Positions 1 to 64,000 of a stretch of DNA of 64,000 bases are shown here, one piece after another. Position numbers and translations under genes: made by a program. This DNA is from Meandrina meandrites (Eukaryota > Cnidaria > Anthozoa > Scleractinia > Meandrinidae): contig OY855914.1 in assembly GCA_963693305.1 (NCBI GenBank), forward strand, positions 10,786,403 through 10,850,402, written 5' to 3'. The notes below the pieces were generated by a model. The model was not told where the DNA came from and did not search any database. It saw only the letters and a program-made list of their open reading frames with translations. Numbering within the stretch: the first letter of the stretch is position 1; each line of letters starts with the position of its first letter.

Positions 1-525
1 CTTATACAGTTCAAGCTACCTTAAAGGTCTTCTATTGAATGAGATCCTCAACTTGGAGCAGACCTTTTACATCGGTGTAAGTCAGTTTTCCTGATCGTCC
101 AATCAAAAACCAAACCAAAGCCGGGAACTACTTACAATGTTGAAAACAAGCGGCACATATAAGTCGTATTTTTGTAAAGGACTTTCATGGTTTACGTAAT
201 GTTGTTAAAACTTGTAAGAATGCACTTCAAATCTGACGCACAAAGGGTTCTATTTAATTGTGAAAAATTCCTCGACTAAAGTAATATTGTGCAATATTTA
301 CATTTTCACTGTATCAATACGTATATTTGAACCACATGAAATAATTCATATTGGGTGTATTCCCGTGTACACAAATTTTTTCAAGATTGATTCATTTCTA
401 TTTATTTTATTTTAAGATCGATTTGTCCAAATCTGAGATGGTGGAGAGTTTTAATTATTTCTCTCTGTTGGTGTAGCCGGTTCTTGTTTCTTCAGGTGTT
501 AGGAATTATTTAGTGTTTTGATAAA
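1..525. other. Gene-free stretch
   Basis: AT-rich sequence with no open frame, splice-bounded exon or repeat that I recognise. Confidence 0.5.
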
Positions 526-730
526 GATGAAATGTTCATTTGTCGCGAGCGTGGGGCAAAGTCCCCGGTATCTATCCCAGATACCGGCTGGGCGCTCTAA
601 CCACTGAGCTACGAGAGACTCTTAGTGAGTTATGCCATTTACTAGGCTCATTACACTTAGTAAATGATAACATATGATATGTGGCACGCGGCCTGCATAC
701 TCCTATAATCAGCAACGTCGAAAGCATCGT
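526..730 (-). repeat. tRNA-headed repeat unit (SINE-like), copy 1
   Basis: Read on the minus strand, the segment near 560-620 gives a tRNA-like 5' half with an A-box (TAGCTCAGTGGTTAGAGCG). The B-box side is damaged, so this is not a functional tRNA. The flank at 620-720 (ATTTACTAGG, then a GCACGCGGCCTGCATACT-like stretch) recurs beside the copies at 33,600 and 55,760, so the repeat is larger than the tRNA part. Confidence 0.6.
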
Positions 731-784
731 TTGGGTAAAAATTAATGAAGATGGTAAATTTTAAGCTCGATAAATGAATGATAA

Positions 785-915
785 AAATTAAATGTTCATT
801 TGTAACGAGAGTAGACAATGAAAAACTCTCAGTCCCCAAAGGGAATCGACCCCATGGCCTCCCTGATACCGGTTGGACGCTCTAACCACTGAGCTACGAG
901 AGACTCTTGAGCTAT
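785..915 (-). repeat. tRNA-headed repeat unit, copy 2 (tandem to copy 1)
   Basis: Same family as copy 1, and both start after the shared word AAATGTTCATTTGT. On the minus strand it has A-box TAGCTCAGTGGTTAGAGCG and B-box-like GGTCGATTCCC. The two units lie about 255 bp apart in direct orientation. Confidence 0.6.
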
Positions 916-3451
916 TTTGATTGTGTTGTTGGCCGGGCAAATTTATCTTAATTTTACTCTATTTGAAGATCTGACCAAAGGACAGCCTAAGAAGTACCCT
1001 TCAGGATACAGTGCACCGCATCTCACATCACGTTAATGTTATATTATCATGCAGCTGAGTCCATTTTTTCTCGCCAATTAACGTTTGGACCTTTTTTTAT
1101 AACAGCTAAAACTTGAAATGTCATCTGCACCAATCCTAGAAACAGCAATAAGTTTGATACACCGGCTAGTAATGATCCTAGTCATTTATGTAAAGAGTCT
1201 CAAGTTATCACTTCACCAAGTTACTGGGAACGCTGCGTTACCGTGAAGGCTTGTGGCGCTTACCGTTAGTCAGAACTGACCGGCTAGGGCGATTCAGAAC
1301 AACATTCCGTTGTTAGTCAGATTGTTCCTGTCGGATCAGTCAATACCTAGATATTATACATTGTTGTGGTGGATTTGCAATAAAATATATTGAAAAAGGC
1401 CCATTTCACATTAAAAACCACCAGACCTGACGGTCAGCTCCGAATAATATTAAGCTCCCATAGTGTTCCCTGAATTAAGGAAGTTGAGTATGACAAATTT
1501 TTCGAGCAGCCTATTTGCTAATAAATATCAGTCTGTGTTCCCTTCGGAAATATATAGTTATTAACTGTCATGACGTTAAAACATCAGTATCGATTTAAAT
1601 CTAAATGAGGATAAAAAAAAACTGCTAAGAAACACTGAGAAAGTTATTTTTGTTTGGACGTCAACACTTCGCAAACTTAGTCTAAACTTGCATTAAATTT
1701 TTCGTATTTACTTCTTGACTGATCTAAGAAGAGGTTGACGCTGTAATATAATCAACCATTAGTGGATTCCTGTTGTAAGTTTGCCTGATATCCTTTAGGG
1801 GATTATAAAATAACAGACTTTTGATCTCATTCGTTTATTTTCGGGTAGCTCTTTATTATGACGTGCTTAAACACTTCAATGTCTCTCCTTTTAAGTACTC
1901 TCTTTCGTTCAAGTGCTTGCGATATTTTTACCTTAGAAGTGCGGTATTTCTTGACCTGTGATTGGCAGTGATATCGTACTTGAATCATCACCCCGGTTCT
2001 CGGGATATACAGCAAAGCGGGGTTTGCTCCAAAACCTGCAATTAAAATAGGACGGGAGGGGAGGGGTGGGGTGGAAGAGAGATCGGAGAGATCGGAGAGT
2101 GGGAAGGACGCGAGAGAGTTGATTCCCCCAAGTATAAGCCATTTACAGGTATGCACGCCTCTAAACAGTGTGTTTTTCAAATCGTTTATATCTAAAATAG
2201 GGCATCTTTAGTGATCACCGGTAAGAGAGACGGTAAAAGTTTAAACTAACTTACCATTTGTTAAACAACAACAACACTATCTCAACTCGATTTTAAAAAC
2301 AAATACGTGCAACAAAGGCTTGATTTAACACGACTGACAAAGGCTCAATTGTTAAAATAAAACAAAGAGTTATAATTAATCGAGACAGACGCCCATGTTA
2401 CCCGTCCCAGGGGACAAACAAGGAAAAATAATGCTGCACGGCGACCCGTGAATATTGTGCAGTGTACCTTGCACTGACTTACACGAACACCCGCTGACGC
2501 GCCCAGGTGATCAGTTTATTGAAAACAATTTGCAAAGACGGAATAACAGGAAAAAGTCAGCCAACGGACGCAATTAAAAGAGATACTAAAACTAAAAGTA
2601 TAAACTAATCGCCATTTCACTTTCGCTAGACGAATTAAAGAAGCTAGCAGAGCCAAACAAACGGCACACAATCATGCACAATAGCCTCCCATAACCGTTC
2701 GTAAAAATATACCATTGTGCTATCCATCGAACAATAATTGAGCACTTATCTTATCAATGAATGAGTAGCGTCTCTACATCTCGCTCATGGGAGGTCGTGA
2801 CACGTGATAAAACGTGGAGAATACGTGCAATGAACTCGCCACGAAGAAATTTGTCTTCACTTGTTGAAGACATCAAGCGAAAGAGGATTGAACGCATTTC
2901 CTCGGCCTCGATTCCATGTAATAACACATGGAGAATATCCCGGATCAGAGAACGTTCCCCGAACTGGAAGCTAGGAGAAGAATACGTCATAAGCTACATG
3001 AAATCATTTATTTCTCGAAATAAATACCATTTTTCGATGTCCGGATTCGACTACTGACTTCTGTAGCTTTACCACGAGAAAGCTATATTTTTTATTTACC
3101 CGTAAACTTTATGTTCCTGCATCAATTAGACTAAGCGCTTTGACTCTTGAGCTCTATTCTCCCCCTTGCTCGTTACGTGATGTCCTGGAACCACATGACT
3201 GAAATGTAGATATCCCTCGCGCAAATCAGTGTTGACTCGTATCTGGCTTCGCCAAAATTCGATATTTCCTATAGCGAGCCATTGGATTTGAAAGAAAAGA
3301 AATTGAAATTTGAAAGAAATTGTATAATCTCTCTCCCATCCCGAGAAGTCTCTTAAAAAATACATCTTATTCATAAATGGCTGAACGCGCGAAAGAGTTT
3401 GAGTCGAGTACATGAAAGCGAGGCAAGTGGGGCTTCGCTTCAAACAAAAAC
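916..3451. other. No recognisable gene
   Basis: Mostly AT-rich. The only notable open frames are antiparallel ones at 2754-3057 (78 and 98 codons). The minus-strand one is leucine-rich, with two similar helical stretches (IRDILHVLLHGIE and IARILHVLSRVTT). I see no splice sites, signal peptide or family signature, so I do not call a gene. Confidence 0.4.
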
Positions 3452-3454
3452 TAA

Positions 3455-4194
3455 GGGTGCGTTTCTTTGGGAAAATCCAAAATTGGATCATTAATCTCAG
3501 ATCACACGGATACTTTGCTCCCAAAGAAACGAAGAATCCGAAAATGGATTTTTGCCGTGACAATGCCGTAAACACATTTTACACAGAACATAAAATTATC
3601 AGGACAAATTTATTTTCCGTCGAATGTATCCTAGCTAAATTCATTTCAGCATACAAAATCTTTCACAAAAATCACAGGACGAAATGGCCTGGAGCACAAT
3701 GTTGCAAAAACGCATCTGCGAGCGAAGAATGTTTGTAAAATGATCAATGCCAACTTCACTCGTGACAATTTCAAAAGGATACAACTTCCGTAGGCCGCAC
3801 ACGTTGGGAGTTCTAGAAAACCTGCATCCAGTTTAAAATGACATTCCATACTGATCAAGCTACCTTTCCTTTTATCGTGAATTATTTTCGTATTTTGATC
3901 GAAATAAGCGCCTGAAAACTTACCGTATGACAGTGTTTACAAAGAGCGAACCTGTATTTTCACAGCAAAGACCGCTGGGCCAATGTACTTTTTTCGAATC
4001 CTTTCCCAAAGAAACGCACTGATCATGAATCCTAAAAATCCGGATTTAGATATGATCTGATGTATCCACTCGGAGTGTGGATTCTTCAGATCACTGATCC
4101 GAGATTAATCCATTTTCGGATATAGGTAAAGAAACGCAAAATCTGTTTTTGGATACAAGAATCCGGATTTGGATTTTCCCAAAGAAACGCACCC
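3455..4194. mobile_element. 740-bp Harbinger-like MITE with TAA target duplication
   Basis: Terminal inverted repeats of at least 27 bp are perfect by eye: the left end begins GGGTGCGTTTCTTTGGGAAA and the right end is its reverse complement. The element is flanked by TAA at 3452-3454 and 4195-4197. GGG-starting termini plus a 3-bp TWA duplication fit the PIF/Harbinger superfamily. No transposase frame is present, so it is non-autonomous. Fragments of the terminal sequence recur inside (near 3522 and 4002), which suggests nested or rearranged ends. Confidence 0.8.
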
Positions 4195-4598
4195 TAAGCA
4201 AAGTATGGGGAATGCAAGTAGTATCTCTTGTAATTCTTGAAATATCTTGTCAGTTAGAAAGTGATGCTTGACTTTCGATAGCTCCTATTGAAATTTCTAA
4301 TTTACTATTGCAGATATTGGCACATGGTTTCGAAGTCAACACAAAAAGTGGGAAAATGTCGTCGGGAAACCACATTGATCTTCGTAGTCTCTTCTCTGCT
4401 TACTTGCGTGCAGTTTTAATCCACGCCACTTTAGTTTCTTTTTAATAGAAGACCCCGGAAGCTGAGTATAGAAACACGAATTAAGAAAGAATTATAGAGC
4501 TTTAAACAAATTGACACGAGTATAAAGCAGCACGTATATTGAATGCCGAAGGCACGAAGAAAAAAACAGACGACAGTTTCTTGAGCATTTCACTAGTC

Positions 4599-4604
4599 TT
4601 TATT
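4599..4604 (-). terminator. Poly(A) signal of lectin gene 1
   Basis: AATAAA on the minus strand, about 40 bases past the stop codon of the first lectin gene. Confidence 0.65.
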
Positions 4605-4642
4605 GTCTTTAAATGTTTTAATAATCAATCTAAACATAGACT

Positions 4643-5695
4643 CTAAGAGTTCTTCTCACAAATATACATTAACTCCACATTACATTGAAAATCATTCCAC
4701 ACTCCAATCTGTGGTTCGCCACCAGGCCAAAATACTCCATTCGCAATCTCGGTACAGTCCTGCTCATCATCTTCATCATTGGGTTGTTCGTCTGCCCAGT
4801 TCGTATAATCTGCACTTGTTCCATCAGTCCATTGAAATGTTCCTTCCTCCTCCTTATCCGTTAGTCCAATCCACGCCTCTCGGTTAACTTCTTCGTGCGG
4901 AATTTGCAAGAATGTGTTCAGGAAGAAGTCGTTTTCTTCTTGTGATTCGATCTTAGCCAAATGAGCATTGTTCTCTTCGCACGACGCCTGTGAATCATCC
5001 CATGATTTTTTTTCGCCAAAGAGTTTGAAACATTTGCCATCAAACGATGTCCATCCTTCATCGCATTCTGTATATAAAAAAAGTTAAAACGTAGTCGCCT
5101 TCAAACTGTATGGTGCCTTTTTTACGGAATTAAAAATAGGATAATGGGAACAAAAATAATGGTAATTTACAGTAGCATCTCCACGTACGATAGTAACTCT
5201 TCTTATCCAACCGATTCTAGAAGTGTTGGTTTTGTAGAGAGAGGAAATTAAACCGAAAGCTCGGAGAAAAACCCTTGGAGCAAGGAGGAGAACCAGCATA
5301 AAACTCAACCCAGATATGACGACGGGTATGGGAATCGAACCCGGTCCATACCGGTGGGCTCACCACTGCGCCACCCCTTCTCAACGACAGTGAAGTGATG
5401 TTGATCTGGTTCCCATTCTAAACAGCCATTATGTAATTGCAGCAAAGACTTCATCTAAACAGTATGGACTCTTTTTTTTTTTCTAGCTGTCTTCAGAATC
5501 AAATTGAATGACTTTGTCTAGCTCGCAGTTTCAAACAGTCCGACAAAGACTACATTCAAACGTTGATTTCGGAATTAATACAAACCTGATGAAAATTGTC
5601 GTAGTCGAGCTTTATTAGTGTTAAACAGTCATTGTATAATTACCTGCTGCACAGTTCGCCACAAGTACTGTCAATATAATTCCGAGGAACTTCAT
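4643..5695 (-). CDS. Secreted C-type lectin 1 (two exons)
   Basis: Exons are 5695-5644 and 5067-4643 (477 bases, 158 residues). Exon 1 encodes a signal peptide (MKFLGIILTVLVANCAA) and ends in phase 1 at GCAG|GTAAT. Exon 2 begins after a pyrimidine-rich acceptor and carries the whole lectin fold: a CDEGW start, a CFKLF strand, WIGLTD, a QPN sugar/calcium motif, CTE, a WND motif and a terminal YICEKNS. Length and cysteine pattern are normal for a single-domain CTLD. QPN is intermediate between the mannose-type EPN and galactose-type QPD, so sugar preference cannot be read off. An acceptor (TTTCTTGCAG) three bases before the ATG implies an intron in the 5' UTR. A SINE sits in intron 1. The product is probably a soluble recognition or agglutinating lectin. 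Confidence 0.9.
5185..5381 (-). mobile_element. tRNA-derived SINE in lectin 1 intron
   Basis: On the minus strand it starts with a tRNA-like head (GGGGTGGCGCAGTGGTGAG, then GGGTTCGATTCCC) followed by a tail with GGGTTGAGTTT and CTCCTTGCTCCAAGGGTTTT. The same tail follows the head of the copy at 16,531-16,722, which defines the family. Confidence 0.75.
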
Positions 5696-5742
5696 GCTCT
5701 GCAAGAAAGAAACTGTGATTTGTTTTCGCTCTTTACCACACT

Positions 5743-5778
5743 AGGGAGCCCTAGGGAGCCCTAGGGAGCCCTAGGGAG
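5743..5778. repeat. 10-bp minisatellite, about four copies
   Basis: Four head-to-tail copies of CTAGGGAGCC, about 50 bases upstream of the lectin 1 start codon, probably in its 5' UTR intron. Confidence 0.85.
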
Positions 5779-5779
5779 C

Positions 5780-8330
5780 ATGTCCGCATAGCGCATGCTA
5801 AAATAAAACCTGTTTACAACAGGTACCGGTGGGACAGCGTGCTGGCGAGTCGGCCATCTTTTCTTAGAAAATATTCTTCTCTATACTTGAATTTTTTCCT
5901 TTCTTAGGATGTTGCAGTGAATAGAAACGTTGAATTATTATACACCGAGAAGTACAGATAATTTGGAATGCAATCCCATGTACAAGACGCGCTTCCATAC
6001 AACAAGTTCTGTTGTCGACCACCGCATTTAGCGAAATGCAGGGACAAGTGGATTACTAAGATTAGGAAACAAATCAACACCCAACATAGTACAGTTTTAA
6101 AATATACACTATTATTTAAAGTTAAAAGAGTATAGAACCGTTAAGAAAGCAACATCGATTATCAGTGCTAACTACCTTTACTTTTCAATTTCCTTTTGAA
6201 AATAAACCAATCCGTTTATTATTCCTTTTCTTTCTGCATTGTCAAACAAATAAAGTTGCATTGCTTTTAAAAATAAACCGCTTAAGTTTGGTTCTTGGTA
6301 TAATCCGTACAGTAAACAAGATCAGGTCAAACACCTATATATATTTTTCAGAAGGATATGGCGAAATAAATAAGCTAACGCAAAACAGCATGGGATACTT
6401 GCTATTCTTACCAGAAATAATTACTTCAAGTAAGGGCACTTAGTTGCAATGCTCTTTATTTACCGAGACAAATAATATCTCATCAATAGTGACAACAATA
6501 TTACAATAAAACTATTTACCATCCAATAATTAAAAGTGGAAACTCTGCCTGCCACAAATTAAATTTAAGAGGGTTTTCGTTGATTGTTAATTGTTTGTTT
6601 AGAGCTAAACGTGTAGGAGTGGCATTAAGAAAAATATATACTGGGACACGACAAAATCAACAAAGTACGAAGCTCGTTGAAATAAATAAATAAACAAATA
6701 AATAGCCCGATTATAAATAAAAGTGTTCGTATATGGCGAACTAATACCTATGTTGATCGCCATTGTAAGTTCGGAAATTAATCTTTCCGACTGCATTCAA
6801 ATCAAAGACTTTTCATTTTCTTTAACTATTTTACTTATACTAAACCCGCGCTGTTGATATTACACGACGACACTTCTAAAAAAAAATAGAAAACGGTACT
6901 CCCTCTAACATATTTTCGCTGAAAATAAGTAAAATAAAATCCTGTAGAATTCTACATTATATAACTTTACCTTGGAAAGGTTTTGTCCCTGTCACACGGG
7001 TGAATTATCTCTCTTCCAAAAAAAAAAATTCTGGCATACAGTCCGAGCATAAAAAAATAGTTCTACCTTGCTTATTTTAGCCATATGCCAACCTCTGTTG
7101 CTGATTATGAAACAAGCCACCGGGAAAAAGAACAAAAGGCAAATCGACATTTCCTTTGTCGTCTAAAACAGTTCGATGGCCTCAAATAACGCCACCAGCC
7201 CGGCTTGTACTTCAATTGTATGTTCCATTTTCCTATGCGAAGATCCTTTGCAAACGTGAAGTGCTGTTTAAAGTGGAATTTATTTAATTTTTCAGAGTAG
7301 TGAAACGGGTCTTTTCATAAGCCACGAATATCCTCCTTTGTTACACGAGGAAAGTGCTATGGTTTGCTATAATAAGAACTGTGCGAAACATGATTCAAAG
7401 TAGCAACTCCATCTGAAATATTTATTATGGAATATATTTTGATGGCCAACAGTGTTTATTTTAAGGCTATTTTTATGAATTGTAGTCGGAATTTCCATTC
7501 ATTCAATAACACGCACTACCCTATATTGCCAAGTTTTTGGCAATTGGCATAGTATATATATTTGCGTATTTTCGCGTGCGATGTACGTTTATAGCGAGGT
7601 CTTGTGTGGCACCTTTAGCTCACGAAAGGAGATATGTACAGGTTTATAGCATTTACAAAGACCGCAACAGTGGTGCTAAGTTAAGATAAACAGAACAGAT
7701 GGCGCACAAGTACGAACTCTGCAAGCCAAGGAAATTATATAAATAACTGGATGTGATTCAATAGAATGGTCGGTCGGTCGGTTAGTAGGCTGGTTGGTTG
7801 ATTGACTGGTTGTTTGGTTGACTGGTTGTTGGGTTGGTGGGTGGGTTGTTTGGTTGGTTGGTTTCTTGGTCGATCGTTCGTTGAACGATGGATCGTAAAA
7901 CATTTGTTGGTAATTCCGCTGAACAGTGCATAAAGCTGCCACATCCTGTGAATGAACTTGACCGATATGAGATAAATGTGAAGCTCGGTGTAATAATGAT
8001 GAGATGTCAATCATGTCGCGAGCGTGGGGTGTGAGTGTGTTGTAGAATGTGCTTATGGTTTCAATCAACAAAGCATTTTGAGTCGACTTTTTTATCAATT
8101 GAACACGGGCCTCTTACCAGCGAACATTACCAATCGGTCTAAATTAATTTAATTTAACTTAATTTAATTAACTGTCATTGATTTATTTTTTAATTAGTTT
8201 AAATTAATTTTATTTTATTTTATGGCTCAGTTCTTATTTTATACTGCAGTGAAATTGATCAAGCTTTGTGTAAGCCCTCTCGATCTCGCAAGACGATATT
8301 TTCTTAAAAAAGCGAAAATCAAAGCCCGAA
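5780..8330. other. Upstream region of lectin 1, no supported gene
   Basis: No clear gene. The stretch 7113-7204 resembles 11,035-11,125. Each copy lies about 1.4-1.5 kb upstream of a lectin start codon, so it is probably part of the same tandem duplication (promoter or 5' exon). In the first copy an ATG at about 7151 (minus strand) opens a short hydrophobic frame ending at a plausible donor near 7073, a possible upstream exon. The interval 8130-8220 is a TTTAATT-rich AT tract. Confidence 0.4.
7765..7865. repeat. Degenerate GGTT/GGTC simple repeat
   Basis: Runs of GGTT, GGTC and GTTG with scattered interruptions. They generate artificial Thr/Gln/Asn/Pro-rich frames on the minus strand that should not be annotated. 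Confidence 0.8.
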
Positions 8331-8424
<94 letters not shown>

Positions 8425-8425
8425 C
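8331..8425. repeat. AGGC tetranucleotide microsatellite
   Basis: About 23 AGGC units with one interruption (GGCAGCAGGC). It creates false open frames of Ala/Gly/Arg/Gln on one strand and Pro/Ala/Cys/Leu on the other. Confidence 0.95.
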
Positions 8426-8803
8426 TCCACCCAAGGCCTCAAAACTTACCCTTTTGTATAACAGCTTTGGCAGAAAAGGTAACCCTTCTATAAAATAACC
8501 TTCCATGAAAAATGACAACCCTTTCTCATACCGACAGTGGAAATACTATATCCCTTTGCCAAACATTTTACTAGAGTAACTCCTTAAAATACCGTTAGGT
8601 GCATTTGTTCGAGGTTTCTTGATAAACCCATTTGAATATCTAAATGACATTTTCTCCAACCATTTGATATGAACGTGCCCTTTTCGGGCGGAGCCTGTCC
8701 AGATATTCGTCCACTCTCCCCGCGCGTGTCTGCAAAGTAGTTTACATGGTCGTTCGTCGAAGTATTTCAGCAGCAAAATGTATCCCTAATGAAACCACAC
8801 AAT

Positions 8804-8809
8804 TTATTT
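8804..8809 (-). terminator. Poly(A) signal of lectin gene 2
   Basis: AATAAA on the minus strand, about 30 bases past the stop codon of lectin 2, matching the spacing in lectin 1. Confidence 0.65.
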
Positions 8810-8839
8810 AGTTAGGCTATCTTTTAAAGTAATACTTTA

Positions 8840-9570
8840 TCACATATTTTTCTTCTCACAAATATACATTAGTTTTAAATGGCATTGGTAATCATTCCAA
8901 AGCCCAGTTTGGGCTAAACCGCCAGGCCAAAACACGCCATTCACAAGCTCTGTGCAGTCCTGATCGCCCTCCTCGTTGTTAGGTTGTTCTTCTGCCCAGT
9001 TGATATAAGCTGGACTTGTACCATCCATCCAGATGAATTCCCCTTCCTTTCCCTTATCCGTGAGTCCAATCCATGCAGAGCGGTTTAGCTCATCGAATGG
9101 AATTTGCATAAATGTCTTCAGCAAGAAGTTGTTCTCCTTTTCCGATTCAATTTTGACCAAGTGAGCCTCGCCCTTTTTGCACGATTCTTCTGCTTCCTGC
9201 CATGTTTTCTTTTCGTGGAACAGTTTGAAGCATTTATTGTCGGATGATTTCCACCCATCGTCACATCCTGAAATGTTGGAACCAGCACGATAAATGTTTA
9301 AACTAACTGAATGCACCAATGAATGCATCAATGCAACACCAATGATTGCTTATTCGCCTATTTTGATTATCAATAATGTGTTTCTATCGAAATAAAAATA
9401 AATTACACCTTTTAGCACGTACTTTCTTACAAAGACAATAATTAATTTGTAGCTAAAGTCGAGGGCTCTCAGCCAATGAGAAGAAGGGATGCATAGTGGT
9501 TTGAATTGGATCTCTTACCTGCAGCCACGTTTACTGCAAGAACTGTTAATATAACTTCAAGGAACTTCAT
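8840..9570 (-). CDS. Secreted C-type lectin 2 (two exons)
   Basis: Exons are 9570-9519 and 9267-8840 (480 bases, 159 residues). Exon 1 is 52 bases as in lectin 1 and encodes MKFLEVILTVLAVNVAA, ending in phase 1 at GCAG|GTAAG. Exon 2 encodes the full CTLD: CDDGW, CFKLF, WIGLTD, QPN, CTEL, WND and YICEKKN. It is clearly a tandem paralog of lectin 1 on the same strand about 4 kb upstream. The main differences are in the acidic loop after QPN and the C-terminal tail. An acceptor (ATCTTGCAG) 14 bases before the ATG again predicts a 5' UTR intron. The protein is likely secreted, and its ligand is unknown. Confidence 0.9.
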
Positions 9571-9939
9571 ACTTGTACAAAAACTGCAAGATAAATAATG
9601 AAACCAAACGTTTTGGACCGTGCAGCTAATATCAGATTTTTGTTCAATAATATGCACATATAGTAGATCGAGGACAAATACCTTTTCAGAGGGGCGAACA
9701 GTTTTCCGAGAGAAAAGGTAGAGGAAAACCGTGATCTTTCAAAAACTATTATTTTCCAAGGACAAAATGTCACTGAATATTTTTGACGCTAATGGAGTGT
9801 GTTTATTATCCTTTAATAACAAGGGCCACTTAATTAGGAAGTATCACAAGGTTTATCCAATTAGTTTTGATTCTATAACTTGAATGTTTTGTGTTAAAAC
9901 TTTGGCGAATGTTGCCCGGATTCTGGGTTTACCTCGGTG

Positions 9940-10062
9940 TAAGAACCTGTGATATTTTTCTTTGTTTTGGAGCTATTGTTTTCCTTCTCTATCTTTGTTT
10001 TGCCAGCTCTTTGTTGTGTTGTTCGTTCTTTGTTTTACGTCACCGGTGAGTTTCACAGGTTC
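9940..10062. repeat. Inverted repeat AAGAACCTGTGA ... TCACAGGTTCTTA
   Basis: Arms of about 12 bases near 9941-9953 and 10,047-10,060, separated by about 95 bases. The nearby word GCCCGGATTCTG also recurs (9914 and 10,079). It looks like a small foldback repeat. Confidence 0.5.
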
Positions 10063-10388
10063 TTATACAGAGGATGAGCCCGGATTCTGCTTACATTCTG
10101 CCAAAACACAGAATTCGCTCTGCTGGCAGAAGGTATCCAACCGATTTGGGAGACGACTAATAATGTCGGGGAGTAATTATGTCGGTGTAAAACTGGAGAA
10201 TATAAATGAGATATCATCTGATATTTCCCTGTTTTTTTTTTTTTTGTTACTGTTATTGTTTTTGGTTTGTTTGTTTGTTTGTTTGTTTGCGCGCGAACTA
10301 AGAAAAAGGTTTATGGTATTTGTGTTATTAGCAGTAGCTGTCAGAGTGTGAACCCGGTTCTTACAAACACGTTGTACTTTTCATCCTT

Positions 10389-10440
10389 ACCTGCAGCAGA
10401 GTTTATAAATTACTGTACCGTAACTGTCTTCTTTGATTAA
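10389..10440 (-). pseudogene. Decayed lectin signal-peptide exon
   Basis: On the minus strand this reads ...ACAGTTACGGTACAGTAA..., then AACTCTGCTGCAG|GTAAGG. It matches the end of lectin exon 1 (ACAGTT, CAGTAAAC, GCTGCAG|GTAAGAG) but has insertions and an in-frame TAA. The donor is preserved; the start region is not recognisable. I infer a third, lost lectin copy upstream of lectin 2. The call rests on about 40 aligned bases. Confidence 0.4.
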
Positions 10441-13200
10441 AACATTAAACTCACCTTTCAATTAAACTTCAGGCCCAAGTCTGATACTTTGACTTAAGTA
10501 TTTTAGCAGTTTCTCCATTTAGTAGTTTAGTGATCTCACACGGCATAGCTAATACAAGCACACGCCTTCCCCCAACATCAACCCCAACAACCTCTTCCCC
10601 TCACTCCCCACCCGTAATTCGAAAATAAAACTTACGAAATTTATTTCAGATCGCTAAATTTCGGTGAAGCATTTACATCTTTCAATTTGTGCGCACTAAG
10701 AAATGGTCACTTTAAGGTACACTGTAGCCAAAGTAGTTAGCTCAATTAGTAAGGTGAATCTGATGGGGAAAGTTTGTAAAATATACCATAATGAATATTT
10801 CTAAGGTAATACATGTTACATATTTTAAGACAAAACGCCGGTCGAAAAAAATAGGTTCCTCCCTCGAAAAGTATCTCCTCGGAATTATATAGTGATTCCA
10901 GATCGTTACCTTGGCAATATCGTGTTAATATAACACAGACCGCGCTGCCTTTCAAAGAAAAGACTGCATGCAAAGCCACTTCAATAACGGTGTATCTTTG
11001 CCGTTTGTCAAACAAGCTCAAACTGGTCATCGCAAAAGCCACCGGCACAAAGAAACAAAGAAAAGCCAAACCCCCATTCGTATATTGGAAATGTTCGACA
11101 GCCTTTAATTTGGCCACCAGCCTTATAAGCATTTTTAATGGCATTTCTTTTCCTTCCAGTCCCCCTCTTAAACTGTAAACTTGAATCACCAGGTGCAAAT
11201 GTTGTGTCGCAGTTTTTACTGGTTTTACTTTTTGAAGCTTAATCACATGATGTCACGGCCTAGTCTAGCACGAGCTGTTGACGTAATGATGGCGCGAGCA
11301 AAGAGAACGTGCATTTTGATGATCAAACTAAACGAATGATTTAGTGTTTTTTCTTCGCGGTGTTTTCTGAAAAGAAAAAAAGATGAAAAAGCTATCGAAG
11401 AAAGCTGTCGAAAAAGTTGTAAAAACACTCGCCTATCGGCTCATATCAGCGAGTGGCCGTTTATTAAATAATAATCAACGTTATAAAATTATGTAGAAGT
11501 TCTCAGCAAAGGTGGAGCTTCACTCGCCAATCTGTTCAAGATAGGCTTAATACAGAGCACTATGCCGGTAATACTATAAACGTCTGGACAAGTTATCCGG
11601 TATTCTAGATGACGTCCCTGGGTATATTACGACAGATCGGGGAGAGGGGGAGGGATAGCCAGAAGGGAAAATCAAGTAGTAGGTTGTGTCGACCCAAGAT
11701 GGAGGCCAAAGAGGCCCAAAGTCACATAGTTTTCCATCTATACCAGATGTTGTCATAACCAGAAGTTCAGATCAAGAACTATTGCATAAACCCCCATTTT
11801 GTCTGGCGAGTGCGGTATAAGCATGACAGGAAATAACATATGTTGTCAACAAATTAAACCTTTTTCAGCGGTTATTCCGAAAAAGGTTTCACTTCACGAC
11901 TTAGGGGGTTTGTAAATGACGACTAAATGGTCTTTGTAATGTGATAGTTAAATTCCGCCGTTTATCTACCCTTGAAATTGTTGCGCGCAATGTTGCTGAA
12001 AACGCTATTTTCAAAATGGCAAAATGTTAGCATGGCAATAAAGAGTTTCCACTTAGGTAACCCTGTATCGCGCAAAAAAAAAAGAAAAAAAAGAAAAGAC
12101 AATGGAATATTACACTCGCCGTTAAAAGTCAAATATTGGTGGTCGGAATGGATCCATAGGGTACGTAGTTTGCCGAAAGTCTTGAAATAAATGTTTTACA
12201 ACTTTAAGTGTCTCAATACAGTTTTCTTTGTAGTGTACCATAGTTTCAAACATTGGTATTAGTTTTTTACAATTCTGATTCTTGCAAAACGTCGTGTTTT
12301 TTGTTTATCATTGTCATGGAGACAACGATTTCCCTAAAAATTATATTATATCAAACGTCAATCCAATACCAACATCTGGTGTGAATGTCATATCAAACCG
12401 AGCCTTTGAAGACTGCTAAGCGAGCATTCAAAAATGTTAGGATAAGTATGGTTCAGAAAAAAAAATGTATTGAGACATCTTTTTGTTTTTGAGCTACTCT
12501 TATGCTCTTATGCTAGAATTCGAGTTCACTTGATGTTATGTTTTATATAACGCGGATAATAATTAAAAATTGTTTAATTGGACGAAATTTAGCGGTGAGA
12601 GTTCTATTAGCAAAGAAACAATTAGATTATTCGCTCTCGATTTCCATGTGGCAATAGTTAATTTGGCCTGCCGCCTCATCTACTATCAACTCATAAAAAT
12701 CTCAAGCTCATAAATCTTATTGTTAATTAGATATTTCCTAGTGGAGGAGGTTGTAACACGAGGTTGAACATGTTTGTTAATGTTTATGCCAGCTGGTGCG
12801 TCTCAGACTAAAGCTGCAAAATGAAGTGGACTGCAAGCGTTTTCCCCATTATTATATATTTTATTTCATATTAGCCCTCTTTAACAATAGCACTAAGTAC
12901 TAATTTACGCCCTTAGAGTTACAGTTATCCGCTGACGCCAATTTCATATCCGATATACGTTATACGTATCTCGGGTTATTATTACCCAAACCCAAATAAA
13001 TTGAGCTACAATAATTTTCTATATTGTCTTATCTAAGCCCATTTTGATTACAAAATAATGTAGTGCATTAGTGGACGAAGTCAGTCTAATCTAGCTGAAG
13101 ATGGAATCGGTCATACCAGAACTTATCTTTTTAGAGTTTTCTTGTGATTTTTGCATTTGCTGATAACACAAACCCATTACGTCTTTTACGTCCAAGAGTT
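10441..13200. other. No supported gene; one 166-codon open frame
   Basis: A minus-strand frame at 10,746-11,246 has two hydrophobic stretches (LAFLCFFVPVAFAMTSLSLF and VALHAVFSLKGSAVCVIL). It overlaps the segment duplicated from upstream of lectin 1. The other copy has a stop in the matching frame, so I treat it as non-coding or decayed. The rest of the interval is AT-rich without exons I can support. Confidence 0.35.
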
Positions 13201-13206
13201 TTTATT
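13201..13206 (-). terminator. Possible poly(A) signal of tyrosinase 1
   Basis: AATAAA on the minus strand, about 120 bases beyond the stop codon. Confidence 0.5.
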
Positions 13207-13327
13207 CGGATTAAAACTAACGGCTAGTGAATTAGGGTAAGCTTTAGGATGTTTCAAGAAATGTCGTTGTTCACTAATAAAATAATTACTAACAGCAGCA
13301 TACTCTGGTATATAGATTTTACTCTAC

Positions 13328-16300
13328 TTAATCGGTCTGAATGACATGAGGATCAATCAATTTCTCTAATTCCCTCACTTCCTTGACCTCAGCTGGTGAC
13401 AACCGGAACAGTGCAATTGCTTTTCTACTGAGGCCACTGAAAGCTCTGCGCGGTTTGTTACGTAGTTCAGCAACACTTTTCCCTGGAGAAAGATAAATAG
13501 ATAAATCAGACAAAAGGCCCAGAGAGGTTGGAAGGGGGAGAGGAAGGAAGGGAGAGGGAGAAAAGAAGGAAAGAAGGAAGGAAGGAAGGAAGGAAGGAAG
13601 GAAGGAAGGAAGGAAGGAAGGAAGGAAGGAAGGAAGGAAGGAAGGAAGGAAGGAAGGAAGGAAGGAAGGAAGGAAGGAAGGAAGGAAGGAAGGAAGGAAG
13701 GGTCGTTTCCCAAAATTTCTGATCCGTGCAACGCTCTTAATTAATTTCTCTGAGTAGACATTTTATCTGCACCTAAGCTGTTCATTCCAACAACGTAAAT
13801 GGTGAGCAGTTCTTCTGGATTGCGTTTGGTTTTGTCTGCCTGTTCTAGCCGACATTTATAGCATTAGTTTAAAATATGTCCTCGGACATTAGGGAACGAA
13901 AACTGAGGCCCAAATCATTCGTATATTGGTTCATTGATTACGCTTTAAAAATAGAAAACTAACTGATATTGATTTCCGCCAAATTCGAAAAATCTGCCTT
14001 TTCCGCCATCAAACGTAAAGGAATGCTATTAGCAGTCATCCTGCACTTTCCCAGGTATAGAACAATTCTCCTTTCTGTAATTGGAAGAGAGGGTTTTCCC
14101 GGATTTCCCGGAGAACCGACTTACAGTTAAGGGAAGTAATGTAATACGTGAGCTCGATATGCAAGAAGCGCGATGCCAATAACAGTGCAATTTCAGGTTA
14201 GCATCTGCTCGAGGATTGTTTTTAGAGAAAGAAATTACGGCAAATTTTTAACTATTGACGCATATTATATTTTTCTTTATTCAGGGTGTACCCAATATTG
14301 CGTTCTTCCTGAAATTTCAACGCAGTAAAAGAAGAAAGCTAGCATTTAGACTCTTGGTTTTTGGCCATTGTAACTTGATTGATAACATAAACAAGTTAGC
14401 AATGCGATTTTTCATAATGTGTATTACCACTGTTTGCTTCATGTTTTTAATAAAGCTAGCATTATTGAAGGAATGGCCAAAGAAAGCAGTCTAAGTAAGG
14501 ACGATGAACAGTCAAGCCAAATTCCTAGTGCCACAAGCGAGCAATGGCTTAATGGAAGCTTGCAAGTGTAAATTAGTCCCTGTGACGCGCTATTTCGTAT
14601 TCGGTGCCGTTATTACTACGCGGAACGGTGCTCCTGGAAGTCCAATTTCCGTCCATAAAGCATTACGGAATTGTGGAGTGGTGGTTACTGTACATCATGT
14701 TAGCATTCATTCACGCAAAATATTAACTTACGAGGGTTTTCTGTATCGAAGAGTGTTGCCATAGTGTCACGAGCTACTGGAAAGAAAAACCTTCAACCGA
14801 CATTAATTAGGCTGTTCTTTATTATAGCATTCCTCACCGAACTAGAGGTTTTATTTCAACTCAAACTGCAACAGTTTGGCAATTATTTGCATTTTTGTTT
14901 GTCTTTCATGATCAGATTCAGTTCCAAGACGGAATTGAGACACCAGCTACCTAAGAATTGTAGCAAAGTTCTAAAAGATCATAAAACCAATTCATGCAAT
15001 ATCTCATAAGCTCGTCATTTCAACGAAGCTTTGAAGAAGAAGCAAGAAACTTCAAACATCAAGACAATGTGGAATCGAATGACGGAAAGAGATTGTCCAA
15101 CATTATTAGTAAATGACATTGCCATTGGTATGGAAAAGGTTGACTACGCGGTTACGTCTTCAAGAAAGAGATCCTTAGCTGTTCAAGCGGTTCACGTTTT
15201 ACTGTCCGTTGTCTGTCAAATTTTACTCTCGTATTTTGGCTTCAGCCCTCTTCTTAGGAGAATCTCCGTATGGTATTCATGTAACTTCCAGGATCAACCT
15301 TCAAGTTCAACCTTCAAAAACACGCAAACAACAAATTTTGGGAAACTCTTTTTACCCGATAGTTATTACCCGAGCTGGCGAATCAAACAAATTAAACATC
15401 AACTTTATCAGTAAGGGCTATATTTTGACTTCCTACCTTTCATTTCTTCTCTCATGATTTCTTCACTTTGGAATGGTTCATACTCCACAGCTACACCTCC
15501 TGGCTGGTTTAAAAGACAAATCATTTCGGCGGGAAAAAGAGTCGTAGATGGCATGGTCTCGTCAACGCTCGGAAAGTACGCGTGCTTATGAGCGTCACTT
15601 CTACTCTGCCAGTCATGCCAGATCTTATCTATAAAGCCGTGATGAAGGAAAAATTCTGGAGCGGAAGCGGCTTCCTCTGTGCACATTGTACCATTTATGT
15701 TACAATGTACGTTGTCATGGAGTACGGTTCTAAGAGCTAATTCAAATTTATGGAATGGGTTCATTCTTAAGACTTCTTCCACACATACCTCTTCAGGAGG
15801 AGTTCCCCAGAAGTCCCGCAATAGGCAGTGTGGCCCTGGACCTGCCCAATTTGGTCTCACTCGGCTCCATTTACCTTTTCTAAAAGGACCCGTCAGAACG
15901 CAATGATCTTCTCCTTCGCCGTTTCCGCCAAACCCAGTCTGACTGTGCCAAACGTCTTCCGGATTTGTTGTACTAAAAGGATCTCTTGAATCTAGGCTCC
16001 AGTCCCAGTAGGCTACCGTGAACGTGCAATCGACCTTTCGCAGAAGGTTTTCGTAGCGCAGTATATAATAGCGATGCCAGGGAAGAAAGTGCTTCTTTTT
16101 GTGAATGTCAGTGTGAAAGTAGTGGTAGTGCTCATTTATAAGGCTTTCGTATTCTGGCCTGAATGTTGGACTCGTGGATACCGTTTCTATGGTACTGATA
16201 TGACGCCGTCGTTCTGCATATGTCATGGATGAGAATTCTTTTCGAATTCGAACGCAGTTCACCAAACGACCACCAACACAGCTACATCGCTGTCCACAAC

Positions 16301-17834
16301 TGTCGTATGACTCACTTCCATCTTGACAGGCTGAAACAAAAGCACCTATTTTTAATTTTTTTATTAGGATAGCCGGCATTGTTGGTTTTGCTTTTGTTTT
16401 CTAATGTTTTTTAGCCTTTTTACAATGAAATAAAGATATAAGAATGTCACTTAAGATACTATTTAAGCAGACTAAAAAAAAGAAAAAATAAATTACCTTT
16501 ATTTAGACACGGTAGTATTTAAAGTTAGAAGCTTGTGGGGCCGTGTATTCCCGATCGAATTGGAATTTGGAAGTTTTCGTTTTTTATGGAGGGAGGAAAA
16601 CCCTCGGAGCAAGGACGAGAACCAACAACAAACTCAACCCACATATGATACCGGGCCGGAATCGAACCCGTGCCACATTGGTGGGAGGCGAGCGCTCTCA
16701 CCACTGCGCCACCCCTGCTCCCAGACACACAATAACAACGCCGTTATAGCTGTTTCTGCATTTTGACATTTTCGACCTTGGTAATAATAAAGGCGGTAGC
16801 AATCGATGAAACATATTGTTGTTCTGAAAGAACTCAGAAACAATTTTGTGTCTCGGACACACATTTTGTGTCCGCGACAATGTTGTGCGTGGGGGCAAAC
16901 CGGGAAACATTTGTGTCCGCAACATTGGGTCCTCGTTTGTAACTGCCTTGACGACATTTCAACATTTTTTTTTTAACGAGCGCGCGGGTGGTAAGAAATA
17001 TCCAACGATGCGGGTAAAATCGAGTTAGAAAATGAAAGAATACAAATTATTAAAAACTAGCAATGTTATATTGCAATTTGTGAGTTTTGATTGGTCAATA
17101 GGCAATGGTATATTAACTCATATACCATTAAACACAAATATCGTAACCGATACGCGTCAATGTAAACAGTACCACATTCTGTTTGAATCCTTTGTTATTA
17201 ATAAGGGATGGGCACGCGGAGAGACGAAGTATTCAGTTTATTTGGCACAGCGAGGAAGCAAGAATCAAGGCACTTGAAAAAGAAAAACATACCTGACGAT
17301 TAAAAAAATATATATATTCTTGACGACAAGCTGAGCCAGATAAGTGCGTGAAAGATAATCGCCAACTGAAATTTCCTCCCTCCCTCCCTCCCTTTCTCGA
17401 TTTCCCAATTACCTTTTAAGTTTTTATTAACCAATAGGAAGATGCGAGAAATCAGTATGTCCAAACGGCGGCTTACGAAGTGTAAATTATTGCATAATCA
17501 TCGGATTCCAACAGAATATGAATATTCAAATAACTTTGAATAGCTGGGAAGCTCAAATATTGCATTTTCTTGCGAAAAAATACTATCGCATATCAAGTAT
17601 TACCTGGACAATAAACTGACGCGCTCGTCAGCCTTGAAGTATATTTCCTATATTTAAAGTTTTCAGTCGCGAAAGGCCGCCAGAAATCCATGAAGATGTT
17701 CTATTTTCACCATTCCATAAAACTAAGGTTACAGTAGAAAATTGCTCACCTCCAGGAGGATTAGGAAGAAAAGGAAACTGCAAAGAATCTGCGAAACACA
17801 CGAACGAAAGAACAAGAAGACTCAAGTCAATCAT
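13328..17834 (-). CDS. Secreted tyrosinase 1 (type-3 copper enzyme, three exons)
   Basis: Exons are 17,834-17,750 (85), 16,330-15,437 (894) and 13,482-13,328 (155); all joins are phase 1 and sum to 377 residues. Exon 1 encodes a signal peptide (MIDLSLLVLSFVCFADS). Exon 2 opens with a Cys-rich VWC-like stretch (residues ~30-54, CGQRCSCVGG), then the tyrosinase core. The CuA site is around H96-H114 (HKKKHFLPWHRYY). The CuB site is H233 and H237 (LHDNVH) plus H258/H259 (FFLHHGFIDKIW). All copper ligands expected for the family are present, so it is probably active in phenol/catechol oxidation (melanisation or matrix cross-linking). Exon 3 encodes a basic helical C-terminus shared with tyrosinase 2. 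A strong acceptor 20 bases before the ATG implies a 5' UTR intron running back into the AGAAG satellite. Confidence 0.9.
13558..13701. repeat. AAGG tetranucleotide microsatellite in tyrosinase 1 intron 2
   Basis: About 33 near-perfect AAGG units, about 80 bases upstream (in the gene's sense) of the last exon. On the sense strand it reads CCTT, a long pyrimidine run ahead of the acceptor. Frames across it are artefacts. Confidence 0.95.
14255..15414 (+). other. Unrecognised open-frame cluster inside tyrosinase 1 intron
   Basis: The plus strand has overlapping open frames of 79, 86, 81 and 127 codons in different frames, denser than neighbouring introns. The ATG at about 14,473 starts MAKESSLSKDDEQSSQ and reaches a stop after 32 codons. 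Shifted frames continue with hydrophobic patches (VHVLLSVVCQILLSYFGF). This could be a decayed intronless gene or retrocopy, perhaps of a membrane receptor, but no motif identifies it. Confidence 0.25.
16531..16722 (-). mobile_element. tRNA-derived SINE in tyrosinase 1 intron 1
   Basis: The minus strand begins GGGGTGGCGCAGTGGTGAGA and has the B-box GGGTTCGATTCC, then the same tail as the copy in the lectin 1 intron (GGGTTGAGTTTGTTGTTGG, CTTGCTCCGAGGG). It lies in the gene's sense orientation. Confidence 0.8.
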
Positions 17835-17982
17835 GATGCGGTTCCTGTTGACAGCTGTTGAAAGGAAAAAGGAACAGGAATAATAATAAACATATAATTG
17901 TTGTTGTTGTTGTTGTTTGTGGGTTGTTGTTGTTGTTTGTGGGAGTTGTAAAGGCCTTATGGTTACTGCGCAGGTCTCTAGG

Positions 17983-18988
17983 TTGAGTAGAGTAGAGTAG
18001 AGTAGAGAAGAGAAGAGAAGAGAAGAGAAGAGAAGAGAAGAGAAGAGAAGAGAAGAGAAGAGAAGAGAGGAGAGGAGAAGAGGAGAAATGAGATGAGATG
18101 AGAAGGGAAGGGAAGAGAAGAGAAGAGGAGAGAAGAAAAGAAAAGAAAAGAGAAGAAAAGAGAAGAGAAGAGAAGAGAAGAGAAGAGAAGAGAAGAGAAG
18201 AGAAGAGAAGAGAAGAGAAGAGAAGAGAAGAGAAGAGAAGAGAGGAGAAGAGGAGGGATGAGATGAGAGGAGATGAGATGAGAAGGGAAGGGTAGAGAAG
18301 AGAAGAGAAGAGAAGAGAAGAAAAAAAAAGAGAAGAGAGAGAAGAGATGAGAAGAGAAGAGAAGAGAAGAGAAGAGAAGAAAAGAGAAGAGAAGAGAAGA
18401 GAAGAGAAGAGAAGAGAAGAGAAGAGAAGAGAAGAGAAGAGAAGAGAAGAGAAGAGAAGAGAAGAGAGGAGAGGAGAAGAGGAGAGGAGAGATGAGATGA
18501 GATGAGATGAGATGAGATGAGATGAGAAGGGAAGGGTAGAGAAGAGAAGAGAAGAAAAGAAAAGAAAAGAGAAGAAAAGAGAAGACAAGAGAAGAGAAGA
18601 GAAGAGAAGAAAAGAGAAGAGAAGAGAAGAGAAGAGAAGAGAAGAGAAGAGAAGAGAAGAGAAGAGAAGAGAAGAGAAGAGAGGAGAAGAAAAGAGAAGA
18701 GAAGAAAAGAGAAGAAAAGAGAAGAAAAGAGAAGAGAAGAGAGAGAAGGGATGAGAAGAGAAGAGAAGAGAAGAGAAGAGAAGAGAAGAGAAGAAAAGAG
18801 AAGAGAAGAGAAGAGAAGAGAAGAGAAGAGAAGAGAAGAGAAGAGAAGAGAAGAGAAGAGAAGAGAAGAGAGGAGAAGAGAAGAGAAGAGAAGAGAAGAG
18901 AAGAGAAGAGAAGAGAAGAGAAGAGAAGAGAAGAGAAGAGAAGAGAAGAGAAGAGAAGAGAAGAGAAGAGAAGAGAAGAGAGGAGAAT
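17983..18988. repeat. ~1-kb AGAAG pentanucleotide satellite
   Basis: About 1 kb of nearly pure purine on the plus strand built from AGAAG units. It is punctuated by a recurring variant block (GATGAGATGAGAAGGGAAGG) near 18,090, 18,270 and 18,500, which gives a loose higher-order period of about 180-245 bp. It lies about 150 bases upstream of the tyrosinase 1 start, so on the gene's sense strand it is a CTTCT polypyrimidine tract. The very long Ser/Leu/Phe frames across it are artefacts. Confidence 0.95.
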
Positions 18989-19494
18989 TATTAGTGCTAA
19001 TTCCTATTGTGGAGACTGAGTGTGCCAAGAGACATAGAAAAGATACAAAGAAGCATACAAAAGACATGCAAAAACATGCTTAGAGCAAACAACATGCATC
19101 AGCAGTAACAGACTTGTACCTTCACAGATAAATATTCGAGGCTCATATATAAGTATAAACAAAGTCAAAAAGAGAGATTCTGATTTTACACAGATCAGGG
19201 AAACATAGGGGCGACGCTTCATTGCAAATGGAATGAACAACATTTTAGCTGAAGACTATTTCGTTTGGTTGAAAACTACTGCTTTTAGTTCCTAGGTGTA
19301 CACAGTAGATACCTTTTAAGTTTTTGAGAAAGCATTTTTAAAAGAGGTGGAGATTCTTTCGTCTTAACTGACAGGCAACAGCTGTTGATGGATTCGGAAG
19401 GATCGGGTCTCAGTCAGTCACAACAGTCACAACAGTGCTAACTAGGGAATAATCATCACGGACAATTTGGCATTTTTTTAGACGTGCTATAAGG

Positions 19495-20090
19495 CTTCCT
19501 CTAAAGAGGCAGGTTTGGGACAGCTCCAGAAGAGCTTGACAAGCTTATCGGTTTTTTCTTTGCAGAAAGAACACTGGGGTTTTTCGTGCGTTCCTGTTTT
19601 GACAGGAACTTTTTTCCAGGGTCTTGTAGAGTCTTGTCCTTTTTTGAAGACTTAGAAGCTAGTTGGTAGGCTGCAGTCCATTTGATATCATTGTGTCTTC
19701 CATTGCATTTTCGTTGTGACGAGTTTAGCGTACACAAGCCCGTCTGCTTTTTGAAGAGACTTATTAATTTCGTCGAGAGGCTTTCATTTGCAATTTACCC
19801 GGCCTGTTAGTTTTAAAGAACTTGGTCGGCCATCCACACAGCTTTCTATGTTGCAGTAGAAACATTTAACCCAATTTGTACAAGTTGGGTCAAAGCCGAA
19901 TTATTGAAGAGTTTCCAGAAGGAAATTCCATTCCAGTGTTTCAAACACTTTTTCAAAATCTACAAGTAATAGTAATTCTGCTATACTTCCTTTTGGGGCG
20001 AAACGAATAACACTGTCGATTAGTCGGATGCTTTCTCCAATAAATCGTCCTTTTATAAAATCAGTGTGATCAGGGTTAATTAAGCCAGAA
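19495..20090 (-). mobile_element. L1/Tx1-like LINE remnant (internally deleted)
   Basis: On the minus strand, 20,085-19,860 encodes reverse-transcriptase palm sequence (FIKGRFIGESIRLID, then LLLLVDFEKVFETLEWNFL) with a stop after LLETLQ. About 19,740-19,500 encodes the C-terminal region found downstream of the RT (KCNGRHNDIKW, then a frame-shifted CxxC-like segment CSFCKEK). Most of the domain between them is missing. It is a dead fragment of the same general class as the LINE at 51,846-55,070. Confidence 0.7.
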
Positions 20091-20689
20091 AGGGCATTTT
20101 TCGTATAGTTTGTTTTTTGTTTTTTTTCTAAAGGGTAGCTCTATTTCGAGAAAGGAAATGAGGAGCATTTCTAAAATAAAAAGCAATATTTTCCTATACT
20201 TCTTCGTGTTTGGTATTGGCGTACGCTATCGAAAGGAGCTTAGTCGCCTTAAAAAACGTTCTTAAATAAAAGAAAAACAACTACTTACTGTGCTGGGCTT
20301 TCCTTCTTCAGTTAGAGTCTCTTTACTAGCCGACTCTCTGTGGAGAATGACGGAAGATTTTTGGCTTTCTTTGATTAAAGAGTCCTAATTAGACAAGTAA
20401 GACTAACAATTTAGAAGTAGCGAACTAATTGCATGACTGCAGAGAATACCTAAGCAGACTTATTGGTGCCAGGATACTTTTGAAACAGGGGAGGCCTAGT
20501 GACATTTTCCAAGGGGAGGAGAGCTTTCTTATTTTCTATTTACTTAATGTAGAGAAAATGTGAATGTGAAGAAAAAAAATAGAGAAATTCTAGTTATCAA
20601 ATAAATCTTATGAAACATAAAGATAACAGAAGTACATTAAAAACCAGCAATCATACTTATACTTTTTAAGCCAGTTTTAAGACTCATGA

Positions 20690-21970
20690 TGGACACCAAA
20701 ATTATGTTCAAAGGTTTTTGCTTTTAAACAAAAGACGACAAAAGCTACGCAGGAGAGTGACCCACACAGAATTTGTCTGCTGTTACCAAGGAAATCAGCG
20801 TCTAATTATGTTTACAATGTCTTAATTGAAAGTCGGACTACAAAGACGAAAAACGTGACAATATAAAATTGTTTGTTTAACAAGAATGAATGGCAACTGT
20901 AAACAAGACCACATGTAATCAGCGATGATAATAATCGACACTAATCTGGGAACGTCAAATCGGTAACATTGTTCAAACAAATATTCTTAAGTAAGTTATT
21001 AAAGTGCAAGTGAAAAAAAGAGCAAACTTGCCGATGACAGTAACGCTTGAAAAGGGAAACTTTTCTGTATTAATATTTACCTAAATTTTAATTTTAATTT
21101 TAAATTTCGACTTGAGAATAATTAAATATAACTGCTTATCATTTTCGTTTCAACAAGCCCAAAGTCACTGCAAAAATTTCTTAAACTACGAGCCATTTTG
21201 CTTCTATAAAAAAAAAATATCTCGTAATTTGCATAAGTAAAAACTGACCAGAATTTCTGGTTCGTCTTACTTAGTAACATTTCTCCAGGAAAGTGGGAGA
21301 GACTTAATGAATAGGAAACAGAGTTTGATGACCGAAATAATTTTTTTTGTGGTTAACTTGGATGAAACGGAACTTACAAACAAGGGCATCGACTGTATAA
21401 AAGAGGTATTTTTGTTGGTATTTTTGTTTTCTGAAAAATTGAGGAGTTATTATATTAGCAACTATTGGAAACTTCTAAAAATTTAAACAATTATCGACAT
21501 GCATATGGCTATATCGTGATGGCACAACCTTGGAAACAAGGCCTGCAAAGGAAAAAAAAATACGTTTAGAGTTTCCGCTTTTGAACAAAAGACCACAAAA
21601 GCTATGCAGAAGAGTGGCTCACACAGAATTTGTCTGCTGTAACCAAGGAAAACAGCGTTTAATTCTGTTCACAATGTCTTCATTGAAACTCGAGTTACGA
21701 AGACGAAAAACGTCACGATGTAAAATTATTTGTTTAATAAGAAAGAAAGGCAACTGTTAACAACACTACTTGTAATCAACTACGAGCCATTTTGCTTTTC
21801 TGAAAAAAAAAATTATCTTAAAGTGTACAATTTCAAACAAAAGGCTACACTGGATACGAATTGTTGTAGTCTAAGCAGAGATCGTTACCAAAGAAGTCGA
21901 TCTTTCATTTCACTATGTCTTAGATCAGATGAAATTCGAGTTACAGAAGACACAAACGTCATCGGTAGAT
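20690..21970. repeat. Local diverged direct repeats
   Basis: A block of about 230 bases near 20,710-20,940 recurs at 21,575-21,785. Shared words include AAACAAAAGAC, CACACAGAATTTGTCTGCTG and ACGAAAAACGT. A weaker third copy lies at about 21,820-21,965 and a fragment near 24,317. The sequence around 21,190-21,330 also matches 22,110-22,160 plus 23,006-23,075, interrupted there by the MITE. No coding sequence is recognised. Confidence 0.6.
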
Positions 21971-22186
21971 GTTAACAAACACATCAGTCGGTAGATGTTA
22001 ACAAACACATCTTTAATTTTCGAAAACCACAAATAGTTGTTTTATTTGTTCTGGGAAACAAAAAGTTATGAAGCCCCTCTGTTGTTGATGACATAAAAGA
22101 AAAACAATTATCGAGAAAGGAATTATTAATTTGTACAAGTAAAAACTGACCACAATTTCTGACACCTCTTAAACAGCGCAAACTTA

Positions 22187-23005
22187 GGGCCGATTCGCAC
22201 TAGCGGACAAGTTTTAAATGTCATAACATTTTTGACAAAAACAAAATCGTCGCGACAAGTCAGAGACATTTTGAAGAAAACAAAAGGTGTAATTATTATT
22301 ACAATAGCTCTGCACGTGCTTCTGGCATCCTGGTACATTCCTCGGTACGGTCGTCTTGTGCAAATATCAAATAATCAGGCTGGTCCACGTGGTGAAAAAT
22401 TTTAAAACGATTTGCATTTGAAGTGCGCGTGTGGTGATTTTTTTGTGCTGACCTGCGGGGAAAATGTGGCAAGTAAACTATTTCTTCCCCCCTCCATTTA
22501 CCTGCACAAACTGGTTCCCTCCGCATTCATTTGTTCCAACCCCGGTATTACCATCCTTCCACGACCTCACCTCGGCACACAAACATGTTTTGCCGCCTAT
22601 CGCGGAAAAATTTCGCGTGTTGTTTTTTGTACAATCCAGACCAAACACAATAGCCAATCAACAGCGTATTGTTATCTGGCATTACGAGGGGCGTTGGAAT
22701 GCGACTTGTCATGACTTGTCCTGCCTTGAGGCAGGACATCGGCCCCTTTGAAGATTTGTCCGTTTTGACAAAATTTGCACTTGTCCAACAAGTCGTTCGC
22801 ACTTGTTTTTGCGATTGTTTGACAAAATGTATCGCACGTGCAACGCGGACCAATCATAAGACAACTGCTTCTTTGTTTTCCTGAATTGTTTGATAAGTTC
22901 TAGGTCTCAAAAAACGTATTCGCACTTGTTTTCTGTAACAAGTGACACATAAATGATGAAATCTACCGATTGTTACAAAATTTGTCCGCTAGTGCGAATT
23001 GGCCC
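22187..23005. mobile_element. 819-bp Harbinger-like MITE with TTA target duplication
   Basis: Termini are inverted repeats of about 29 bp with two mismatches; the left end starts GGGCCGATTCGCACTAGCGG and the right end is the complement of GGGCCAATTCGCACTAGCGG. TTA flanks both ends (22,184-22,186 and 23,006-23,008). A paralogous segment at 21,258-21,330 has the uninterrupted site CTTAGTAACATTTC at 21,271, which confirms insertion at TTA. Inside there is no transposase, only repeats of CGCACTTGT and GACAAGT-like words. It is non-autonomous. Confidence 0.88.
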
Positions 23006-23008
23006 TTA

Positions 23009-25370
23009 GTAACATTTCTACAGGAAAGAAGGAAACAGAGAGAGAGAGCGTTAATGGATAGGAAACAGAGTGCAGATTTGCTTCTGGTTACTAACATTGA
23101 TTGTAAAAAAAGTATTTTTGGTGACTGAGAATTAAAAAAGGCAGTTGTCAACAAGCTTATTTGCAATTTTCTGAAAAATTCAATAGTTATAATATCAGCA
23201 ACTATTTTCTAGAACTGTCAGTGCCTATTTAATTACATATTTGGAAACTTGTGATAATTGCTAACATCAAACAAACTATCGACATATGAATAATTAAATT
23301 AAATGTAAATAAGCTCACATGTCCAATAACACTTGTCCAGGGAAGAAAAAAATTTTGTTTCGTATTTTGTATTTCCTTTTATTCCCCTACTGATATTTTA
23401 ATACACTTGAAGATAACCTGCAGATAGAGTTGGATGACCAACAACTATCCCCTCACTTTAAAACTCTGCTTTTGGCCTAATGGCGTAAACTATAATTATG
23501 CTCAAAGCTTAGGATTTCAAGAAAAAGACGACAAAGGCTTCCTTGTTGTTCCTTCCCCTGTCGTTTATACCAAGGCTATCGATCTTTCAGCTTATGAAGA
23601 AAAGATAAAGCAAGAATTCTAAAGAACACGAAACGTCAAGTATGAAATAAGGCGGTAAACAGAAAAAGTCGTTTAGGCAAGCTTATTAACCGCCACCAAT
23701 ATTGTGCTAGTAAGTTGCTAATGTGCCAGTCAAATCGATATCTAATAATCAAATGTTTTGTGACGAGGAACTTGAATATAAGGCAAACAACTAATAACCC
23801 TAGCTGTCACCTGATGGTGCCAAAACATTGTTTCAACCATCACTTGGAGAAAAAAATAAAATTGTTAATCGTTTGCCGGTGTAAAACGAAAATCAAGTTA
23901 TGTTCTTATTTCAAGAGAACAGTTCCTTTACATTTTATCTCGACTAAAGGCATAATCTACTTTTCAATTGTAGCGAAAACCAAAATGACAATGTATTTGC
24001 ACAAGGCCTTCCTCTGTTAATCTGTCTTTCAACCCCATCGCATTTGAGTCTTTGTCTCGATATCCTATTCTATCTATATCTTGTGACCTCTTCAGGATAT
24101 TGCTTATGTTCTTTAATTGTTTCGATCTGTAAAACAAGTGGTCTAAATGTAGGTTATATTTGCACCAGACAAGCCTGAATACTGCCCTCGTCTAGTTGCT
24201 CTTCTCCCAAAAGGCGATATTTCGATACTTAAGTAAATTTCTTTTTTCATATTCTCCTGTGCAGTAAGCCGGAAAACCAAAATAATTCCTAACCAGATAA
24301 GAAAGGGAATAGTCGACCAGAATTTGTCTGCTGTTGGGAAGGAAATGGAACTTTTAGGTTCGTGAAGAAAGAAAAAGTGTCACATTATGGGGCAACATGT
24401 TGTAATTTTTTTTTTTAAATGGAGAAACGCGAATGTTAAAGGAAAGCCTATAATTTCCCTCAAGTATTTAATTATAAACAAGAGGTCAGACTTTATTCAT
24501 TTTTCAAGGTCTTTAGCTATATCACTTATGACCATCGTCGAATTTGAACGAAAACGCTATGTGAGATGGAAAGTATTACTTAATATAATGTTAACTTTGC
24601 AAACCTGCCATGTTTGCTATCTAGACCAACGTTCCAAACCAGACTGCGTTCTTGAACTCGATATGGAAAGTAGGCTTTGTAGTCAAGTCTAATACTTAAC
24701 GGGAAAAATACGTGCTCGTTGCTGGAACAACACGTCCGGCGTTCAAATCTCTCACACAAGGCAATGTTTGCTTAACGTGATCATCCACTGATCGCTATAG
24801 TTTCAGAAGAAACGTTTTCTCAAAAGGCCAATTATCTATGTTTTCTCTGTCTTTTTATAGGCAAACAATTTACAAACGAGAAAGGAGTTACCATTCGACA
24901 TTCCTTTTCTTTATTCAAAGGCCTTAGTTGGATAACACAAAAGGGTTACTTTCGTTTTGACAACTGTTGCATTTCAAATAAAAATGGCTTAAACCACTCA
25001 ATTTTTTTTTAAATGACATTTTGAATAAATTTGGATCTAGCGATGATCGATCCATTAAAGAAAAGGAATTGTGAATCCTAAAAACTGTCACTGAATAAAA
25101 AATGCCACCGAAAGAAAAACATACAATAACGTGTAAAATGTTTTGATATATTGGAAAATTGAATTATCCCAAGGCAGGGAGTCCTAATTTCTGTCATCTC
25201 TAGCAATATCAATCAAAATAGAGCCCGCATTTCGTGTATGTTAGAACCCGTGATTCATATTTGTTTCCTAAAAGAAACACCGTTTGATCTTTTTCGTAAC
25301 TTATATTTTTTTTAAATGCAAAATGTGGTAGTTTCATCAATGGCACCTGTGGTCAGAGTCAATCGCGCCT
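23009..25370. other. No supported gene
   Basis: AT-rich sequence with scattered short frames (62-101 codons), none with splice context, signal peptide or recognisable domain. It contains a fragment of the local repeat near 24,317. Confidence 0.4.
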
Positions 25371-25374
25371 AAGA

Positions 25375-25900
25375 GTAAGCAACTGACGAAAGGGGAGCAC
25401 TTTTAAGTGAATATGATAAATAAAGTAGAGATGGGGTCAACTGTACTAACGTGTGAACACTCGCCGATGTGATCTTACTATGCAGATCGTTTCTCTTAAT
25501 TTTGGTATCCTGTATTTGTTGAGGATAAGAAGACAAAAGGACAAGGACAAATTGAAACCACCCGTCCCCCCGAAGGAAACAAATTGTTAAACCCTTTTTA
25601 AAAGTATCTTGGAAAACCGCACGAGGTTCGTTTTGTCCGCCATATTGGATGTATTATTTTTGTCTGTTAGCGCGCAAATCGTAATTCCCCTTCCTCTTCC
25701 GGCAACATGTTTCAAACTGAAGGCCCAAACTCAGTATGGCTTTCTTCATGGCCATCACTGTTCTTCTGAATTAACTTCAATCTCTATAAAGATTCAGCGC
25801 AATATCGTAGAGAGGCGCAAAGCCGGCATATGTGGTAACGTGGTTGCTTCATCACTAAACACGAAACGCCCTAAGAACTAGCAACTTGGACGAAAGAGAA
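25375..25900. repeat. Duplicated segment, copy 1 (partner 27,594-28,110)
   Basis: Two roughly 520-bp segments in direct orientation about 2.2 kb apart. Shared words include GATGTGATCTTACTA, CAGATCGTTTCTCTTAAT, GATAAGAAGACAAAAGGA, TTCGTTTTGTCCGCCATA and CGCAGAGAGGCGC-like text. A diverged third piece starts near 25,866. Coding potential is poor and the frames differ between copies. Confidence 0.7.
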
Positions 25901-26084
25901 GCTCTAGCTGAAATTAATATCTAAAGGGGGAAACTTTTTTTAAGTAAATATAACAAATAACGTAGAGGGGTTCAAGTTACACGAAAACACTTGCCGTGGA
26001 ATTTAATATGCTGATAGCGTTTCGTATAGTAATATTGGTAACTTGTATTACAAATTGAATTCGTTGTCATGATGACCAGACACT

Positions 26085-26215
26085 CGAGAAAATGTTTCAT
26101 CACATTTCCACTGAAACACCTCATGTTTGTCAAAAAAACTACTCCGCTGCGCATCGTATTTTCAATTCTCATCTCGGTGTTAGGAAACACTGTCTCTCGT
26201 GTTTAATATACTACT
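26085..26215. repeat. Palindromic MITE-like repeat, copy 1 (partner 56,085-56,215)
   Basis: Ends are inverted copies of a CACTCGA/TCTCGTGTTT-type sequence around a shared core (TACTCCGCTGCGC, TCTCGGTGTT). The same arrangement recurs at 56,085-56,215 (TACTCCGCTCCGC, TCTCGGTGTTTGG), which defines a dispersed family. Confidence 0.6.
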
Positions 26216-26430
26216 TTCTACGCAGAAACGTCGATCGCAACAGATGGCCCAATACTTTTTATATGTTTTTGATTTTTTTTTCACTGTCATTTCAGTGCAC
26301 ACTCAATCATAAAAATAGAAACATTCTTAGAATCCCTTGGTATCTAGAAGTTAATTTCAGGCCGAAAGTTGATAGAATCCTCAGCCAGCGAGGAGGCTGA
26401 CATTTTCGCTTAAGCGGCAAAGCATGAAAA

Positions 26431-27436
26431 GGAACTTAAGCACCGACGTTTTCGGGGCGACGTCGACGCCGGCAGCCGAGGAAACTTGGAGTAGAGGGCG
26501 CCGTCGCTGCCACTAAATTACAAAGCTTAAAGCAAGAGACTTTTTCGCGACGTCAACGTCTTCAAAACCTGCTGCGAAAAAGAAGGAAAAACTGCTGTTA
26601 TCGATTGATTGATAGGAATTAATAAAGCGAAGAATTATTGGGGTTGTGGGAGAGCTACTGCTCTTCTGCAAATCAAAACATTCAGCACAATTTTGACAAT
26701 TTCTATGCAAGATTTGATCCTCAAGGCAACGTTGAAACCGAATGTTGAGCAAAGTTCAGGGCTCAAAAACTGTGGATTGTCGAGCTTCATAAATCTCTTC
26801 TTGACTCCCGAAATTACCACAGCCTGACACGGCCTGGCATTTTTTTTTTCTTGGAACGAAACGGTTCGCTAGTAATTTTTATTTCACACAGAAGAACAGC
26901 GTGGTTATCTTTCTATTCCATTACTGTACACTGAATGAAAAGAAAACTCGGTTAAATTACATTTATTACGTTAAATTGTGGATACTGAGATCCAATAAAC
27001 CGACTTGCCGATCATAAACGCTTACGAATCATAATAAGCTGACAATTACAGCAGGTAGTACAAATCTAACATGATAAATGATCTGATAAACAACATGTTT
27101 TCAATACTTACATTTGCGCTGTTGTAGCCATCTTTACGGTATGATCTAAAAAAAGCTTTAGAAATGTAAGAAATATCCCTTTACCTCGAAATACAGGCTC
27201 CAATAGTTTAACAATAGTTCAAGCATCGGATACGTGCGACAAAATAAAAGCAAAGTGCCGTAAAAGCACGAAAATCACAAGGTGAGACTCGCGTTTTACA
27301 GGCAACGTCAATAAAGGCAAAGTAACGTCGGCGCCCTGTCGCGACGGCTGAACATGTGGGCAGGAAATGTTGATTGGAAGTAAAATTTCCTTCTGGTTGC
27401 CGTTTCCTAGTAGAAAACGTCTAGTGCTTAAGTTCC
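26431..27436. mobile_element. Candidate ~1-kb element with inverted ends
   Basis: The left end GGAACTTAAGCACCGACGTTTT faces a right end whose complement is GGAACTTAAGCACTAGACGTTTT, with GACGACG/GTCGTCG-rich sequence near both ends. No target duplication is obvious and no transposase is seen. It sits between the two copies of the 25,375/27,594 duplication. Confidence 0.45.
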
Positions 27437-27593
27437 CTAATAAGCAATGACGACGACGACGGCGCCGAGGTAAACGCCTAGTGAAATACGAATTTATATT
27501 TTACTAGAGAACCTCGAAATTATCCAGATGTACTCAGTGTATCTATTTCACGTGATCCTGTGATCCTATGATCGGAGTCAAAACCCCCTCAGA

Positions 27594-28110
27594 ACTAGCA
27601 ACTGACAAAGCTCTGAAATCAATTTTATAAAGAGGGAGCTTTTTAAGTGAACATGATAAATAAATTAGAGAGGGTCTCAGCTACTAACGTGCAAATACCC
27701 GACGATGTGATCTTACTACCCAGATCGTTTCTCTTAATTTTGGTATCTTGTATTTGCTAAGGATAAGAAGACAAAAGGAAAAGGAGAAATTGAAACCATC
27801 TGCCCACCGTGGGAAACAAATTTTTAGACACTTTTTAAAAGTATCTTTGGAAAATAAAAAAAACGTACGAGGTTCGTTTTGTCCGCCATATATTGGATGT
27901 ATTTTATTTTTGTCTGATAGTATGCAAATCGCAATTTCCCTTCCTCGTCCGGCAACATATCACAAACTTAGTATGGCTTTCTTCATGACCGCAACTGTTC
28001 TCCTGGATTGACTTCAATTTCTGTAAAGATTCAGCACAATATCGCAGAGAGGCGCAGAGCCGGCACAAGTGGTAGTTACTAAACACTTACTAAAACTTGA
28101 CACCGGGACA
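27594..28110. repeat. Duplicated segment, copy 2
   Basis: Partner of 25,375-25,900 with the same order of shared words. Small indels change every frame. Confidence 0.7.
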
Positions 28111-28514
28111 AAAGAGAAGCTCTAGCTGTTCTCTAACTCTAGCTAGAAATTTTTTACTCGAGAACCTCGCAATTATCTAGATTTATTCAGTGTATCAGTG
28201 TATCTCGAGGCCCTATGCGCCAACTTGGCGCCAGGGGACAGGAACTAGGAACTTCAGTGTATCAGTGTATCTATTTCACGTTGTCCAAAATACGCAAAAT
28301 TTAGTCATGCCACGTTCTCGTTTCACAGAGAACAGCTAGGAAATGTACCAAGATTTAAAATGCACGTGCAGGCAGAGTTATCGTTTTTCTTGTAAACAGA
28401 GTTTTCTAAAAGTGCTCAATTGTTCTTATTTCATGATTGGCACATTTTGTTTTGTCATTCAACAACCTTTACTTAAATTACAACCCTGTTGAATATTAAC
28501 TGACTGAAAGTTCA

Positions 28515-28533
28515 GGGGGGGGGGGGGGGGGGG
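28515..28533. repeat. Poly-G run
   Basis: Nineteen consecutive G residues, an unusual tract in this AT-rich DNA that can form a quadruplex and is prone to sequencing error. Confidence 0.95.
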
Positions 28534-28539
28534 CTTGAT

Positions 28540-28935
28540 AATAGGGACCTTACGAAACCACGGTTCGTAAGGTCTCTCACTTGATGTAGCAGGGAAGAGC
28601 GACTACTTTATAGCCCAAAATGTCCTGTTTCAGGTTGCAGTAAAAATTTTATTGTTGGAAACATAGGACGAAATCACATATTTCCGTATTTCTGAAAAAT
28701 GGCGGAAACATGCAACTCCATGTTTCCGTTACGTTTGCGTCTTGGGGAAACATGAAAATTCAAGTCTACGTGATTCCGTCACGTTTCCGGAACGGAAATG
28801 CCAAAAAGTGGTCCGGTTCCGCTGTATACGCTGCAACGGAAACGTAAGTAAACGTCACGAAACCGCTAACGGAAACACAGGTTATCCGTCGTGTTTCCGG
28901 ATCGGTTTCACACGTTTCTAGGACGTTTCCGTTTA
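28540..28935. repeat. Stem-rich segment with repeated GGAAAC/GTTTCC words
   Basis: It starts with a short hairpin (GACCTTACGAA ... TTCGTAAGGTC, 28,546-28,576). Then about ten GGAAAC or GTTTCC words occur on alternating strands between 28,655 and 28,930. No coding frame is present. It is probably a decayed foldback element or satellite. Confidence 0.45.
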
Positions 28936-29286
28936 CGGATTCTTGGACTTTATTCCTATGAAATGTGGAGTTTAATTTGTCCAGAAAGTTTAATTTTGTC
29001 AGGAATACATTAATCGAAACCTAGAATACTAGGATATCAATGAATGGTTTAATAAATTATACAGATAAATCCTTCGGATTTATTTGTATCTGTATTCGAG
29101 GGATTTATACAAATAAATCGCTCATTAATAGTCATAAATTCAATGGCAGCCCAAATTTCTTAGGCTTACTTGTCCTCAAATTTTAAGTCGTTTGAAACTA
29201 TAAAGCCTTCTTCTGTTTTTAAATTCATTTTGGATATATAGAATTCAAGATAAAACCGAATTAACATAAAAGACTCGCTAAGTTCT

Positions 29287-29417
29287 CTTGGTGTAGAAGA
29301 CATAAGACACGTCACAATAGAACACTGCCTCGCAAACCTATTGTTTTTATTGTATTCCTCGTTCTTTTGTCCTTTTGTTCTCTATTGTTATAGGTGAACT
29401 GTGTCTTCTACACCAAG
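29287..29417. repeat. Foldback repeat with 16-bp perfect arms
   Basis: CTTGGTGTAGAAGACA at 29,287-29,302 is the exact reverse complement of 29,402-29,417, enclosing about 100 AT-rich bases. Confidence 0.7.
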
Positions 29418-30002
29418 TAAGAGCCCTAAGTTCAGTTGAATTTCGGTCACCCGTTCTCAAATTTGTCGTTGAGCTGCATATTGCCTCACTTAAAATTCTT
29501 TCTGCATGATTACCTGGTTGAATTCAAGAACGCGCGTCTCATTCTTGAAAACATGGCATTCCTGAATGTTTCCTAACAACTTATCTGGAATTCGGTTCCG
29601 CTGAGCAGCTTTGGCCGCGGTGAAATGATGTCCCTGTCGTTGGTTTAACTCTTCATAAAATGTTTCATCCATTTCTCTTGAGGTGTTTCCGTACGTTTTC
29701 AGCCTACTGCCATAGAGACGCTGTACAACACACAAACCCGCTCCTTGCGAACATCACTCAGAACAAAACAAGCCATCGAAACAAACTTGTGTTATTCAAA
29801 TAAGCCTGAGAAGTCACAATAAATCGCAAAATCCGTGGAAAACGCACGATCGGACGATTCTGAGAAAACTGCACAATGGCAGCAATAAAACTAAACAAAG
29901 ACTACATTGTCTACGGTCGGAGCTGAAGTACTACTAATTAGACAGCTTTTGTCCTCTTGGAAACGGGCTTTATATAATGATCCCTGATTAATAATGTCAT
30001 GA

Positions 30003-30126
30003 AGTAAGAGATAAATACCTTGAACGTCGGTATTTAATATCCAAATGCATCCCTCGGGCCTAGGGCCCAAGCTCGGGGAAATATATGGATTAATACCTCC
30101 GTTCTCGGTATTTACCTCTTACTTAT
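30003..30126. repeat. Small palindromic repeat
   Basis: AGTAAGAGATAAATACCT at the left faces CGGTATTTACCTCTTACTT at the right, an imperfect inverted repeat of about 25 bp spanning about 124 bp. It resembles a miniature foldback element. Confidence 0.55.
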
Positions 30127-30145
30127 ATTAATAAACAGAGACGTT

Positions 30146-30900
30146 TCAGGAAAATCCTTCATCAGTCTGAAATAAGCCGTTTTGAGACTGATAAAAATAA
30201 CGGTTCAACAGTGTTACGTTACTCTAAAGTTCTTGAGGACAAATCTATTTCTATGGGGGCATGAACTCGCTAATTCGTTGCGTTTGTTTAAGCTACAAAG
30301 ATCTTTTTTACAGATAATAATAAACTTTTCGTGCAGACATAGATTACATTTTTTGCTAACATTATTGTAGGGTTGGCACTTTTTTAGCACTTTCCATTTA
30401 ATTTTGAAGGCTTTTTTCGCGTCTTTTAGGGTCCAAATGTGCTTTGACAGTTCAGTCTCATTTCTTTTGTTGGCGTGTCTGAAGGATGCGTTGTGGTTTC
30501 TGTAGCGTTCCTTAAAGTTTGTTGCTAGTCCTACATATGATTCGGTGGAAGTTTCGCTCGTGACTGTTGCTTGATAGACAACATTGCTTTGGAGGCATTG
30601 ACCTTCTAATAAATCGATGAGATACTATTGAAGCCTGGAACCTTTTTGAATAATTTAGCACCGCTCCTTAAAAGTTGAGCGCTCTCTGAAAACCGTTCCA
30701 CTCAAGAAAATTTGAAGTTATATATATACATATATATATGTTAATGACAATCACACCTCTCACTGCATATGTATAACACTGTTGAACCATTATTTTCTTG
30801 TCACTTGATAATGATGTCATGACAACATCGAAACGCCGTGTAAAATTTCTGTCGCCCATTTTTATTCCGAAATGTTTATCGAAATTTAGTCTCTTTGTTT
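30146..30900 (-). mobile_element. Penelope-like element fragment: GIY-YIG nuclease end
   Basis: An open frame on the minus strand (30,624-30,146) encodes the C-terminal GIY-YIG endonuclease region of Penelope retroelements. It contains EGQCLQSNVVYQATV, then YVGLATNFKERYRNH (core of the nuclease), then CNLCLHEKF with a paired-Cys motif, RNELASSCPHR, and a terminal QTDEGFS before a TGA. The reverse transcriptase that should precede it is absent. The adjoining 30,745-30,895 is homologous to 60,060-60,200, which precedes the RT end of another copy, and is probably the terminal pLTR-like repeat. Confidence 0.8.
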
Positions 30901-31745
30901 ATTTAATATAAAAACAATTAAGACGAAATCCGCCAGTATTTCAAGTAGTTATTGGAAAACAATTATGTACGAACTGAAGAAATAATAGATGGTGATTATT
31001 TTTTCCATTTTTCCACCCTTACTTCAATATTTTTTCTTACTTTTCACTTTGTTTGATTAATCAAGTAACCACAATACGATAATCTGGATTAGTTAACGCG
31101 TCAAAACAACCAAACAAAACAGCAAAACAACAGTTATTTTGATTTCTTTTTTATTTGGATTTAATTTTAATCGAGTACATTGCCTAAAATCTTTCATGGA
31201 ACGGGTGTCATGCATGTATCACGATTTATTTAATAATATCTTATACTATTTCTGTTTTAAATTGTACAGGTAATGAAGCAGAGTAAAATCAAGGGCAATA
31301 TCACGCAAAGAGTTGCAGAAATTGCCTGAGTCGTAAATTTCTCAAACAAGCCAGTGGCATTTATCCTTAATAATGCGGGAAATCATTCCATTACTTGTTT
31401 ATGACAAAGAGGACTTTTTTTCTTAAATAATAGAAAGTCAAAGCCCCGCGCTGTTGTGTGATTTCGTAACGGTAACTATTTTAATGTACAGTAAGCGTCA
31501 GCGAACAACAACTGAATTGATTTTTTTTTTTCAGTTTGTACAACAAGGCCATTACCAGCCAAAAAATATTTCCATTAATGAAGGCCAAGCTAATGCGTAT
31601 ATGGTGTTTTAATTTCAGATGTTTAGAAGTTTCCAGTGTCTCGACCAATCAAAATTAAGTATCTTTGCCCTCTTTGTTATAAACTATTTAGCCTAAGTTC
31701 CCCCATTTAAGGATGGCGACAAATATTAGCTTCCGCTTGAATAAA
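30901..31745. other. No supported gene
   Basis: AT-rich, downstream of the tyrosinase 2 stop codon. I could not find a canonical AATAAA close to the stop. Confidence 0.4.
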
Positions 31746-33392
31746 CTAAGACCTCAACGGCTGAAGTAGCTTCTCCAACTCCTTTGCACGCTTCACTTCG
31801 GATGGCTTCAGGCGAAACAATTTGAAAGCCTTTTCACTGAGACGAGAAAATGGTCGTCGTGGGATGTGATGCAGCCTGCTGAAACTCAGACCTAAAAAAT
31901 GCATTTCGGAGGTCACTTCAACATAAATAGTAACATTCCATACCATTTGCCCTTAGTGGGACACTATCACGGCTGATCATTGAAATTTCTTTTTTTCTAA
32001 TTTCCTTCAATATATTGCCAAATACCACCAAATACATGAATTAATTTCATAAAAAGATCCCAAAAAAAAAGCAAGATAGAATGGCTATTTTGAGGAAAAA
32101 GTACAGGATTTCAAGGATGGAAGTGGATTGGGATTGATATTTGGACAGGATGTCCAGATATCAAAGCTGCCATTTTGTTGAAATTTTTTATTAGTCACTT
32201 TTTCCTCTTACTTGATATTTCTTAGCTTTTACCACTTTTAACATTTCTCTCTTCCTATTGCATGGCAATAGAGCGCAATTATAGCAAGCTATCGGCCATT
32301 CTTATAAAATACGATATTTCAGGCATGACAGTGTCCCTTTAACATAATATAGAGCTGAAAACTAAGATGCCTACCTCTTAGAAGTGGTAACACATTCGCA
32401 GCTCCTTTTGGTGGCTGGTACTCCACTCGAACACCACCTGGTTGTAAGGAAAGATTGATCACTTCGCGAGGGAGCACTTGGGTACCTGGCATGACCTCGT
32501 TAACAGAAGGAAAGAACGCGTTCCTATGGGCGTCACTTTTCTTCTGCCAGTCGTCCCAGATTTTGTCGATGAAGCCGTGGTGAAGGAAAAACTCTGGAGC
32601 GGCGGCGGAATCCAGTGAGCACATCGTACCGTCAATCAAGCAATGTACCATGTCGTGCAGATTGATTCTGAGCATGATCTCAAAATCAGAGAAGTTACCC
32701 GCCGCTATTCGCAAGGCCTCTTGCACTGCTACAGAATCTGGTGGGTTCCCATTGAACATCCGTGCTAAGCAGCGTGGGCGCGGTTCCGGTGGAGATCCCG
32801 CTGGAAGTGGCACGAGGCTCCACTCACTCTGTCGAAAAGGACCCGTCTGGACACAGGCAGTAAAACCCTCGCCATTCCCACCAAAGCCAGTGTCCGCACT
32901 GTGCCAAAGGTCTTCAGGATTTGCTGTGCTGAATGGATTACTGGAAACCAGACTCCAATCCCAATATGCTATGGTAAAATTACAATCGACTCTGCGAAGG
33001 AGATTCTCATAAAGAAGCATAAAATACCGATGCCATGAAAGGAAGTGTGTGGCCTCGTGAATGCCTGACATGAACAGTGTCCTGTGATCATTGATGAGGT
33101 TATCGTAGTCTGTCTTGAATCTCGGATCAGTGGAAGCTGTTCTTATTACTCTTATGTAACGCTCTCTCTCGGCAAACGTCATGGACGTGAATTCTTTTCT
33201 TATTCGAACGCAGTTCATCAATTGTCCGCCAACACAGTTGCACCTTTGGCCGCAACGATCAAATGAGGTACTGCCTTCTTGGCAAACTGAAATAAAGAAG
33301 AATTAATAAGACTAACTTATAACTAAAGATATTCTCTATTAAAAAAAACCTCCCTTTACCTGCTGCTGGGGCACCAAAGGTATTTAATTTAG
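31746..33392 (-). CDS. Tyrosinase 2 module (likely 3' part of a TSP1-tyrosinase gene)
   Basis: Exons are 33,392-33,360 (33-base mini-exon, tentative), 33,286-32,375 (912) and 31,891-31,746 (146), all phase 1. The large exon begins with the same Cys-rich stretch as tyrosinase 1 (CGQRCNCVGG). It then has CuA (HEATHFLSWHRYF with upstream His in NDHRTLF) and CuB (LHDMVH and FFLHHGFIDKIW). The copper ligands look complete, so enzymatic activity is expected. The last exon encodes a basic C-terminus homologous to that of tyrosinase 1 (RLSEKAFKLFRLKPSEV). Unlike tyrosinase 1, no signal-peptide exon lies nearby; the short region upstream is a SINE and then TSP1 exons on the same strand ending in phase 1. 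It may therefore be the C-terminal catalytic domain of that gene. The mini-exon is supported only by phase and splice consensus. Confidence 0.85.
31958..32337. mobile_element. 380-bp MITE filling the last tyrosinase 2 intron
   Basis: Inverted ends GGGACACTATCACGG (left) and the complement of GGGACACTGTCATG (right). It occupies most of the 483-base intron between the last two exons. No target duplication is evident and there is no coding sequence. Confidence 0.6.
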
Positions 33393-33534
33393 CTGCAATT
33401 CATCTATTAAAAATATATGTAAAATGAGATCGAAGAAATAGCCGGTAATAATAACGAAGCCTGGTGAGTAAATATCAAAAAAATTTTATAGTATTTTCTA
33501 AATGAAAAAAATGATATGTTTATTTTGTCACAAG

Positions 33535-33720
33535 CGTGAGGCAAACGGGAATCGAATCCGTGGTCTCCCAGATACCAGCAGTTGGGCGCTCTAACCACCG
33601 AGCTACGAGAGACTCGTGGTGAGCTTGGCCATTTACTAGGTTCATATGTGACACGCGTCCTGCATACTGCTAGGATTAGCAACGTCAAAAGTGCCAAATG
33701 TGTAATAAATATCGTAATTA
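33535..33720 (-). mobile_element. tRNA-headed SINE-like repeat
   Basis: The minus strand has CTCTCGTAGCTCGGTGGTT and the B-box GATTCGATTCCCG, a full tRNA-like head followed by CACGCTTGTGACA. The 5' flank (CTAATCCTAGCAGTATGCAG, CTAGTAAATGGCC) is shared with the copies at 526 and 55,680. The signal-peptide-like frame over this flank is therefore repeat-derived. Confidence 0.75.
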
Positions 33721-34094
33721 TTTATCAATGCTTTCCATTGAAAAATAAATACCTTAGTGTTTAATGCTAGGATGTTTAGAAGTTGTTATGGAGATGCGAT
33801 AATTCTCATAAAATAATACATTACATTTTAAAGAATTATGTATGACTGCAGTAATGCCTTTATGTAACAAATATAGTAGTAAAGCCAGAGGCTAATTTTC
33901 AAGGGGATGGTGTAACTCCTGGGACTACAGAAAGATGAATTCTTACAAAAGAAATGCTACGATATTAAAAAAAAAGGTTCTTGCCCACTTCTTTCAATAA
34001 ATGACTTTATTTTTAAGCAAATTAGTAAATTATGTTTTGCTTGTTAGTTGGTCGCCATAATTATATAAGAAGCACCCCTAATCTCCACTCTTAC

Positions 34095-37000
34095 CTGGGC
34101 ACGCATCACTGTTGCACAGTTGAGACCGCGAGCTGGTTCCTTGACATTCGCGGCCTCCACTGCTTGGAGAAGGATTGGTACAGGTGCGTGTTCGTACTTG
34201 CCTTCCTCCACCACACGTTTCACTGCAGCTGCCCCAGGCTCCCCAGTTTGTCCAACCGCCATTGACTTCAAGGAAAAAAAAAACTTACGTAAATAATATC
34301 ATTATTGGAGGGAAATACGAATGGCCCGGGTTGAGTACATGGGCATCCATTGGTGTTGCAAGATTGGGACTGGGAACCAATCCCCTGGCAAACTGCACCG
34401 CCATTATTTGTAGGAGGATTGGTGCAAGCACGCATGCGTGTTTGAGCTCCACCACCGCATGTTAGACTACAGCTGCCCCAGGCTCCCCAATTTGACTATC
34501 CACCATTTACTGGGATAAAAATAGTACCCAGTGGGTACATGAGTCTAATGCGTCATGGATTGTTAGTGCGGTTGAAATATGTTGAAGTAGTTTCGGTATT
34601 TACGGCATAGAGCAAGAGGTGTAGTAGAGGTTTGGTAGTAAGAGTGGTTCAGAAGAAGTCGATAATATTTGTTCTCTTAAGTAGATATATTTAGAAAGTT
34701 GACGAAATGTTATATTTGAAATAGGAAAAACATGTTACTCAGGGTTTGAGTTCATCGATTCATGTTAAAAGATTAGTGCGTTGTAGAAAATAGGAAGATC
34801 GTACAGATTTGTTTGTCTTGGAAAAAATTTCATCTTCCAAAAAAATAATGGTCCGCCCCATAGATAGACAAGATACAGCCGCTTATTCAGTATTCTAAAT
34901 ATCCTAAATCCCATCAAAATAAGCCAAAATATATATTTTTTTTTCAATTCCTTTGCAATTTATGCAATACTGCTCAACAAAGATTTCAATTTCCTTAAAC
35001 GTTTCGACACAGGACAGCAAAGAATACATTGCGTGCAGAATGTAATTAAATTAAGCGAAATATTTTCACGGCTATTAAACACTGCAAGCAGTTGAATGAA
35101 AGAGTTTTGTTTTCATGACTGAGAACAGCTTTCAAATAGTCAATACATGGAAATAACAATCAGATCTTGACTACTTTTTGGCAAGTTTCAATATTTATGC
35201 AAATTTCGCGCGAAATGTGATTTGATTACACTGTTTTGTTTTCAAGCTCTAGATTGAATCTTGAATGGTGAAAACAAAACTCTTTTTAATGAAAGTTGCA
35301 TTCTGTGAATGAAATCCTGCTTCAGTTGAATTGAACAATCAATTTCTGACTACAATGTTATTTAATTTACCATTTTTTTCAAAGTTATTTTTTGTTTATG
35401 AACACAAATGTCACCTCCGGATTTTTTTCATCAAAAGATGTCGATTTCACGTTGCGTTTCACAGGGTTATAAAAAAACATGCAGCTGGAAGGAGAAAATT
35501 TTCAGTGGCTTCACACGTGAAAACGAGGATTCATATTATTTTGCACTGTAAACCATTTATTCCAATTACATAGATGACAATTTCTTTTACAAGTGCGTGT
35601 CGTGCTCGAGCTCCGTTCGACCGTTGCGTCGTTAACAACATCCTTGCTTCCTGATTGGATTACGATCACCGCACCAAGCCCGCAATGGGGCGGGCTATTG
35701 TTTAAGCACAATTACACCAAATGATTATCGATCCCGAACCATTCCCCTGGGATTGCTAACAGCTTTTTTCTACTACATAGAGTCTAATGCGCATGCTCAT
35801 TAGACTCAAAAAGTGATACACGATAATTGTAAATCGAAAGTAACAGATTTCACCTCTTGCATTTCCTTGTTTATTAATTGTTTTGATTCAGTTTTGATCT
35901 AGACTCTTGCCTGAACATCCATTGGTGTTGCAAGACAGAGATTCAGAACTACTTCCTCTACAATCGACACCACCAATATCTGGTGGAAGATTGGTGCAGG
36001 TACGCCTACATGTCTGTATTCCAGTGCCACAAGGTAAGCTACAAATGCCCTAGATTTGACCAACCGCCATTGACTATACAGGCAAGAAGGTGTACACAAT
36101 TTGAATTGAAATTATAATAGATTGGCGGTTTTAGCGAGAGTTACATAATATTGATAGCTCGTAAAAGGAGTAAAATGTATGGATCGGTCCGTGGCGATTC
36201 CTCACCGTTGAAGAGAGGTGGCCGTTAGTAGCGATTCGAACGAACCCATGTTTCAAATTTGAATTAGGGGTCGCACTTCTTTCTTTAACTTGTTCTTATT
36301 GTTTTAATTGGCTGATGAAATGAATCTCACCTGGGCATCCATTGCTGTTGCAAGATTGCGACTGGGAACTACTCCCTTGACAATCAACACCGCCACTAGT
36401 TGGGCGGGGATTGGTACAAGTACGCATGCGTGATTGAATTCCACCGCCGCATGTCAGACTACAGCTGCCCCAGACTCCCCAGTTTGACCAACCACCATTG
36501 ACTAGAAAGAAAGAACTGGCCGTTCACAGTGTAACGGATCACACGTTTTGCGTTTAAAACAATTTTTGTTTATCATACTCTTGCAATTATAAATAACTCT
36601 TACCTGGGCATCCATTGGTATTACAAGATTGGGACTGGGAACTATCCCCTTGACAATTAGCACCACCGATGGCCGGGGGAGGGTTGGTACAAGTACGCGT
36701 GCGTGTTTGTGTTCCACTGCCACAGGTAAGGGTACAGCTGTCCCAGACTCCCCAGTTTGCCCAACCACCATTGACTAGAAAGAAAGAACTGGCCGTTCAC
36801 AGTGTCATTCAAAATATACATATGCTTCAATTGAAGCGTAACGGATCACACGTTTTGCGTTTAAAACAGTTTTTGTTTATCATACTCTTTCAATTATAAA
36901 TAACTCTTACCTGGGCATCCATTGGTATTACAAGATTGGGACTGGGAACTATCCCCTTGACAATTAGCACCACCTATGGCCGGGGGAGGGTTGGTGCAAG

Positions 37001-39689
37001 TACGCGTGCGTGTTTGTGTTCCACTGCCACAGGTAAGGGTACAGCTGTCCCAGGCTCCCCAGCTTGACCAGCCGCCATTAACTATAGAAGAAAAGAAATA
37101 AAGAGCGCTGGATTTGAAATCTGCTAGATCTTAAAAGTTGTTCTTAGTTTTCCCGAGTTCTTCTTTAATGACGCCGAAGAACTGGCCATTCACAGTGTCA
37201 TTCAAAATATACATATGCTTCAATTGAAGCGTAACGGATCACACGTTTTGCGTTTAAAACAATTTTTGTTTATCGTACTGTTGCAATTATAAATAACTCT
37301 TACCTGGGCATCCATTGGTATTACAAGATTGGGACTGGGAACTATCCCCTTGACAATTAGCACCACCGATGGCCGGGGGAGGGTTGGTACAAGTACGCGT
37401 GCGTGTTTGTGTTCCACTGCCACAGGTAAGGGTACAGCTGTCCCAGGCTCCCCAGCTTGACCAGCCGCCATTAACTATAGAAGAAAAGAAATAAAGAGCG
37501 CTGGATTTGAAATCTGCTAGATCTTAAAAGTTGTTCTTAGTTTTCCCGAGTTCTTCTTTAATGACGCCGAAGAACTGGCCATTCACAGTGTCATTCAAAA
37601 TATACATATGCTTCAATTGAAGCGTAACGGATCACACGTTTTGCGTTTAAAACAATTTTTGTTTATCGTACTGTTGCAATTATAAATAACTCTTACCTGG
37701 GCATCCATTGGTATTACAAGATTGGGACTGGGAACTATCCCCTTGACAATTAGCACCACCGATGGCCGGGGGAGGGTTGGTACAAGTACGCGTGCGTGTT
37801 TGTGTTCCACTGCCACAGGTAAGGGTACAGCTGTCCCAGGCTCCCCAGCTTGACCAGCCGCCATTAACTATAAAAGAAAAGAAAATACAGAGCGCTGGAT
37901 TTGAAATCTGCTACATCTTAATAATTGTTCTCAGAATTTCCTCTTTTATGACGCCGATGCAATTTTCCTCACAGATAGAAATTTTGATCATTTTATTGCT
38001 TCATTATCTGTTTAAGCCCTGAAAGATTCAAAGGGGCCCGGTTTAAATACATTTACGTTAAAAAAAACTGTAAGATGCATATCTTCTTGCCTTGCTTATA
38101 GGAAAAATTTATTTTACATATACCCATACAAATAAGAAAATGAAATTCTGCTTCCTTACCTGAACATCCGTTAGTGTTGCACGACTGGGATTCTACACTA
38201 CTCCCTGTGCAATCCGCACCGCCACTAGACGGAGGTGGATTGGTGCATGTTCGCAAGCGTCTTTGTGCTCCACCACCACACGTGAGACTGCAGCTGCCCC
38301 AGGCTGACCAATGTGACCAGCCACCATTAACTAGGGGAGAGATTGACAGTTTCAATCGATATGCACAAGCCTTTCAAATCGCTAGCAGCTTCTACAGGAA
38401 TTGATTTCTTACCTGGACACCTATTCGTGTTGCAAGATTGGGACTGGGAGCTATCCCCTTGACAGTTGGCACCACCGTTTCCTGGGGGAGGATTCGTGCA
38501 AGTACGCATGCGAGCTTGTGATCCGCTTCCGCATGTCTGACTACAACTGGTCCAAGTTCCCCAATTTGACCATCTGCCATCAACTAGAGACGGGAAGAAA
38601 GAAAAATGTCTAATGAAAAATAGTGCACATCATTTAAAGGTTAATTTTCTTTTCATCCTTTATCTTTTAAAGCTAAACTAATGTCGGTAAGGATTTTAAG
38701 TAAGTGGAGTTAAAAAAATTGGGTTACGGAAATGGAAGAAAATTCTAAAATCAAAGAATATATCTCTCAGGTAAGCATCCATTTGCATCGCTCTTACTGC
38801 TAGATTCAGGAAAATATTCATTCGACAATTGGCGCCACAAGTGGCGGATAGAAGATTATCACAACTGCACAGGTGTCTTTTTCGTTCCACCTCCACAACT
38901 GGCAACTTGATCATCCACAGTTGGCTAAAAACTAAGGTTTGGAATTTTCAAATGAAATTATTTGAACAAAAAATTATATTGTACCGTTTGAGAGTGATAA
39001 ATAATTTGACTTTGAGTAGCGTAACATACATGTATGAAATATAGTAATTTGGTAGAAATGTATTTCTTACCTGAACATCCATTTGTGTTGCACAATTGGG
39101 ACTGGGAACTACTTCCTGAGCATGCAGCGCCTCCACCAGAAGGAGGTGGACTGGTGCATGTACGCATGCGTGTCTGCGACCCACCACCACAAGTCAAACT
39201 GCAACTCCCCCAGGTTCCCCAAATTGACCACCCGCCATTCACTAAACATATAAAAATATCAAATAATATTACAAATAAAATCCCTGCAAGGACTTCACTG
39301 CATTGCAAAAACCTTATAATTTCATAATTTCTAGATGAGCAGTAAAAGAGTGTTTTCACCTGAACATTCATTTGTGTTGCACGGCTGGGACTGGGAACTA
39401 GCTCCTGAACAACTGACGCCACCATCAGAGGGAGGTGGACTGGTACAGGTGCGCATGCGTGTTTGTGTTCCACCACCACATGTTTGGCTACAGCTTCCCC
39501 AGGCTCCCCACTCAGACCATCCGCCATTGACTATTGTAAAGTAAATATTTTCGATTAAAAAGTTGCATGGTTTTTCCTTATCCTCTCTTCTTCTTCATGT
39601 TGTAATTAGTTGTAATACCCTCCATACTGCGATTATAGGGTCGACGTTTGCACTTGTTAATAATGATAGTAATAATAACAACAATAAGA

Positions 39690-39727
<38 letters not shown>

Positions 39728-42700
39728 GTTGCATTTTACGTTTTGACTAAATTCCTACAGTGGTACGTTTAAAATACATTTATAAAAGTAAAACTAGGTT
39801 TCTCTTACTTGGACAAATGTTTGTGTTGCATGACAAGGTCTGTACGCTATCTCCTTGACAAAAAGCTCCCCCATTAGACGGAGGAGGACTGGTACAGGTG
39901 CGCATGCGCGTTTGGGATCCACCGCCACATGTTAGAGTGCAGCTGGTCCAGGCTCCCCAAGTTGACCATCCACCATTTACTGGAAAAAAGCAGAAATTAA
40001 CAGCAGGATAAAACAGTTATGTTACCAATTATTTTCTGACTTTGATTGTAGCCGTTAATTCTAGTGCTGTTATCTGTTATCATTCTGTAAGCATTTAACC
40101 CAGTGTTTGTAAGTTCTTGGTTCTTCTGTTGTAGAATTGAAAGGCAGTCCACTTCTAGAGTGAGTCAGAAGGGGAAATGGAGAAATGGAAGAAGAAGAAT
40201 ATAGCAAGCAGAAACTGCTTAAATTTTGTTGATAATAAATTCAAATTAAGAAAAAATCGAAATGATGCTTATACTGAAGGAGGAATATTCTCCTCTTAGT
40301 TTAATCGAAATTGTATGGCTCACTTATACGGTATTCAACTCCATTCCAGTCTCGATCAGGTCTGTTAAAACAAACATCGATAAATGCAGAGTCAGTCTTG
40401 TAATGGAAGGGGTTAGCAAGATCATTTACCTGGGCAACCTGTGGTCGCACACTGCTGATACTGAGAACTGCTGCCCTGGCAGCTTCGTGAGCTACATGTA
40501 CGCGTGCGTGTTTGAGATCCTCCTCCACAAGTCTGGCTACACTGACTCCATGCACCCCATTGTGACCAGATTCCACCGCCTGAAAGTTAAACGAGATAAA
40601 ACGTAACGAAAGTAAGCGAGAAAGGAATATTTATTTTCTTAAAAAAACGAATAGAGACCAAGGTCTATCTCTAGACACTCAAAAGCGTTGTATTATTTCT
40701 AACGCTTTTGAATTGATTTTCATGTAATTCATTGAATAAATGAATGACTAAAGTGATGTTCAATCGTTATCTTGCAACAAGGATCCATCCATCATCGAAG
40801 CACTATATTTTTATTATTATTTTCAACACAACGAAGTTTAATGATTCACTTCCCAAAGCCAACACGTGGAATTGAGGTAATGTGAGATGATTCAATCTGG
40901 TACAACTGACAGCCTTCAGTTAGTATATGAACCTCTTACAAAGCGAGCAAGCAAAGAAATGTAACGTTTATAGTGGTCATGCACTTAGATTCGAGATAGC
41001 TAGTTTTCAGGTATGCCACTTAAGCAACAACAACAACAAAAACGACAACTCTATTTAACCCTTAATCATTTTTACAAAAGGAAAAATTAGTAACAAGCAT
41101 AAATAGATAATTTAAGGTGTGACCGCCTGAAATAACTAGAAAGTTAAAATGGGCAGGCAGCCAGTTCTAAAATTATGTTAACACAAGCTTAGGCCGGAAA
41201 ACACATAAACAACACAGAACATGCAGTGAGAAAAAATCGATAATATTAACCACTTACTTCCGAGCGCGAGGTCCGTACTGGGAAATATTGGCACGAGGTC
41301 GTGGCAGTACGCTGCGCTCGGTCCGTACAAAAACGACCGAGGGCCAATATTCCCCAGTACGTACGGCTCGAGTAAGCTAGGTTAATAAGTATTTTATTAT
41401 ATGGCAATCGTTTTAGCTTTGAATTTGCCGGCTTTTGAAAACAAAAAAAAAATACACGGCTTTTGACCGTTTTCACGGAAACGGTCCGTATGACAAAATC
41501 CCGACCAAGAAGCAACCAATCAAAACACTCGGATATGCCTTAAGATTGCATTGCCATATAATGAACTAAAATACACATGTGGAATGTCAAACAAGAAAAA
41601 AAAAACTGTTGTTTTGTAAAACAAACAGCGGAAAATATATAGCAAACATTTTAATAACAATTTACAGGAGGTAAACCGGTTTGCTTTATACCGAAAACAA
41701 CTCCAGCTAGAGGCCCAGTGGAGGGTTTCAAATCCGAACATCCAGATTCAGGCGCCCTACACCACACGGCTACGCTACCTCCTAAAAATGTAAAATAATG
41801 AACAAACGAATATAAACGAAAAGTAAGACGGCTAACTTACCTGTCGGATTATCAATCTTGTAAACAGAAACTAGCCACGGACCTCCAATGCCATAGAAAC
41901 ACGAATAGGATTGTTTCCTTTTGCTGGTGACAGAGAGACCATTTGGACCCCAGGCGCACTGACCGTAGTTTTTGATAGCAAAGTGCGAGTACTTCCTTTT
42001 GACGGCTTCCTTTGCACAGGCTTGGATCACGTGACTCATATCAGGCAGTTTTGCCCAATCAATTTTGTTTCTGTAATCAAGGTATACCTTGTAGAACAAT
42101 TGGTTATAGTACGATTCTCTATAACATCCCAGGTACTTAACGTGGACTTGGCCTAAAAAGAAACACATACTTTTGATTAATGTGCGAAAAGTAATGATTA
42201 TCAAAAGACAGTTATCGCCAGGAAAAAATCTTTGCTCTGAAAAGCTAATATACGTTAATGTTAAATTGTCTTAAGAAAGCATCGTTCTTGGCTTGAATTT
42301 TGAAATGATGTCACGATCTAACATTACCAAATAATTATGCACTATACAAAGGTATTAGGCTTTATAACATGGTTATGACTTCACCCGACATTATTAAATC
42401 AGGTAAAACAATTCGTAAAAAATACTTTCATAATTTAGCATGTTGTGTTTATAAATATTCGAGTTCGACCATCTCAACACACAGGATCCGTTGTCTGCTT
42501 CTAAAGCTTGACAATGCATGAATTAAGGTATATAAAAGAAGATGAGAACTTTAATAATATATGATAATTCGTTTGATCCTCTTTTGTCTTCACCTACTAT
42601 TTATATTTGTCAGCAAATTACCCTTTTACATTCGCTCGTGTGAAGAACGAAGGAATGTTTATTTTTCTCTCTTTACAAATAATTTTTAAAATAGAAATAT

Positions 42701-44178
42701 GTTGATGATGAATGATGGCTGTCCGTCAAGTATTCAGGACCTCAAATAAGGAACAATAATCAACATCATATCACTCACAATATCACGTGTTTATAATGAC
42801 AATCATTGGATACAGAGGAATGTCGTAAAAGAACAGCGTTAGACACTAACTCGAAGTATTTCTCGCATTCTTACTTCAAATTATTTTAATGTATAATTGA
42901 ATTTGAAATAGAAGTATTAGCTGACGTGTAATTTTCAGCCACATTCTATGGAACAGAAAAAAAACTCCAAATCATTCTTGGGTATTCTTTGCTATTGTCT
43001 ATCCTCTCAAGGCGATTTTTGAACGCTTTTAATTCAATGAATATTGCAACAATGAAGGAGAGCTCTGCGTGAGCTTTGCGAATTTGCTTTGTTCTTTAGT
43101 TGTTTTACATAAATGTTGCGTTGGAAATAAAAAGATATTGGATATAACGTAACACTCCGCTCAGGAATTAGACAACAAAACCGGTTTTACTAGTTGTATT
43201 TCTTATAACAAAAAAATAATGAGGCAGCAGTTCAAATCTGAAGGAGCAATTCCAACGCGCTAAATTTTCGCTGTTTTAAGTTTAAAAATTCGTCATAATC
43301 ACAGCAATTTTCAAATATAACTATCTTTCCACTTCAACTAACCAAGAGTAAATTTGCGTGAGTGCGTATATTAAAATATTTCCAGTTCAATGCATTAGTT
43401 ATAAAAAGATATCAGATACGTCATCTATAAGTTAAACTTCCTTAAAACAAATTGAAAGACAGCACTGGTAATTACTGTATGCTTAAGATAATTAGTTCAA
43501 ATATGAACATGGACTAAAGGATTGCTAAAAATAACCATTTCATTTGGAATTTATAAGAAACCCGCAATATTTAAGAGGAAAGTGAGCTCAAGATGTCTAA
43601 CGCTATATAGGATGTTTACGATTTATGAACAAACTTGAAAACACGGAATTCTTTTCAAGCTCACAAAAAGTCATGTTGTTTATAACATTTATGTAATTCT
43701 TTTTCCATAGAAAACGGCGCTCATCTAGACAAAGCTCATCGGTTTTACGCCATAAATTGACTGGGCATTGGTAGCATTGCATTAATTACAGACGACATGA
43801 AAGAAGAGTTACAATAGGCATTCACCCTTGAGAGGGAATATTGTGGCTAGTTTGATCCTTGCTCCGCGTCAACAAATTGCAAACAGCGAGCAACATGTGA
43901 TAAATAAAAATTGGGGAGACTGCCAGAAAATCAGTAATACTTTGCGAGCGACGGGGCTTTATTGCAATAACAAGTTAAAACGTAAGGTATTGTGCTTCAC
44001 AATAAAACGGAATTTTACGCTTTCCTTTATGAGGCCAATATCCTGACCGTTCATGTACCCATTACTTTCCTTATTCTGTTTCCTATCAAATATAGGAAAA
44101 AGTCCTACCTTGAACCACGCGTGATAAGCACAGTGATAGAAGAATTCCCACGAGAAAGATAATCAATTTGCCCGTCAT
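34095..44178 (-). CDS. Secreted TSP1-repeat protein with N-terminal WSC/PAN-like module
   Basis: Exon 1 (44,178-44,109) encodes a signal peptide ([19 protein letters not shown]). Exon 2 (42,152-41,841) encodes a Cys module of about 104 residues starting [13 protein letters not shown], with [10 protein letters not shown] and SCFYGIGG, resembling WSC/PAN-type domains in cnidarian extracellular proteins. Twelve intact TSP1 exons follow, with 3' ends at 40430 (150 bases) and then 39809, 39360, 39071, 38413, 38160, 37697, 37304, 36911, 36604, 36331 and 34095 (171 bases each). Each encodes WSxWGxW, CSxTCGxG and a final CNTNxC. WxxW and CxxTCG fit C-mannosylation and O-fucosylation sites. All exons are phase 1-1, so skipping or duplicating any keeps frame. 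The last donor (34,094) is intact but no stop-bearing exon belongs to the array, so the transcript must continue, most simply into tyrosinase 2. Confidence 0.88.
34330..34508 (-). pseudogene. Decayed TSP1 exon (nonsense plus lost donor)
   Basis: A full-length TSP1 exon by homology. The first conserved Trp codon is TAG (VNGG* instead of VNGGW), and the donor CCCAG|GTAAG has become CCCATGTACT. The rest ([16 protein letters not shown] ... CNTNGC) is open, so the damage is recent. Confidence 0.8.
35911..36073 (-). pseudogene. Decayed TSP1 exon (8-base deletion, GC donor)
   Basis: Length is 163 instead of 171 bases. The loss falls between the first two Trp positions, shifts the frame and exposes a stop. 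The donor is GCAAGAG rather than GTAAGAG. Downstream of the lesion the domain is still readable ([17 protein letters not shown] ... CNTNGCSG). It would have to be skipped in mRNA; phase 1-1 flanks allow that. Confidence 0.8.
37082..37867 (-). repeat. Perfect 393-bp tandem duplication carrying TSP1 exons
   Basis: Units 37,082-37,474 and 37,475-37,867 appear identical by eye across exon and intron. The neighbouring exons at 36,911 and 36,604 are near-identical, at 393- and 307-bp spacing. It is a very recent amplification, likely copy-number variable, and a place where an assembly can collapse or expand. Confidence 0.85.
38763..38932 (-). pseudogene. Heavily decayed TSP1 exon
   Basis: On the minus strand the frame after [10 protein letters not shown] contains two stops, and a shifted remainder reads [10 protein letters not shown], matching the [13 protein letters not shown] end of intact exons. 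The opening VNGGW segment is mutated. It sits between intact exons at 39,071 and 38,583. Confidence 0.65.
39691..39726. repeat. AAT trinucleotide microsatellite
   Basis: About twelve AAT units in a TSP1-array intron. Confidence 0.9.
41250..41566. repeat. Foldback/MITE-like repeat in TSP1 gene intron
   Basis: Contains inverted words TTATATGGCAAT (41,397) and ATTGCCATATAA (41,550), and a second inverted pair GTCCGTACTGGGAAATATTGG versus CCAATATTCCCCAGTAC (41,270-41,360). It is probably a nested pair of small elements. Confidence 0.5.
41700..41785 (-). repeat. tRNA-like repeat fragment
   Basis: The minus strand reads GGAGGTAGCGTAGCCGTGTGG followed about 30 bases later by GGATTTGAAACCC, a degenerate tRNA-type A-box and B-box. 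It lies about 60 bases downstream of the Cys-module exon. Confidence 0.45.
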
Positions 44179-44179
44179 T

Positions 44180-47100
44180 TTATAAGACAAATCTGCAAAA
44201 GAAGGGATGAATTTTAAGAACTAAGATAAACTGAGTTTAAGTAACTTAATTCGATATTGGGTTTCAGTGCTTTTCCACTAAAGGTCTACCTGTTGTCAAT
44301 GAGTTAACAAAGAGAAGAGAACAATGATAACTTGGAGATATCTATATTCCAAATGCCACGTCGGTGGGAATATCTTCATAGCCCCTCATCGACAGCTAAG
44401 TCGCGGTTTGTTTTCAATAGAAATATGACTAAAAATGTAGGAATAAACTGTTAAAAAGCAATACTAACTATAAAATAAACACATTATGCTTAACAAGTGG
44501 CCTTTCCTATCGAAAATCAGTTCTAAAGGATTCTCACTTTTTAAAAGACGTTAGGATTTTTAAAATATAAGTTAGTGATCATTTCCCAACGTCAAATTAA
44601 TGCGAGGATCGTCATAACTCATGCACTACCGACAGCAAAATGTTATCGGTCATTTTTTTGTCTTCGTTAGTCCAGAGATGAAGGCAATGTAAGCAGTTTA
44701 ACAAATACCGTCTTTTCATTTGAAAATTATTTCCAAACGCAAAAGTGACGTTTACTATACTATTTAATAAATTAACGTTAAAAAAAAGATAAATAAACGA
44801 ACGTTTAAATTTTCTTCTTCATTTGTAATAGCAGTAAAATATGGTCTTTAGATCAAAGAAGGTCTCACTTATTCTCGAATCAACGCACACAAAAAATAAT
44901 AATTACAATGCAAAAGGTCGGTTGGTATACAATTTATCTTAAATTAATATGAAATAATTTTAACAAGCATGTGTTGACTTTTTTCTACTTTCGAGAAAGA
45001 AATAAAAACATTGAAAACAATTATAATAAACTAGTAGAAGAGTTAACCTACCTGAGCTGGTGCCTAAATCGCTGCCGAGAGACAACTAGCCATCCGCGGA
45101 ATCTGTATTGCTCTTTATTAACAAATTTTTACTGGTTACCAATTAACCCACGACGTCCTTGGCTCCAAATATCAACCATACATTTCCTCACTGTTAGCTC
45201 TAAAGATATGGTACTAGATGAATACAATATCCCATTGTTGACGCACTTTCGTATTCTCCTCGTTTATCCGCTTGAGAACTTGTAAATTTAATGAGGAGAA
45301 AGTAAATTTTGAACATTTTGAGAATTAAAGCGTAAAATATTAGCTAAGCATTGACGTGTTCTTTTGTTTTAAAATAAACCCCTTGGCTTTATAAAGAAAC
45401 TGGATCAATACAGAGCTGTTTTGAAATATGTTTTTGTTCCTCATTGTTAAAAATTCAATAAAGCAATGACATAAAAAGTCCCTAGAGCTATTCAAAATCG
45501 TGGCAATAAATCAAAATGACAAAGACATATGTTATTCATTCACAAGAAACCATGCACATAAGTGACGGAACACATTAAAGTCCTTCAATTCTTTTAAAAA
45601 ACTATGAAAATAGCATATGAATATCTGTGTAGAAATTTCTATTTTACGTAAACGTTTTCGTCAACATTTAATATAGCGTAATCTCTTGCGTATTTTTGGG
45701 ATGTGGTTCTGTCAACAAGATGCAACTTTTCCTTTCGTCACTGCGAGTACAATATAGCACGAACGTAATTCAATTAGCTCTTCTAACATTAAAACAGTTT
45801 TGGGCATGTTATGTACCCAAAGATAACCCAACAGACAACATTTTACTGCTCAAACGCTTAAAGAACTCCTTTTTTACATACATAACATATCCATTTTTAA
45901 CATATATATATCTCTTTTTTAAACGAAATGTCACACTTTTGGCAGTGAGTTGCTGGTTAACGATGGAAAAAAAGATGTTTCTTGCCCATGTTTAGGTACT
46001 TATATCTGTAGGAGTCAAGTTCTCGATTATCTAAACTCGGGAGGTTTCGTCCATGGAAATAAGCCGTAAAACTCCGAAAGTGAATTTAATTGTTGACGCA
46101 CTAACCTAACGGCCCCTCCGAAAACAACGATCACCCGTAGCGACCATTTCAAAAATCTTACTTCATTAAAAACAACGTTGTTCGTTATATTTGAGGAAAG
46201 GTTTTACGTATTGTGGTGGGTGGATCAAACTACAACCTGGAAAAGTAGACTAATATGCAATGAATAGCGAATACACGATGGAATACTAACTACAGATTCA
46301 CTGAGCACATGCTGGAGGAAAGGTCGTCACGTTATTTAGACACCCACATATCTGTGGCAGTTTTTCTAAGGTATTAATTCTCATATTGTTTTTCAGGTTT
46401 GACTAAGACCGTTACAGTAAGATGCACTTGTGAAATATTACGTTATGTCGTAATTGTACTTTCTTTCGATGGTGATGGTCAAGTGTTCATTGCCTTGTGA
46501 TACTTTGATTTTCCTGGTTTGCGTCGTTGTCTATTTTGGGCCCCTTATTTGCAATAACTTTTATCATTAAATTTGCTTTGCATGTACCGCGCAAGTGAAA
46601 CCCCGTCTCCCTCCCCGTTGAAGCGTCTACAAAATAGATTTGCCTGGACACGCTCCTCCGAGACAATGGGAAATTTACACTGATCGACTCTGGCAAGTTG
46701 GCGCTCCTACCATAATGCCAAATTAAACGTGTTTCCTTTGTCTCCATTCTTTAGTTCCGAGCTATTTCATATCATATTTTTTTAGTGCGCGAAACATTTT
46801 TAACGAACTCCTGTAAATAATATTATAGCAAACGCCGAAGATATGCATCAGACTTTTTTTCCGTTAAGAATGGGGATCCCTATAAATAAAGTTTTACTTA
46901 CTTACCCATAGCCTGTGTACGTCCGTCTTCTCCCTATTTTTGAGGGGAGAAGACGGATGTACACACGCTAACAAACCTACTTCACCAGAAATCTATGGGT
47001 TTCTGGTATTTTGTTTTATAATATTAACTTTCTGGTTTGTGAACAAGCTTCCCAAGTGGTCATAGAGCGAAAGGATCCAGAAAAAAAGTCGGCGAGCGAA

Positions 47101-47310
47101 GCGAGTCGAGCGTGGCCTTGAGAAAGATAGTTGTCGATAAGCAATTCACTACTGACTGGACTTTTACTAATTTTTCGGCTGTAATTTTAGTTGACTGAGT
47201 GGCTAAACTAGGGGAGAGAAAAAGCCGCACTGGTCCGATAAATAAAGGTAAAATAGTGAATGTATGCTAAACGTCTGTTATTAGTATGTTGATGACAGGA
47301 ATGATTTACA
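44180..47310. other. Upstream region of TSP1 gene and downstream region of aerolysin-like gene; no further gene
   Basis: An acceptor (CTTCTTTTGCAG) about 17 bases before the TSP1-gene ATG suggests a 5' UTR intron, and CAGCTCAG|GTAGG near 45,051 is one possible upstream donor. Otherwise the stretch is AT-rich with short frames and no domain I recognise. Confidence 0.4.
46915..46964. repeat. Strong hairpin, 20-bp arms
   Basis: GTGTACGTCCGTCTTCTCCC (46,915-46,934) pairs with 46,945-46,964 with one mismatch and a 10-base loop. It could be the core of a miniature element or a structured RNA. It does not resemble an annotated family I can name. Confidence 0.75.
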
Positions 47311-47311
47311 T

Positions 47312-47317
47312 TTTATT
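47312..47317 (-). terminator. Poly(A) signal of aerolysin-like gene
   Basis: AATAAA on the minus strand about 195 bases past the stop codon. Confidence 0.5.
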
Positions 47318-47512
47318 CTCTGATTAACATTTTTTTTAAAGGTTGCGGATTGACTGTTAATTCCCTTTGAAGGGTAACATTCACCGGGTGAAACAAACAC
47401 AAAACACAGCATGGTTTCGTTTTCCTGTTTTAATATGACGAGAAACATCATACAAAGGGCACTCACGGTGGTGCTAAGAAAGACATTTTAATCACTCACT
47501 CGCCATATGTCC

Positions 47513-50500
47513 TCATTTAGTGATCGTGGCATTAGCCGGTGCAAGTGCTATATCATCCCACCGCACATGGAAACTCAAGCCTCCCACGTCATGGAACTTG
47601 CCATGGAGCTCGAACTCGTACAGACTCTCATCGGTCAGTTTGTCGATAACAGTTTGTGCGCCCGGTTTGTTTTGCTTCAGAAGATTCCAAAGCCAAGGAC
47701 TCTCGCTTCGGTCACTGGCCTTCTTCAAAAATTTGTAGAAGGGAACATCCGCCGTTCCGATGGTGTACTTAAAGGTCGGTCGTTCTTCTGAGCCTCGGTG
47801 CGTCTCGTGGAAGTTGGGATTGCTATCACCGCCCCAAATGAGGAAGCCCTCAAGTCTGGCAGTGAACTGAACCTGTATGGTGGCTCGATATGGCACGTTC
47901 GTTTTCTTCTGGGAGGTGGTTATCCGGTACGATGACGCTGCGTTGCCTTCGGTTGTCTGCGTTTCTTTTACTTGAACGATGTCCCACTTTATCTCGCCGT
48001 TTTCATCTGTGTTCAGTTGAGCTGCTTCGTTCCCGCCTGACAGAGTAACGGACGCTTTGAAAGTACCAGTGGCGACGTCGCCGATTAGTCCGGGAGACTT
48101 GTAACTGAGAGTCACTGAAGCTGCGATGCCAGACTTGAACCTGGTTGTAGACGAATGCGTGACAGTGCGAACAGATTTGATTTGTCGAGCAATAATCGAC
48201 ACCGTTGGTAAGGAATCTCGATTATGTATCTCCCCGACATCCTGAATAATAGGCTTCATTTCCTGAATTTCTGGCGTCAAGTAGTTCATATCTTTTACCC
48301 TGAATGAAAAGTTCTCGTAGACTATCTTCAGGCGATTTTTTGACATGAACCCTCCGCACCCATTCTGATAGTGGGCTATCCAAGTGTCGCCCTCTCGCAG
48401 GAAGTCCTGCCCAGCAAGTCTGCCTCTGCAGCCACCAGCCCAGCCATACCCAAGGTAATTAGCCAGAAGCGCCAAGTTACGAAGTGTCATATCCATGACT
48501 CGCGTTTTCACGTCTGGCACTGATTTTAAAGGCAGTTTTTCTGCAAAAAAGGTAAACTGGCATGGTAAACCTCTTGAGAAAGTTTATCAAAAGATCAAAT
48601 TATCCTTTTACGCAAATTGCCTTAAGGTGGCTCCATATAGTTTTATAACCACGCGTGCGCTGATGATGCGAGCTTTCGGAACCTGCGCGCGCGCTGACGC
48701 AAGCTCTGGCATTTGTGTTAGACATTTCAAAGGCAATCTTTATCCGCAATAGAATTTTAAGAACAGACAATACTGTTTAAACTTCCAAATGTTATGTGGT
48801 TGTAGATTTTCTTCATGGAATTGCATAAAACGCCCAGTTAACACTGTAAGCAAGCCTTGTGGTTTTAACGTTGACGCGATAGCAATAGATATTCAAATAG
48901 CGATCTTGGTGAATTTCTATTCTGTTACGTAATCGTTTCAAATTTGGGAGGTAAAAATGGCAACTTTCGTCTAGTTTTTCTCGCGTTTCCTTCGGTGAAA
49001 TTTCGTAAAAGTTGGCAGAGAGGTTACAATTATTTTGCTTTACGTGGTGCTCGTTGTTTAGTAAAATCTATCAGACTTTTTTTCACAGAGGGAAAAAACA
49101 CAAATTTGCAAATGGCAAAGAAGTTGCCTTTACAACCCCCAACTTTTTTTCTGTTTAAAATTGTTTTCCATATAGTATCCATGTAAAGGTAAAGTCTGCG
49201 TACGAGCCTAGTGGCCCATCAGGCCGGAGCTTATCCCGGTTTCCGTAGCATGAAGCGACTAGGAGTATTTCTACTCCCCCCTGGATGGGATGCTAGTCCA
49301 TCGCAGGGTTACCCCCAGCAGTAAATTCGCCGGTACCCATTTATATACCTGGGTGGAGAGAAGCACTATAAGAGTAAAGTGTCTTGCCCAAGAACACAAC
49401 CCAGCGCCCCGGCCAGGGCTCGAACCCGGACCGTTCGATCCGGAGTCCAGCGCACTAACCATTAGGCCACCGCGCCTTTAAATTGCCACATAAACACTCA
49501 AAGTCGCATTTGTTTGGTTATTCTTAATTCATGACTTAAACCCAATATTTTAACAGAGATGGTTGTAAAACACTATTTTATCTTTGCTTATTGCATTTGA
49601 TAAGTTTGAGCGAACTGGGAGTGAAAAAGAATGCGAAAACCAGATTTTAAAATATAACACTAGCGCACGCCACATCATATGTTGTTACCCTATGGAGCCA
49701 CCTTAACGAGATCATTACTTAAGTTTTGTTACTTGAGACAATCCTAAATTTTGTTCCGTTACTGGGAACAAGGAAAAAAAATTCGTCTGGAAACTGGAAG
49801 GCAGTGAAGTTTTCCCATGCAAGAGTCACCTAGCTATAAGCGAACCTTTCAAAAAGTATGCATAGTTACAATTGCCATTTGGCTTTTAATCGCTATTCTT
49901 TCTTTAATTGGGAACTCATTTTGTTGGCGGCTTTGACTCGTTATTACTTGTTATGGGTGTAGATTGGCAAAGTTCGATTTATTTCATAGCCCTCCAAGCA
50001 GGTTTTAATTGGCACCCGCTAGTTTAAATCCGAAGAGTTAGCGGCAACTAATTTTAACTAATTTTCAGCATAACAAGCAGTCTTGTGACCAGATACCGAA
50101 ACTTGTTCATCTACTGTTGGTTATGTTTCTCAGTAGCAAAAGAAAAATTAGACATGCATGTTACCCAGTGAGCTGAATGAATGTTTTCAATTGAGTGTAG
50201 GGTAGGAACATATGCGTGTAAAAAATTGCAGCTAACCTTAATCCTCTGATTTTTACGCTAGTCCATTACAGTTTAATCTTAGCATGTTTTTCAGGCTTCC
50301 AAAACAAACAAGTCCCGATACCAAGCCCACTTATACGTCTTATACTCAAGGGGCGGGTTGTTCGAAAGCCAATTAACACTAACCCAGGATTAAAAAGTTA
50401 ATCAAGGGCTTAACTTTGAATAAAAGTGTTTAAATTGCTTAATATGTTAAGTGGACATTTAGATTAGTTGACGTCAACTGTAGGACATAAAATGGAAACT

Positions 50501-53500
50501 AAATACCTCACTGAAAAGTTAAAATACTGAAATCAAAATTCGCGCTAATCCTGGATTAGCTTAATCGTGCGTTGAGCAACCCGGCCCTGGTTGGCAAGAG
50601 GTACTGTGAGAGCAGTATAAACTCTCTCGCCAAAAACACAACATGAAAACCCCGGCCGGTGGAAGTTCTCGATCCGGACTCCATATAGCAGCTAGTCATT
50701 AGTCCAAAATGTCTCTCACAGTAAGATTTATATACATACCGTCATACATATTGCAGCATTTGAGCTTGTTGATGCTGGAAAGTGCATTAGACGCACCTCG
50801 GTGGATTCCAACCACATAGAAACCATTTCTCGTGCACTCCATTCTTTCACCTTCAACAGTTTGCTCATAGCACTGTTTGTACCAGTGTGGATGAAGAGCG
50901 GGCTTACAACAGGTGGCCCATTGGATGCTATTCAACTGATGACCTCCCCCACGGTGGAGTCCTCGAATAAAATGTCCGGATGGACAGTAGGCCCATCCTT
51001 CCCTAAAACGCGAAACATTCATTAAAAAAATTCACTGTTAGGGTGCTTTCCATTTAACAGGTATGCCTGAGCTAAGAGAAATTATTCTCTAATTTTGAAT
51101 AAGTAATTTAAGGTAACTTCCTAGCTGCCACCTCAACAGAGAAACGAAGACGTTTTATTTTCCTATCCCCTCCCTCCCTAAAATAAGTGATTGGGTTTGT
51201 TTTACATGTGCACAAAGTACAGCTTCGCTTGAGAACGAGCGCTGTCTTTATATAACACCAACTGAAGTGACACCTTGTACGAAATGACTTTATGCTCTGT
51301 TAATTGCAATAATGGCAGAGGATGAGACGATAAAGGCAAAAATGAAGGGTGTCAGTACGGCGGTCATTATATGCGAGAAGAAACATTAAGAACGATACCA
51401 GTTTCCAAATGCTGCTATAAAAAACCAGCAATAACCTTTACAGCGGACTTTTTCTATGAACGTGATTTTCCTACAGATGCCTTCTTCTGTTATTTTCCTT
51501 AACCTACAAACCTTGAAAAGAAAAGTTATCAATGCCGCATAGAGAACACCATTAAGAGAAGGAAGTGAAAGAATGGTACCATATTTTATTAATCACAACA
51601 CATTACATTACTTACATCGATGGCATATACGGAAACGCCACATGCACTGTTACATCTACTTATCATCACAACGCTCACTTGAGTCAGTTATACTTACAAA
51701 TAACACATTCACTTCTTACATTTACTTGTGGTACAAACATAACTTTTTTAATGTTAAAAAAAACTACGTTCTACATTATCATGCACACTTACAATATATT
51801 GTTCTAGTCTTTTTTTTTAAATGTATCGAATGCACTTTTTTTTCGTAGGCATATAGTAACTCACAGTGAAGTAAAAAAAAAAACAACAACAACAACAAAA
51901 AGCATAAATCTAAATAAAGAATTGAAACTAGGAGTACTGTGCAAATATTATGCTTAATAACTACAGTTCTAATCATCTAAAAGCTCACGGATACTCGAAC
52001 GCCGGACTGTTCCGTAGACAATTTGCTCTTTAGCAAGATTTTAAATGCTACTAAGCTAAATGATTCACTTTCTTTGGCTGCAATGTAGATGTAGTATCGA
52101 GCTACAATCAGGCAAAGATTGAGCACACGGAAAGATCGTTCCTCGGGGTGATATGCATATATTTTATCTTTGTTGGTCAGAGCCACTTTGGGTGAGTTGC
52201 AAGAGTTCAACCAAGAGGTAAAGAGGTTCCAGAAAATTTGGACATGCTGACCTTCTGCAAGCAAATGTTGTAGCGTTTGCCTTGTTCCACACAATTGACA
52301 TTCATCATCGTCAGTAATTTTAGCTCTAAAAAGTTTATCACGAGTGTAAAGGATATAATGGTTTATTTTGAATTGAAACATCGAGAGTTTTATATTTTTT
52401 GGGACTTTAAATGGAAGTAGATATACCGCAGAGATGTTCTTATTACTAAAACCGGCCTTGATTAGACGAGATTCTGCTGTAGGTTTTTGGAACGCTTTGG
52501 AGACGTAAAATAAACGTGCTTGTTGGCAAGTCCAGAATGAACTGTTAAACGGTTGTGTCGACTGCTCCGTACAAACCAATTAATTTTCTGGATGGCAGTT
52601 AAACGCTTCCCTCCAATACTTTGGAATAGCATTGCACAACCCTATATAGCATAGAAAATTTGTTTTAATTTTATATTTTTTGGTAAATTCAGCAATAGAC
52701 AAGAACTTTCCTTCATCGTCCAGGATGTCCGACAGGGTCTTTACGCCGGCATCATACCACTTTTTATAAAAGACAGATTTCCCGCCAATTGTAATAAGGT
52801 GATTGTTCCATAAGATCTCGTTTTCTATTTCTTTCCCTGTTGTGAGAGTTTGCATAACAATCCCTTCCCAAGCATTAAGGATGTCGCGGTAAAAGGGTGG
52901 TAGGTCGGGCAACTCAGGCAAGGTTTTTAAAGAAAAAATGCATTCAAACAGCAAGGGGCCACCTACGCGGTGTAAAAGACTAAAAGGTATTGTCTTCCAA
53001 GATTGCATATGAGGATTTAGAAGCCGTTTAACCCACCCTGCTTTCAGCGATTTATTTATAATTTTGAAATCAGACATAATATTATTGAGCCCGCCGTCTT
53101 TGATTTTACCAATCATTGTCGCATGTTTGATTTTTGGCGGTTTGTGGTTCCATATGAAGTTTGAAAGAAGCTTGTTCACTTGATCAACGAATCCACTGGG
53201 TACGCTGAGAGTAGAAGCAATAAAAACTATTTTTGAGAGGGCTAAATTTTTAATGATGTTTATTTTCCCATAGAGAGTTAAATCTCTTGCTGACCAGATG
53301 TTAAGACACTTTTCTAGAGCAAGCAATCTTTTATTAAAATTATCTTTGGTGGAAGTCTCCGAGTCGCGGGAAAAACAAACGCCCAAGCAGACGCACTTTT
53401 TTGGCCAGTTTATGCCGAAAGGGCCTGTGGATTGTGGTCGTTTTTTTTTTTCACAACCACATTGCTTCCGTTTTCGTTTTGTTTAGTTCTAGTCCTGAAC

Positions 53501-55608
53501 ACCTTTTAAAAGTTTCTAATTTCTCAAAACGCTTTGCAACTGAATCTGTGTCGCGCACAAAACAGGAGGTGTCATCGGCATATTGCGATAACTTACACAC
53601 CTTTCCCTTAATATCTATGCGAGCAATCAGCTGGTCATTTCTTATCGAATTTGCTAAGATTTCAACAGCAATCACGAAAAGTATACCAGAAAGTGGACAT
53701 CCCTGTCTAACGCCTCGTTCTAGTGCGAAAAAGGGCGATGCATAGCCGTTGTTAACAACGCAGCTTTGAATAGTGTTGTAGAAAGTCTTAACCCAATGAA
53801 TCAAAGGCGCGCCGAACCCGAAAGTCTCTAGAGCCTTTAATATGAAATTCCATTCCAAGCTGTCAAAGGCCTTTTTAAAGTCTAAGAACAATGCTATTCC
53901 AGAAATACCTAACGATTCTGTGCATTCTTTAATATCCGCGATTAAGCGTACATTTTGTTCAATAAAGCGGTCTTTAACGTAACCGGTCTGGTCTCCATGT
54001 ATGAGGCTGGGTAGAACCTTCGCAATTCTAGCGGCGATTACTTTGGTGGCAATTTTATAGTCTGTGTTCAGCAGCGAGATGGGCCTCCAATTATCTAGAA
54101 AAACTTTATTTTTATCTTTCTTTGGAATAAGGGTAATTATTCCTCTTTTTTGCGATATTGACAGTTCACCAATCTCGAAAGCGTGATTTAGGCTGTCAAC
54201 TAATTCTTGACCTAACAGCTCCCAGAATTTTAAATAGAACTCGGCGGTTAAGCCGTCCGTGCCGGGAGACTTGTCTTTGGAAAACTCTCTTAGGGAAGCA
54301 TGGCATTCTTCCTTCGTTAAGAGGCCATCGGAAGTGTCAGCTTGTCGGGCCGACAATTTTGGCAGGGTCGAACTCTCAAAGACCTCATCAAAACAAGTAT
54401 CGTTTGGATTTGAAACCGTGGAAGTGTAGAGACTTTTGTAGTATCGGTTTTCCTCCTCTAGGATTTCGGTAGGAGTAACAAGAGTGCGGTTTTCGGTTTT
54501 AAGTTTTGTGATGTACTTGTTGGAATAATTTCGTTTCTCAAGGTTGAAGAAATATCGAGTGCTACGCTCTCCTTGCTCGCACCACCTTGCTTTACTCCTA
54601 ATCATGGCGCTCTTTGTTTTGTGCATTGAAATCTGTTTAAGTTTCCGTTTTACATCATAGAATTTTGCTATAGTCTCTTGTGCAGGATTTTCGCTCATTA
54701 GCTTGTGGAGTAAGGAGAGTTGTTGCTGTAACAAGGCTTCTTCGTCTTTTCTCTTTTTGGCGTTTTGTTTGCAGTAGCATATTGTAAAACTTCTGATTTC
54801 CATTTTCAACATATCCCAAAAGAGCCTTTTATCCTCCAAATAGCTGTATTTTTCTTTGAACTCGGAAATTTTTTTTATTCAACTCCTCCACGAAACAATG
54901 ATCATTAAGGAGTGAGTTGTTGAATTTGAAAAAGCCAGGTCCTCTTTTAATGAAATCATTTGATTGGATGGTAAAAGAAACGGCCGAATGATCAGAGAAC
55001 GAGACCGGAGTAATGTCACATTCACCATTAAGAGGAGGAAGTGAAAGTGAATTACACACACACACTTTGAAAACATCACTAGAGCTGCTCTTGAATGGAG
55101 CCCCCATGAAGCGTTCCAGGAAGAGGGGTCGACCTAAGCAGTCATGGAGGCATTGCACAGTAAAAGAGCTTGAATTAAAGAATCTGCTTTGACTAGAGGC
55201 CAAGAAAACTGCGTAAAATATAGCTTGGAAGATAGTCACGGTGAATGCCAAAGGAGTGAATTCAAAACTTTACTCCCCAAAGGAGAGAAAAACAGCACAC
55301 AGAGAGAAAGAGACAAACCTTGAGAAACTCATATCCCAGTCAGCGGATGTGCAGGTGTAGGGTTTCCCTCTATGCACTGTGGGTGGCTGGCAGCATTTCA
55401 CCTTCCTGAAGTCTCTAAGGTCATCGGTTGATCGCACCCGTTGAAATCCTTTCATGTACAGCAGGTCTTGTTGAGACGTACACCATGAGTACCCTTCTTT
55501 TGACATTTGTTGTTGAAATTTCGCATCTTCGAAACACCCTTGCACTGTTGAGACTTGGAACATAAAAAGCACCACCAAGGGCAGCATGCTAAAGCCAACC
55601 GTTACCAT
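47513..55608 (-). CDS. Secreted aerolysin-like pore-forming protein with Cys-Cys repeats (three exons)
   Basis: Exons are 55,608-55,319, 51,002-50,740 and 48,540-47,513; phases 2 then 1 match at both joins, giving 526 residues. I chose the ATG at 55,608 (context CACCATGG); another lies 18 bases upstream, before a possible acceptor. Residues 1-24 are a signal peptide. Residues 25-182 hold three short repeats of the form Gly-Trp/Tyr ... Cys ... Gly-x-x-Arg ... Cys-Cys. Residues ~195-526 resemble an aerolysin-superfamily beta-pore-forming protein: a Gly/Cys-rich head (YLGYGWAGGC), then long Ser/Thr-rich alternating strands (GIAASVTLSYKSPG ... GTFKASVTLSGG) like the membrane-inserting hairpin, and a beta-rich tail. 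This suggests secreted membrane attack (defence, venom or digestion), but activity is untested. Family assignment is by fold-like pattern, not search. A dead LINE occupies intron 1. Confidence 0.8.
49181..49478 (-). mobile_element. Full-length tRNA-derived SINE in aerolysin-like gene intron 2
   Basis: The minus strand starts with a tRNA head (GGTGGCCTAATGGTTAGTGC, then GGGTTCGAGCCC). Next comes a conserved central domain (GTTCTTGGGCAAGACACTTTA, CACCCAGGTATATAAATGGG) and a tail with CCCATCCAGGGGGGAGTAG. It is a different family from the SINEs at 5185 and 16,531. Confidence 0.85.
50585..50700 (-). mobile_element. Decayed copy of the same SINE
   Basis: Matches pieces of the 49,181-49,478 element (ACAAC near the conserved domain, CCCCGGCCGG, CCGGACTCC, CATTAGTCC) with the B-box region mutated. 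It abuts exon 2 of the aerolysin-like gene. Confidence 0.55.
51846..55070 (-). mobile_element. L1/Tx1-like LINE, 5'-truncated and frameshifted
   Basis: Three coding blocks on the minus strand. About 55,060-54,829 is the end of the endonuclease domain (SFSDHSAVSF). 54,839-53,451 is reverse transcriptase, with KSPGTDGLTAEFY, DNWRPISLLN, FLDFKKAFDSLEW, RQGCPLSGILF and the catalytic YADD. 53,386-51,977 is the thumb/C-terminal region with a CQLCGTRQTLQHLL zinc-knuckle-like motif. Breaks: a frameshift near 54,835, a stop and A-run shift near 53,440, and a TAA at about 52,578. Most of the endonuclease is missing. It lies in sense orientation within intron 1 of the aerolysin-like gene, so it is unlikely to be mobile. 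Confidence 0.88.
55090..55200 (+). mobile_element. Fragment of a second LINE (RTE-like C-terminus)
   Basis: The plus strand encodes MKRSRKRGRPKQSWRHCTV, the GRPKxxWRR signature at the end of many non-LTR element ORFs, then a stop. It lies antisense to the large LINE and next to its truncation point. Confidence 0.5.
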
Positions 55609-55674
55609 GGTGACAATCTGAAGCATAATTATTAAAATAAAATGTGTTTTAAAATAAATTTAATTATCATCATG

Positions 55675-55925
55675 TCATTGGCGCAGGATAAAGAAGATGG
55701 AACCCATGACTTGCCAAGCCCAGACAGGCGCTCTATCCACTGAGCTACAGAGAGCCTCATTGTGAGCAAGATCATTTACTAGGCTAGGGTCACATGCTAG
55801 GATTGACAATGTCGATACGTACTGTGTGGTGATGAAAGAAAAAAGATGATAAATATCTCGGTAGCGAAATAAGAAAGATTTAATAATAATCATGTCACGA
55901 GCGTGTGACAAAGTAAAGAAGCTTT
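55675..55925 (-). repeat. tRNA-headed SINE-like repeat
   Basis: The minus strand near 55,690-55,760 contains GGCTCTCTGTAGCTCAGTGG and GGGTTCCATC-like A/B boxes, followed by the ATTTACTAGGCT flank shared with the copies at 526 and 33,535. A second partial unit starts near 55,890 (CATGTCACGAGCGTGTGACA). Confidence 0.55.
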
Positions 55926-56084
55926 TTTTAGAACAATGTGCCCTCTTGAGTTCTCAGACTTAACGACAATTCATCAAGTTAAAACAAAGAAAATCATAAA
56001 AGTGAATGAGGTTTACCATAAATTTTTACGATTTTATTTCTCCGTTTACTCCTTAGTTTTTGTTTTGATTGAGAAGATATATCA

Positions 56085-56215
56085 AACACTCGACACAGTG
56101 TTTCATTGGCTATCCAAACAACTCTAATTTCGTCAAAAATACTCCGCTCCGCGTCCTACTTTCAACTCTCCTCTCGGTGTTTGGATACATTCTCTCGTGT
56201 TTGATACAGTACGTA
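56085..56215. repeat. Palindromic MITE-like repeat, copy 2
   Basis: AAACACTCGACACAGTGTTTC at the left and TCTCGTGTTTGATA at the right form inverted ends around the core shared with 26,085-26,215. Confidence 0.65.
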
Positions 56216-56219
56216 AACA

Positions 56220-59200
56220 TGAAAAAAGAACATTCATATGTTCACGATTAATGTTTCTTAGAATGGAATAGTTATGTTCTACTAAGTCAAAACTCCCGTC
56301 TTGTCTACACACTTGTTTTAAAATTAAATTAATTAAACTTGTTATAAAATTAAACGAACCGTAATGGATCAAATATATATCGCTACTTGCCAATTTAAGG
56401 TCACTACCCTGTATTGTATTGCGCATCCTAACTGCGCAGAATTTTACGCGTGCTTAGCGCGCGCACATAAACAAAATGGCGGCTTTTTTTCTATGCAACT
56501 TAGCTCGCGAGAGAAATAAAATCGTCACTTTCTCGTAAACGAGTATGGTGACCTGTCAATTTTTTCACGTATTTTGGGTGTAACGATCAAATTCTTTCTA
56601 TAAAATGAATACAGATCAATTTCTATGTTTGAAAAGGAAACGTGTACTTTGCCAGTATTTGCAATGGAATTATTACGGAAGTTTGTGGTAAATACAAGGT
56701 CTTCCTGCTCCTAAACGAATGTGGGGACCCCCCTTTTCTTATTTCAAAATTTAAGTTCCCTTAAGGTAACCAACCAGTGGGCAAAGTTTGGTTGAAAATC
56801 TATGTTCAGGTCTATTTCGGGGGAATGACCTTAACTTAAAAATACGGTCAAAAGTGACGACCAAAGAACACCTTCACTAATAAAACAACAAAAACGTAAC
56901 ATGAGCGTTTTCCTCCGAAGCCGAAACACGTATGGAGCGAAAAAGTAAAGGTCTTAGTTTTTAATATAACCAGAGAAAAAAGTTCACAAGTCATTTTCTT
57001 CAGCGGTCCGTTTCAGAGAAATGTAAAAAATCATGTGTAAGACGTGAAATTAGGAGTTGCGATCGAATACTTCACTCTTGAAAAATGAAAATGTTTCACT
57101 GTTTTTTATAAAGAACACTTAACTAACCCCGTCTAGGTGTTTTCGCTCTCATTATAGGCGAGGTTCGGGTATTTAAATAAGGTTATATTTAAATAAGGAT
57201 ATACGTAAACCGTAACATTTGATAGTAGAACAGGAGCGAAATATTTCGACCATTGCAACAATGTAATCTTAAAACAATGGCCCAATAAGCAAAACACGTT
57301 TTTTCACCGCTAATCTCAAAAACGTTTTGTGCTTTTAGGTAAATGTCACTAAAAAGCAAGTGCTAGCTTTTTTGGTAAAGCACGACTTACCAGAGCTCCT
57401 TGTCTTCTGAGAGTCAGGAGTGATTTCAAATCATGAATGAACTGAAGAAACTAAAATGTTGTAATCTTTTTGTGAACCATTTAATTAGATTATGTATTAT
57501 TAACGGGTGTGAAGGCAAAGCGTAGAACTGGTTGCATTGTTCACTGAGCAAAGTGCAGGTGTTTGTGTATACAGTCTATTGAAGCACGAAGGAACACAAA
57601 GATTAATTAGAAATTGCGGTATGTCAACACCGCCAAAATCAAAACCGAAATGTCTTATGGTGAAATGTAACAAACTGAGACTTTCATTCCCCTTGCCATT
57701 TTGAAAGCCAGTTTTATGTTTTAAGATTTCTTTATAACTGTAATTTTGTCAGACAATCATCCTTTATTTATTTGCTATAAACGAACAAAAAAAAAACGCA
57801 ACAATGTACTATTACGCTATTTTATAATGCAAATTGTTCTTTGTTCTTTCAATACAAGGAACCTTGCCTTTGGCTGCGAAATTTCTTTACCTTCTTTAAA
57901 ATGCTTTTAACAAACGATAAAAATTATATGTTTTGCCATTTTTGCTAACAACAATGTATTAATTAACTGTGAGGTTTTAAAATTTTAATTAACGGCTCAC
58001 CGGATATGGCATGCAATTTCATTGTTTCTAAAAGAAGCCGACGGCAGCAAAAATGCGATTTTACAAACCATTAGTTTTTGTAAGCCTTGATTCATATCTG
58101 CGCAACAATGTTTGATTTGACTGGAGCAGTGCGATTCATTTGATAAAATGTTATAAAGGGAAATGACGGTTTCAAAAATCTCTTTGTCGGAGGCTATGAA
58201 AGTATCACCCGCAAACGTTTTGACGTCCAGTGTTAAGAAAAATTATTTCATAGTAAATAAAATGTTTAAAAATTATATTAAGAGATAATTTGACTGCAAG
58301 CCAATATGTGAAGCCAGAAAATTCCATTTACAGACTACGAAAGGAAAAAAATATAACATAATTGTAGCTTCACGAAAACGAACGTAACTTTTTAGCTCAG
58401 CTCATCACTTGTCGACTAAAACTTAGCGGAGATGGGTGTGGTGAGGTAAAACTTTCTCGAGACCTCTTTGCTTCTCATTTAAGAAATATTTCGTGTGCCA
58501 CTGTAAAGAATGAGATAACCTGTTTTGAAACTCTCTTTTGTCGGATTAAGTAAAAGGGCCACCAGAAATACCCTTTTCATGTCGACTGGCGAAATTTAAA
58601 AAAAATATATTCCACTTGAAATTTAAAATTAAAATACCGATAATAACTAAAGAAAATAAAGCATTTTTTGACAAATAAAGTATTTTTTGTCAGTAAGTAA
58701 AATAATTAGAGCGATAAATATAAATCACTTTTTCTCAGTAAAACCTAATTTTACTTTAATAACAATAAACTTGACATTTGTCTGGTTTTAATAACAGTAG
58801 GACGAGACCAAAATCGATAAAAAAAATCAAATTTAAGTCAACGTGATTTTATATTCGGCGCAGTTCACTGTTTTAACGTTTCGGATGACAGAAATTCGTT
58901 TTAGTTTGGATAAGCCGTTTACTTTATCAACAAAATAGTAGCTTCTTCTTCCGCAGCCGGAGTTTGTCTCTCGATTAGAACGAGACTTTACACAAGAGTG
59001 ATTTTATTTAACCCATGCAACAATATCCCACAATTAGTGCGTAATAATCAAAGCTAAACAAAAGAAAACAATGGAAAAAGTGTCTAAAAGAGTATTTGAA
59101 AGTTCAGTTACTATTTCACGCGAAGTGTTGCGTGCGAGATTCGATGCTTGTTTGCTTTTTTTTTTTTTTCAATTCTTTTAGCTTTTACATTGAAAAGCGG

Positions 59201-60055
59201 AGGATATGGATGAGTTGCTGGCACGTTTTAAATATTACAAAATACATTTTTTTTAACCTGTTACATAATGTATGAACTTAGACCAAAAAAAAAAAAACAT
59301 AACCATGCCAAGTTTTAGTTAGCAGATTGAGATTTTTTTTTCGCTCTTTCTTTAGTCTCGAAATTTCTTACCGATAGTCTAAAAATGAGCTAAGAAAGAG
59401 GAAGATGTTTTAATTCGGATATCAGACCTGCTACAAGGATGCTTTCATTTACATTATTTTTCCAATTATCTCCTCGAAGTTAGGTGTCGCGAATACTCGG
59501 TCTGGTGATTATGACCATGTTATACAACAATGCAATGTCAACATGGAATTCACTGCAGCGTGAAATTAATACCTGGGTTTACAGGTGCCGGGAACAAATT
59601 TCATTGAGGCGTTGCTTTACTTATAACTACATGTAAAACCCAAATCAACTCATAGACCAGCCTGGTTAGGAAGAAGAAAGATCTTTTGTAAAAAGAAGTC
59701 CAGATATTGAGGTAAGTGTATTTAAGGAATGGCAAGATAACTTCATTTTTTTCTAATTCTGTGAAATAGTTTTATTTCGAATCTACCTTTTGCCCTGTTT
59801 TTTAAGAGGACTAAAGATTGGTGCGAAGGTAATAAAAAGCTTCAAAAGATAAACAACGTCAGTTATTGTTATTACTTTACAAAAGCGGATGAATCGTTTT
59901 TTGACTGAATAAAATTTTGACTTTGTGACGACGATGTTATCTAGCCGTTTCAACTGCTTTACAGCCCTTTGTAAGAAAGAAGAAACCTAGCCTGAACACG
60001 CAATCGGATCCCATCCGCGCGAAACTTTGTGTAATAGGCAATTGTCAATTCTTTA
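56220..60055. other. Long gene-free interval between divergent genes
   Basis: About 3.8 kb of AT-rich DNA with no frame over 60 codons and no recognised repeat. It includes the shared upstream space of the aerolysin-like gene and the plus-strand paralog, so promoters or enhancers may lie here, but I see no specific motif. Confidence 0.5.
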
Positions 60056-60059
60056 TAAC

Positions 60060-60990
60060 CTCACACCTATCACCGCATATATAACACTGTTTGAATTTTT
60101 ACTTTGTCACATGAAAATGATGTCATGGCGACATCAGAACGTAGTGCAAAACTTTTTTCGCTAATTTTTATCCGTAAAAGTTTGCCAAATTTAATCTCAT
60201 TCAAGTATTGAAAGGCGAAAACACGCTGCACTTCTTCAGGCGACTTGAAGATTGCAGCAAGAAACAGGTTAAGTGCGATGGAGCCATTAAGTTTATCCAT
60301 CTCTGCCAGAACTTCGAATTAACACCTACTTTCGCAAAAGTCGATCATCAGACGAAATCTAACAAACGGCCAAAGTCATTCAAACAGTTCATCGCTGATG
60401 TCATCAAAGAGGAACTCGGATCAAAGCTCAAGCATAAGGCGGCTTTGAAAGATGAGATTAATGCGATTTATGACAAAATTTGTCAAAAATGCTCCCTGCT
60501 TCAATACATGTGGTCCATGTTCACCATAAGAATTATGGTAAACCTCTGGAAGAAACACTATGAAAGTATTATGACTACACACACTTAAACAAGTTCATGA
60601 GGTCGTTGAACAAGCATCACGATGTCGACAAGCATATCCAAAAACATTTCATCACACAAGCTATCCTTCTTCCAAAAGCTCGTCCTTTACCGAGGTTTAA
60701 AGTTCTCACTTCCACAACGAATATCAGCCATCGATGTATAAGCTAGCTTCGAGAAAATGTATTCGAAACTGGAGCGCACTCTAACCAATGATATGAAAGA
60801 GCTAACCGCTGCGACTCTCCGATCGATTGCACTCGATAACATCGAGTCCAAATCACCGAATCATCGAAAACACTGCAAAGGGCTATAAAGCAGTGTTGAA
60901 ATGACTAGATAACATCGTCGTCACGAAGCCAGATAAGGGTACCGGTGTAGTCGTAAATAAACGATTTGACAACGGATGTGATCTTCGAAG
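60060..60990 (+). mobile_element. Penelope-like element fragment: N-terminal/RT side
   Basis: The open frame 60,208-60,588 encodes the Penelope N-terminal region (FFRRLEDCSKKQVKC, then KSFKQFIADVIKEEL). After frame breaks, 60,911-60,975 encodes DNIVVTKPDKGTGVVVNKRF, the conserved start of the Penelope reverse transcriptase. The remaining RT and the GIY-YIG domain are missing. The leading 60,060-60,200 is homologous to 30,745-30,895. Confidence 0.75.
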
Positions 60991-61626
60991 TTTGTCTATC
61001 ATAACCGAGAAAGTTTAAGTTATAAATAACATAAAACACAACAAAAAGTTAACATCAGCAGCCTTTTTTCTCCCAGTTTTTTATAGAGTGAGGTTTTTTT
61101 TTGGCTTTTTTGATGAACTTTGTAACGACGAAAAATAAATTATTCGCAGAGAAACATAACTTGAAAATATATTTGTAATTTGACAACGTACCACTTCGTA
61201 AAATATTTGTGATTGAGAGTTAGGGTCGACCAGATTACAATCACCTACACTCTGGAATACAGATACGTTTCTGAAATTCGAATCAGTATCGCGCGCACTC
61301 AACAACACCACAGGATGTAGTTGCTGAACAATCTGGTTAATGGCATTCGGCATTCACTTAAAACGAATCCTTACATCATGTGCTGAAATCCAGTTCTCGG
61401 GACTTCGACATACAAACTGTATCGAAAGAACGTTTAAAAACGTAAATATCAAGTTACATTTCAGGAATTACCTCAGTTATCAAAATCTGTAATACACGAA
61501 GGGCGGATTCTCAAGTCATCTCATGAGACGTTTATATTTCTGTTCTTCGTATGACGTAAAACGTTGTTTATTTACTTGTTTCTTATCATTTCAGCTATAT
61601 TGTAAGAAACAGAGTTTCAGCTTATA

Positions 61627-64000
61627 ATGTGGCCGACTAATCCAGTTTGGCTGGCATTTATGCTTTTTGGCTCTTTTACGTCCCTTTCAAGTAAGTGCTA
61701 TCTGCTTGTTATTTTATTAAGGAAGTAAAAAACTCAACAAGTGCATTGCTGATTTATATAAGCATGCTGGGATTTTCAAGAACACGAGAGAAGTGCATTA
61801 AAAATTCCCAAGTACTAATATAACTCAACAATGCACGAGGATGAAGCTTTTTATTTCTTTTACAAAATGCTTAGGAAATAGCCCGCGCTCAAACTTATGA
61901 CTTAAGCTGCGTGCATTATATAGCCGGAGAATATCACACGGTGGCGAGAAGATATGAATTTTATGTTCGAGTGGCAGAGATATATCGTGTTTGCAACGAG
62001 AATATAAAATTCATATCTTTGAGCAAACGTATAATGTTCTTTTTATAATATGGAGACCAGATGTAGCTGTATTGCCGATTTTTATTTCATTGTTTTCGAA
62101 TAATCGAGCCTGTTTTACAAATTACTGTTACGTTCGTGTTCGTAGAAAACACAAAGCACCAGGACATAGAAACACTTACTGAATTCAAATCAAACAAAAT
62201 ACTTGTCAACTAAATAACACGTAAGAACCTGCTTGTCGATGCTTGCTAACAACAAACGACACAAGTAACCAAGTTCATTCAACAAAGTAGAAAAGGCGCG
62301 AATCTGGACGTCAATGAGCGATATGCCACTCATAAGAGTAACATACGGAAAATACGCTACTCGGGTCCCGAATGGAGTGGCGTATGGATTTTACGAGTGG
62401 CTTAGTTCCCAGTAAAACACTCTTCTCCATATAATAAAACTCAATAAAGCACAGGCGTGACGTAGACCGCATGCTTTAAGGAACTATAATGAACTCGAAC
62501 TGACTAATCACAGTGCACGCAATTACTAGAACATTTTATGATGATTATTAAATGCTACAGAACTCATTATACTGTCAAACCATTGTCCCCCTTCAACTTA
62601 ACATCTGACGGTAAACATTTCCTCCAGCGACCGAAAACAAGAAAACTAGTTCGTTTAGAATTTTGCGCAAACCTGGCGTAGAAATCGCATGGGAACACCG
62701 TGTAGGAAGAACGTTTGATTTTACTAGGTGATTGGGGTATTTAGTTAATCACCTAGCTGAACAAACAATACATGCTACTATTCAAAGTCTTTACCTGGTG
62801 GTGAGGTCGACGAGCACGTTTTATTTACAATAAAATTTGTTAAAAATCGAGATTTTTACTGTCAGGGATGGTTCCATGAACAGATGTTTTGGAGACGTGA
62901 GTTCCATAATTAAAAGCAATCTATAAAGTAACTGAGATACTACGAGCGCTTGATTGGCGAAAATCTAGGGAACTTTACACTGGTACACCTCGCTTCCGCT
63001 TTCTGATGGTCACGAAAAGCTGGTAACCTGACGGCGCGTGAATTACAAGCTTTTCTTGTGAAGTCCCAACATCCCGTGTGGGTCTATTTCGCTGTTAAAC
63101 CCACACAAAAAGGTTTCTATTGCTTAGTTAGATCCCCTTTGTGCCTCTTCATTTTATTCGTTTGGCATGTGCGGAACAAAAACTGTCTTTCTTACATCGA
63201 GTCTCGGCGGAGTTAACGAATAGTGTATATGACGGATTTTTTTATTTGCTTGATTGAATTTACGTGAAATGCTGATCTGAACATCAGTTAAAAAGAAATT
63301 CAAAATCTTTGTTTTCACCACGTTTTAGCAGTCCATACACTTGAAATTTCACTTCCGGTTAGGTCAAAAACCACGCAAGGAAAGGACCTGGTACTAGATG
63401 AACCATGACGTCAAAACCAGACGTGCTCTCAAGAAACAAACAAAAAAACAAAGAATTTAATAAGGAATGTTGCTGCTGGTTTTTGTGTTTTTGTGTTTTT
63501 TTTTTCTGACAACACAACTGTTCCCTGTTCAGTTTGTTTGTTTCTGGTGAGCACGTTGTGGTTTTGACTTCACGGTTCGTCTAGCCTCAGGTCCTTTTCT
63601 CGCGCGGTTTTTGACCCAACAGGAAGTGAAATTTCACGTTTTCGAACGCCTAAAACGCGGTGAAAATAAAACGATTTCGATTTTCTTTTCCGATGTTCAA
63701 AATCAGCATCCCATGTAGATTCGATCAAGCAAATAAAAATCATATACACTTTAACGATTAGCATAAGCTAGATAATCGAGTGCCGACCAACTTTCGGAAA
63801 TGATTACGTTTTTAACTTCTCTTTTGATGCAGTTGCTACACGTTCGTGTTTTATGCAAGATTGGGGCAATAGAGTTGACGCAGAGACAGCGTGTGAATCA
63901 TCGTCTGGATATTACAACCTTGTCGGCTTTGAACGAGATGGCACTAACAACTTACAAGGAATAAAGAGAGCCAAATGTTGCGAGCGAGATCGAACGTTCT
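61627..64000 (+). CDS. Secreted Cys-Cys-repeat protein, partial (runs off window)
   Basis: Exon 1 (61,627-61,690) encodes a signal peptide (MWPTNPVWLAFMLFGSFTS) and ends in phase 1 at TCAA|GTAAGTGC. Exon 2 starts at 63,833 after TTTTGATGCAG in matching phase and stays open to the window end. It encodes one repeat of the type seen in the aerolysin-like gene: CFMQDWGNRVDAE, then SGYYNLVGFERDG and AKCCERD. It therefore looks like a paralog oriented away from that gene, about 6 kb apart. Whether a pore-forming domain follows cannot be seen here. An acceptor (TCATTTCAG) about 35 bases before the ATG suggests a 5' UTR intron. Confidence 0.75.
61935..62035. repeat. Inverted repeat in intron 1 of the plus-strand gene
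   Basis: GATATGAATTTTAT (61,951) faces ATAAAATTCATATC (62,004) around a CGAGTGG/ATCGTG core. It is a small foldback repeat. Confidence 0.55.
63312..63666. repeat. Long foldback element, arms ~125-135 bp
   Basis: The left arm starts TTTTCACCACGTTTTAGCAG. The right arm ends with the matching complement (TAAAACGCGGTGAAAA). In between, pairs such as GAAATTTCACTTCCGGTT/AACAGGAAGTGAAATTTC, GGTCAAAAACC/GGTTTTTGACC and GACGTCAAAACCA/TGGTTTTGACTTC mirror each other around a T-rich centre near 63,490. It is a non-coding foldback MITE 170 bases upstream of exon 2. If transcribed it would form a long imperfect hairpin. Confidence 0.8.

Follow-up and report, generated by a model that had tools for sequence, protein, structure and literature searches.

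A chain of exons in a 64,000-nucleotide stretch of Meandrina meandrites DNA (the window) is predicted to form a single gene for a secreted protein of ~1,156 residues that most likely acts as a targeted phenoloxidase, a reading that we consider likely as a whole. In protein order its parts are a signal peptide, a WSC-like module, 12 TSP1 repeats, a five-Cys hinge, a tyrosinase (type-3 copper oxidase) and a short basic tail. The exon chain, the occurrence of fused genes in other animals and at a second locus of this genome, the predicted folds and six copper-site histidines are results of the present analysis.

Exon structure of the locus

Every exon lies on the minus strand, and every join, from the signal and Cys exons through the 12 TSP1 exons to the tyrosinase and terminal exons, is in phase 1. 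The chain opens with a 70-nt signal-peptide exon (44109..44178), supported by its sequence and donor and ending in phase 1; the signal peptide was judged by eye, and in a sequence comparison the start of the Oculina patagonica protein P0003 resembles this exon. It is followed by the 312-nt exon of the WSC-like Cys module (41841..42152), the TSP1 array, a 912-nt phase 1-1 exon encoding the five-Cys hinge and the tyrosinase (tyrosinase 2; 32375..33286), and a terminal exon (31746..31891) that supplies a 47-residue basic tail, stop included. Similar basic tails are found in most of the homologues displayed. The coordinates, strand and phase 1 of this chain, as given in the initial annotation, were reproduced base for base, and its in-frame total was likewise recomputed: the exons sum to 3,504 nt, or 1,168 codons including the stop, if a 33-nt candidate exon is counted in, and to 1,157 codons without it.

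All 12 intact TSP1 exons score 39.8–49.5 bits with Pfam TSP_1 (PF00090; cut-off 21.6 bits) and encode six Cys and two WxxW motifs each, while tyrosinase 2 scores 115 bits with Pfam Tyrosinase (PF00264; E 8.6e-33, cut-off 22.6); these scores and motifs are far beyond chance. Eleven of the 12 exons are exactly 171 nt long, the exception being exon 1 (40430..40579, 150 nt), which is 92% identical to Oculina module 1. Exons 2 (39809..39979), 3 (39360..39530), 4 (39071..39241), 5 (38413..38583) and 6 (38160..38330) precede a set of near-copies, in which exons 7 (37697..37867) and 8 (37304..37474) open the first and second of two identical 393-base units, exon 9 (36911..37081) is 99% identical to exons 7–8 and is followed by a shorter intron, and exon 10 (36604..36774) is 95–96% identical to exons 7–9. 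Exon 11 (36331..36501) is separated from the last, exon 12 (34095..34265; 82% to Oculina module 10), by a thirteenth, dead TSP1 exon (34339..34509) with an in-frame TAG and a lost donor. Its frame still scores 42.9 bits with Pfam TSP_1, and its closest match, at 82%, is Oculina module 9, which is intact in Oculina. With 12 live exons and one dead, the array is seen at this locus both growing and decaying.

The initial annotation had named the second exon only as a Cys module; the exon stands, and its identity is refined to WSC-like on the modelled fold. The exon is 86% identical to that of Oculina P0003, and the predicted structure of the module (pLDDT 86.9) finds its top fold matches in Wsc1 and Kremen, so that as modelled it is a WSC fold, with a Pfam WSC (PF01822) score of 16 bits (E 0.014) that lies under the curated cut-off of 27.8. 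The fold is common to Wsc1 (7pz2), Kremen (5fws) and the 271-377 region of a Fusarium glyoxal oxidase (9n3u), although the window module is only 16–25% identical to these structures. We take the Kremen and 9n3u regions to be WSC domains. Glyoxal oxidase is likewise a copper oxidase, but the Fusarium enzyme is unrelated to tyrosinase.

The junction between the TSP1 array and the tyrosinase

The TSP1 array and the tyrosinase are almost certainly fused in one gene, as the initial annotation had proposed, and fused relatives, tight junctions and a second gene of the same plan all support this reading. In 14 of 16 junctions from 14 fused proteins, just 1–4 intervening residues lead from the final Cys of TSP1 to the Cys that opens the hinge, the exceptions being P0005 (22 residues) and P0061 (8); the window model has 2 such residues if the 33-nt exon is left out. 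That candidate linker exon (33360..33392, minus strand), which the initial annotation had put forward, is probably not used. Fragments of its peptide occur in none of the 227 homologous proteins, although few pieces were tested and linkers vary; its acceptor has 6 pyrimidines in 15 positions, compared to 9–14 in 16 acceptors of the window fusion and tyrosinase 1 genes; and three such micro-exons fit the intron, with at least one fitting in 52% of shuffled introns.

The second gene (C12:10,778,003-10,783,804) lies ~3 kb outside the window on the same strand, and has a WSC-like exon, four TSP1 exons and a tyrosinase in the same order, with an identity to the window gene of 58% in the tyrosinase and 36% in the WSC part. 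Between the last of its TSP1 exons and the tyrosinase exon there is a gap of just 202 bases. This short gap makes it less likely that the window holds two neighbouring genes instead, namely one for a secreted WSC-TSP1 protein, read through the last donor to a stop at 34,078, and one for a tyrosinase that would start from a separate, hidden 5′ exon. Such an arrangement would fit some features of the locus. Exon 12 was held to have an intact donor and no terminal exon; the donor (gtaaga, from 34094) is confirmed, but the frame can be read through it to a TAG at 34080-34078, at most 17 bases past the exon end, with an AATAAA (34011-34006) ~67 bases beyond, so that a TSP1-only protein end is possible at this locus. 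The neighbouring tyrosinase 1 also has a likely signal exon of its own. However, the two parts are joined in relatives, a pair of which come from contigs of ~2.5 kb with a single long frame that are probably transcripts, and a search of 36,330-33,287 returned no signal exon for tyrosinase 2, a weak argument given that the rule recovered the signal exon of tyrosinase 1 and missed the known one at 44178. Altogether, we regard the two-gene arrangement as very improbable.

Tyrosinase 1 (13328..17834, minus strand; exons 17834-17750, 16330-15437 and 13482-13328, the last join being tentative) had been proposed as the stand-alone form, and it does read as such; yet its lineage nests among TSP1-fused rows of the tyrosinase tree, so it may descend from an armed form and have lost its arm. 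No motif of a fibronectin II or TSP1 exon, of the kind present in Montipora P0010, was found in its intron. Genome-wide there are 32 exon-level PF00264 matches, two of them inside the window. Around 15 of the 30 non-window matches, 20 stretches of ~9.9 kb (upstream reach ~1 to 20 kb) were examined with six queries (two TSP1, WSC, VWA, fibronectin II and tyrosinase), which located TSP1 and WSC exons at a single locus and VWA-like stretches in the vicinity of two.

Relatives in other animals

The initial annotation had suggested a domain search outside this animal, and TSP1 and tyrosinase were indeed found together in single proteins of other anthozoans: a search restricted to proteins of fusion length gave 12 matches, 9 of which contain both. 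As judged from these gene models, the fusion extends beyond this animal and has relatives in other corals and a sea anemone. The closest counterpart, Oculina patagonica LOC144628471 X5 (P0003), has the same architecture as the window gene and a tyrosinase part that is 90% identical. The order of signal peptide, WSC-like module, TSP1 repeats, hinge, tyrosinase and tail is shared by P0003, Acropora palmata LOC141863598 (P0007), Stylophora LOC111339216 (P0009) and Actinia P0008, whereas Actinia LOC116301419/20 has the signal peptide, TSP1 array, hinge, tyrosinase and tail but lacks the WSC-like module; all of these models have a tight TSP1-tyrosinase junction like that of the window model. Counted as Pfam stretches, P0003 has ten TSP1 modules, P0007 eight, P0009 three and P0008 seventeen. 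In P0042 and P0050, the latter N-terminally incomplete, a WSC module is joined to the tyrosinase without TSP1, indicating that the TSP1 array is not essential. Among the poorer gene models, P0001 and P0002 each seem to be two merged genes, and P0005 apparently keeps an intron.

To place the enzyme part we used 229 sequences (227 matches and the two window models); one match list was covered to the best 120 of 353 and another to the best 120 of 145. They yielded 223 domains, 164 of which covered the needed span, and removal of near-copies among 132 unlabelled rows left 111 rows for a quick, midpoint-rooted tree with SH-aLRT support only. All 17 TSP1-fused rows fall on one side of a branch, and tyrosinase 2 groups with TSP1-fused rows with a support of 99 (11-row set) and 96 (41-row set). 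The TSP1 label changes 8 times on the tree, at least 5 of these changes being forced, without an evident single simple origin. The span rule removed 6 of 13 VWA-labelled proteins, and the unlabelled rows include fragmentary models and are no proof of arm-less genes.

The open literature yielded one cnidarian pairing of TSP1 with tyrosinase: a 2013 table lists Acropora digitifera TyrP1, aug_v2a.08070, as TSP_1 x4 then Tyrosinase (PMC3640398). This table row, for one gene model, gives the pairing of the window gene, and the architecture is not discussed alongside it. Bailey 2019, on Exaiptasia tyrosinases, may describe the pairing as well. Judged from the open literature, the fusion is an additional member of a little-described kind. 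A 2022 paper on the ascidian Tuphoxins names the pairing a tunicate innovation (PMC9395347), a claim, as worded there, that the anthozoan proteins contradict. Tuphoxins are described as phenol oxidases of the extracellular matrix with TSP1 before tyrosinase, an order like that of the window gene, but they have one TSP1, accompanied by EGF_CA in Styela and by cupredoxin in Halocynthia, and the passages describing them do not mention WSC. Pfam detected neither EGF_CA nor cupredoxin beside TSP1 and tyrosinase in Oculina P0003 or in ten window ORFs.

Active site and proposed role

The translated tyrosinase exon contains six histidines, H67, H76, H85, H210, H214 and H236, which we take to be the copper-site residues; each of these positions is H in 29–31 of 31 aligned rows. 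The modelled catalytic fold matches the bacterial single-domain tyrosinases of Bacillus megaterium (3nm8) and Streptomyces (2zwe) over ~240–245 residues, to which the window protein adds hinge, tail and arm. It also differs from them in having Asp after the first CuB histidine (HisB1+1). In well-studied tyrosinases this residue is Asn, which is typical of, though not obligatory for, monophenolase activity. Since it is Asp and not Asn in the window enzyme, monophenolase activity is doubtful.

From the sequence we infer how the fusion gene is spliced in this animal, and the secretion, binding, activity and role of its product. The WSC and TSP1 parts would anchor the enzyme to matrix, to mucus or to the glycans of microbes, where it would make quinones that lead to protein cross-linking or melanin. 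We lean towards this role of a targeted phenoloxidase. It is less probable that the fusion, while real, serves mainly in structure or recognition, with a tyrosinase that is weak, acts on diphenols only, or hardens mucus, cuticle or skeletal matrix and does not make melanin. HisB1+1 is Asp in 23 of the 31 rows; among the 223 domains the motif could be located in 153, and 93 of these have Asp. Array length, moreover, drifts. Both observations favour this alternative. The same can be said of a table of Corallium rubrum skeletal proteins that includes a tyrosinase, and of walnut tyrosinase, in which double changes at HisB1+1 and HisB2+1 stopped L-tyrosine activity, although the account of these changes describes no Asp mutant. 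Retention of six out of six copper ligands argues against this alternative.

It is also possible, though we consider it rather unlikely, that alternative splicing produces fused and arm-less tyrosinases, or arms of differing length, from one gene. From the Cys module through the tyrosinase all exon lengths are divisible by three, making in-frame skipping feasible, and the Oculina model bears the isoform label X5; the TSP1-free P0042 and P0050 could be such products but may be separate genes. Alternative splicing would be compatible with a one-gene targeted phenoloxidase.

More tentatively, the hinge, tyrosinase and tail may constitute a phase-1 cassette, portable between genes, to which early animals repeatedly fitted different arms, each aiming the same enzyme at another surface. 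In corals and anemones the arm is TSP1, alone or together with WSC; VWA takes this place in octocorals, in medusozoans, in one Actinia gene and perhaps at two loci here. Montipora has fibronectin II and a sponge has sushi, CUB and SRCR occur in other sequences, and chitin-binding modules lie C-terminal of the enzyme in Actinia.

Melanin production and phenoloxidase responses both occur in corals. In a 2024 study, 1 of 14 tyrosinase-domain orthogroups was found to track melanin content (PMC11579526). If the cassette reading is true, the TSP1 form would be a main candidate phenoloxidase for coral immune melanisation. The identity of coral phenoloxidases bears on disease resistance, and a predicted secreted enzyme with an adhesive arm would offer a concrete candidate for studies of expression and localisation.

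Results

The initial annotation had proposed a TSP1-tyrosinase fusion gene, and we re-found its exon chain in the sequence of the window, on the minus strand at 44,178-31,746, with exon positions unchanged. The order is signal exon, Cys exon encoding a WSC-like module, twelve intact TSP1 exons, tyrosinase exon and terminal exon, with AG acceptors and GT donors at the exon borders and phase 1 at every join. Of the TSP1 exons, eleven share a length of exactly 171 nt and the remaining one has 150 nt. All twelve pass the Pfam TSP1 cut-off and encode six Cys and two WxxW each, and WxxW and C(S/T)xTCGxG, which we take to be C-mannosylation and O-fucosylation sites, occur in every module. The tyrosinase exon scores 115 bits, also above its Pfam cut-off. 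The previously stated sum of 1,168 in-frame codons was reproduced, counting the stop and including a candidate 33-nt linker exon (33,360-33,392). We left this exon out of the model, reducing the sum to 1,157 codons including the stop, because its peptide fragments are absent from all 227 fetched proteins, its acceptor counts 6 pyrimidines in 15, versus 9-14 in the other acceptors, and such micro-exons often arise by chance.

We searched for homologues with the full 1,156-residue model and scored the tyrosinase part alone, so that only fusion-length proteins were detectable. Twelve passed, of which three carry fibronectin II, sushi and CUB. The other nine (P0001-P0009) combine TSP_1 and Tyrosinase, a pairing that the annotation had suggested seeking in one protein elsewhere in Anthozoa; they come from Actinia tenebrosa (three), Oculina patagonica, Porites evermanni, Acropora palmata, Stylophora pistillata and two Logan contigs. 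Further fused proteins among the matches listed are from Montipora foliosa, Acropora muricata and three other sources, one of which (P0051) is almost the same as P0006. The seven named species are corals plus one anemone. We read the contigs of P0004 (700 residues in 2,494 bases) and P0006 (658 residues in 2,467 bases) as transcripts. Each of P0001 and P0002 resembles a merger of two genes. Of 16 junctions, 14 have a spacing of 1-4 residues between the final Cys of the TSP1 array and the first Cys of the hinge; this spacing is 2 in Oculina and likewise in the window model once the 33-nt exon is omitted. The exceptions are P0061 (8 residues) and P0005 (22 residues, probably a retained intron).

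A search of the M. meandrites genome (551 Mb, 56 contigs; window at C12:10,786,403-10,850,402) identified a second such gene on the same contig and strand, at C12:10,778,003-10,783,804, ~3 kb below window position 1. It comprises a tail piece, a tyrosinase (58% identical to that of the window fusion gene), four TSP1 exons and a WSC-like exon (36%); no clear signal exon was found within the 2.7 kb scanned. Between its last TSP1 exon and its tyrosinase exon, the intron spans 202 bases and has phase-1 borders, which leaves the tyrosinase scant space for a promoter and signal exon of its own. This intron made the alternative, that array and tyrosinase are two genes, slightly less credible still than the very low standing it already had. 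We conclude that in the window they form one fused gene (probability about 0.95), which we infer to be spliced as such in M. meandrites. Another tyrosinase lies at C12:10769637-10771158, and together with those in the window these genes make up a tandem cluster numbering four tyrosinase genes or more. At C13:7027685-7030457 and C12:6563458-6566599, tyrosinase exons have VWA-like stretches upstream of them on their own strand, perhaps marking VWA-tyrosinase genes.

The TSP1 array appears, from its sequence, to be undergoing copying and loss. Within 37867-36604, TSP1 exons 7 and 8 each begin one of two identical 393-base exon-intron units; the next two exons match them at 99% (exon 9) and 95-96% (exon 10) identity and are followed by shorter introns. 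Ten modules make up the Oculina array. Each of window exons 1-4, 11 and 12 is most similar to its own module there, whereas exons 7-10 are all closest to module 6, module 8 being a close second; the assignment of exons 5 and 6 is ambiguous. A dead TSP1 exon in the window pairs with module 9, intact in Oculina. The repeated units may reflect recent tandem expansion, and gene conversion or an assembly fault could also have produced identical copies.

In a quick-method tree of 111 tyrosinase rows (SH-aLRT, midpoint root), all 17 TSP1-fused rows fall inside a 41-row set (SH-aLRT 96), and the window tyrosinase falls in an 11-row set (SH-aLRT 99) made up of seven TSP1 rows, two rows with WSC only and two that carry no label. 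Parsimony gives the TSP1 label eight changes, at least five of which are unavoidable given the well-supported branches. Gains, losses or incomplete gene models therefore contribute, and the tree does not establish a single origin. The lineage of tyrosinase 1 (P0013), the separate window gene at 17,834-13,328, is nested in the 41-row set beside a fibronectin-II form, and tyrosinase 1 may therefore have lost an arm. The same tyrosinase unit occurs with chitin-binding, fibronectin II, VWA or sushi domains in P0136 (Actinia), P0010 (Montipora), P0119 (Dendronephthya), P0141 (Rhopilema) and P0011 (Corticium).

The window also contains an open frame at 48583-47513 that strongly matches Aerolysin (Pfam E 2.4e-63), a relative of pore-forming proteins; two similar minus-strand C-type lectin exons (5083-4643 and 9349-8840); and a reverse transcriptase frame at 54878-53451 (RVT_1 E 6e-39), apparently from a LINE-type element. 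A pyrimidine repeat of the TCTCT type, nearly pure over about 1 kb at 18000-19000, lies just upstream of the first exon of tyrosinase 1 and produces strong strand skew. Three tRNA-like B-box sequences (33559-33548, 16669-16658 and 5342-5331), two of them in the introns immediately before both tyrosinase exons, gave no ARAGORN call, and Rfam had no match in the window; they are perhaps SINE insertions.

Discussion

The pairing has precedent: a 2013 table, in the portion available, lists Acropora digitifera TyrP1 as TSP_1 x4 + Tyrosinase (PMC3640398). The excerpted 2022 account of ascidian Tuphoxins terms TSP1 plus phenol oxidase new and a tunicate innovation (PMC9395347), an exclusivity, as worded there, that these anthozoan proteins contradict. 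Excerpts of two further papers report only TYR, or TYR + Laminin_EGF, in the cnidarians sampled for a melanin study (PMC11579526) and assign a tyrosinase, gene unspecified, to an immune cell type in a Stylophora cell atlas (PMC8162421).

The likeliest mechanism for the fusion protein is that of a secreted phenoloxidase whose WSC and TSP1 parts would bind and keep it on a surface, where an active tyrosinase would make quinones for cross-linking or melanin. We consider such a targeting role for the WSC/TSP1-armed tyrosinase reasonably probable.
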